39,754 bases of DNA from Parafilimonas sp. (lineage in GTDB: Bacteria; Bacteroidota; Bacteroidia; Chitinophagales; Chitinophagaceae): NCBI GenBank assembly GCA_017856455.1, contig JAFMEZ010000001.1, positions 74,439 through 114,192 on the forward strand. Direction: 5' to 3'. Position 1 is the first letter of the stretch; each line of letters starts with the position of its first letter. This document shows, in pieces, positions 1-39,754 of this stretch. The translations under genes were made by a program, and so were the position numbers. The notes beneath the pieces were generated by a model. The model had not been told where the DNA came from, ran no database searches, and worked only from the letters and a program-made list of their open reading frames with translations.

Positions 1-396
1 ATCAAAGGGTAAAAATATTTTGTTGATAAAATCAGGATGGGCAAGATGAAAGAGCAAATGTGCAGTTGTATAGGAGCCAGGCAGGATGATTGATGAGGTA
101 CTGGGATTCAGTTCGCTAATACTTGAAAAATTTTTAGCAATAAATAATGGTCCAACTCCCTTACCCAAAGCACCGCCTGCGTCTAATATTCTGTAATGAA
201 CAAAAAGTCTTGGTAAAGCGCCACAACTCACTTTGGTAATGTCTAATTCACCCGTGATTGCCAGTCTATTTAGTGTTTCAACATCCTCCAACCGGTATTC
301 AAAACTGAGTCCCTCTGTATCAATCTTTCCATGTAACATGGCATCAAAGATGAAGGTGTCATTCGGGCAAGGGGAAATACCTAAACTAAGTTTCAT
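1..396 (-). CDS. mqnD: 1,4-dihydroxy-6-naphthoate synthase MqnD, 3' part missing
   Basis: This is the N-terminal 132 residues of a menaquinone-pathway enzyme that converts cyclic de-hypoxanthine futalosine to 1,4-dihydroxy-6-naphthoate. I translated it by hand from the minus strand. It begins MKLSLGISPCPNDTFIFDAM, and SPCPNDTF is the family's recognisable N-terminal motif. It continues with the periplasmic-binding-protein-like fold segments ITGELDITKVSCGALP and ILPGSYTTAHLLFH. The frame is open to the window edge, so about half of a protein of roughly 270 to 280 residues is outside. The ATG at 396 lies 5 nt after the stop of mqnB, so the two genes are surely co-transcribed and both belong to the futalosine route. 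The reading is firm because motif and neighbour agree. Confidence 0.93.
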   Translation of the reverse strand, partial: MKLSLGISPCPNDTFIFDAMLHGKIDTEGLSFEYRLEDVETLNRLAITGELDITKVSCGALPRLFVHYRILDAGGALGKGVGPLFIAKNFSSISELNPSTSSIILPGSYTTAHLLFHLAHPDFINKIFLPFD

Positions 397-401
397 TGCT
401 G

Positions 402-1040
402 TTAAATATTATCGATCAATTGTTGTACTGAAGAACATACGCGATGAAGTGCCGTTTCTATTTTCCAGTTTTTTTTATCTCTTTCTCCGATATAATTTGA
501 TACTCCTCTTATTTGAACAAATGGAATTTCTTTCATCAAGCAGCAATAATGAAATGCAGCTCCCTCCATTGATTCCAGTTCTGGCGAATATGTATTTATA
601 TAATAATCGATTCTTTTTTTTGAAGTAGTAATTTCATTCACAGATATCGCATTTGCTCTCAATAATTCGGTTTTTTCAATAAGAGTTTTGTGAGGATTGA
701 TGAGTTTGCGATTTGAAAAAGGTAGTTGATCATTATCTAATAAACGCATCTCAAAGATGGATTGAAATATTCCATTCTCCTCTACACCCATATCTGGCAT
801 ATATTCTGTTTCAATTACAAATGCTTCCCCTAATGTAATTGTAGATGAAAAAGTACCTGCAATGCCAATTTGAATAATTAGATCCGGACGTTGATGCTCA
901 ATTTCTGTCAACAAATGATAGGTTGTAGCTACTTGCCCAACACCAAGAGGTTTCTTAGAAATAAACTTGCCATGGGGCATTTTCAAGGCGTCTATGGCAT
1001 CAAGCTCTAACTGAGTTGCTGCAACAACGAGTATATTCAT
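402..1040 (-). CDS. mqnB: futalosine hydrolase MqnB
   Basis: A 212-residue cytoplasmic nucleosidase of the MTA/SAH-nucleosidase-like superfamily. It shows the N-terminal ILVVAATQLELDAI, a GIAGTF purine-site loop around residue 60, and ESMEGAAFHYCCLMKEIPFVQIRGVSNYIGERD near the C-terminus, whose Glu/MEGAA segment binds the ribose. Futalosine hydrolase removes hypoxanthine from aminodeoxyfutalosine or futalosine. The 5-nt gap to mqnD downstream decides in favour of MqnB over a methylthioadenosine nucleosidase. The ATG at 1040 follows a minus-strand GAACTTTG, a -7-like box ending only 4 nt before the start. It is divergent from the pterin gene at 1087, with 46 bp between them. Confidence 0.92.
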   Translation of the reverse strand: MNILVVAATQLELDAIDALKMPHGKFISKKPLGVGQVATTYHLLTEIEHQRPDLIIQIGIAGTFSSTITLGEAFVIETEYMPDMGVEENGIFQSIFEMRLLDNDQLPFSNRKLINPHKTLIEKTELLRANAISVNEITTSKKRIDYYINTYSPELESMEGAAFHYCCLMKEIPFVQIRGVSNYIGERDKKNWKIETALHRVCSSVQQLIDNI

Positions 1041-1044
1041 ACTG

Positions 1045-1052
1045 CAAAGTTC
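1045..1052 (-). promoter_or_regulatory. -7-like promoter box for mqnB
   Basis: On the minus strand the bases read GAACTTTG, one mismatch from the Bacteroidota -7 consensus TAnnTTTG. The box ends 4 nt before the mqnB ATG at 1040. It is the mirror copy of the box that serves the divergent pterin gene. I see no -33 TTTG element. Confidence 0.45.
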
Positions 1053-1064
1053 AGTATTTCAGAT

Positions 1065-1072
1065 TAACTTTG
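1065..1072 (+). promoter_or_regulatory. -7 promoter box for the pterin/folE operon
   Basis: TAACTTTG matches TAnnTTTG exactly and is followed by C, as is usual. It lies 14 nt before the ATG at 1087. The predicted transcript start a few bases downstream leaves a 5' UTR under 10 nt. No convincing -33 element is visible. Confidence 0.55.
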
Positions 1073-1086
1073 CATCCCGTTTATTT

Positions 1087-1503
1087 ATGGCAATTTTTTA
1101 TTTAACAAGAAAGGAACATTTCAACGCTGCTCACAAATTGTTTAATCCAGCTTGGGATAAAGACAAAAACGAGGAAGTGTTTGGGAAATGTGCAAATGAA
1201 AATTGGCATGGCCACAACTTCGAGTTGTATGTTACTGTCAAAGGCTCTCCTGATCCAGATACTGGATTTATTGTAGATGCTAAATTATTGAGTTCAATCA
1301 TTAAAGTTCATGTGGTCGATATTTTGGATCACAGAAACCTAAACATGGACGTACCTTTTATGAAGGATAAGCTCTGTTCCATTGAGAACCTGGTGTATGA
1401 GATTTGGCATCAATTAGAACCCCATATCCCAAATGGTGTAAAATTGCATTGTATAAAATTGGTTGAAACACCAAGAATTTATGTTGAATATTATGGCGAA
1501 TAA
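1087..1503 (+). CDS. 6-pyruvoyl-tetrahydropterin synthase/QueD family, copy 1
   Basis: A 138-residue enzyme of the PTPS/QueD family, which acts on 7,8-dihydroneopterin triphosphate. The zinc ligands are visible as His16 in HFNAAH and His41/His43 in HGHN. The catalytic Cys35 sits in FGKC, an Asp81-His82 pair in LDHRNLNMDVP, and the pterin-anchoring Glu127 in ETPR. The FGKC-x6-HGHN spacing resembles animal PTPS more than E. coli QueD. It is followed by an overlapping paralogue and then folE, whose product is its substrate. queE 6 kb downstream suggests a queuosine role (6-carboxytetrahydropterin), but tetrahydropterin synthesis cannot be excluded. All catalytic residues are present. Confidence 0.9.
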   Translation: MAIFYLTRKEHFNAAHKLFNPAWDKDKNEEVFGKCANENWHGHNFELYVTVKGSPDPDTGFIVDAKLLSSIIKVHVVDILDHRNLNMDVPFMKDKLCSIENLVYEIWHQLEPHIPNGVKLHCIKLVETPRIYVEYYGE

Positions 1504-1909
1504 GGTAGCAGTATATAGAAAAGAGCATTTTAACGCAGCCCATCGATTGCACAATCAAATGTTAAGCGCTGATGAGAATCAACAATTATTTGGGAAATGT
1601 AATCTGCCCAATTATCATGGTCATAATTATGAATTGATTGTAAAAGTTGTTGGAGAAATTGATCCTAAAACAGGTTATGTAATAGATACAAAAATTCTGT
1701 CAGACCTTGTAAATGAACATGTTATATCTAAGTTTGATCATAAGAATTTGAATATGGATGTTCCTGAATTTAAGCACTTGAATCCCACCGCAGAAAACAT
1801 CGCCATAGTCATATTTAATATTTTAAGATCTCTTTTAAGTGAACAATTGACGCTTCAGATACGTTTATATGAAACTCCACGTAATTTCGTAGAGTACCCT
1901 GCGACATAA
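1493..1909 (+). CDS. 6-pyruvoyl-tetrahydropterin synthase/QueD family, copy 2
   Basis: A second PTPS/QueD paralogue, also 138 residues, whose ATG overlaps the end of copy 1 by 11 nt. The same active-site set is intact: His17 and His42/His44 for zinc, Cys36 in FGKC, Asp82-His83 in FDHKNLNMDVP, the PTAEN segment and the Glu of YETPR. I chose the ATG at 1493 because it aligns with the start of copy 1; the frame is open further upstream, but only inside copy 1. By a rough manual count the copies agree at about two residues in five, so the duplication is not recent. folE starts 18 nt after it. Either copy could be the queuosine-pathway QueD. Confidence 0.9.
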   Translation: MANKVAVYRKEHFNAAHRLHNQMLSADENQQLFGKCNLPNYHGHNYELIVKVVGEIDPKTGYVIDTKILSDLVNEHVISKFDHKNLNMDVPEFKHLNPTAENIAIVIFNILRSLLSEQLTLQIRLYETPRNFVEYPAT

Positions 1910-1927
1910 ATTATAAACAAGAAGCTC

Positions 1928-2524
1928 ATGGCATACATCAAGGTTGAGGAGTTCGAAGACAAGATTACATCAGGTTTAATTGAAAATTATAGAGAATCAA
2001 TTGAGTTGTTGGGAGAAGATTCTAACAGAGAAGGCTTGATCAAAACTCCTGAGCGTGTTGCAAAATCCATGCAATACCTAACCCAAGGTTACCAAATTGA
2101 TGCCAAGGCTATTCTAGACTCAGCAAAATTTCATGAAGATGTCAATGAAATGGTTCTGGTGAAGGACATCGAATTATACAGCCTTTGCGAACACCATATG
2201 CTTCCCTTTTACGGTAAAGCACATGTGGCATATATCCCCAATGGTGTGATTACAGGTTTGAGTAAGATCGCAAGAGTGGTAGATGCATACAGCAGAAGAT
2301 TACAGGTTCAAGAACGTTTAACCTCTCAAATTTTAAATGTAATTCAAGAATCATTGAATCCACATGGTGTTGCAGTTGTTATTGAAGCATCACATTTGTG
2401 TATGATGATGAGGGGTGTTCAAAAGCAAAATTCCGTTACTACAACATCTGCATTCTGTGGACAATTTCAGAAAAACGAGACCAGAAGTGAATTTATTCGC
2501 CTCATTGGATCAAAGTTGCATTGA
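1928..2524 (+). CDS. folE: GTP cyclohydrolase I
   Basis: A 198-residue GTP cyclohydrolase I of the classical zinc-dependent type IA. It converts GTP to 7,8-dihydroneopterin triphosphate, the common precursor of folate, pterins and queuosine. The zinc ligands are visible: Cys87 and His90 in LCEHHMLPF and Cys158 in [10 protein letters not shown]. The [23 protein letters not shown] block that shapes the GTP site is complete, and length is typical. It lies 18 nt after the PTPS pair, which consumes its product, so the three genes form a pathway operon. Confidence 0.97.
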
Positions 2525-2548
2525 TTTGACCCTCTCTTAGCTTTTTCG

Positions 2549-2555
2549 TAAATTG
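2549..2555 (+). promoter_or_regulatory. possible -7 box for fabD
   Basis: TAAATTG followed by CG resembles TAnnTTTG with one T fewer. It lies 17 nt before the fabD ATG in the 48-bp gap after folE. This suggests fabD has its own start in addition to read-through. The match is weaker than the others in the window. Confidence 0.35.
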
Positions 2556-2572
2556 CGTCCCTAAATAATCCA

Positions 2573-3463
2573 ATGATACACGCTTACGTATTCCCTGGTC
2601 AAGGCTCCCAATATCCGGGAATGGGGAAAGACCACTTTGAGACAAATGCATTTGCAAGAAGATTTTTTGAACAGGCGAATGAAATACTTGGCTTTAAGAT
2701 TTCTGATTTAATGTTCAATGGTTCTGAAGAGGACCTTAAGCAAACAAAAGTTACACAACCTGCTATATTTCTTCATTCTGTCATTGCATATAAGATGTTG
2801 GATAACGCAACTCCACACATGGTTGCGGGTCACTCGTTGGGTGAGTTTTCATCTTTGGTTGTCAATGGCACACTTACTTTTGAGGATGCATTGAAGTTGG
2901 TTAGCATAAGAGCAACTGCTATGCAAAAAGCTTGTGAGGCAAATCCATCAGCAATGGCTGCAGTTCTTGCACTGGCGGATGATAAGGCAGAAGAAATTTG
3001 CAAATCAATTGTTGAGGAAACAGGTGAGCTGGTTGTTCCAGCCAATTTTAATTGTCCTGGTCAGCTGGTGATCAGCGGAACAAATGCAGGTATAGACATC
3101 GCATGTGAAAAAATGAAAGCGGCAGGTGCAAAAAGGGCTATAAAACTTCCAGTTGGCGGTGCATTTCATTCACCTTTAATGGAATCTGCTAAAGAAGAAT
3201 TATCGGAGGCTATTCAAAAGACTACTTTTCACCGACCGGTTTGTCCTGTGTATCAAAATGTGGTTGCTAAAGCCGTTACTGATCCAGATCTGATCAAGCA
3301 AAATTTAATTGATCAATTAACTGGTCCCGTTCGCTGGACGCAAACAATTGAGGCAATGGTAAAAGATGGAGCAACGAAATTCACTGAAGTTGGTCCTGGT
3401 AAAGTGCTTCAAGGACTCATCAATAAAATCAATAAGACTGTGGAGGCAGAATCATTTAGTTGA
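2573..3463 (+). CDS. fabD: malonyl-CoA:ACP transacylase
   Basis: A 296-residue enzyme that loads malonyl groups onto acyl carrier protein for type II fatty-acid synthesis. The N-terminal FPGQGSQYPGMG loop, the nucleophile Ser88 in GHSLGE, the catalytic His in GGAFHSPLM and the C-terminal TEVGPGKVLQGL are all present. Length is normal. It follows folE by 48 bp and ends directly against the stop codon of the convergent DUF3467 gene, with no bases between the two stops. fabH lies 19 kb away, so the fatty-acid genes are not clustered here. Confidence 0.97.
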   Translation: MIHAYVFPGQGSQYPGMGKDHFETNAFARRFFEQANEILGFKISDLMFNGSEEDLKQTKVTQPAIFLHSVIAYKMLDNATPHMVAGHSLGEFSSLVVNGTLTFEDALKLVSIRATAMQKACEANPSAMAAVLALADDKAEEICKSIVEETGELVVPANFNCPGQLVISGTNAGIDIACEKMKAAGAKRAIKLPVGGAFHSPLMESAKEELSEAIQKTTFHRPVCPVYQNVVAKAVTDPDLIKQNLIDQLTGPVRWTQTIEAMVKDGATKFTEVGPGKVLQGLINKINKTVEAESFS

Positions 3464-3775
3464 TTAGGCTTGTGCAGCAGGCCCCCCATATTGGAAAGGA
3501 ATCTGAACCTCTTCAAAATCGTTTATTGTTCCATGGGCTGCTTCAAATTTTTCTACATTATCCTGTAATGCTGTGAGCAGTCTTTTTGCATGTTGAGGAG
3601 TTAAAATAATTCTCGATTTAACACGGCTTTTAGGTGTGCCGGGCATCACATTCACAAAATCAATCACAAATTCAGCATGACTATGTGTAATGATTGCAAG
3701 GTTGGCGTATTGCCCCTCTGCAATCTCTTCTGATATTTCAATGTTAAGTTGGTTGGGTGCTGCTTGCTCATTCAT
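3464..3775 (-). CDS. DUF3467 domain protein
   Basis: A 103-residue protein starting MNEQAAPNQLNIEISEEIAEG. It matches the DUF3467 pattern: an acidic ISEEIAEGQYANLAIITHSHAEFVIDF strand region, a PxxxKSRVxSRIILTPQHAKRLL segment, and a helix ending in the conserved IPFQYG-like tail. I chose the ATG at 3775 over an in-frame TTG at 3793, because the TTG falls inside the TATATTTG promoter-like box. The function is unknown. It has no signal peptide or membrane segment, so it is probably cytoplasmic. It lies downstream of the HhH-barrel pair but with a putative promoter of its own. Confidence 0.85.
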   Translation of the reverse strand: MNEQAAPNQLNIEISEEIAEGQYANLAIITHSHAEFVIDFVNVMPGTPKSRVKSRIILTPQHAKRLLTALQDNVEKFEAAHGTINDFEEVQIPFQYGGPAAQA

Positions 3776-3790
3776 TTTCTTGAGTTTTGA

Positions 3791-3798
3791 CAAATATA
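3791..3798 (-). promoter_or_regulatory. -7 promoter box for the DUF3467 gene
   Basis: On the minus strand TATATTTG matches TAnnTTTG exactly, 15 nt before the ATG at 3775. It sits in the 25-bp gap after the HhH-barrel gene and suggests independent transcription of the small gene. Confidence 0.45.
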
Positions 3799-3800
3799 CA

Positions 3801-5795
3801 TTAGAATTTTATTGTCATTTGTGTCCTCCACTCATGGTGTATGCCAACACCATAATCATTGGTTGCAGACTTCAGCGTAAAGTATTTTTTGTCAATGACC
3901 CATTTTCCCGAAAAATGTATTTTCTGACTGAATCTAAATTGAAATAAGAGGTAATTTGAATTTCCTCGGTTAAAATATGCGTTCATTGAATAATACTGAG
4001 GTAGGTCTCTCTCTAAGCTATATATTGATGCATTGAATCCATCGGTATTATAGTAAGTTGATCGGATACAAATGCTGTATGCCTCCAGTGGTGGATGTAG
4101 GATGAATTCTATAAAACTCAACCATCCATTTAATCTTGATTCATATTCATAACGCTTTACCATGATTTCATTCCTAACTCGAAACTCAATTGCGCTGTTA
4201 GGTTGAAAGACAGCATGAATTCTGATATGATTGGTCTCGGTGATATCAAGATGATGCGACTTCTCTATACCTTTTTTTACATTCTGAGATTTTATTGATT
4301 GAATTAATCTAATGTACAGTTCCCATTTTTTAGTTGGTGCGATGGTATATGTCAATGCATTTGTCAGTCCTCTTTGTGGCCCGTCTGCGCTAAATACTGC
4401 AAACGGATGTTTGTAATGATCTGAAAATACTTCAATGCTATTTTTATTATTCAATTTGATATTAATTCCTAAATAATATCCTATCTCATTATTTGCTGTG
4501 TAGCGATGGCCAATGATGTTTGATGAAAATGCATTATATGCAGATGAAATATTTCTCCATTGAAAACCAATATCTATATTCCTGTTTAAGTTCTTTAAGT
4601 ATCCCAATATTAATGCTGCAGACCTCTTTTTGTCAAAAGCAGCTTCTCCAAAATAAGTCCCACTCTTTGTTGAAAAAATGAAATCACCACTCAGGTTGCT
4701 CCATTTATTTCCGTTGATGCTGTAGGTATTATAGGGCAAGTCTCTTTTCTGTATGGGAAGATCAAGGTATGTTGCAATCCCATTTAGTCCAATATGACCA
4801 TTTTTAAAATGATGTTTTAGGATAAATCCCCCGCTGGTTATTCCCAGTGAATGCTTGTCTTCTATTTCTCTCTGACTTCTATGCAAGCCAGATATTAACA
4901 ATGAACTTACCCATTTTTTCTTCAGAATACTATCACTGACAATGTTTGCGTCTACCCTTTTTCTACTGGCGAATAAAATGCCTGAAAATTTCCCTATTTC
5001 CATTTCAATGGCGCCTCCTCTAAAAAACCGATTCTCTTCAGTGCCAGTATGTGCTTTGATGTTTTGAGGTTGTCGCAGTACACTCATGATATTTGCTCCT
5101 TTTCCAAAGGCGTATCCATTCCATTGTATTAAACCTTGACCAATCGCAATTAAATAATCCCCAATGATTATTTTTTTTAAATGGTGTTGCTGTTCTTTTT
5201 GAAAATAGAAGCTGGTAAAATCAAAAATATTTTTTTCACCTGCATCCTTCTCTGCTGAGATACCTATTGAGGTATTATTGGATGATTTCATCCTATAAAC
5301 TACTGTTTGCCGGATACCTTTTTGAAATTGTTCTTCTAGTGCTGCATTCATACCTGATCTGCCCATTCTTACATACAATTGATGTACTGGGGAGATATTT
5401 TCATTGTGTGATTTTTCTTTAATATTTTGATGTGATGAGAACGAAACAAACTTTAATAATATTCTTATTGAAGTATGATCCCACCCAGGGATAGCCTGCA
5501 ATTCATAAATGCTTATAAAATTTCCAAATTTCTTTTTGTATTCAAAGAATGAATTGATTTGCGTGATAGAAAATATTTGAAATATTTGTAAGTCCTCTGT
5601 AGTGATTGTATTGATGTCCTTTGATTTAGGTCCAGTTATCCCAATTAATTTGTTGAAATCATGTTCGACAGTTTCATCAGAAAGATCTGTCTTTTCCAAT
5701 TGACTTGAAATTTCCTCTTGTCCAATTGTATCATTTTGAAATAGGGTAAACATCAAAATGATTAAAATCGTATAGCGTTTGAAGTCAGCGAACAT
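3801..5795 (-). CDS. ComEA-like helix-hairpin-helix domain fused to a predicted outer-membrane beta-barrel
   Basis: A 664-residue exported protein. Residues 1 to about 25 form a signal peptide (YTILIILMFTLF core). Residues about 60 to 118 match the ComEA-type double helix-hairpin-helix pattern, with INTITTEDLQIF, then an INSFFEYKKKFGNFISIYEL hairpin and a terminal IPGW. The remaining 530 residues are rich in alternating aromatic and polar strands and end in KF, as expected for a barrel inserted by the BAM machinery. HhH domains usually bind DNA backbone, and ComEA is the periplasmic DNA receptor of natural transformation. DNA binding is therefore a fair inference here, but no role is established from the sequence. 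Its start overlaps the preceding barrel-like gene by 11 nt. Confidence 0.8.
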   Translation of the reverse strand: MFADFKRYTILIILMFTLFQNDTIGQEEISSQLEKTDLSDETVEHDFNKLIGITGPKSKDINTITTEDLQIFQIFSITQINSFFEYKKKFGNFISIYELQAIPGWDHTSIRILLKFVSFSSHQNIKEKSHNENISPVHQLYVRMGRSGMNAALEEQFQKGIRQTVVYRMKSSNNTSIGISAEKDAGEKNIFDFTSFYFQKEQQHHLKKIIIGDYLIAIGQGLIQWNGYAFGKGANIMSVLRQPQNIKAHTGTEENRFFRGGAIEMEIGKFSGILFASRKRVDANIVSDSILKKKWVSSLLISGLHRSQREIEDKHSLGITSGGFILKHHFKNGHIGLNGIATYLDLPIQKRDLPYNTYSINGNKWSNLSGDFIFSTKSGTYFGEAAFDKKRSAALILGYLKNLNRNIDIGFQWRNISSAYNAFSSNIIGHRYTANNEIGYYLGINIKLNNKNSIEVFSDHYKHPFAVFSADGPQRGLTNALTYTIAPTKKWELYIRLIQSIKSQNVKKGIEKSHHLDITETNHIRIHAVFQPNSAIEFRVRNEIMVKRYEYESRLNGWLSFIEFILHPPLEAYSICIRSTYYNTDGFNASIYSLERDLPQYYSMNAYFNRGNSNYLLFQFRFSQKIHFSGKWVIDKKYFTLKSATNDYGVGIHHEWRTQMTIKF

Positions 5796-6582
5796 TGTGT
5801 ATTGTCAAATAAAATGAGTTTCCTAAATAGGTATGTTGTGCAACTCCCATCCCCATCTGAATTTTCTTTAAAGAATAATTGAATCCTACTTGCATTTGAG
5901 TACTCCTTGTTTGATACAGGATGTATCCATTGAAACGTGATGCGGGTTGCCATTCCGAATAGATATTGAAATATGAGGGTTGCCTCATATCATTGATCAA
6001 TTCTATTGCACAATAAAATTGATCATCAAATTGGTATCCAAATGAAGTGGAGATCATTCCAAACTCCTTATACGAGGGTAAAAGCTGCATTCCAGGTCTA
6101 AAGCGTTTACGTAAATTGATTCCGATACTTGCTTTTTTTGAAAAAAAATAAACCAGTCCAACTTGAGGCATGATGATAAATAATGGCATCAGTGATCTAA
6201 TCTGATCCCTTCTTGATCTTATGCCAATCCCCAAACCAAAAGTTCTTGATAATCGAAGACCGTAATTGACAGAAAAAGAAATTCCATTGAAAACATCATT
6301 GCCCATCCCATTAAAGTGTAATCCCAATCCCCCATTGTGCATTTTAAATTGTCCGCTTAAATTGATTTTTGACAGTTCTTTAAGCGAATACTTATTCTCC
6401 ACTGAAATGCCAATTGATCCTGAATCGATCATTGAAATGCTTCCAAAAGAATTATGGTGTATAAAGGGGTTGGAGAAATAGGTTTTGTGCTGCAAAATAT
6501 TGCTTGGTTGCATCAATTCCTCCCAATTGTTTTGAGCAAAAGCTGTTAATGGTATCCAAGCCCACAAAATCCAAATCCTCAT
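5785..6582 (-). CDS. exported beta-strand-rich protein, partner of the HhH-barrel gene
   Basis: A 265-residue protein with a short signal peptide (MRIWILWAWIPLTAFAQ, cleavage near AFAQ). It has no hydrophobic helices after that. The rest consists of amphipathic strands with many Gly, Phe and Tyr (GGLGLHFNGMGNDVF, GISFSVNYGLRLSRTFGLGIGI, GYQFDDQFYCAIEL), the look of a PorV/PorP-type outer-membrane barrel of about 250 residues. I cannot assign a named family. It overlaps the downstream HhH-barrel gene by 11 nt, which implies coupled translation and a shared task. It is divergent from folD across 86 bp. Confidence 0.7.
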   Translation of the reverse strand: MRIWILWAWIPLTAFAQNNWEELMQPSNILQHKTYFSNPFIHHNSFGSISMIDSGSIGISVENKYSLKELSKINLSGQFKMHNGGLGLHFNGMGNDVFNGISFSVNYGLRLSRTFGLGIGIRSRRDQIRSLMPLFIIMPQVGLVYFFSKKASIGINLRKRFRPGMQLLPSYKEFGMISTSFGYQFDDQFYCAIELINDMRQPSYFNIYSEWQPASRFNGYILYQTRSTQMQVGFNYSLKKIQMGMGVAQHTYLGNSFYLTIHNVR

Positions 6583-6632
6583 TGGGTGAAATTGCTAAAG
6601 AGTGCTTATGTGAAGAAGCTGAAAACAACATA

Positions 6633-6664
6633 TTTGGGTGTCATTTTTCTCAAGTGTACCTTTG
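6633..6664 (+). promoter_or_regulatory. full Bacteroidota-type promoter for folD (-33 TTTG, 20-nt spacer, -7 TACCTTTG)
   Basis: TTTG at 6633-6636 is followed by a 20-nt spacer and TACCTTTG at 6657-6664. This is the consensus arrangement for the primary sigma factor of Bacteroidota. The -7 box ends 4 nt before the folD ATG at 6669, so the transcript should start at or within the start codon. It is the best complete promoter in the window. Confidence 0.65.
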
Positions 6665-6668
6665 ATGC

Positions 6669-7550
6669 ATGGAAATATTAGATGGTAAGCTTGTATCCAA
6701 CGCAGTAAAAGAACGGCTGAAGCAACAAACAGCAGATCGGATAAAAAGTGGCAAGAAAATCCCACATTTAGCAGCAATATTAATTGGCAATAATGGGGCA
6801 AGTGAAACCTATGTTGCTTCCAAAGTAAAATCCTGCTCAGAAATAGGTTATAAGTCAACCTTGATTCGTTTGCCAGAAGATATTTCCGAAACAAGTTTGC
6901 TGAATAAACTGAATGAGCTGAATGACGATTTCGACATTGATGGCATATTGGTGCAGCTACCTTTGCCAAAACATATTTCAGAGCAGAAGGTGATTGAAAC
7001 AATCTATCCTACAAAAGATGTTGATGGATTTCATCCTGAGAGTGTAGGGAGAATGGTGCAAGGACTTCCTACTTTTTATCCAGCGACACCTTATGGTATA
7101 TTGCTTTTACTCGAACATTATAAGATTGAAACCAAAGGAAAGCATGTTGTTGTAATAGGAAGAAGTAATATAGTAGGTAGGCCTATCAGTATCATGTTGA
7201 GCAAGAATGAATACCCAGGAAATTCAACAGTAACAGTTTGTCATTCACACACGCGTAATCTTAACGAAATTTGTCTACAGGCAGATATAATTATTGCTGC
7301 ACTGGGTAAGCCAGAGTTCTTAACATCTGACATGGTAAAACCCGGTGCAGTTGTTGTAGATGTCGGAATAACAAGGGTCGAAGATTCATCAAAGAAATCA
7401 GGTTTCTCCATCAAAGGCGATGTTGATTTTCAAAATGTTGCATCAAAATGCAGTTATATTACTCCAGTTCCTGGTGGGGTTGGACCAATGACAATTGCTG
7501 CTTTGATGATGAACACATTCAAAGCTTGTGCTGCCAAAGATCCATCATGA
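6669..7550 (+). CDS. folD: methylenetetrahydrofolate dehydrogenase/cyclohydrolase
   Basis: A 293-residue bifunctional enzyme that interconverts 5,10-methylene- and 10-formyl-tetrahydrofolate with NADP. The catalytic Tyr and Lys lie in [16 protein letters not shown] is the folate-site motif, and [14 protein letters not shown] is the cofactor-binding signature. [20 protein letters not shown] closes the protein. Length is normal. An out-of-frame ATG at 6665 precedes the true start at 6669, which is fixed by the MEILDGK N-terminus. Its stop overlaps the queE start in an ATGA. Confidence 0.97.
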
Positions 7551-8161
7551 TGAATACACCTCAGATGAAATTACCCGTAATGGAACAGTTTCTCACCTTG
7601 CAAGGTGAGGGAAGGTACACTGGCCATTCGGCATACTTTATTCGCCTGGGGGGCTGTGATGTTGGATGTGTGTGGTGTGATGTGAAAGAAAGTTGGGATG
7701 CAGGGAGTCATCCATTGATAGAAATTTCTACACTTGTTGAAAATGTTTTGCACTCAGGTGCTCAAATTGTTGTTATTACTGGAGGTGAGCCTTTCATGCA
7801 TGATTTGAAAAAGTTAACTCAAGCGCTTCATGAAAATAATTTACGGGTGCATGTTGAGACTTCTGGCGCTCATCCAATCACAGGTGAGTGGGATTGGATC
7901 ACTATTTCACCTAAAAAATTTAAAGCCCCACTTCCTGAAACCATTCATTTAGCCAATGAGCTTAAGGTTATTGTTTATCATAAATCAGATTTTGATTGGG
8001 CAGAACAATACGCATCTAAAGTAAACCCAGATTGTCTACTATATCTTCAGCCTGAGTGGAGCAAGGCGATTGAACTAAGCCCATTGATTATAGAATACAT
8101 CAAGAAGTATCATAAGTGGATTTTATCTCTTCAAACACATAAATATTTGAATATACCTTGA
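7547..8161 (+). CDS. queE: 7-carboxy-7-deazaguanine synthase, radical SAM
   Basis: About 204 residues. QueE converts 6-carboxytetrahydropterin to 7-carboxy-7-deazaguanine in queuosine synthesis. The LQGEG substrate motif near residue 22 is followed by [11 protein letters not shown], the Cx3Cx2C cluster that binds the 4Fe-4S centre, and ITGGEPF for SAM. The frame is open upstream within folD, but the ATG at 7547 (or 7550) in the ATGA overlap with folD gives the family's usual N-terminus. Its substrate would come from FolE and a PTPS/QueD homologue, both present in the window. QueC and QueF are not in the window. Confidence 0.94.
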
Positions 8162-8163
8162 TT

Positions 8164-9801
8164 GTGATTCGTACGATAATACTCTCGTGTTTTTTATCAA
8201 TTGGATTATTTACGAGCGCTCAAGAGATTGTTTCTAAAAAAAATATCAAGAAATCATCGCAGCTGCTTGCAGCTGCGATGCAGAAATTGGATCAAGATGA
8301 TTTATTGTCGGCGGAAAAATTGATTATTCAGTCAACACATTTCAATCCTTACAACAAAGAAGCCATAATAGCTTTGGCTGATATTAAAATGCAGCAGAAG
8401 GATTATTTTGATCTTGTCAAACTGCTAGAAAAAATTTTAACATTAGATCCTTCGCAAGAAAAAATACTGATTCATTCACTGTTTAAAGCATATGTTGGAA
8501 TAGGGGCATTTGATGATGCAAGAAAGAAATTATTTATAGCTGTAAAAAATCAAAGTATCGATTCAGTTAAATATTTCGAATATCTGAAATGGATTGACTT
8601 TTCGAGTGATGTATCACAAAAAAATAAGCTGATAGATTTAAAAGTCAAAAATTTAGGCACTGCTGTTAATTCAAAATTATCAGAATATTTTCCTTCTGTT
8701 TCCTATGCTGATACAATGTTGATCATGACAAGGCGAATCAATAATGGCCAGAATGAAGACTTCTTTGTTGCTGTCAGAGAAGGCAGAGCATGGAAGTCTG
8801 CAGTTCCTCTTGCTGGAAAAATCAACACGGGTTTTAATGAAGGTGGACAAAAAATATCAAGTGATGGAAATTTAATGGTCTTTACTGGCTGTAATTATCC
8901 AGAGGGAACGGGAAGTTGCGACCTTTATTATGCATTGTCCAATAATGGTACATGGGGAGAGAGAATGCATTTCGAAACCCCCATCAATACAGAGTATTGG
9001 GAATCGGCACCTTGTTTATCAGCAGATAAAAAAACGCTATACTTTTCTTCAAATCGTCCGGGTGGTTTTGGTGGAATGGATATATATAAATCAAATTTGA
9101 AACAGAACGGGCATTGGACTGAGCCAGAAAATCTTGGTGCTGCGATCAATACTTCAGGTGATGAAATGTTTCCTTTCATTCATTTTGATCAATCAAGTTT
9201 GTATTTTACATCAAATGGTTGGCAATCACTCGGAGGCTCAGATCTTTTCGTCTCACGTAAAATCGGAAATAGTTTTACTCCTCCAATTAATCTGGGTTTT
9301 CCGATCAACACGATCGATAATGAATCTGGAATGGTCGTAAGTGCAAATGGCCGAGAAGCATATTTTTCAAGTGATCGATTTGGAGGTGAAGGAGAAATGG
9401 ATATATATTCTTTTGAATTGCCTATCGAAGTACAGGCTTTTCCAGTTAAGCAATCAGAAAAAATTGTTTTACATAACATTCAATTTGAAACAGCTAAATC
9501 AGAGATCAAGCCAGATTCAGAAAAAACGTTAAATGTACTGCTTCAGTTCTTACGTGAAAATCCGCATATTCAGATTCAAATTAATGGTCATACGGATAAT
9601 ATAGGTAGAGAAGAGGACAATATATTATTGTCTAACCAAAGGGCTAAAGCGGTAGTTGACTTTTTAGTTAAAAATGGTATTCAGCAGAATAGACTTTCTT
9701 TCAAAGGTTTTGGGTCGTCTCAGCCTATTGCAGATAATGAAACAGAAGTGGGAAGAGCATTTAATCGCAGAACTGAAATGGTGATCTTAACAAATCAATG
9801 A
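8164..9801 (+). CDS. PorE-like OmpA-family protein with TPR and PD40 propeller
   Basis: About 545 residues, exported. A signal peptide (IRTIILSCFLSIGLFTSAQ) precedes TPR-like helices (residues about 30 to 150). Four or so PD40/WD40-like blades follow, with repeated LYFSSNRPGGFGGMDIY and AYFSSDRFGGEGEMDIY motifs, to about 425. The C-terminal OmpA peptidoglycan-binding domain has the intact NGHTDN, LSNQRA and GRAFNRRTE motifs. This order resembles PorE of the type IX secretion system, but the carboxypeptidase-regulatory-like domain that PorE carries before OmpA is missing. No ATG is available near the start. Candidates are GTG at 8164, chosen here, or TTG at 8158 overlapping the queE stop. Confidence 0.88.
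   Translation: MIRTIILSCFLSIGLFTSAQEIVSKKNIKKSSQLLAAAMQKLDQDDLLSAEKLIIQSTHFNPYNKEAIIALADIKMQQKDYFDLVKLLEKILTLDPSQEKILIHSLFKAYVGIGAFDDARKKLFIAVKNQSIDSVKYFEYLKWIDFSSDVSQKNKLIDLKVKNLGTAVNSKLSEYFPSVSYADTMLIMTRRINNGQNEDFFVAVREGRAWKSAVPLAGKINTGFNEGGQKISSDGNLMVFTGCNYPEGTGSCDLYYALSNNGTWGERMHFETPINTEYWESAPCLSADKKTLYFSSNRPGGFGGMDIYKSNLKQNGHWTEPENLGAAINTSGDEMFPFIHFDQSSLYFTSNGWQSLGGSDLFVSRKIGNSFTPPINLGFPINTIDNESGMVVSANGREAYFSSDRFGGEGEMDIYSFELPIEVQAFPVKQSEKIVLHNIQFETAKSEIKPDSEKTLNVLLQFLRENPHIQIQINGHTDNIGREEDNILLSNQRAKAVVDFLVKNGIQQNRLSFKGFGSSQPIADNETEVGRAFNRRTEMVILTNQ
8255..8280 (+). repeat. perfect 12-bp inverted repeat with 2-nt loop inside the PorE-like gene
   Basis: The left arm CATCGCAGCTGC (8255-8266) and the right arm GCAGCTGCGATG (8269-8280) are exact reverse complements separated by TT. 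The arms are GC-rich against an AT-rich background and encode the SSQLLAAAM stretch, about 31 codons into the gene. The last three bases of the right arm are the first in-frame ATG of the gene. Confidence 0.75.
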
Positions 9802-9857
9802 GCTTTTATTCTTCTCTTTTTTTGTTTTTAATACAATCAATTTTTATTTCAGATGAA

Positions 9858-9865
9858 TACTTTCG
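9858..9865 (+). promoter_or_regulatory. -7-like box for dprA
   Basis: TACTTTCG, one mismatch from TAnnTTTG, lies 9 nt before the dprA ATG at 9875. The preceding 73-bp gap is T-rich with no hairpin. Confidence 0.4.
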
Positions 9866-9874
9866 GCTCATTGT

Positions 9875-10993
9875 ATGATGAGTGAGGAGCAGTTGTTGTA
9901 TTATCTGGCATTGGGACTCGTTTCTAATATTGGGGATGTACATATTTCAATTTTACTTGAATATTTTAAAGATCCTAAACTGATTTTCACCGCCAAACGC
10001 AAGGAGCTTGAATCAATTAATGGTATTGGTACAATAAGGGCAAATGCTATTAAGAATTTTAAAGATTATAAGCGTGTTGAAACAGAGTTGAATTTTATTC
10101 GAAAAAATGCAATCAAAATTCTAGTTAAGGGAGATGTTGCATATCCCAAAAAAATGGAGCATCTACAAGATGCTCCACATGTAATGTTTTTTAAAGGATC
10201 TGTTGATATAAACGAATATAAAATTGTAAGTGTTATTGGAACAAGACTGCCAACGAATTATGGCAAGGAAAGAGTAATTGAATTGATCAAGACTTTAAGC
10301 CATGCAGATGTTTTGGTGGTAAGTGGACTCGCATATGGTATAGACACAATTGCACATAAACAATCGATCAAGATGGGACTACCTACGATTGGGGTGCTCG
10401 GACATGGTCTGGATCAGATTTACCCCAATGCCAATCGAAGTCTCGCTATTGAAATGCTAAAAAAAGGAGGACTCCTCACTGAATTCATGAGTCAAACTAA
10501 ACCGGATAAACAAAATTTTCCTTTACGGAATCGCATCGTATCAGGAATTGCTGATGCTATAATCATTATTGAAAGTGGAGATAAGGGGGGTAGTTTGATT
10601 ACGGCAAATATGGCCAATGCATATAATAAAGACGTATTTGCTTTCCCAGGAAGATCAATTGATGCACAGAGTATTGGCTGTAATGAGTTGATCAAAACAC
10701 AAAGAGCACTTTTAATAAATAATGGGGAAGATTTTTTGACTTTTATGAATTGGAAAAGTGAAGCAGAGACCAAGATGCCAAAACAATCAGCATTGTTTCT
10801 TGACTTGTCAAACGAAGAAAAACAAATCATTCAGCTGATGTCAAAGCAGGAGATGATTGCAATTGATCATCTTGCTGTATTGGCTGCTCTAAAATCCAGT
10901 CAAGTTTCCTTTTTGCTGCTATCACTTGAAATGAAAGGACTTATAAAAGTATTGCCCGGCAATTTATATGCAATAAATCAGGCTAATCTCTGA
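9875..10993 (+). CDS. dprA: DNA-processing protein DprA (Smf)
   Basis: A 372-residue protein that binds incoming single-stranded DNA and loads RecA during natural transformation. An N-terminal SAM/HhH-like region (ELESINGIGTIRANAIKNF) is followed by the Rossmann core with VIGTRLPTNYG, VVSGLAYGIDTIAHK and IGVLGHGLDQIYP. RNRIVSGIADAIIIIESGDKGGSLITANMA, the family signature, comes next, then a C-terminal winged-helix region. Length is typical. Starts are ATG 9875 or the next codon. The gene is common in non-competent bacteria, so it does not by itself show competence, but an HhH-barrel gene lies 4 kb away. Confidence 0.95.
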   Translation: MMSEEQLLYYLALGLVSNIGDVHISILLEYFKDPKLIFTAKRKELESINGIGTIRANAIKNFKDYKRVETELNFIRKNAIKILVKGDVAYPKKMEHLQDAPHVMFFKGSVDINEYKIVSVIGTRLPTNYGKERVIELIKTLSHADVLVVSGLAYGIDTIAHKQSIKMGLPTIGVLGHGLDQIYPNANRSLAIEMLKKGGLLTEFMSQTKPDKQNFPLRNRIVSGIADAIIIIESGDKGGSLITANMANAYNKDVFAFPGRSIDAQSIGCNELIKTQRALLINNGEDFLTFMNWKSEAETKMPKQSALFLDLSNEEKQIIQLMSKQEMIAIDHLAVLAALKSSQVSFLLLSLEMKGLIKVLPGNLYAINQANL

Positions 10994-11009
10994 TTTTTAT
11001 TTTTTTTCA

Positions 11010-11017
11010 TACCTTCG
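11010..11017 (+). promoter_or_regulatory. -7-like box for guaB, 3 nt from the start codon
   Basis: TACCTTCG, one mismatch from TAnnTTTG, ends 3 nt before the guaB ATG at 11021. This predicts a leaderless or near-leaderless message. Confidence 0.45.
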
Positions 11018-11020
11018 CAT

Positions 11021-12496
11021 ATGGCAACAAAAAGTCAATCTCCTAAATTTTTTGGTGAAGGTTTAACCTTCGATGATGTATTGCTGGTTCCGGCATATTC
11101 GGAAGTCCTGCCCCGAGAGGTCAATACAACTTCTCATATCACAAAAGACATTGTGCTGAATATTCCAATGCTTTCTGCAGCAATGGATACTGTAACTGAG
11201 GCAAATTTAGCCATTGCATTGGCTAGAGAGGGTGGAATCGGCATACTTCATAAGAACATGAGTATAGAACAGCAAGTGGAGCAAGTGAGAAAAGTAAAAA
11301 GGAGTGAAAGTGGTATGATCATTGATCCAGTTACTTTACATGAAGATGCCATTATTGAGGATGCATTGAAATTGATGCGCGAAAACAGAATTGGTGGAAT
11401 TCCCATTGTTGATAGAACAAATAAGTTAGTAGGAATTTTAACCAACAGAGATCTAAGATTTGAAACAAATAGAAAAAAGAAAGTAAAAGAAGTAATGACA
11501 AGTGAAAATCTTGTTACTGCTCCAGAAGGAACTGATCTTAGAAAAGCTGAAAAAATTTTACAGAACTATAAAATAGAAAAACTTCCTGTAGTTAAGCGTA
11601 ATGGACAGTTGATTGGATTGATTACCTACAGAGATATATTGCAACTGCAAAGTTTTCCAAATGCAGCTAAAGATGAATTTGGTAGGTTAAGAGTTGGTGC
11701 TGCATTAGGTATAACCAAAGATATGCTCAACAGAACTGCTGCATTGCAACAGATTGGAGTTGATGTTGTTTGCTTGGATAGTGCACATGGACATACAAAA
11801 GGAGTAATCGACTCACTTAAGTTGATCAGAAAAAATTTTAAAGGAATTAGAATCATAGCAGGAAATGTTGCAACGGCAACTGGTGCAAAGGCATTGGCAG
11901 AAGCAGGAGCAGATGGGGTTAAAGTTGGTATTGGTCCGGGTTCTATTTGTACCACACGCATCGTAGCAGGAGCGGGCGTTCCACAGATCACAGCGATCAT
12001 GGAAGCATCTTCTGCATTAAAGAAGATGAATATACCAGTGATAGCAGATGGAGGTATCCGATATACTGGCGATATGGTGAAAGCCCTTGCTGCAGGTGCA
12101 TCAAGTGTAATGATGGGAAGTATTTTTGCTGGAGTTGAAGAGAGTCCTGGTGAAACCATCATCTATGAAGGGAGAAAATTCAAACAATATCGTGGAATGG
12201 GATCTATTGGCGCAATGCAGCTTGGAAGCAGTGATAGGTATTTCCAGGATGTTGAAGATGGTATAAAAAAATTAGTGCCTGAAGGTATTGAAGGAAGAGT
12301 GCCATTCAAGGGTAGCTTAAGTGAGGTGGTTACGCAATTTGTTGGTGGACTCAGAGCAGGTATGGGATATTGTGGTGCAAAAGATATCAAAGCATTGCAG
12401 GCAGCACAATTCATAAGAATAACAAATGCAGGGATGAAAGAAAGCCATGCACACGATGTTGCCATTACCAAAGAAGCTCCTAATTACAGCCGTTAA
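11021..12496 (+). CDS. guaB: IMP dehydrogenase
   Basis: A 491-residue enzyme that oxidises IMP to XMP with NAD, the committed step of GMP synthesis. [10 protein letters not shown] opens the barrel. Two CBS domains span about residues 100 to 210. The catalytic Cys310 lies in [21 protein letters not shown] follows, and the mobile flap region carries [10 protein letters not shown]. Length and order are standard for a bacterial enzyme with CBS regulation. It follows dprA by 27 bp and has its own promoter-like box. Confidence 0.98.
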
Positions 12497-12505
12497 TATT
12501 TAAAG

Positions 12506-13666
12506 ATGAAAAGACTTTTCATTTGCAGTCTTGTCTTTATCTTCTTTTTGCAAGTCAAAACATCCAATGCACAACAAGACAGTAGTGCACTTCAGATTAG
12601 TTTACTAACCTGTACTCCAGGCGCTGAATTATATTCCGTTTTTGGTCATAGTGCTTTAAGAATTGTTGATTCTGCAGCCGGAACAGATATCGTTTATAAT
12701 TTTGGAACGTTTGATTTTAACGATCCTGACTTCTACACAAAGTTTGTACGAGGAAAGCTGATGTATTTTGTAAGTCAGGTTTCCTACCCGGATTTTTTAT
12801 ATGAATATCAATATTTTAAAAGAGGTGTGTCTGAGCAAGTATTAAATCTTCCTCAAACATTAAAGAAAAAGATTCAATCAGATCTCTTTGTCAATATTCG
12901 TGAAGAAAACAAATATTATAAATATGATTTTCTTTATGATAACTGCACAACACGTTTGAGGGATATCCTACTCCAAAATAATTTTGAAACAGCATTCAAT
13001 GTTTCTACTGTTGTAGGTACCGGACAAACTTTTAGGGATCACCTGCATACTTATTTAGATAGGGCAGAAATGAAATGGACTGCTCTAGGGATTGACCTAT
13101 TGCTCGGCATAGGCGCAGATTTTCCAATGACAAACATGGAGTCAATGTTCTTGCCTGATTTTTTATATAAAGGCATTGCTGCAACTACTACTCCCAATGG
13201 TAAACTGAATGCCTATGAAGTTTATCCTGTTCAAGATTTACAATCTAAGCCTGAAAAAATTGCTTTTTATTTTCAGCCACTTTTTGCTATCTCAATTATA
13301 TCAATCATTTTGTTGTTGGCAACATTGCTTCCATCAAAAAACAAATCCTTTCAGCTTCTTGCAGATCGGATTCTATTTTTGGTTACAGGACTGTTCGGGC
13401 TTTTCCTAATGTTCATGTGGTTTGGGACTGATCATCAAAGTTTTTCAAAAAATATCAATCTGATCTGGGCATTGCCTTTAAATATATTTTTTGCCTATCA
13501 TTTGAATTCGCCTTTAAGTTGGATGAAATTATATTTCAAAATCTGGAGCATTATTCTTTTGATTTTGATTGCCGTCTCTTTATTGTACATTGGAATAATC
13601 AATATATCATTATACCCGTTGATCCTATTCTTGTCATTTAGATATTGGGTATTGTCTAAAAATTAA
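12506..13666 (+). CDS. DUF4105 domain membrane protein
   Basis: A 386-residue protein with a signal peptide (LFICSLVFIFFLQVKTSNAQ). An N-terminal DUF4105 domain follows, with conserved LLTCTPGAELYSVFGHSALRI (Cys36, His48) and YKYDFLYDNCTTRLRD, where Cys and His look like a papain- or NlpC-type catalytic pair. The C-terminal third, from about residue 255, is four or five hydrophobic helices. The function is not known. By topology the conserved domain faces the periplasm and is tethered to the inner membrane. It starts 9 nt after guaB and ends 7 nt before the SDR gene, so it is probably read through from guaB. Confidence 0.82.
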   Translation: MKRLFICSLVFIFFLQVKTSNAQQDSSALQISLLTCTPGAELYSVFGHSALRIVDSAAGTDIVYNFGTFDFNDPDFYTKFVRGKLMYFVSQVSYPDFLYEYQYFKRGVSEQVLNLPQTLKKKIQSDLFVNIREENKYYKYDFLYDNCTTRLRDILLQNNFETAFNVSTVVGTGQTFRDHLHTYLDRAEMKWTALGIDLLLGIGADFPMTNMESMFLPDFLYKGIAATTTPNGKLNAYEVYPVQDLQSKPEKIAFYFQPLFAISIISIILLLATLLPSKNKSFQLLADRILFLVTGLFGLFLMFMWFGTDHQSFSKNINLIWALPLNIFFAYHLNSPLSWMKLYFKIWSIILLILIAVSLLYIGIINISLYPLILFLSFRYWVLSKN

Positions 13667-13673
13667 ACTGCAA

Positions 13674-14429
13674 ATGAGTAAGAAAATTTTAATCACAGGT
13701 GCGAGTTCAGGATTTGGGAAAGCCACTGCATATCGATTTGCAAAAGAAGGTTGGAACTTGATCATAACAGGAAGGAGAGAAGACAGATTAAATGCGATTG
13801 CTGATCAATTGATGAAAACATTTCAAATTGATGTTTCAATTAAAGTGTTTGATGTTCAAAATCGTGAACAAGTATTTAAGGCATTGTCAAATGATCCTAA
13901 TCTTGAAGACCTGGATGCTTTGGTAAATAATGCAGGCTTGGCACTTGGAAGAGATTATTTTGATGAAGCAAATCTGGATGACTGGGAGACAATGATTGAC
14001 ACAAATCTAAAGGGATTGCTATATGTTACAAAAGCAATTGTTCCATATTTTATAAAAAGAGGCAAAGGACATGTGATGAATATAGGTTCAACCGCTGGGA
14101 AAGAAGTTTATGAAAAGGGAAATGTTTATTGTGCAACAAAAACGTCAGTTGAAGCGATTAGCCAGGCAATGAGGATCGACATGTTACGACATCAAATAAA
14201 AGTTACAGCAATACATCCAGGTGCTGCTGAGACAGAATTTTCAATCGTGCGTTTTAAGGGTGATGAAGCAATGGCGAAAACAGTATATGATGGCTATCAA
14301 CCTTTAAAAGCAGATGATATTGCTGATACTATTTTCTATTGTGCAAATTTGCCTGAACATGTTTGTGTAAATAGCTTGGTTATGACATGTACTTCTCAGG
14401 CAAATTCATTTTATTTATTGCGCAAGTGA
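13674..14429 (+). CDS. short-chain dehydrogenase/reductase
   Basis: A 251-residue classical SDR. TGASSGFGKATA (residues 8 to 19) binds the cofactor, and NNAG stabilises the fold. The catalytic set is Ser139, Tyr152 and Lys156 in YCATK. An Arg-Arg after ITG suggests NADP preference. It resembles the YdfG type, which reduces 3-hydroxy acids such as serine or malonic semialdehyde derivatives, but the substrate cannot be read from sequence. It follows DUF4105 by 7 nt and overlaps the convergent sprA by 15 nt. Confidence 0.92.
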   Translation: MSKKILITGASSGFGKATAYRFAKEGWNLIITGRREDRLNAIADQLMKTFQIDVSIKVFDVQNREQVFKALSNDPNLEDLDALVNNAGLALGRDYFDEANLDDWETMIDTNLKGLLYVTKAIVPYFIKRGKGHVMNIGSTAGKEVYEKGNVYCATKTSVEAISQAMRIDMLRHQIKVTAIHPGAAETEFSIVRFKGDEAMAKTVYDGYQPLKADDIADTIFYCANLPEHVCVNSLVMTCTSQANSFYLLRK

Positions 14430-17400
14430 TATTCGAACCTGTAAGCCACCTCTCGTATTTACCGAAGGTGCAGAGTTAGAAATATACGGACTAACCCTTC
14501 TTTGATCGAAGTATAGTTGTAGATTAATTCGATTATTCAATACATAATCAATGGTAGGTCTTATACTGATTACTTTTTGTCCACCTGTTGCATATGCATT
14601 TTGCTGATCTAATCTTGAATTAGAATTGATATCATCTCGGATACTGAAATCCAACGCAAATGTAATGTCACTGCCTGCTGGCGCACTACCTGAATTCTGA
14701 TTTTGCTCTTTGTTTCCCATGCTAATATTGAAAGGCAAATTGACTCCTCTTTTTCGCCATCTCATTCCAAATGTAATTTCTGTAGAGTGAACCTCGCTCA
14801 ATTGGAAATCTGTTAAGCTTAAACTTAATTGTCTAGATTTTTTGTATTCAAACCTTCCTGAAAGCTGACTTGGTGTACTGAAATCAATTCCAATCAGAGG
14901 TGCAAACTGTTCAGATATCAATAAGTTGGGGACTAAAAAGTATGGAATAAAGTTCCCGGTAAGTGTATCAACAAATGAGGGAAATCCATAAAGTAAAGTG
15001 TCTTGAAATAATAATGCTGAGTTGAAGCTGTTCATGCTCAGTGTAGAATTATATGCATGACTCAATGTGAAATTGCTCAGTATGTTTTCTATACCTGGTA
15101 TTTTACTCAGTCCATTATAAGTAACCCTCCAATTAGGTTTTGGCATATAGCCTTTAAATGGATTTGTTTTCACAGATCCAGTTTCTCCAGTATTTAGAAG
15201 TGATATACTTTTGGGGTCTTGTTTTGTATAGGCTGCAATAAATGATGGCACCAGAACATCTTGGGCATATCTGCCATAACCTTTATAAAAGCCATCAGTT
15301 CCTTGCGCTTTGCTATATGGATTGTTTTCACCTAATCTTTTTGATAGAATCAATCTGTTTTCTTCAAATGTTTTGAAAGTTTGACTGATTGCATTTGGAT
15401 CAAATTTTCCAAATAATGTTTGAAATGCAATATAGCTGATGCTAAATCCTCCACCTGAATATGGATTCAGAGCGGAGAAAAGACCAGTATTTGCAGTATC
15501 CTTGAAAAGTGTTGAATAGTTTTTATTTAGTGTCCTATCAACATTTACATCAACCAAGAAATCTTTGAACGGTTCAAGTTGTGCAGTTAGATTGAATTTT
15601 TGATCATAATTCTGTAAGAATAAGTTGTTGAGCATGGGGTCGCTTGTAATCAATCCTTTCTTTGCGATGGATTGTAACCATGCTTGATTGGGTTGTTGAC
15701 CAGCAATAAAATCAATTCCGGGTGAAAGGCTTTTCCAATTTTGTCCAAATGCTTTTGTACTGTCTGTATAACCAGGTAGGAAAGTTGTTCCACCCTCATT
15801 GTAGGAAGCGCCAACTCTTCTAAGTGCTGTTATGATTCTAAGAATGGTTTTCTCTGCACCAGATAAAGTAATTTCTTTCTTTTGCTTAGGCTCTTTTGGT
15901 TGCTTCTCTTTTTCCTCTATAATGTTTCCATTCTTGTCTTTTTTCTCTTTTTTCTTTTTATTGGATGCAGTTTTTGGTTGCTTGGGAGCAGGCGGTGCCC
16001 CACTGCCATCGATGGCCCTTAAAAATCTTACCTTATTATACAACTGAGTGAAATTCAATTCAGCTGTGGCACCTGCTTGATTACTGTTTTGTATCGTATT
16101 GCCAAGGTTAACCGCGAGTCTTGATGCGCCAACCCAGTTGTATGTCGTTCTATATGCAACATTTAAACTCGTCCAATCCAATAAGGGAAAACTGTTCAGT
16201 GGTACATTATATGTTAGATCAGCATTATGATTGTAAAGTGTGTTTCTCCCACCTTTTAAAAAATTTTTTAAAAGCGAATCCTGTTTTGCTTTCGTGTCTA
16301 TCCTTCCAAAAGGTTCATCAACACGTGAATTATTGGTTGCGCGAAAATCAAAATTTAAAGATTTTGTAAGGTCCCACCTAAGATTATAATTTCTATCAAC
16401 CACAAAATACTTGTCGTATGTTTCTGGTATTTTGAATTTACCGCCTCCAACATTACGTGGACGAATAGCACCGAACTGTCTTCTGGTGTCTAGTCTGAAT
16501 CCTATTAACGAAGGCATCAAATTGAAATTTACATTCTTGATAAAATCTACCCACTTGCTTTGTATCGGTATGATCTTTTTGAATGGCTCAATGTATTTAG
16601 GTTGTTTGTTGAAATTATAGCCAATGCCTCCTTGCGTTTTTGCAACTTCATTATTTTCTGTGAGAGGATTATGCTGTTTTGTTTGAGTTAGAGAGTAACT
16701 GAAGTCAAAATTCGAAAGACTCCAAAGATGTATTTTTTTATCTTGTCTTTGTGCAAATCTTACATTGGTAAAATTAATGGTCTTGATGCCAGTATAGTCA
16801 ACTGCATCAGCATTGATGGAATCTCTTTTGTCTCTATAGAGTGAAAGTTTGTCTCTCAATAGTATATCGCGATCATACGGATCATATTGAGGGGCACTCA
16901 TCATTTCTGATAAGTTGAGGAAGAAAGGAATTTCAAGTCCTATTTGTTTTGGCAATAACTTTCCTAATTGTAAGTTGGCTGATAGATCATATTGTTTCAA
17001 ATCATTTCTATACCGCTCATTTACACGTTGTTCAAGCTGCCCAAAACCAACGGTATGCATATTTGCGGAAACAGATACAGATCCAAGATCTGCCAATTGA
17101 ATATTCATTTGTCCAACTGCAGCCCATGCGCTGTTTTCATTGATGCCTGAGAGCCGTAGTTCATTGATCCATACTTCTGCATTAACTGGTCGGCCTCCAG
17201 TTGGATCTTTTGGATTTTCCACACCTGCCAAAATACCTCGAATCTCAGCCAAATTTGGATTTCCATAAATGGAAAAGAGTTTTCCATTTACTCGTTTTCT
17301 ATATATCGCAGTTGGATTGTTGGTTTTTAAGTTTCTCTCGTTCTTCAAATCAATCAGTGTCTGCAAATCGAAGCTCAATTCATTTTCAGAAGGCCAAATG

Positions 17401-20400
17401 ATATTTTCATCAGATGTTCCAAAGGGTGTTGTTTTTAATGGGTATTTTATTTCATAGTAATGATTGATATAGTCTGTTCCTAACCTAACAACTGCATATA
17501 CTTCACCATCATTGATTTTACCGTATTGTTTCAAGCTTTCGGCATGATAGAACATTGAAAGTGTTTTGTATTGCCTTAAATCATGGTTAAAGCCTTTGAA
17601 AACCGCCCTGCCTCTACCTTCTTCAAGGTTTAAAACAGTCATGCTCAATGCCTGCTCATTTTGTAGAATATTAATTCCTCCATTACTAAGTGTTTGAACT
17701 CTTTCAATACCAGGAGGAGTTCTGTAAGGTATTGGATCTCTTCTGTCATTTTCTTCTATGTTGACGGCAGTAATATTGAAAAAAGTATTTTCTCCAGATT
17801 TGTTGATAGGAATATATGTTCCGGTTGTATCCAACTCATAGGCAAAACTTCTCCAGTTATTTCTGACAAGCTCAAGTTTTGCAAAACGCAATACCACAGA
17901 ATCTGAAAAATCTGTAAGAAACATTCTGATAAAACGTATTGATTTGAAGTCGGGTATTTCTCCAATCTTGCTTGTATATGCATTGATCGGAACCCTAAAC
18001 TGATACCATATTTGATCTTGTTTGCTTCCATCTGATAATGTAACATTCACTACTTTTTTATCAGCTATGAAGTTTTTGCCCACTTGCATGATTGGATCAC
18101 CAGATGGTTTTAGTTCAATTCTATACTGAAAGTATTCTTCAGCCTCATTCAGTGTATTGTCTCTGTTTAAATCTTCTCCATCGGGATACAAAGTGAATGC
18201 AGACGCAAATGCATCACCTGCTTTTGCCACAGGAGAATTTCCTTGAGGGTTATTAAAATTTTTATATCGCTTTAAGATGCCAGCATTTTCTTCATCATAC
18301 GTAGCATCTCTGTAATATTTAAAATTGTCCGATGATGGATCAGAAGCAGCAGTTTTATAAGCTGTTGATCCAACACCTAATCTATTTGCTAAATCATTTA
18401 AATAATCTTTTCTTTTTGTTATTTCTTCCGTATCAGATAATCCATCTAATCCAACATCCTGAAAGGGACGATCATTTGGCTCATTGCTAAATCCAGTTGT
18501 TATTTGTGTTGGGTTCAATGGTACTTTTCCCCAGTTAGAAGTGGCTACACTTGAAGGTATTGTTGGAGTGGGCAGTCCATTTTCATAAAATCTTCTTGAA
18601 TCTTTCAGAATGTCTTCTGAAATATTACCCAGGTTTATATACATTGATCCACCTGCTGTATTGGTATTTTTGATGAATGGATCTAGCACCCAAAAATCGA
18701 TGAACTCAATGTTTGCTGTTTCAAAATCTGTCTGATCAATATTGCGCATGATGCCTCCCCAACGTTTATTGGGATTTTTCAGGTTTCCGTTGGACTCAAT
18801 ATTTGTTGCATCATAATTATACGGACCTCTTTCCTTTGGGTAATAAGCCAAATCAAAAGTCACCAATTGACTTTGTCCAAAATCTGGAGTTCTTCTTGGG
18901 AAAATTTCCTGTTGTCCGACGCTTCTTACTCTTGGATCTGATAACTGCTCTACATCATTTCTAAGTGGATTGCTTAAATTTCTTTTTTCTTGAAGAATCG
19001 GTTCAATATTATACCATGCTAATTTTGCTCTGTTTTTTCCGTAATCGATATTATCGAAAGAGGTTGCTTCTGGAAACATGATATTTCCCGAACGATCTTT
19101 TGCTCCAACAGGTGTTGATGCCAACGTCCAACCAATGATTGGAAATCTCAAGTCGATACTTGATTTGGTCCCTTCAAAATCATCCAGATAAACCAATCCC
19201 TTTCCGCCTTTTCCAATTTGTGGCGCATGTCCTGGTTTTAATTGTGCAACTTCTGCAGACGCATTGATGCTTGAGCTGCCTGAAGCTTCATAAAATGGAA
19301 GTTTACTTAGCCATTTACTCAATCTGGGTACTTCACTGTTGTATGACATATCAAGTCCTGACATGCTGTTTCTAATTGGATCAGAACCATATTCCATTTT
19401 TGTGAAAAATGGTCTCTCTCCCAAGCGTACCATGCTACCACCCACTGAAAATTTATCGCTAAATAGATAATCCCACCTTACACCTGAATACGTTCTTTGT
19501 TGAACGCCAAATGTTGCATTGTTTTCAAATTGTACATTTACTGGCACACCAGATTGTTTGATCGAACTATTGATTACTCTTAGTGTACCCGATAAATAAT
19601 CAATAGTATAATCAACATTCTCAATTAATTTTTGTCCACCTGCTGTTACTGTAACGGATCCCTGCGGAATATTAAATGCGTTCAATGAAATTTCACCTGT
19701 AGAACCTCCTGATGATTTAGAACTACCTTTCATGATAAATCTGTTCAAGTTTGCATAAGTCTGTGCAATGGCCTTGATGGTATCATAAAGAGGATAGAAT
19801 AAATATTTATCTCTTAGCGCAGGGTCACTAAATGCAAAATCCAAATCGTGTCCAAATGGTTCCAACATTGGAAACATAACCCTGCTTTGATAAGAGTTCA
19901 CCGTAAATCCTTCAACATAGTCAAAAACACCATCAGGTTGTGGATCATTTTGATTGTTAAGTCGGTCTAAATTCATCAACGTAATCAATGGAACACCAGC
20001 CTGATCTCCCTCTGTGATATATCTTTTTTCTCCACCTCCTGGTTCCTGATAAAGAACATTGAATTGAAAATCCTGTCGCTCCAACTGACCTGATCCTACC
20101 GCGTATACATTCTTCATCATCAAATCCCATATAGGTAGTGATGTACGCTGTGAAGTTGCTTTCAATAATTTAAGAAAAAGAATTTTTGAAACACCACTCG
20201 TTGAATCAACTGGCACATCCTGGGCAAATTCACCCACCTGATATACCTTGCCATTTACCGTGTACTGATAGGCAACACCCAATACTTCATCAGGTTGCAG
20301 TGTGACATTGAGCGAAATAAATCCCAACTGCCTGTTGAAATAATATTGTGATGAATCAAGTTTTCTTGCGAAAGTCTTTTCAAAATCCCTGATTGGCTGT

Positions 20401-21653
20401 AAACCAATTGAGTTCATAAAATTTACAACCTGTGCTGGATTACGGCTATTAGGGCTGCTTACAATTTTACTGTATAAATCGTTGGATTGGTTGGAAGGGT
20501 AAGTTGCACCCGGACGAGGGTTGATTACAGGTGGTTGTTGGTAGGGTTTATCTTCTCCCAGATCCATCAAGCCAACCACATCTCTTGCATTGGTGGTTGC
20601 GCCATACCTGTTGGTTACCCATACTTCCAATCTGAGTAATTGAACTTGTGAGTTTACAATGGGTAGGTTTTTCATTCCTTTATTAAACTCTCTTCTGAAA
20701 TGCTGTGCCAAAAGGAAATGCCTGTTTTCTTCATACTCATCTGCTTTTATTTCAAAAGGCATTGATGTTGATCCGCCTTTGAAAGCAGTAGATTGTCTTT
20801 GTGAACGCTGACTTGCAAAAACTGTTGTAAGCCAAAGCTTCCCAAATTGCATTTGTGTTTTAATGCCAAATAATTGTTGTGCACCTGGAATCAAGCTTCC
20901 TTTTGTTGCGAAGGAAGTATTACCAACTTCAATTTTCTTGAATACATCTTCTGCTCCTCCGGTATAATCAAGCTTTAGTTTATTCTCAAAATCAAAAGTT
21001 GAAAGTGTGTTGTAGCTGATTGGAAATTTCATTTTGTCTCCAATGTTTCCAAGTACATTCAAATTTGCAGCCATGTCAAAATCTAATCCACCGTTTCTTC
21101 TTGCTCTTTCAGGAAGTGTTGGGTTCTTGATGTTCTGACCTTGATAACCTGTGGTAATATTTACTTCTCCTTGTGGACGAATATCTACCACGCCTGTTCC
21201 GAATAATCTATTGAATAGTTCCTCACCCATGCTTAGCCTGGGTTTTACAAGTTTTCTATTCAGTAAGCTGATTGTATTTGATCTCTTTTGAAAGTAGTCT
21301 CTTTCAGCTTTTCTGGATTGGATTCTTAAGTACTCGTCGAAAGTTAATGATGTAGGTTTTCTGAAATAACGACTTCCAATTTTTTCAATGATATAGTACT
21401 CCTTGGTTTTGTAATCATATATCAAAGAGTCTTTTACGTTGGATGGATCTTTTAAGTCGAATGGATTTTTTTTGCTCTGCGAAATTTTGTCACTTCTTCG
21501 GTCCTGAAGTGGGTACAAAAGTGAATCAATGGAAGGAACCGTATCTCTAGAAATTTGAATTGAGTGATGAAAAATATTCCCCTCTGCGCGCATTGTTGCA
21601 GCACATAATAGGGTGACCACCAGTCTTGTTATCTTATGCGATAACCTTTTCAA
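14415..21653 (-). CDS. sprA: SprA, outer-membrane translocon of the type IX secretion system
   Basis: A giant exported protein of 2412 residues. SprA (Sov in Porphyromonas) forms the very large outer-membrane barrel through which T9SS cargo leaves the cell. The sequence has a signal peptide (ITRLVVTLLCAATMRAEG), then the SprA N-terminal pattern (RLFGTGVVDIRPQGEVNITTGYQGQNIKNP, GSLIPGAQQLFGIKTQMQFG). The middle contains KGGKGLVYLDDFEGTKSSIDLR and NIEFIDFWVLDPF, and the C-terminus ends in ISLAQ. A Lys/Glu-rich stretch lies at about residues 1888 to 1927. The start is TTG at 21653, preceded by a purine-rich AAGAAGGA; no in-frame ATG lies upstream before a stop. It is 34 nt downstream of ruvA and overlaps the convergent SDR gene. 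Confidence 0.97.
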   Translation of the reverse strand: MKRLSHKITRLVVTLLCAATMRAEGNIFHHSIQISRDTVPSIDSLLYPLQDRRSDKISQSKKNPFDLKDPSNVKDSLIYDYKTKEYYIIEKIGSRYFRKPTSLTFDEYLRIQSRKAERDYFQKRSNTISLLNRKLVKPRLSMGEELFNRLFGTGVVDIRPQGEVNITTGYQGQNIKNPTLPERARRNGGLDFDMAANLNVLGNIGDKMKFPISYNTLSTFDFENKLKLDYTGGAEDVFKKIEVGNTSFATKGSLIPGAQQLFGIKTQMQFGKLWLTTVFASQRSQRQSTAFKGGSTSMPFEIKADEYEENRHFLLAQHFRREFNKGMKNLPIVNSQVQLLRLEVWVTNRYGATTNARDVVGLMDLGEDKPYQQPPVINPRPGATYPSNQSNDLYSKIVSSPNSRNPAQVVNFMNSIGLQPIRDFEKTFARKLDSSQYYFNRQLGFISLNVTLQPDEVLGVAYQYTVNGKVYQVGEFAQDVPVDSTSGVSKILFLKLLKATSQRTSLPIWDLMMKNVYAVGSGQLERQDFQFNVLYQEPGGGEKRYITEGDQAGVPLITLMNLDRLNNQNDPQPDGVFDYVEGFTVNSYQSRVMFPMLEPFGHDLDFAFSDPALRDKYLFYPLYDTIKAIAQTYANLNRFIMKGSSKSSGGSTGEISLNAFNIPQGSVTVTAGGQKLIENVDYTIDYLSGTLRVINSSIKQSGVPVNVQFENNATFGVQQRTYSGVRWDYLFSDKFSVGGSMVRLGERPFFTKMEYGSDPIRNSMSGLDMSYNSEVPRLSKWLSKLPFYEASGSSSINASAEVAQLKPGHAPQIGKGGKGLVYLDDFEGTKSSIDLRFPIIGWTLASTPVGAKDRSGNIMFPEATSFDNIDYGKNRAKLAWYNIEPILQEKRNLSNPLRNDVEQLSDPRVRSVGQQEIFPRRTPDFGQSQLVTFDLAYYPKERGPYNYDATNIESNGNLKNPNKRWGGIMRNIDQTDFETANIEFIDFWVLDPFIKNTNTAGGSMYINLGNISEDILKDSRRFYENGLPTPTIPSSVATSNWGKVPLNPTQITTGFSNEPNDRPFQDVGLDGLSDTEEITKRKDYLNDLANRLGVGSTAYKTAASDPSSDNFKYYRDATYDEENAGILKRYKNFNNPQGNSPVAKAGDAFASAFTLYPDGEDLNRDNTLNEAEEYFQYRIELKPSGDPIMQVGKNFIADKKVVNVTLSDGSKQDQIWYQFRVPINAYTSKIGEIPDFKSIRFIRMFLTDFSDSVVLRFAKLELVRNNWRSFAYELDTTGTYIPINKSGENTFFNITAVNIEENDRRDPIPYRTPPGIERVQTLSNGGINILQNEQALSMTVLNLEEGRGRAVFKGFNHDLRQYKTLSMFYHAESLKQYGKINDGEVYAVVRLGTDYINHYYEIKYPLKTTPFGTSDENIIWPSENELSFDLQTLIDLKNERNLKTNNPTAIYRKRVNGKLFSIYGNPNLAEIRGILAGVENPKDPTGGRPVNAEVWINELRLSGINENSAWAAVGQMNIQLADLGSVSVSANMHTVGFGQLEQRVNERYRNDLKQYDLSANLQLGKLLPKQIGLEIPFFLNLSEMMSAPQYDPYDRDILLRDKLSLYRDKRDSINADAVDYTGIKTINFTNVRFAQRQDKKIHLWSLSNFDFSYSLTQTKQHNPLTENNEVAKTQGGIGYNFNKQPKYIEPFKKIIPIQSKWVDFIKNVNFNLMPSLIGFRLDTRRQFGAIRPRNVGGGKFKIPETYDKYFVVDRNYNLRWDLTKSLNFDFRATNNSRVDEPFGRIDTKAKQDSLLKNFLKGGRNTLYNHNADLTYNVPLNSFPLLDWTSLNVAYRTTYNWVGASRLAVNLGNTIQNSNQAGATAELNFTQLYNKVRFLRAIDGSGAPPAPKQPKTASNKKKKEKKDKNGNIIEEKEKQPKEPKQKKEITLSGAEKTILRIITALRRVGASYNEGGTTFLPGYTDSTKAFGQNWKSLSPGIDFIAGQQPNQAWLQSIAKKGLITSDPMLNNLFLQNYDQKFNLTAQLEPFKDFLVDVNVDRTLNKNYSTLFKDTANTGLFSALNPYSGGGFSISYIAFQTLFGKFDPNAISQTFKTFEENRLILSKRLGENNPYSKAQGTDGFYKGYGRYAQDVLVPSFIAAYTKQDPKSISLLNTGETGSVKTNPFKGYMPKPNWRVTYNGLSKIPGIENILSNFTLSHAYNSTLSMNSFNSALLFQDTLLYGFPSFVDTLTGNFIPYFLVPNLLISEQFAPLIGIDFSTPSQLSGRFEYKKSRQLSLSLTDFQLSEVHSTEITFGMRWRKRGVNLPFNISMGNKEQNQNSGSAPAGSDITFALDFSIRDDINSNSRLDQQNAYATGGQKVISIRPTIDYVLNNRINLQLYFDQRRVSPYISNSAPSVNTRGGLQVRISLAQ

Positions 21654-21687
21654 TATTTCCTTCTTCTTTGGTTGGGTAGAGTTCTAA

Positions 21688-22269
21688 TCAAATAAGCTGA
21701 AGGGATTTTTTAATGAGTGATTCAAGAGTATCTTCAGAGGAATTGAAGGATGATTTCTTTATAGCAGTTTCGGCAGCTGCTCTTGGAATACCAAGTGCAA
21801 TCAATGCTTGAAGTGCTTCATCCTGAATACTGTGATGAGCAAATCCCTGTGCAGATGACACCGCACCAGATTTTACCATTTTATCCCTCAGTTCTAAGAT
21901 GATGCGTTCAGCAGATTTTCTGCCAATACCTTTTATTTTTTCCAATGCTACTGTATTGCCAGATGCGATAGCATTACTAAGTTCTTGTGGTTGCATGGCT
22001 GAAAGCATCATTCTTGCAGTGGATGCTCCAACACCATTCACATTGATCAGCTGCTGAAAAAGAATTTTTTCAGTGATATCTGCAAAACCGAATAAGGTAT
22101 GACTGTCTTCTTTAATTTGAAGCAAGGTGAGCAATGTTCCTTTTTCTTCTTCTTGGATTTTGGTATATGTATTTAAGCTGATTTGCACTTCATATCCAAC
22201 CCCGTGTACATCCATATGAATGTATGATGGTGTTTTTAAAATATATTTTCCTGTCAAACTGGCAATCAT
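21688..22269 (-). CDS. ruvA: Holliday junction DNA helicase subunit RuvA
   Basis: A 193-residue protein that binds four-way junctions and directs the RuvB motor. It has the N-terminal OB fold (MIASLTGKYILKTPSYIHMDVHGVGYEV), the tandem HhH motifs (INVNGVGASTARMML and IKGIGRKSAERIILELRDK) and the C-terminal RuvB-contacting domain (DEALQALIALGIPRAAAETAI). Length is typical. It is the first gene of a ruvA-sprA pair. RuvX, a separate Holliday-junction-related gene, lies 9 kb away. Confidence 0.97.
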   Translation of the reverse strand: MIASLTGKYILKTPSYIHMDVHGVGYEVQISLNTYTKIQEEEKGTLLTLLQIKEDSHTLFGFADITEKILFQQLINVNGVGASTARMMLSAMQPQELSNAIASGNTVALEKIKGIGRKSAERIILELRDKMVKSGAVSSAQGFAHHSIQDEALQALIALGIPRAAAETAIKKSSFNSSEDTLESLIKKSLQLI

Positions 22270-22315
22270 GTGCTTGAATATACGTTACGAAGATAAGAAC
22301 ACCCGTCAAAATAGT

Positions 22316-22323
22316 TACATTTG
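22316..22323 (+). promoter_or_regulatory. -7 promoter box for the fabH operon
   Basis: TACATTTG matches TAnnTTTG exactly, 17 nt before the fabH ATG at 22341. It lies in the 71-bp divergent gap between ruvA and fabH. Confidence 0.5.
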
Positions 22324-22340
22324 TATTCCAATTGAATCAT

Positions 22341-23333
22341 ATGCAAAAAATCACTGCTGCAATCACTTCTGTTGGCGGTTATGTGCCAGAAGACCTGCTC
22401 ACCAATGAAGATCTGGAAAAAATGGTGGATACCAACGATGAATGGATCAGAACTCGTACAGGAATTGTGGAAAGGCACATTTTAAAAGGCGAAGGCAAAG
22501 CAACTTCCGACCTTGTTGCTCCAGCCGTTAAAGATCTTTGTAAAAAAAGAGGAATTGATCCTAATGAAATTGAATGTCTGATTGTAGCAACTGTTACTCC
22601 AGATATGTTTTTCCCTAATACAGCCAATGTTGCCTGCGACAAGTTGGGAATTAAAAATGCATGGGGATTTGATATTCTTGCTGCATGTTCAGGGTTCTTA
22701 TATGCACTTACAACAGGTGCTTCATTGATTGAAAGTGGCCGTTATAAAAAAGTTGTTGTAGTAGGTGCTGATAAAATGAGTTCCATAGTAGATTATACAG
22801 ATCGAACCACATGTATTTTGTTTGGTGATGGTGCAGGTGCAGTTTTGCTCGAACCTAATCAGGATGGATATGGAGTGCTTGATAGTATTCTAAAGAGTGA
22901 TGGGAGTGGCGGTAAATATTTACACATGAAAGGTGGAGGTTCTTTGAATCCGCCATCTGTAGAAACAGTTGCCAGAAAAGAACATTTTATATTCCAGGAT
23001 GGGCAGCCTGTATTCAAATTTGCTGTTACAGGAATGGCTGATGTGAGTTACGAATTAATGGAAAGAAATCATTTAAAATCAGAAGATATTGCATGGCTTG
23101 TTCCACATCAAGCCAACAAAAGAATCATTGATGCAACAGCGCGACGCATGGGACTCTCAGATGAAAAAGTAATGTTGAACATTCAACGTTATGGAAATAC
23201 AACCGCAGCAACCATTCCACTTTGTTTATGGGATTTCCAAACAAAATTGAAAAAGGGGGATAACATTGTTTTGGCTGCATTTGGAGGTGGATTTACATGG
23301 GGAGCTACCTGGGTAAAATGGTTCATTAATTAA
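22341..23333 (+). CDS. fabH: 3-oxoacyl-ACP synthase III
   Basis: A 330-residue enzyme that condenses acetyl- or branched acyl-CoA with malonyl-ACP to start fatty-acid synthesis. The N-terminal WIRTRTGI motif, the catalytic Cys116 in AACSGF, the His in PHQANKRI and the Asn in [10 protein letters not shown] are all present. I chose the ATG at 22341 over a TTG three codons upstream. It is followed 5 nt later by the PLP enzyme gene. Its KAS III active site is intact, so it is not a diverged secondary-metabolism copy. Confidence 0.96.
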
Positions 23334-23338
23334 TTAAG

Positions 23339-24562
23339 ATGTCAGGAAACAACAAGATATTTAAAGGATTTAGCTCACTAGCAATTCACGCAGGGCAACA
23401 TCCTGATCCGATGTATGCACATTTGACGCCAATTTATGCATCCTCTACATATGTTTACGATGAGGCTGAACAGGGAAGTAGAAGATTCTCAGGACAAGAA
23501 AAGGGCTATATCTATTCTCGTTGGGGGAACCCAACGATGAATGAAGCAGAAGAAAAGATTGCTGCAATGGAAACATTTGGATTGCTCGACAATGGCAGCC
23601 CCATGCAAGCAAAAGCAATTTTACACGCATCTGGAATGGCAGCGATCAGTTCTTTGCTTCTGGCTACACTTAAGAAAGGCGATAAAATTCTTACGCATTA
23701 TTCTCTATATAGCGGTACACAAGATTATATGAAATCATTGTTAGAGCCGCTTGAGTTATCATCTATCATTGTTGATTTAAGAGATCTTTCGTTGGCGGAA
23801 AAATATCTAAAAGAGGATAGCGCTATCAAGATGATTTATCTTGAAACGCCCGCTAATCCCACATTACAGTGCGTTGATCTACAAGCACTATCAAATCTGG
23901 CAAAGCAATACGGAAAGATAACTGCATGCGACAATACTTTTGCTACTCCTTTTTTGCAACAGCCTTTTAAATACGGCATCGATTATGTTGTTCATAGCAC
24001 TACAAAATTTTTAAACGGTCATGGCACTGCAATTGGCGGTGTTTTGGTAGGAAGGGATATTGAATTCATGAATACGCGCGTTACCAAAACACATCGACTG
24101 CTCGGCGGTAATAGCAATGCATTTGAAGCGTTCTTGCTGATTAACGGCATGAAAACATTAGAGCTTCGTATGCAAAGACATTGCGACAATGCCATGCATG
24201 TTGCGAACTTTCTTTCCAATCATCATGCTATCGAGAAGGTGAATTACAACGGACTCTCTACACATCCAGATTTTGCAGTATCTCAAAAGCAAATGAATCA
24301 TCCTGGCGCAATGATGAGCTTTGAATTGAAAGGAGGATTTGAAGCTGGGGTAAAATTCATGAACAAACTTCAAATGTGTACCAGAACTGTTTCACTTGGT
24401 ACTTGCGATACACTGCTTTCACATCCTGCATCCATGTCACACTCCAGTATTCCCAAAGCCAACAGAATTGAATACGGCATTACTGATGGTTTGATCAGAT
24501 TAAGTGTTGGAATTGAGAACAGAGATGATATTTTGAATGATTTTGACCAAGCATTAAAATGA
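23339..24562 (+). CDS. trans-sulfuration family PLP enzyme (Cys/Met metabolism)
   Basis: A 407-residue fold-type I PLP enzyme of the cystathionine gamma-synthase / methionine gamma-lyase family. YIYSRWGNPT is the intersubunit phosphate motif. ASGMAAI packs at the cofactor, Asp198 in ACDNTFATP contacts the pyridine nitrogen, and Lys223 in HSTTKFLNGHG forms the Schiff base. The C-terminal SVGIENRDDILND is standard. The Cys typical of methionine gamma-lyase (LYGCT) is not present; the segment reads LYSGT, so a synthase or cystathionine lyase is at least as likely. It is co-transcribed with fabH and overlaps the GNAT gene in an ATGA. Confidence 0.88.
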   Translation: MSGNNKIFKGFSSLAIHAGQHPDPMYAHLTPIYASSTYVYDEAEQGSRRFSGQEKGYIYSRWGNPTMNEAEEKIAAMETFGLLDNGSPMQAKAILHASGMAAISSLLLATLKKGDKILTHYSLYSGTQDYMKSLLEPLELSSIIVDLRDLSLAEKYLKEDSAIKMIYLETPANPTLQCVDLQALSNLAKQYGKITACDNTFATPFLQQPFKYGIDYVVHSTTKFLNGHGTAIGGVLVGRDIEFMNTRVTKTHRLLGGNSNAFEAFLLINGMKTLELRMQRHCDNAMHVANFLSNHHAIEKVNYNGLSTHPDFAVSQKQMNHPGAMMSFELKGGFEAGVKFMNKLQMCTRTVSLGTCDTLLSHPASMSHSSIPKANRIEYGITDGLIRLSVGIENRDDILNDFDQALK

Positions 24563-25017
24563 TACTCAGAAAAGCTGAACGCAGAGACATTCCTGCCATG
24601 TTGAAATTGATCCAGGAATTGGCGGATTTTGAAAAAGCTCCCCATGAAGTAACCGTCGACCCTAAACATTTTGAGGAATCTGGCTTTGGAAGTCAGCCTG
24701 TTTGGTGGGCATTTGTGGTAGAGGATGATCATGATCCTACTTGCCCTATAGTGGCTTTTGCACTTTATTATATCAGATACAGTACCTGGAAGGGGCAAGT
24801 CATGTATTTAGAAGACATCATTGTTACTGCCAATCATAGGGGGAAAGGCATTGGTAAAATGTTGATGGACAAACTAATAGAAGAGGCTAAGGATAAGGGT
24901 TTTAAGCGTATAACCTGGCAGGTGCTTGAATGGAATGAACCCGCAATTCAATTTTATAAAAAATATCAAGCTCAATTTGACCCAGAGTGGGTAAATGTTA
25001 TCCTCGATCTTCAATGA
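24559..25017 (+). CDS. GNAT acetyltransferase, diamine/thialysine type
   Basis: A 152-residue GNAT enzyme that moves acetyl from acetyl-CoA to an amine. It opens with ILRKAERRDIPAMLKLIQELADFEKAPHEV, the pattern of the spermidine/spermine and thialysine acetyltransferases. It carries YLEDIIVTANHRGKGIGKMLM, whose RGKGIG loop binds CoA pyrophosphate, and ends with WNEPAIQFYKKYQA. The substrate is not fixed by sequence, but a lysine-like thioether amine would suit the trans-sulfuration neighbour, whose stop it overlaps by 4 nt. Confidence 0.85.
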   Translation: MILRKAERRDIPAMLKLIQELADFEKAPHEVTVDPKHFEESGFGSQPVWWAFVVEDDHDPTCPIVAFALYYIRYSTWKGQVMYLEDIIVTANHRGKGIGKMLMDKLIEEAKDKGFKRITWQVLEWNEPAIQFYKKYQAQFDPEWVNVILDLQ

Positions 25018-25034
25018 TTTCGCTTGTATTTGCT

Positions 25035-25042
25035 TAACTTCG
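25035..25042 (+). promoter_or_regulatory. -7-like box for atpG
   Basis: TAACTTCG, one mismatch from TAnnTTTG and followed by CG, lies 19 nt before the atpG ATG at 25062. It occupies the 44-bp gap after the GNAT gene and gives atpG its own probable promoter. Confidence 0.4.
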
Positions 25043-25061
25043 CGCTCAAATTTTTAGCCCC

Positions 25062-25949
25062 ATGGCAGGCCAATTAAAGGAAGTTAGAAATAGGATCAAG
25101 TCAGTTCAGTCTACACAGCAAATCACCAAGGCAATGAAGATGGTTAGTGCCGCTAAATTAAGACGTGCACAAGATGCCATTATTCAGATGCGCCCATATG
25201 CTAAAAAATTACAAGAAATGCTCAGCAATATTGTGAGCAATGTTGATAGTGGGGCGAATATATCATTGGCAGAAGTAAGACCCATCAAAAAAGTATTGTT
25301 GATTGTCATTACGAGTGACCGTGGACTTTGTGGAGCATACAATGCAAATATTCAAAAAGCAGCTCTCGCCGCAATTCAACAACGTTATTCTTCCGTTCAG
25401 GCAAATGGCAATCTTTCGATTTGGGCAATAGGCAAGAAGGGGGCTGAGTTTTTTCAAAAAAGGGGCTATCATGTAGATACACGATTTAGAGATACATTCC
25501 TGCAACTTTCTTTTGAAGGTGTTCAAGCATGTGCACAAGAAGCTGTCAAGGCATTTGCAAGTAAGGAATTTGATGCTGTAGAAATTATTTATAGTGAGTT
25601 CAAAAACGCTGCAACCCAACGCTTTGTTTCAGAACCATTTCTCCCTATTCCAAAACAGGAGAATACGGCTGAAAACAAAACGCAAAAAGCAGATTTTATT
25701 TTTGAACCAGCAAAAGAAATATTGATCGCTGAACTCATGCCAAAAATTCTCAATACACAGCTATATAAGGCAGTGTTGGACGGGAATGCATCAGAACATG
25801 GTGCTCGAATGACGGCAATGGATAAGGCATCTGAAAATGCGAATGAATTGCTTAAATCGTTGAAGATTTCTTACAACAGAGCAAGACAGGCTGCAATTAC
25901 TACCGAGCTTACCGAAATTGTGAGTGGCGCTGCTGCTTTACAAGGGTAA
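25062..25949 (+). CDS. atpG: ATP synthase gamma subunit
   Basis: A 295-residue central-shaft subunit of the F1 ATP synthase. The N-terminal helix (GQLKEVRNRIKSVQSTQQITKAMKMVSAAKLRRAQ) and the C-terminal helix (SYNRARQAAITTELTEIVSGAAAL) form the rotor coiled coil, and VITSDRGLCGAYN marks the globular domain. Length is normal. No other ATP synthase gene lies in the window, so atpG is separated from atpA and atpD. scpB follows 62 bp later. Confidence 0.97.
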   Translation: MAGQLKEVRNRIKSVQSTQQITKAMKMVSAAKLRRAQDAIIQMRPYAKKLQEMLSNIVSNVDSGANISLAEVRPIKKVLLIVITSDRGLCGAYNANIQKAALAAIQQRYSSVQANGNLSIWAIGKKGAEFFQKRGYHVDTRFRDTFLQLSFEGVQACAQEAVKAFASKEFDAVEIIYSEFKNAATQRFVSEPFLPIPKQENTAENKTQKADFIFEPAKEILIAELMPKILNTQLYKAVLDGNASEHGARMTAMDKASENANELLKSLKISYNRARQAAITTELTEIVSGAAALQG

Positions 25950-26011
25950 GATTTCGTGAGATTCCCTTACATTTACTACCCTAATTGGGTTAAAAAAAGA
26001 TTTTAATATCG

Positions 26012-26692
26012 ATGGAAATAGCCAATCTTATCAATCATGTCGAGGCACTGATTTTTGCAAGTGAAAAACCATTAACTGCTGTGGAAATCGTTGAATTGAT
26101 CAACAATGCCTTTGGCTTCATGGATGACAAAGTTACACTTGATCAAGTTGAGACTTGTATTGAAGGTATCAATGAAAAATACCAATCTGAATTCTATCCT
26201 TTTGAATTAAGACAAAGTGGAGGCGGTTGGCAGTTTCTTACTAAAAAAGAATATCATACTACTATCGCTCAATTGAATGGTGATAAATTTTTGAAACGGT
26301 TGTCCACTGCAGCATTGGAGACATTGGCCATTATTGCGTACAAGCAACCCATTACAAAATCTGAAATTGAAGCCATCCGAGGTGTGAATTGCGACTATTC
26401 AATACAAAAGTTATTGGAGAAAGAATTGATTGTGATTTCAGGCCGAAATGAACAAATGGTTGGAAAACCACTCATTTATGCTACTTCACGCCATTTCATG
26501 GATTATTTTGGTATCAACACTTCAGAGGAGTTACCGAAAATCAGTGAAGTCCTGGCTGAACAAATTGTAGTCCCCACTCTTGTAAATGCTGAACATTTTG
26601 AATTGGAGGGAGAAATTGAAGTACAAACGACAAGTGACGAAGGACAAGAATTAACTGGTGGCCAACAAGAAGAAAATACAGAGGGAGCTTAG
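26012..26692 (+). CDS. scpB: segregation and condensation protein B
   Basis: A 226-residue subunit of the SMC-ScpAB condensin. It has two winged-helix domains: LINHVEALIFASEKPLTAVEIVELI at the start, then FLKRLSTAALETLAIIAYKQPITKSEIEAIRGVNCDYSIQKLLEKELI, the family signature. Last comes a long acidic Glu/Gln/Thr tail (from about residue 185), which is likely disordered. Neither smc nor scpA is in the window. lysA begins 19 bp after its stop. Confidence 0.95.
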   Translation: MEIANLINHVEALIFASEKPLTAVEIVELINNAFGFMDDKVTLDQVETCIEGINEKYQSEFYPFELRQSGGGWQFLTKKEYHTTIAQLNGDKFLKRLSTAALETLAIIAYKQPITKSEIEAIRGVNCDYSIQKLLEKELIVISGRNEQMVGKPLIYATSRHFMDYFGINTSEELPKISEVLAEQIVVPTLVNAEHFELEGEIEVQTTSDEGQELTGGQQEENTEGA

Positions 26693-26711
26693 TATAAATA
26701 TTGTCACAACT

Positions 26712-27920
26712 ATGGCTCCAACCCTCTCAAACGAATTACTACTCAAGGCTGTAGAAAAATTTGATACACCATTGTATGTATACGATGAAGAACGTATACA
26801 TTTCCAATACTCCAAGTTGCTTCATGCATTTCATCAGTCTGATGTAAAAATATTTTACGCCTGCAAGGCTTTAAGCAATATCAATATACTTCGCATACTG
26901 CAGAAACTCGGATCAGGAATTGATTGCGTGAGTTTAAACGAAGTACAATTTGCTTTGAAAGCTGGCTTTGAACCAAGCAAGATTATTTTCACTCCAAACA
27001 GTGTTTCAATTGATGATTACAAAGAGGCTGTTTCTATTGGAGTTAATATAAATATTGATAATCTGGAGATTCTCAGACAGTTTGGTGAACATTATGGTTC
27101 AAGCTATCCTGTTGTCGTACGTATCAATCCTCATATCATGGCTGGTGGGAATATTAAAATTTCTACTGGACACATTGATTCAAAGTTTGGCATATCAATT
27201 GATCAAATTGATCAAATTTTGAAAATTAAAAGTCAAACGCAAATCAAGATAAAGGGACTCCATTTGCATACTGGAAGTGAAATCAAAGAGGTGGATGTTT
27301 TTATCAATGGTCTTCAATTGATGCTAGAGTTGAGTAAAAAATTTGAAGAGCTTAGTATTATTGATTTGGGAGGAGGATTCAAAGTGCCTTATAAGCCTGA
27401 TGAGAAAGGGGCAAATATTGATGAACTGGGGATGAGATTACATGAGACCTTATCCAAGTTTGAAACTGATCAGCATAAAAAATTCCAAATCTGGTTTGAA
27501 CCTGGAAAATACATTGTTAGTGAAGCTGGATATTTTTTAACCAAGGCGACCATTATTAAGGAAAATCCTACCAGGACGTTTGTTGGTGTAGATAGTGGAT
27601 TTAATCATTTGATTCGTCCAATGTTTTACGATGCATACCATATCATTCATAACATATCCAATACAAAAGGTCCGGTTAAGCAATACAATGTTGTTGGCAA
27701 TATTTGTGAAACGGACACATTTGCATGGGATAGAGCGTTGCATGAAGTAAGTCCTGGTGATATTCTTTTGTTCAACAATGCAGGAGCTTATGGATTTGAG
27801 ATGAGCAGTCGCTTTAATTCAAGAACAAGACCTGCAGAAGTTTTGGTGAACAAAGGAGAAATGAAACTTATCCGTAGAAGAGAAACGTTGGATGACCTGA
27901 TTCAAGGTCAAGTACTCTAG
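26712..27920 (+). CDS. lysA: diaminopimelate decarboxylase
   Basis: A 402-residue fold-type III PLP enzyme that decarboxylates meso-diaminopimelate to lysine. Lys52 in FYACKALSN binds PLP, and HTGSE and LGGGF hold the phosphate. EPGKYIVSEAG and CETDTFAWDR (catalytic Cys from the partner subunit) follow, then NAGAYGFEMSSRFNSRTRP. The ATG at 26712 is chosen because the open frame before it lies inside scpB and starts with GTG. Its TAG stop touches the TAA of the convergent lipoprotein gene with no gap. Confidence 0.96.
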   Translation: MAPTLSNELLLKAVEKFDTPLYVYDEERIHFQYSKLLHAFHQSDVKIFYACKALSNINILRILQKLGSGIDCVSLNEVQFALKAGFEPSKIIFTPNSVSIDDYKEAVSIGVNINIDNLEILRQFGEHYGSSYPVVVRINPHIMAGGNIKISTGHIDSKFGISIDQIDQILKIKSQTQIKIKGLHLHTGSEIKEVDVFINGLQLMLELSKKFEELSIIDLGGGFKVPYKPDEKGANIDELGMRLHETLSKFETDQHKKFQIWFEPGKYIVSEAGYFLTKATIIKENPTRTFVGVDSGFNHLIRPMFYDAYHIIHNISNTKGPVKQYNVVGNICETDTFAWDRALHEVSPGDILLFNNAGAYGFEMSSRFNSRTRPAEVLVNKGEMKLIRRRETLDDLIQGQVL

Positions 27921-28868
27921 TTATTTTTTTGCTTTTTTTCTTTGTTTTGAAAATCTACCATCAAAACTACATCTCACGGATCGATGGTTCCCGCATGCTT
28001 CTAATTCTTTTACCTGTAATCCACTGCTGCTAAATGTAAATTCCAATACACAATGATCATCAGCTTTGTTGTATTGAAAAACTTTGGGTTTGACTTGAGT
28101 GATATCTCCTCTTAGACTGCCAGTGCATGATTTACTGTACTTGTCAACATTAATGAAGAAAAGTAATTTACCTGGCTTCCCTCCATCTCTGATCGATACG
28201 AAGTTTTTCTTGTCTTGTACATAATTGCCACTTAATGCATTTGTCGTTGGCAATGTGTCAATTGGATTGTAAACTTCTGTTTCTACTACTGGTTCATTGC
28301 TTTCTGTAAGGATTAAAGTGAATACTCCTTCAGTATTGTACACATAAACACTTTTATTATAATAAGCTTTTCCGGTTCCTATGCTACTGTTCTTAAGTTT
28401 TGTGATCGTTAGTTTTTTGTCGAGTGTACCTTCATAGCTGATCGTTGGGTTGAAACTTTTTTCACTCAGCAACATTCCAGTTTTGAATATTTCTTCCTTA
28501 TCGAAGCACAGAATGTATGCATATCTCTTTTCTTTTTTTTGTGCGGTAAGAAACAAATAGATCTCACCCGTTTCCTCTGCATTAAATCTGCCCTTTCTGT
28601 AAAATTTTACATCTTTTGTTTTGCCAAGATCTTTTTTAAAAATGCTATCTGGTATAAATTTTGAAACAACAGCAGGTTTTATATAATTACTGTCAGATTC
28701 CTTCTTGTCAAAATAATCTTGCTTAAACTGTATTGGTAAGGCTACTTCACTGAATGATTCAATAAAATCGCTCGTGATAATATTTTCATCCACATTGATG
28801 TCCTTAGTTTTTTTGCCACACGACACAATCAAAATCATCAAAGACAAAAGGGGAATTAATTTTCTCAT
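27921..28868 (-). CDS. putative lipoprotein of unknown function
   Basis: A 315-residue protein. MRKLIPLLSLMILIVSCGKK is a lipoprotein signal with the lipobox Cys at position 17. I chose the ATG at 28868 because the frame upstream would put extra charged residues before the signal. The mature part is mostly polar beta-strand, with four Cys in the last third (SCTG, DHC, EACG, RC) that could form disulfides. It ends in a basic KQRKKAKK tail. I do not recognise a family. The conserved-looking segment is LEACGNHRSVRCSFDGRF. It is convergent with lysA and divergent from the phosphorylase-like gene across 152 bp. Confidence 0.72.
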   Translation of the reverse strand: MRKLIPLLSLMILIVSCGKKTKDINVDENIITSDFIESFSEVALPIQFKQDYFDKKESDSNYIKPAVVSKFIPDSIFKKDLGKTKDVKFYRKGRFNAEETGEIYLFLTAQKKEKRYAYILCFDKEEIFKTGMLLSEKSFNPTISYEGTLDKKLTITKLKNSSIGTGKAYYNKSVYVYNTEGVFTLILTESNEPVVETEVYNPIDTLPTTNALSGNYVQDKKNFVSIRDGGKPGKLLFFINVDKYSKSCTGSLRGDITQVKPKVFQYNKADDHCVLEFTFSSSGLQVKELEACGNHRSVRCSFDGRFSKQRKKAKK

Positions 28869-28882
28869 GATACAGCGTTGAC

Positions 28883-28890
28883 CAAATGTA
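28883..28890 (-). promoter_or_regulatory. -7 promoter box for the lipoprotein gene
   Basis: On the minus strand TACATTTG matches TAnnTTTG exactly, 14 nt before the ATG at 28868. No -33 element at the usual spacing is visible. Confidence 0.5.
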
Positions 28891-28934
28891 GTTTTTTTCC
28901 GCAAAAACTGCTTGTCATGACTCGAAAGATAAAG

Positions 28935-28957
28935 TTTTTAACACATTGTGTAAAAAA
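28935..28957. promoter_or_regulatory. near-perfect 23-bp dyad in the divergent lipoprotein/phosphorylase gap
   Basis: TTTTTAACACA and TGTGTAAAAAA mirror each other around the T at 28946 with one mismatched pair. It lies between the two divergent -7 boxes, about 35 bp upstream of the phosphorylase box and 45 bp from the lipoprotein box. The shape and placement suit an operator for a dimeric regulator, but I cannot name one. Confidence 0.4.
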
Positions 28958-28991
28958 TACATATTAATTTCTTGCATTGCCTTTTTGAAGT

Positions 28992-28998
28992 TATATTG
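28992..28998 (+). promoter_or_regulatory. possible -7 box for the phosphorylase-like gene
   Basis: TATATTG followed by CG resembles TAnnTTTG with one T fewer, 22 nt before the ATG at 29021. Confidence 0.35.
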
Positions 28999-29020
28999 CG
29001 ACCTCATTAATAAAAGGTTC

Positions 29021-30682
29021 ATGTCCAATTTTAAAAATTACGCCCTCCCTTATTCAATAGATTCAAGGTTCTCTAAAAAGGTAGCATATTTCTCAATGGA
29101 ATTTGCCATTCATCAACCACTAAAAATTTATAGTGGGGGATTAGGATTTCTTTCGGGTTCACATTTGAGGAGTGCATACGAGTTACGTCAAAATCTGATA
29201 GGGGTCGGTATTTTATGGAAGTATGGATATTATGATCAGGCACGTAACCAAGATCAAACATTGCAAGTACAATGGAATGAAAAGATTTATAATTTTTTGG
29301 AAGATACCGGCATCAAATTTCAAGTCATGATTCATGATGCACCGGTTTGGGTAAAAGCATTTTACTTGAATCCGGAAACATTTAAGTCGGCCCCACTGTT
29401 TTTACTGAGTACAGATCTTCCAGAGAATGATTACGTTTCTCAAACCATCACTCATCGTTTGTATGATGCGAATGTTGCTACAAAGGTTGCACAGTTTATA
29501 CTCTTGGGTGTTGGTGGTGCAAAATTGATTGATGAACTTGGATATAAACCAGATGTGTACCATTTGAATGAGGCTCATGCCATTTCTTCTGCTTTTTATT
29601 TGCTGAATAAAAATGGCGGAGATTTAGATGCATTGAAACGTCAGTTGGTTTTTACAACACATACACCTGAAGAAGCAGGTAATGAAAAACATGATATCTA
29701 TTTATGTGAGAAGATGTCTTATTTCTGTGGCATGCCACTTTCAAAAGTGAGAGAGATTACAGGTATGGAAGATGATCAGTTCAATCATTCACTTGCTGCT
29801 CTAAGGTTCGCAAGATTGTCAAATGCGGTTTCAGAATTACACGGACACGTAAGCAGAAAAATGTGGGGGAAATATCAAGGTGTTTGTCCAATTATTCATG
29901 TCACCAACTCCCAAAACTGGAGATATTGGGCAGATAAGCAATTGTACTTTGCAATGGATGAGCAAAATGATGAGAAATTCATTGACCGCAAAAGATACCT
30001 CAAGAAAAGAGCATTTGATCTCGTAGCAGACCAAACAGGGAAATTGTTAGACCCTGATGTCTTTACAATTGTATGGGCAAGAAGGTTCGCTGGATATAAG
30101 CGCGCAGATATGCTTACTAGAGATAGGGAGAGATTCGATGCAATGTTGGCCAATACAAAATATCCAGTTCAAATCATTTGGGCTGGAAAGCCTTATCCAG
30201 TGGATTATCCAGCAATCACAGAATTTAATCACCTTGTTCACCTGAGCAAAAGCCATAAAAACATGGCAGTTTGTACAGGATATGAATTAGGATTAAGCAA
30301 AAGACTAAAGCAAGCTGCAGATGTTTGGCTCAATAATCCACGCGTTCCTAGAGAAGCATCTGGAACCAGTGGAATGACTGCTGCAATGAATGGTGCTGTT
30401 AACGTTTCTACCAATGATGGATGGATTGTTGAATTCATCAATCATGGAAACAATGGATTTGTTGTACCTCCTGTAGATTATGAGAATATGCATGTTCATG
30501 ACCAAGATGATTATGATCTGAATGAGATGTACAGAATACTACAGGAAGAAGTATTACCACTATATTATGATGCACCTCATACATGGCGACAAATTGTTCA
30601 AAATGGAATGAAAGATGTGCGTTTCAGGTTTGATTCAAACCGAATGGCCACTGAATATTATGATCTACTTTATAACGGTTAG
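29021..30682 (+). CDS. alpha-glucan phosphorylase-like protein (GT35), PLP lysine replaced
   Basis: A 553-residue protein of the short alpha-glucan phosphorylase group. It shows KKVAYFSMEFAIHQPLKIYSGGLGFLSG at the start, VYHLNEAHA and FTTHTPEEAGNEKHD in the middle. VWARRFAGYKRADML and PREASGTSGMTAAMNGAVN stand where the PLP- and phosphate-binding block lies. In glycogen phosphorylases and most relatives, that block has a Lys (GTSGMKAA or GTGNMKF) forming the PLP Schiff base; here it is Thr453. The ATG at 29021 fits the family N-terminus, and the longer open frame upstream adds a Cys-rich non-family stretch. It may be a glucan phosphorylase, or a homologue with altered or no PLP chemistry. Confidence 0.82.
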   Translation: MSNFKNYALPYSIDSRFSKKVAYFSMEFAIHQPLKIYSGGLGFLSGSHLRSAYELRQNLIGVGILWKYGYYDQARNQDQTLQVQWNEKIYNFLEDTGIKFQVMIHDAPVWVKAFYLNPETFKSAPLFLLSTDLPENDYVSQTITHRLYDANVATKVAQFILLGVGGAKLIDELGYKPDVYHLNEAHAISSAFYLLNKNGGDLDALKRQLVFTTHTPEEAGNEKHDIYLCEKMSYFCGMPLSKVREITGMEDDQFNHSLAALRFARLSNAVSELHGHVSRKMWGKYQGVCPIIHVTNSQNWRYWADKQLYFAMDEQNDEKFIDRKRYLKKRAFDLVADQTGKLLDPDVFTIVWARRFAGYKRADMLTRDRERFDAMLANTKYPVQIIWAGKPYPVDYPAITEFNHLVHLSKSHKNMAVCTGYELGLSKRLKQAADVWLNNPRVPREASGTSGMTAAMNGAVNVSTNDGWIVEFINHGNNGFVVPPVDYENMHVHDQDDYDLNEMYRILQEEVLPLYYDAPHTWRQIVQNGMKDVRFRFDSNRMATEYYDLLYNG

Positions 30683-30690
30683 ATCTTAAG

Positions 30691-30698
30691 TATCTTTG
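30691..30698 (+). promoter_or_regulatory. -7 promoter box for def, 4 nt from the start codon
   Basis: TATCTTTG matches TAnnTTTG exactly and ends 4 nt before the def ATG at 30703. This predicts a leaderless message. Confidence 0.5.
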
Positions 30699-30702
30699 TG
30701 GT

Positions 30703-31281
30703 ATGATATTACCAGTAGTTGCATACGGACATCCAGTACTCAGGCAGGTATGTTTGGATATCACTCCAGATTATCCCAATCTTGATATACTCATTGCAGA
30801 TATGTGGGAAACCATGTATCACTCCCATGGTATGGGTATTGCAGCGCCACAGATCAACAAGGCCATCCGATTGTTTGTGATTGATACAGAACAAGTGTAT
30901 GACAATAGTGATGAAGAGGAGAGAGCTCAGTTCGAGGGTGAAAAGGGATTGAAAAAAGTATTCATCAATGCACATATTTCTGAAAGAACAGGTCATGAAT
31001 GGAGCTGCGATGAAGGCTGCTTGAGTTTACCTGGTTTTAGAGAAGAAGTCACAAGAGAAAATATCATCACAATGACCTACTGCGATGAGCACTTCGTGGA
31101 GAAAACAGAAACATTCAGGGGGTTCAATGCAAGGGTCATTCAACATGAATATGATCATATTGAAGGAAAGCTCTTTATTGACAGAATTTCACTGATCAAA
31201 CGAAAATTGCTAAAGAAGAAACTTGAAGATATTTCTACAGGCAAAGTAAAACCTGGTTATAAAATGTTGTTTGCTAAATAA
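30703..31281 (+). CDS. def: peptide deformylase
   Basis: A 192-residue metalloenzyme that removes the formyl group from nascent proteins. All three motifs are present: GMGIAAPQ near residue 43, EGCLSLPG (metal-ligand Cys), and QHEYDHIEG (two metal-ligand His and the catalytic Glu). A short acidic insert, DNSDEEERAQFEGEKG, sits between motifs 1 and 2. Its last 25 nt overlap the convergent ruvX. No fmt gene is nearby. Confidence 0.97.
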   Translation: MILPVVAYGHPVLRQVCLDITPDYPNLDILIADMWETMYHSHGMGIAAPQINKAIRLFVIDTEQVYDNSDEEERAQFEGEKGLKKVFINAHISERTGHEWSCDEGCLSLPGFREEVTRENIITMTYCDEHFVEKTETFRGFNARVIQHEYDHIEGKLFIDRISLIKRKLLKKKLEDISTGKVKPGYKMLFAK

Positions 31282-31673
31282 TCTTGCAACATCATTGTTG
31301 CAGCAATCAAGTCGATATTTGATTTTTCTCTTCGATCTTTTTTCTTCATTCCCATTTCTACCATTGCTCTTGATGCCATCTTTGAACTGTACCGTTCATC
31401 TACAGAAACAATTGGTACAGCTGGGAAATTATTTTTTAATCTCCTGATGCAATGGTGCACTGCTGCAGTAATATCAGTTGGACTACCATCTAAGTTAAGA
31501 GGATTGCCAATGATTATTTTTTCAACAGATTCCTTGCTTACATAGTCGTTTAAAAAATCAAAAAGTTTTTCTGTCTCTATCGTGACTAAGCCATTTGCAA
31601 TAATCTTTAAGGGATCTGTAACGGCGATACCCGTTCTCTTTTTGCCATAATCCAATGCAATGATTCTTCCCAT
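31257..31673 (-). CDS. ruvX: RuvX/YqgF family, putative pre-16S rRNA nuclease
   Basis: A 138-residue RNase H-fold protein. IIALDYGKKRTGIAVTD holds the first catalytic Asp, KIIIGNPLNLDGSP the middle motif, and VDERYSSKMA and KSNIDLIAATMMLQDYL the last acidic residues. Family members mature the 5' end of 16S rRNA in E. coli; an older assignment is Holliday-junction resolvase. It is the last gene of a trmH-mqnP-ruvX operon, with no bases between its ATG and the prenyltransferase stop. Confidence 0.93.
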   Translation of the reverse strand: MGRIIALDYGKKRTGIAVTDPLKIIANGLVTIETEKLFDFLNDYVSKESVEKIIIGNPLNLDGSPTDITAAVHHCIRRLKNNFPAVPIVSVDERYSSKMASRAMVEMGMKKKDRREKSNIDLIAATMMLQDYLANNIL

Positions 31674-32582
31674 TTATCCAAAATAAATCAAATCGGTGAT
31701 AGTAAAGCATGCAAATAAGATGCTCGCAATTCCATTGGCTGTCATGAAGGCGATATTGACCTTGCTTAAATCCTCCGGCTTTACGATACTTTGTTGATAG
31801 ATCAATAATGTAATATAAATGAATAATCCAGCATAATATATCCAGTGCATGCCATTAAGCATTCCAAACTGAATTAATAAAATGGAGGTAGTCAAGTGCA
31901 AGATTCTTGATAACATCAAGGCATTTTTCCTGCCCAGAAAACTGGGAATGGAATATAAATTATTCTGACTGTCAAATGTATCATCTTGTAATGCATAAAT
32001 GATGTCGAATCCGCTTACCCATCCGATAACTGCAAACGATAAAACAATGATGGAGCTATTTGCTACTTCTGTAACTGCAATAAAAGCTCCTACTGGTGCT
32101 AATGAAAGTCCAATTCCAAGTATCAAATGACACAATGGGGTAAATCTCTTTGTATAACTATATCCAAGGATCACAAACAATGCAATAGGGGATAAGTAAA
32201 AACATGTTGTGTTGATCATCCAGGAGCTTCCTATGAATAGAAGTGAATTGATGATGGTAAATCTTAATGCACTAGCTGGACTAATAATTCCTTTTGGGAT
32301 CTCTCGAATGGCGGTACGAGGATTTTTCGCATCAAATTCTCTGTCTAAGTATCTGTTGAAAGCCATTGCGGCACTGCGCGCAAAAATCATACAAAGAATG
32401 ATATGAAAGAAAACCATCCAATGTCCTGTAAAATAATCTTTCAATTTGCTCCAACCGCTCAGCGATATTTCATCGCTTTGATGGTACATAACACCTACCA
32501 TAAATCCTACCAATGCGAAGGGCATTGCAAAGATGGTGTGAGAAAATTTTATGAGTGAAAAGTAATGTGCAAATTTTTTCAT
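31674..32582 (-). CDS. UbiA-family prenyltransferase, MqnP-like
   Basis: A 302-residue membrane protein with about eight hydrophobic helices. The first Asp-rich motif is N76-R-Y-L-D80-REF-D84, and the second is ALQDDTFDSQNN near residue 200; both bind Mg-diphosphate. The segments FSHTIFAMPFAL, AIREIPKGIISP and HLILGIGLSLAPVGAFIAV match the subgroup once labelled 4-hydroxybenzoate polyprenyltransferase. That subgroup works as MqnP in futalosine-type menaquinone makers, and mqnB/mqnD in this window make that role likely. Its ATG overlaps the trmH stop by 4 nt. Confidence 0.88.
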   Translation of the reverse strand: MKKFAHYFSLIKFSHTIFAMPFALVGFMVGVMYHQSDEISLSGWSKLKDYFTGHWMVFFHIILCMIFARSAAMAFNRYLDREFDAKNPRTAIREIPKGIISPASALRFTIINSLLFIGSSWMINTTCFYLSPIALFVILGYSYTKRFTPLCHLILGIGLSLAPVGAFIAVTEVANSSIIVLSFAVIGWVSGFDIIYALQDDTFDSQNNLYSIPSFLGRKNALMLSRILHLTTSILLIQFGMLNGMHWIYYAGLFIYITLLIYQQSIVKPEDLSKVNIAFMTANGIASILFACFTITDLIYFG

Positions 32583-33115
32583 GATGCGCTTCTCATTTGT
32601 TTATAAATCTCCCACAATACAATACCTGCTGAAACACTTATGTTAAATGAATGTTTTGTACCGAATTGTGGAATTTCAATACATCCGTCACATTGAGCAA
32701 TGGTAGAGGCTTCAACACCTGCTGCTTCATTCCCAAATACCAGAGCAATGGGATATGAAGATGTGATTTGTAGTTTTTCCAGTGAAGTGCTACCATGAGC
32801 CTGTTCAACAGCAAAAACTTTATAACCTTCTTTTTTTAGTTTTTCAATGCATAACAAAGCATTTTCTTCTCCTTCCCATGCCACAGTTTCAGTGGCACCT
32901 AGTGCAGTTTTTTGAATATCTCGATGTGGAGGTTTTGGAGTATATCCACAGAGATAGATTTTGTTCACAAGAAACGCATCAGATGTCCTGAACACACTTC
33001 CAACATTGTGCATACTGCGCACATTTTCCAATACCAACACAATGGGCATTTTATCCGCCTGTTGAAATGCATCCTTGCTGAGTCGGCCCAGTTCATCCAT
33101 TTCTTTCTTCTGCAT
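32579..33115 (-). CDS. TrmH/SpoU family RNA 2'-O-methyltransferase
   Basis: A 178-residue SPOUT methyltransferase. Motif 1 is NVRSMHNVGSVFRTSDAF, motif 2 LVFGNEAAGV and motif 3 IPQFGTKHSFNISVSAGIVLWE, whose knot binds SAM. It has no extra RNA-binding N-terminal domain, so it is a minimal member. The exact tRNA or rRNA site is unknown. I chose the ATG at 33115: a GTG upstream runs into the start of the divergent gene, and a TATCTTTG box lies 4 nt before 33115. Confidence 0.92.
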   Translation of the reverse strand: MQKKEMDELGRLSKDAFQQADKMPIVLVLENVRSMHNVGSVFRTSDAFLVNKIYLCGYTPKPPHRDIQKTALGATETVAWEGEENALLCIEKLKKEGYKVFAVEQAHGSTSLEKLQITSSYPIALVFGNEAAGVEASTIAQCDGCIEIPQFGTKHSFNISVSAGIVLWEIYKQMRSAS

Positions 33116-33119
33116 TAGA

Positions 33120-33127
33120 CAAAGATA
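33120..33127 (-). promoter_or_regulatory. -7 promoter box for the trmH-mqnP-ruvX operon, 4 nt from the start codon
   Basis: On the minus strand TATCTTTG matches TAnnTTTG exactly and ends 4 nt before the ATG at 33115. The divergent kinase gene has an equivalent box at 33158, so the 54-bp gap carries two back-to-back promoters. Confidence 0.5.
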
Positions 33128-33157
33128 CAACCTGAACCTACTTTTATGAATAAAGAA

Positions 33158-33165
33158 TAACTTTG
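33158..33165 (+). promoter_or_regulatory. -7 promoter box for the kinase-RapZ(C) gene, 4 nt from the start codon
   Basis: TAACTTTG matches TAnnTTTG exactly and ends 4 nt before the ATG at 33170. This predicts a leaderless message. Confidence 0.5.
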
Positions 33166-33169
33166 CACC

Positions 33170-34627
33170 ATGCACAATGCGTTTGAAAAAGTAATTGAAT
33201 CAGTCGGCAAATGGGATGATGATAAGAATATTGAGATTGAATCCCTGAAGCAAGCCGGTAGCAATCGTCAATATTTTCGTCTTAAAAAAGCCGAAGAGTC
33301 ATTTATATTGACATATAATCCAGGAAATATTCCTGAAAACAATGCTTTTGTTTCATTTACAAAACATTTTAATGATTTGGGATTGTTTGTTCCTAGAATT
33401 GAATTCGAAGACCCCGGACAAAAATTTTATGTACAGTCTGATTTAGGTGATGTATCGCTCTTCGATATCATGAAAAAAGAAGGTTTTTCTGAAAATGTAA
33501 AAACCTTATTCAAAAAAACATGTGCTTCTCTGGCCCAATTGCAAATCATTGGAGGTAGAAATATTGACTATAGCAATTGTATAGCAACAAGGTCATTTGA
33601 TAAACAGGCTATATATTCTGACTTACTTTATTTTTTATATTATTTTGTAAGAGCTCTTGATCTTCCTTACGATAAAAATCTATTACTGAATGATTTTGAA
33701 ATGTTGAGCAGTTATCTGATGCAGGAAGAACAACAATATTTTATGCACCGCGACTGTCAAAGTAGAAATATTATGGTCAATGACAATCAAGTTTGGTTCA
33801 TTGATTACCAAGGTGGCATGCAAGGCGCTTTGCAATACGACATCGCTTCTTTGTTGTGGCAGGCTAGAGCTCAAATGCCTTATGAATGGAGGGATGAATT
33901 GGTTGATTATTATTTTGAGCATGCCAACAAATTGTTAGAAGGAATGTTGAAAAAGGATGATTTCCTCTCTAATTATGATGGTTTTGTGTTGATAAGAATG
34001 TTGCAAACATTGGGAGCTTATGGGTTTAGAGGACTCTTTGAAAGAAAGCCCCATTTTATTGCGAGCATTCCATTTGCACTCAATAATCTAAAGTGGTTTT
34101 TGGAAAATAAGAAACTGCCTATTCGTTTACCGGCTTTGCAAAAAGTTCTTCATGAAATTGTTGCTGATGAAGTGCTTGAAAAATTTGCTACGGTAACTGC
34201 TGGTCCGGATTGTAAACTGACTGTTCACATCAATAGTTTCTCATACAAAAAAGGAATACCTGATGATCAATTTGGAAATGGAGGAGGATATGTTTTTGAT
34301 TGCAGAGGAATTTTAAATCCTGGTCGTCTGGATGAATATAAAACACTTACAGGAAGGGATAAGCCCGTGCAGGAATTTCTGCTTCATAAAACCAATATGC
34401 CTTCATTTTTGCAACACGTATATGGTATTATAGATATTTCGGTAGAAGATTATATTAAGAGAAGTTTTGAAGGACTAACCATCAGTTTTGGTTGTACCGG
34501 TGGGCAACATCGAAGCGTATTTGCAGCTGATCGATTAGCAGAACATCTTCGAGATAAATACAATGTAAATACTGTCATCAAGCATATTGAACAGGAAGCA
34601 AAAAATTGGATCAATGAATCCTATTAA
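33170..34627 (+). CDS. AmgK-like sugar kinase fused to a RapZ C-terminal domain
   Basis: A 485-residue two-domain protein. Residues 1 to about 325 form an aminoglycoside-phosphotransferase-type kinase of the AmgK (N-acetylmuramate/N-acetylglucosamine anomeric kinase) group. Its catalytic loop is H193-R-D195-CQSR-N200 and its metal Asp lies in FIDYQGG at 212. Residues about 349 to 485 match the C-terminal domain of RapZ: FDCRGILNPGRL at 376, TGRDKPVQEFL at 394 and SFGCTGGQHRSV at 439. In E. coli this RapZ domain binds glucosamine-6-phosphate. The RapZ N-terminal P-loop domain is absent. The partner gene, overlapping by 14 nt, is a MurU-like nucleotidyltransferase, so cell-wall sugar recycling is the likely task. 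Domain identities are clear; the substrate is inferred. Confidence 0.88.
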   Translation: MHNAFEKVIESVGKWDDDKNIEIESLKQAGSNRQYFRLKKAEESFILTYNPGNIPENNAFVSFTKHFNDLGLFVPRIEFEDPGQKFYVQSDLGDVSLFDIMKKEGFSENVKTLFKKTCASLAQLQIIGGRNIDYSNCIATRSFDKQAIYSDLLYFLYYFVRALDLPYDKNLLLNDFEMLSSYLMQEEQQYFMHRDCQSRNIMVNDNQVWFIDYQGGMQGALQYDIASLLWQARAQMPYEWRDELVDYYFEHANKLLEGMLKKDDFLSNYDGFVLIRMLQTLGAYGFRGLFERKPHFIASIPFALNNLKWFLENKKLPIRLPALQKVLHEIVADEVLEKFATVTAGPDCKLTVHINSFSYKKGIPDDQFGNGGGYVFDCRGILNPGRLDEYKTLTGRDKPVQEFLLHKTNMPSFLQHVYGIIDISVEDYIKRSFEGLTISFGCTGGQHRSVFAADRLAEHLRDKYNVNTVIKHIEQEAKNWINESY

Positions 34628-35354
34628 TAATTGCAAAGCAATGATTTTTGCTGCTGGATTTGGTACTCGCCTAAAGCCTTTTACCGACCATCATCCTAAA
34701 GCACTGGCCCCTGTCAATGGGAAAAGTTTGCTACAAAGAAATATCGAGTACCTCTCTTCATTTGGCATAAGCAATATTGTTGTTAATGTTCATCATTTTG
34801 CTGATCAAGTTTTGGAAGAGTTAAAGAGACTGTCTACTGATCATTTGAAATTTAGTATCTCTCATGAAAAGGACGGTCCTTTTGAAACTGGCGGAGGTTT
34901 GGCATTTGCTGCTCAATATTTAGATCATGGCGATGATCCATTTATTGTGATGAACGTGGATATGCTTACAAATTTAGATCTGTTAGGAATGTTTGATTAT
35001 CACCAAAAAATTAATCCTCTCGCTACTTTGGCTGTGACTGATCGAAAAAGTTCGAGACAGTTTTTATTTGATGAAGAAATGAAGTTGGTTGGATGGAAAA
35101 ATAATTTGACGGCGCAAGTAAAATGGGTTGATGGAGAAGTTGATGAGGTAAAACCATTTTCATTTTCCGGTATACATATTATTCATCCCTCCATATTTAA
35201 GTATATGCCCGACGCAGGTACATTTTCAATCGTAGATGTATATCTGAATATTGCCAAAGAAAAACTGATCATTGCATATGATCATACGGGGGATCTGATA
35301 CTTGATGTGGGAAAGCCTGAATCGTTGGTGAAGGCAGAAGAAGTATTTAAATAA
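34614..35354 (+). CDS. sugar-1-phosphate nucleotidyltransferase, MurU-like
   Basis: A 246-residue enzyme of the NTP-transferase family. The signature FAAGFGTRLKPFTDHHPKALAPV lies at the N-terminus, FETGGGLAFA contacts the sugar, and NVDML carries the metal-binding Asp. FSFSGIHIIHP and a final LDVGKPESL complete the fold. It lacks the C-terminal acyltransferase domain of GlmU. Next to an AmgK-like kinase the best guess is N-acetylmuramate-1-phosphate uridylyltransferase; mannose-1-phosphate guanylyltransferase is the alternative. I chose the ATG at 34614 because the frame before it starts with TTG inside the kinase gene. Its stop abuts rsmI's stop exactly. Confidence 0.85.
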   Translation: MNPINNCKAMIFAAGFGTRLKPFTDHHPKALAPVNGKSLLQRNIEYLSSFGISNIVVNVHHFADQVLEELKRLSTDHLKFSISHEKDGPFETGGGLAFAAQYLDHGDDPFIVMNVDMLTNLDLLGMFDYHQKINPLATLAVTDRKSSRQFLFDEEMKLVGWKNNLTAQVKWVDGEVDEVKPFSFSGIHIIHPSIFKYMPDAGTFSIVDVYLNIAKEKLIIAYDHTGDLILDVGKPESLVKAEEVFK

Positions 35355-36029
35355 TCAGGACTTATAATCTTTTCCTGCAATCACAATAACAATTTCACCT
35401 TTGACTCCTTTTGCATTGAAATGTTCAAAGACTTCTTTGAGCGTTCCTCTTGCATTTTCTTCAAATTTTTTAGAAAGCTCTCTTGAAACACTGCACTGTC
35501 TGTCCTCACCAAAATATTCCATCAGTTGCTGAAGTGTTTTTAGTAGTCTCATGGGAGATTCATATAAAACTATCGTACGTTTTTCTTCTGCAAGTGAAGT
35601 GAGCAGTGTATGTCGACCCTTTTTTAATGGTAAAAAACCTTCAAAACAGAAACTGTCTGTTGGGAGTCCGCTGTTGACCAAAGCTGGAATCAATGCTGTT
35701 GCTCCTGGTAAGCATTCAACTTTAACATCTTTCTTGATGCATGCGCGTATGATAAAAAATGCTGGATCAGAAATTCCGGGTGTGCCAGCATCAGTAAGCA
35801 ATGCCATTTTTGTTCCTCCGACCAGTTGATCAACAAGGCGTTCAGTGATTTGATGTTCGTTGTGTTGGTGGTAGGATTGTAATGGTTTGTTGATTTCATA
35901 ATGTTTCAACAAAACACCAGAAGTTCTTGTGTCTTCTGCCAGAATGATGTCTACTTCTTTAAGAACAGCAACTGCTCTAAATGTCATGTCGCCTAAATTG
36001 CCGATTGGTGTTGGAACAATATAAAGCAT
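35355..36029 (-). CDS. rsmI: 16S rRNA (cytidine-1402 2'-O) methyltransferase
   Basis: A 224-residue tetrapyrrole-methylase-fold enzyme that methylates C1402 in the ribosomal P site. YIVPTPIGNLGDMTFRAV and ILAEDTRTSGVLL open the SAM fold. LLTDAGTPGISDPAF is the family signature, followed by LPGATALIPALVNSGLPTDSFCFEGFLP. It stops about 50 residues short of the longest family members, without the small C-terminal extension. I chose the ATG at 36029 over a GTG one codon upstream. It is the last gene of the pepP-pssA-purS-rsmI run, 26 bp after purS. Confidence 0.95.
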   Translation of the reverse strand: MLYIVPTPIGNLGDMTFRAVAVLKEVDIILAEDTRTSGVLLKHYEINKPLQSYHQHNEHQITERLVDQLVGGTKMALLTDAGTPGISDPAFFIIRACIKKDVKVECLPGATALIPALVNSGLPTDSFCFEGFLPLKKGRHTLLTSLAEEKRTIVLYESPMRLLKTLQQLMEYFGEDRQCSVSRELSKKFEENARGTLKEVFEHFNAKGVKGEIVIVIAGKDYKS

Positions 36030-36055
36030 CACATGATTTTAGTAAGGAAGCCCGA

Positions 36056-36304
36056 TTATGATAGGATACTGATTTCGAAATGCTCCATTACTTGATTGGC
36101 AAGGAGTTTTGTTGCAGCTTCTTCAGCAATTTTTTTTGCTTCGCTCTCATTGGCTGCATCCACCTGAAGTGTAATTCTTTTTCCGATTCTAACATCTTGA
36201 ACAGCTTTTAGACCAAGGTTATGCAATCCACCCAACACAGCCTTACCTTGAGGGTCAAGTAAATCTTTCAGTGGCATTACATTGATAGCGACAGTATAGT
36301 TCAT
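36056..36304 (-). CDS. purS: phosphoribosylformylglycinamidine synthase subunit PurS
   Basis: An 82-residue protein, the small subunit that lets PurQ pass ammonia to PurL in purine synthesis. DPQGKAVLGGLHNLGL and the VQDVRIGKRITLQVD strand are the family pattern, and length is typical. Its presence implies that the organism uses the three-part PurSQL enzyme. Neither purQ nor purL is in the window. Its ATG overlaps the pssA stop by 4 nt. Confidence 0.93.
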   Translation of the reverse strand: MNYTVAINVMPLKDLLDPQGKAVLGGLHNLGLKAVQDVRIGKRITLQVDAANESEAKKIAEEAATKLLANQVMEHFEISILS

Positions 36305-37062
36305 TTGAGCTCTTTTTTAAAAAGCAAAGATACTAGAATATAGCTGAAGAGAATAGCAAAAGCGGAAAGCCATCCAAGTATAATGATGGATAAGATTGAT
36401 ACAAGCAGTAAGATATATCTTGATGTATTTTCTTTAAAACTGTAATTTTTAAATTTTAGATTGATCAATGCTACTTTTGAAACCATCAGATAAGAGATAA
36501 TGATGGTAATTGCATAAAGACTCCATTTATTAATCAATAATGATTGGAGTTCAAAGAGATTGTAAAAGGCAATCATTGGAATGCTCGCTAAGAATAGTCC
36601 AGCTGCTGGTGCTGGTAGTCCCAAGAAGTGATTTCTAGACGATCGGTCTATATTGAACCTTCCTAATCTCCATGCAGCAGCCATTGGAATTAGAAGTACT
36701 GGAAGAAAAATATAAGTTGAGCGCTCCATTCCAGATGGATCAGCAGCAAAAGCGAGTCTCAGGAGTTGATAGATGATTGCACCAGGAGCCACACCAAACG
36801 AAACAACATCTGCAAGCGAATCAAGTTGTTTACCCATTTCAGAATCTGCTTTCAACAGACGGGCAACAAATCCATCAAAAAAATCAACCACAGCAGCGAG
36901 AAATATACAAATGGCTGCCCAGGTAATTTTTTCCGGGAAATATATTTTCCATTCTCCACTTTCAAGATTTACAATGGTTTCACCTGTCTGAAGTGTAAAA
37001 ACAATTGCAATTGCTCCAAAGCAAAGATTGAGCAACGTAATGATATTGGCTATCTGCTTCAT
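36301..37062 (-). CDS. pssA: CDP-diacylglycerol-serine O-phosphatidyltransferase
   Basis: A 253-residue membrane enzyme that makes phosphatidylserine, the precursor of phosphatidylethanolamine. The CDP-alcohol phosphatidyltransferase motif D-x2-DG-x2-AR-x8-G-x3-D-x3-D is complete in DFFDGFVARLLKADSEMGKQ followed by LDSLAD, at about residues 62 to 86. Six or more hydrophobic helices follow. The FGVAPG segment after the motif is typical of the PssA branch. It overlaps pepP upstream and purS downstream by 4 nt each, so translation is coupled. Confidence 0.93.
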   Translation of the reverse strand: MKQIANIITLLNLCFGAIAIVFTLQTGETIVNLESGEWKIYFPEKITWAAICIFLAAVVDFFDGFVARLLKADSEMGKQLDSLADVVSFGVAPGAIIYQLLRLAFAADPSGMERSTYIFLPVLLIPMAAAWRLGRFNIDRSSRNHFLGLPAPAAGLFLASIPMIAFYNLFELQSLLINKWSLYAITIIISYLMVSKVALINLKFKNYSFKENTSRYILLLVSILSIIILGWLSAFAILFSYILVSLLFKKELK

Positions 37063-38360
37063 TTTTTTGATGTAGATTTCATCAGTCTTTCAATATCTTC
37101 TGCTTCAATGGGAATATTGGCCATCAAATCTTTGTTACCATTTTTGGTGATCCAAACATTGTTCTCGATACGAACTCCCATTTGTTCTTCTTCAATATAG
37201 ATACCAGGTTCAACTGTTAGTACCATACCTGCTTTGAGCGGTTCAGTTTTGGTACCAAGATCGTGTACATCGATACCCAGGTGATGTGAAATTCCATGGT
37301 AGAGGTATTTTCTATACGCTCTATTGTCTGGAGTTTCATTCTTGATATCGGTTTTCTTCAGCAAGCCAATTTTTTGAAATACACTTGTGGCCTCATCGCC
37401 AATCATGTCGTGGTATTTCAAGATCGTGATTCCAGGTTTCAATAAATGCTTTGCGTAATTATGCAGATGCAGACATGCATTGTAAACTGTTTTTTGTCTC
37501 TTGGTGAATTTCCCGTTTACAGGAACAGTTCTTGTTAGATCAGCACAATAGCTGCCATACTCCGCACCAAAATCCATCAATACAAGTTCTCCATCTTTAC
37601 ATTCTTGGTTATTGGCAATGTAGTGCAATGTCCTTGCTCTGTCGCCACTGGCAATGATCGATGAATAAGCAGGACCAGCAGATCCTTGCATCATAAAGTC
37701 GTGATAAATTTCTGCTTCTATTTCATTTTCCCAAACACCAGGTTTGATAAATCCCAGTAATCTTCTAAATGTATGATCAGTGATATCAACCGCTTTTTGT
37801 AAAACTGCAACTTCGAGAGGTGATTTGATTGCACGAATATCTCTCATGATTTTTGCTGCTCTTTTATATTGATGCAATGGATATCTGTTTTGCATTTCTT
37901 TTGCAAAACGATAATCTCTCACAGCAAGTTGATTTGCTTTCCTGTCATTTTCATTTGTATTGAGATAAATCGTGTCTGCTAAATGGATCATTGGTTGCAA
38001 CAAGCCATCAAGCACATCGAGCCATAAAATTGTATGAATACCAGAAATTTCAGTTGCTTCATGAGCGCGATGTCTTTTGCCATCCCATTTTTCTTTCAGT
38101 TCGTTTGGTCGTACAAGTACAAGTACTTCACGGTATTTTTTATCCGGATTGTCTGGGTATAAGATCAGCATGCTATCCTCCTGTCGAATACCCGTCATCC
38201 AAAACAAATCTGTATTTTGTTTGAACGGATAGAGTGCATCTCCATTTGTTGGAATTTCATCATTGCTGTTGAAAATTGCTATGCTGTTTTTCTCCATCTG
38301 CGCAACAAATCTTTTTCTGTTGTCGATGAATATTTGAGGATTGATATTTGCTGAATGCAT
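37059..38360 (-). CDS. pepP: aminopeptidase P family metallopeptidase (M24B)
   Basis: A 433-residue enzyme that releases an N-terminal residue before proline. The N-terminal domain is FIDNRKRFVAQMEKNSIAIFNSN. The metal ligands lie in LVLMDFGAEYGSYCADLTRTV (two Asp), HGISHHLGIDVHD (His), TVEPGIYI (Glu) and VRIENNVWI (Glu), all intact. No signal peptide is seen, so it is cytoplasmic. It is the first gene of the pepP-pssA-purS-rsmI operon and is separated from radC by 118 bp containing the inverted repeat at 38375-38444. Confidence 0.95.
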   Translation of the reverse strand: MHSANINPQIFIDNRKRFVAQMEKNSIAIFNSNDEIPTNGDALYPFKQNTDLFWMTGIRQEDSMLILYPDNPDKKYREVLVLVRPNELKEKWDGKRHRAHEATEISGIHTILWLDVLDGLLQPMIHLADTIYLNTNENDRKANQLAVRDYRFAKEMQNRYPLHQYKRAAKIMRDIRAIKSPLEVAVLQKAVDITDHTFRRLLGFIKPGVWENEIEAEIYHDFMMQGSAGPAYSSIIASGDRARTLHYIANNQECKDGELVLMDFGAEYGSYCADLTRTVPVNGKFTKRQKTVYNACLHLHNYAKHLLKPGITILKYHDMIGDEATSVFQKIGLLKKTDIKNETPDNRAYRKYLYHGISHHLGIDVHDLGTKTEPLKAGMVLTVEPGIYIEEEQMGVRIENNVWITKNGNKDLMANIPIEAEDIERLMKSTSKK

Positions 38361-38374
38361 GGTATTTGAGTTAT

Positions 38375-38444
38375 AAGTTATAGGTTGTAAGTTGTTGGAT
38401 CAGCTTGAATCGTTTGCAAATTTACAACTTACAACTTACAACTT
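38375..38444. repeat. inverted repeat built from a 7-bp tandem unit between radC and pepP
   Basis: The right arm (38424-38444) is three exact copies of ACAACTT. The left arm (38375-38395) is the reverse complement of these with two mismatches, and a 28-nt loop separates them. The hairpin is followed on the plus strand by five T. It lies downstream of radC and upstream of pepP, both on the minus strand, so it may act in the leader of pepP or as a radC 3' structure. No other copy occurs in the window. Confidence 0.7.
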
Positions 38445-38478
38445 TTTACCTTGTCCCTCTTCTCTCACTCCTTCTCCC

Positions 38479-39165
38479 TTATATCGCTCCCTCATCCGCA
38501 AAACTATAATACCCTTCATTGCTTACAATAATGTGATCAAGCACATTGATGTCAAAATATTTTGCAGCCTGTTTTATTTTTTCAGTTAAATCCTGGTCGG
38601 CTTTTGAAGGCTTCAGATTACCTGAAGGATGATTATGGCTTAGAATGATGCTGACTGCCTCTTCCTCTAAAGCTTTTTTCATGATGATTCTGGGATCTGC
38701 TACAGTTCCAGTCATCCCGCCAGAACTGATGATCTCAAAATGTTTAATTCTATTTGCCCGGTTTAAAAAAAGCACTGCAAATACTTCGTTGGAGAGATCC
38801 ATCATTTTAGTACGTAGAAATGTTGCAACCATTTTACTGTCTCTAATGATTTCATCGGTCATTACTTCTGTTCCCATTCTTCTTTTGCCTATTTCCATTG
38901 CCGCTTGTAATATCGTTGCTTTGGCCATGCCAATACCTTTCGTTTTCATCATTTCTTTGATGGAAAGTCTTGCCAGTATGGATAATTTATGGTTGCACCT
39001 TGCCATCAATTCACCTGCAAGATCAAATGCGGATGCTTCTTTATTGCCCTGTTGAATGAGAATGGAAAGCAGTTCCACATCCGTGAGGTGTCCGGGTGAT
39101 TTTAACCTCATTTTTTCTCTTGGCCTGTCCTCAGCTGCCCAATCTTTCAACTTTTTCATCCTCAT
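38479..39165 (-). CDS. radC: RadC family JAB-domain protein
   Basis: About 228 residues. An N-terminal helical HhH-like part (KDWAAEDRPREKMRLKSPGHLTDVELLSILIQ, then TKGIGMAKATILQAAMEIG) is followed by the JAB metalloprotease-like domain. That domain has EVFAVLFLNRANRI and the zinc motif SHNHPSGNLKPSKADQDLT. RadC proteins are widespread but their role is still unclear; a link to DNA repair is weak. I chose the ATG at 39165 (39159 is nearly as good), because a longer frame would overlap the divergent prs start. It is 84 bp from prs. Confidence 0.93.
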   Translation of the reverse strand: MRMKKLKDWAAEDRPREKMRLKSPGHLTDVELLSILIQQGNKEASAFDLAGELMARCNHKLSILARLSIKEMMKTKGIGMAKATILQAAMEIGKRRMGTEVMTDEIIRDSKMVATFLRTKMMDLSNEVFAVLFLNRANRIKHFEIISSGGMTGTVADPRIIMKKALEEEAVSIILSHNHPSGNLKPSKADQDLTEKIKQAAKYFDINVLDHIIVSNEGYYSFADEGAI

Positions 39166-39221
39166 TTTTTCACATTTGATTTTATAGCTGTTTATACACC
39201 CCAAACGGTGTTTAGATTTGT

Positions 39222-39229
39222 TATCTTCG
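39222..39229 (+). promoter_or_regulatory. -7-like box for prs
   Basis: TATCTTCG, one mismatch from TAnnTTTG and followed by CC, lies 20 nt before the prs ATG at 39250. Confidence 0.4.
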
Positions 39230-39249
39230 CCAAACTCAACCCCCTTTTT

Positions 39250-39754
39250 ATGCAACGCGTAGGTCCCTCTTGTAAAGTATTCTCTGGTACCAGTTCCGAA
39301 TACCTAGCAGCTAAAATTGCTGAACTGGTCAATGGAACGCCAGGTAAAATCAGTATTCAGCGCTTTAGTGATGGAGAAATTCAGCCCGTTTTCCTCGAAA
39401 GTATACGAGGCGATTATGTTTTCCTTGTGCAAAGCACCTTTGCACCAGGAGATAATCTACTTGAATTGCTGTTGATGATTGATGCAGCCAAGCGTGCATC
39501 TGCATACAAAATCATAGCAGTTATGCCATATTTTGGTTATGCCCGTCAGGACAGAAAGGACAAGCCTAGGGTAGCAATCGGGTCTAAGCTGGTTGCCAAC
39601 CTTTTGACCGCTGCTGGGGCAGACAGGGTAGTGACGATGGATTTGCACGCACCCCAGATCCAGGGCTATTTTGACATACCTGTAGATCACCTAGACAGTT
39701 CAGCCATTTTTATCCCTTATATCTCCAATCTTCAGCTGGAAAACCTTACCTTTG
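39250..39754 (+). CDS. prs: ribose-phosphate pyrophosphokinase, 3' part missing
   Basis: The first 168 residues of PRPP synthetase, which makes the ribose donor for purines, pyrimidines, histidine and NAD. I translated it directly. It has RFSDGEIQPVFLESIRGDYVFLVQS, then MPYFGYARQDRKDKPRVAI (ATP site), TMDLHAPQIQGYFDIPVDHL (metal and PRPP site). About 145 residues lie beyond the window. The ATG at 39250 gives the normal N-terminus. Its 84-bp upstream region is shared with the divergent radC. It is metabolically linked to purS and guaB in this window, but not in an operon with them. Confidence 0.96.
   Translation, partial: MQRVGPSCKVFSGTSSEYLAAKIAELVNGTPGKISIQRFSDGEIQPVFLESIRGDYVFLVQSTFAPGDNLLELLLMIDAAKRASAYKIIAVMPYFGYARQDRKDKPRVAIGSKLVANLLTAAGADRVVTMDLHAPQIQGYFDIPVDHLDSSAIFIPYISNLQLENLTF

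Follow-up and report, generated by a model that had tools for sequence, protein, structure and literature searches.

A sugar kinase fused to the RapZ C-terminal domain and paired with a MurU-like nucleotidyltransferase: a putative N-acetylmuramate salvage cassette in Bacteroidota

Two overlapping genes

The window analyzed here, a stretch of 39,754 nucleotides from a Parafilimonas sp. MAG (1.94 Mb, 89% complete), contains two overlapping genes (Table 1). The first joins an AmgK-like kinase to the C-terminal domain of RapZ (hereafter RapZ-C) within one open reading frame, and the second, encoding a MurU-like nucleotidyltransferase, opens with an ATG at 34614, producing an overlap of 14 nt with the first, the stop of which ends at 34627. 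The fusion and the overlap had been proposed from the nucleotide sequence (the original prediction) and both were confirmed. Pfam APH covers residues 26-249 of the fused protein (E 2e-13) and PF22740, the RapZ C-terminal domain family, covers residues 350-472 (113.9 bits against a cut-off of 27), the latter recovered in a domain search that the original prediction had suggested. The motifs lie exactly where they had been placed, namely, HRD (193-195), N200 and FID (210-212) in the kinase part and FDCR (376-379), TGRDKPV (394-400) and GCTGGQHRS (441-449) in RapZ-C. The N-terminal P-loop domain of RapZ (PF03668) was found neither in this protein nor in the 89% complete MAG, which bears out the view that the protein is not a classical RapZ.

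Table 1. Features of the kinase-RapZ-C gene and of its overlapping partner (window coordinates)
Feature	Position	Strand	Basis
Fused gene, AmgK-like kinase + RapZ C-terminal domain	33170..34627	+	485 aa, single ORF
Kinase part, APH fold, AmgK-like (residues 1-320)	33170..34129	+	PF01636 E 2e-13
Kinase catalytic stretch HRD...N...FID (residues 193-212)	33746..33805	+	conservation, 45 homologues
RapZ C-terminal domain (residues 345-485)	34202..34624	+	PF22740 E 6.7e-33; E. coli RapZ-CTD 5o5s E 2.3e-16
NPG (residues 383-385), aligned with NPH190 in the ligand pocket of E. coli RapZ	34316..34324	+	alignment
GCTGGQHRS (residues 441-449), C-x5-R-S loop	34490..34516	+	alignment + model
MurU-like nucleotidyltransferase, 246 aa	34614..35354	+	NCBIfam MurU 116.8 bits; PDB 4y7t, 8hhd

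Among 45 fused homologues, R194, D195, N200 and D212 are invariant, and H193 of the HRD motif is variable, most homologues from beyond the genus of the window having F or Y instead. An AlphaFold model built from the 45-sequence alignment reached a mean pLDDT of 90.1 (a single-sequence model, with a pLDDT of 38.4, was left unused). The best Foldseek match of the model is 3csv, and the best 50 of 1604 matches are all titled APH-like kinases or phosphotransferases. The kinase part thus combines the APH fold with the catalytic D, N and D residues expected of AmgK. The top NCBIfam match of the fused protein is RapZ, followed by AmgK, the two models of which score 62.1 and 45.4 bits, well below their equivalog cut-offs of 550 and 500. 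For the second protein, MurU (NF045761) is the best of 41 NCBIfam matches, at 116.8 bits against an equivalog cut-off of 250, and the PDB matches include 4y7t (E 2e-21) and 8hhd (named MurU; E 2.3e-15). Because these scores lie below the equivalog cut-offs, we call the proteins AmgK-like and MurU-like.

No Rfam match was found in the window. Between 32900 and 35600, we detected 13 promoter-like sites (mean of 10.3 in shuffled sequence) and, on the minus strand, a single terminator-like site (mean of 1.6 in shuffled sequence); repeats in 31200-36100, considered as a possible signal, look like chance pairs. Elsewhere in the window, the minus strand carries an ORF of 2412 aa (14415-21653), the product of which resembles SprA, a gliding/type IX secretion protein.

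Conserved pairing and patchy spread

Of 395 evenly sampled Bacteroidota genomes, 49 have a match to PF22740, one in each. The RapZ-C open frame spans 476-524 codons in 37 of these genomes, where it is fused, and 134-169 codons in the other 12, where it is a separate gene; no RapZ of classical size was found among the 49. With the MurU-like protein of the window as the query and a threshold of E 1e-30 that was fixed beforehand, MurU was identified in 50 genomes, including all 49 with RapZ-C. Four of the 50 (G048, G219, G310 and G345) lie close to the threshold, at 1e-34 to 1e-36, and at E 1e-40, MurU is found in 46 genomes, every one of which has RapZ-C. The survey across Bacteroidota suggested with the original prediction also places MurU next to RapZ-C, by position, in 39 of the 49 genomes; in the remaining 10, the two are unlinked. 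Across 41 loci from 12 families, MurU recurs beside RapZ-C in 31 and the next neighbor cluster in 8, such that no other neighbor provided a comparable functional clue.

Among named loci (the best 80 of 588 confirmed places), 79 are fused, and a MurU match (E 1e-4) is present in 56 of the 80 stretches, some of which end shortly after the gene. The fusion is more than a chance event, given that it forms one open frame in 37 of the 49 genomes and recurs in 79 of these best 80 of 588 loci, which include Bacteroides, Parabacteroides, Phocaeicola, Prevotellaceae, Tannerella sp. and Ignavibacteria. It also appears in MAG contigs that carry the labels Calditrichota, Acidobacteriota, Elusimicrobia and Delongbacteria and that might be stray. 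In a Calditrichaceae MAG (L134), the kinase and RapZ-C lie in the same frame with a stop codon between them, possibly a further split or a sequencing fault. The nearest named loci among the matches listed are 50-54% identical to the protein of the window, and several are labelled Chitinophagaceae or Ferruginibacter. RapZ-C is present in the genome of the window and in 21 of 24 other genomes of its genus, but in just one of the 15 genomes examined from other families of the order. The cassette is conserved, and its spread is patchy.

In four genomes (G219, G310, G345 and G370), RapZ-C has no adjacent kinase, and a kinase homologue with 32-38% identity is encoded elsewhere. The only genome with MurU and no RapZ-C, G048, has a 330-aa kinase gene directly upstream of MurU. 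In the phylogenetic tree, the separate genes of family f19 form one clade, the split pair of G070 stands beside a fused sister (100/99), the kinase of G048 stands beside a fused protein (96/95), and the unlinked genes of families f62 and f56 group together. The tree was midpoint-rooted for drawing only, and several branches, including those of G048 and its sister, are long. We read the f19 clade, G070 and G048 as probable derivatives of the fusion, through separations and one loss. Separate RapZ-C genes of f62 and f56 (L053, 9947-10441; L055, 9886-10293; L054, 9838-10236) lie in 20-kb stretches with neither a kinase nor a MurU match; the two from f62, judged by eye, neighbor the same transporter-like gene.

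RapZ-C and MurU are kept together even when separated or unlinked, and RapZ-C appears to be a dedicated third member of the pathway; the co-occurrence is observed directly, and any role assigned to it is inferred.

N-acetylmuramate pathway genes

The closest described counterpart of the pair is the Pseudomonas route, in which AnmK, MupP, AmgK and MurU lead to UDP-MurNAc (PMC13041923). Caulobacter is described as having AnmK together with MupP, AmgK and MurU homologues and no MurQ, the AmgK and MurU locus numbers being neighboring (PMC13046382, PMC13041923). The cassette shares with these systems the same two enzyme families and the same expected product, UDP-MurNAc, but differs in that its kinase carries RapZ-C and it does not include MupP. 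MupP is a HAD phosphatase; NF045760, considered as a MupP model, was rejected because it represents YtpR.

By homology, the kinase part would phosphorylate MurNAc at C1, a putative AmgK-like function yielding MurNAc-alpha-1-phosphate, which MurU would then convert to UDP-MurNAc, bypassing MurA and MurB. The genomic distribution of related genes can be set against this scheme, starting with the competing etherase MurQ, which breaks down MurNAc-6P (PMC5790795). A threshold of E 1e-40 for MurQ was chosen after two well-parted groups of matches (1e-4 to 5e-12 and 1e-48 or better) were seen outside family f33, and this family, whose 86 genomes have neither MurU nor RapZ-C and lack a strong MurQ match, was excluded from the comparison, which sharpens the contrast. 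With f33 left out, MurQ is absent from 28 of the 49 genomes with RapZ-C versus 2 of 260 others. Within family f32, the contrast holds independent of the choice made for f33, MurQ being absent from 9/9 genomes with RapZ-C and from 1/16 others; within genus g92, it is absent from 2/2 and 0/3, respectively.

Five of the 50 genomes with MurU (G154, G171, G219, G255 and G306, representing four families, f1, f50, f56 and f61) have no MurA above the family cut-off, and MurA was found in all 80 genomes sampled from the 259 non-f33 genomes without MurU, with one partial match below the cut-off. The Fisher p value for 5/50 versus 0/80 is 0.007, uncorrected for kinship; the sampled genomes are related, and Fisher values are not counts of independent events. 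MurB is also missing in four of the five MurA-less genomes (G219 retains it), and MurC is kept in all five. Tannerella forsythia is presented as a MurNAc auxotroph without MurA and MurB in which AmgK and MurU are assigned to an anabolic route (PMC7670621), and, by analogy, the five genomes look like natural MurNAc auxotrophs of this published kind. The genomes of G154, G171, G255 and G306 are near-complete, and these organisms, with no MurA or MurB and with MurC present, are candidate auxotrophs. A Tannerella sp. MAG (L153) has the fusion followed by MurU. MurA, AnmK, MurQ and MurC are all present in the genome of the window, and therefore the cassette would add there to the usual route; no match for MurB was found in this 89% complete MAG.

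Homology, co-occurrence and natural MurA loss together indicate that the kinase and MurU very probably constitute a MurNAc salvage cassette that yields UDP-MurNAc. The salvage pathway put forward in the original prediction is thereby well supported, in that 49 of the 50 genomes with MurU have RapZ-C, MurQ is often lost and MurA is lost in 5 of the 50. The scores below the AmgK and MurU equivalog cut-offs count against the assignment and, together with a kinase fold that is common to many phosphotransferases, could suggest that the two enzymes act on another sugar or alcohol, such as GlcNAc, heptose or choline. We consider this highly improbable: among NCBIfam models, AmgK ranks second only to RapZ for the fused protein and MurU ranks first of 41 for its partner, and both the negative link with MurQ and the absence of MurA from 5/50 MurU genomes versus 0/80 others point to MurNAc.

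The role of the RapZ C-terminal domain

The RapZ-C domain of the cassette is homologous to those of E. coli RapZ (5o5s, E 2.3e-16) and B. subtilis YvcJ and has the same C-T-G-G-x-H-R-S loop, but lacks the P-loop N-domain, has a glycine-rich insertion before the VFD strand and is partnered with a sugar kinase. Of the pocket residues H190, T248, G249, H252 and R253 (E. coli numbering), the last four are retained, whereas the first is replaced: position 190 is Gly in 135 of 135 usable cassette rows drawn from overlapping sets (45/45 unnamed fused, 78/78 usable named fused and 12/12 separate proteins). In ten RapZ-C rows that do not belong to the cassette, this position holds H in six, Y in two and F in two, the two F rows being a stand-alone plasmid gene (L190) and a short frame (L191). 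The former, at 916-1299 of L190, the Streptomyces plasmid pZL1 (typed conjugative), encodes a RapZ-C with the loop CVGGRHRA and has no annotated kinase or RapZ N-domain alongside. Judged from these alignments, the cassette RapZ-C is a distinct subfamily.

Within the loop, all 135 usable cassette rows retain the Cys and 134 of them the Arg, and in the AlphaFold model, CTGGQHR lies between strand 435-442 and helix 448-464. This is the C-x5-R-S/T arrangement between a strand and a helix that we take to be the pattern of Cys-dependent phosphatases. No likeness to tyrosine or dual-specificity phosphatases emerged when a RapZ-C profile was compared with PDB sequences at E values up to 10, and the resemblance is possibly a convergence. 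Khan and Goerke had already pointed out that the RapZ pocket resembles a tyrosine-phosphatase loop and asked whether GlcN6P is hydrolyzed (PMC7199280). The phosphatase-loop idea is theirs; what the window newly adds is the link with AmgK and MurU.

We tentatively favor, with a confidence that falls somewhat short of even, the interpretation that RapZ-C is the third enzyme of the pathway, a Cys-dependent MurNAc-6P phosphatase that replaces MupP. Cys442 and Arg448 of the CTGGQHR loop would strip the 6-phosphate from MurNAc-6P, produced by AnmK or a MurNAc 6-kinase, and the free MurNAc would be passed to the fused kinase, with RapZ-C acting as MupP does in Pseudomonas. Such an activity would fit because 6-phosphate removal is the step of the Pseudomonas route that is missing beside the kinase-MurU pair, and is favored by the invariant Cys in a C-x5-R-S loop between a strand and a helix. 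Outside f33, there are 16 genomes with AnmK and without MurQ, which should make MurNAc-6P and need an outlet for it, and RapZ-C in 15 of these therefore fits a phosphatase; the remaining one, G420, has no kinase match either. In E. coli RapZ, C247A and C247S both abolish activity, and the authors raised a catalytic role of the thiol; the tested pocket variants also fail in the GlmZ pull-down, so that a loss of RNA binding can account for the result without catalysis (PMC9841335).

Several observations count against a phosphatase. The nearest published fold to the RapZ-CTD is a subdomain of 6-phosphofructokinase (PMC5737377), and the PDB comparison produced no phosphatase sequence match. AnmK is not enriched, being present in 32 of the 49 genomes with RapZ-C (weakly in G255) versus 272 of 395 overall, such that a general AnmK-RapZ-C link fails phylum-wide, and 13 of the 17 RapZ-C genomes without AnmK also lack MurQ. 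Furthermore, G048 has the kinase and MurU without RapZ-C. In T. forsythia, growth at low MurNAc is reported to improve when the 6-kinase MurK is lost (PMC10465942), a result that shows no recovery of MurNAc-6P there, though MurQ competes for it.

The main alternative, which we regard as a real but lesser possibility, is that RapZ-C is an allosteric sensor of an amino-sugar phosphate (GlcN6P or MurNAc-6P) or a UDP-sugar, tuning the attached kinase up or down so that the output of salvaged UDP-MurNAc keeps step with the supply of UDP-GlcNAc. It is the idea of the original prediction with the ligand left open. The literature describes binding of GlcN6P by the E. coli RapZ CTD and a sulfate or malonate in the pocket (PMC7073468, PMC9841335, PMC5737377); the fusion places a binding domain on an enzyme, and the retention of RapZ-C in the 17 genomes without AnmK is explained better by a sensor than by a phosphatase. 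Sensing of GlcN6P as in E. coli is not supported in the form first proposed: the case for a gate through the E. coli pocket is weakened, since none of the 135 usable rows keeps H190, all having Gly there, and the segment preceding the VFD strand is remodelled. Gating of the kinase by the amino-sugar pool is possible, but mere phosphate binding needs no invariant Cys, and presence in 49 of 50 MurU genomes, surviving gene separation, is commoner for an enzymatic step than for a regulator. The putative phosphatase accounts for the invariant Cys and for the genomes with AnmK and without MurQ at least as well as GlcN6P gating.

It is also conceivable, but in our view unlikely, that RapZ-C only holds subunits together as a dimer or scaffold, for example, joining the kinase with MurU. 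The E. coli RapZ-CTD self-associates via the YVFD strand (PMC5737377), the VFD of which most cassette rows conserve, but the phosphate-binding loop is conserved as much as the strand, and RapZ-C remains as an unlinked gene in some genomes. Retention of the RNA-binding, RNase-adapter role implied by the RefSeq product name is less likely still. Two positions of the E. coli RNA surface persist, K170 (as K or R in most rows) and R184, but Gly replaces H190, an F, W or Y replaces R238, a small hydrophobic residue replaces K270, and the tail that follows K270, which presumably binds RNA in RapZ, is unconserved. Moreover, RapZ-C co-occurs with MurU, the genome of the window encodes no detectable RapZ N-domain, and the window has no Rfam match.

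Among the open-access articles searched, 22 name at least two of RapZ, MurU, AmgK and N-acetylmuramate kinase, and none of these names RapZ. We found no description of the kinase-RapZ-C fusion in the literature searched, which was mostly open-access, and its novelty is thus not proven. More speculatively, and on balance doubtfully, RapZ-C might at its root be a Cys-dependent phosphatase that acts on sugar phosphates in MurNAc salvage and is unrelated to its counterpart MupP, in which case E. coli RapZ would be a salvage enzyme turned regulator that keeps the catalytic loop.

The cassette gives RapZ-C a metabolic home in bacteria without a RapZ of classical size (49 genomes sampled), and the published suggestion of sugar-phosphate hydrolysis in the RapZ pocket acquires a clear, directly testable candidate substrate. 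In RefSeq, the fused protein of Parabacteroides distasonis (WP_005858754.1) and that of Bacteroides finegoldii (WP_237923178.1) both bear the name "RNase adapter RapZ", and records under this name in Bacteroides and Parabacteroides likely represent a sugar kinase of cell-wall salvage. The five genomes seemingly without MurA, four of them also without MurB, would depend on the cassette for their cell-wall sugar.
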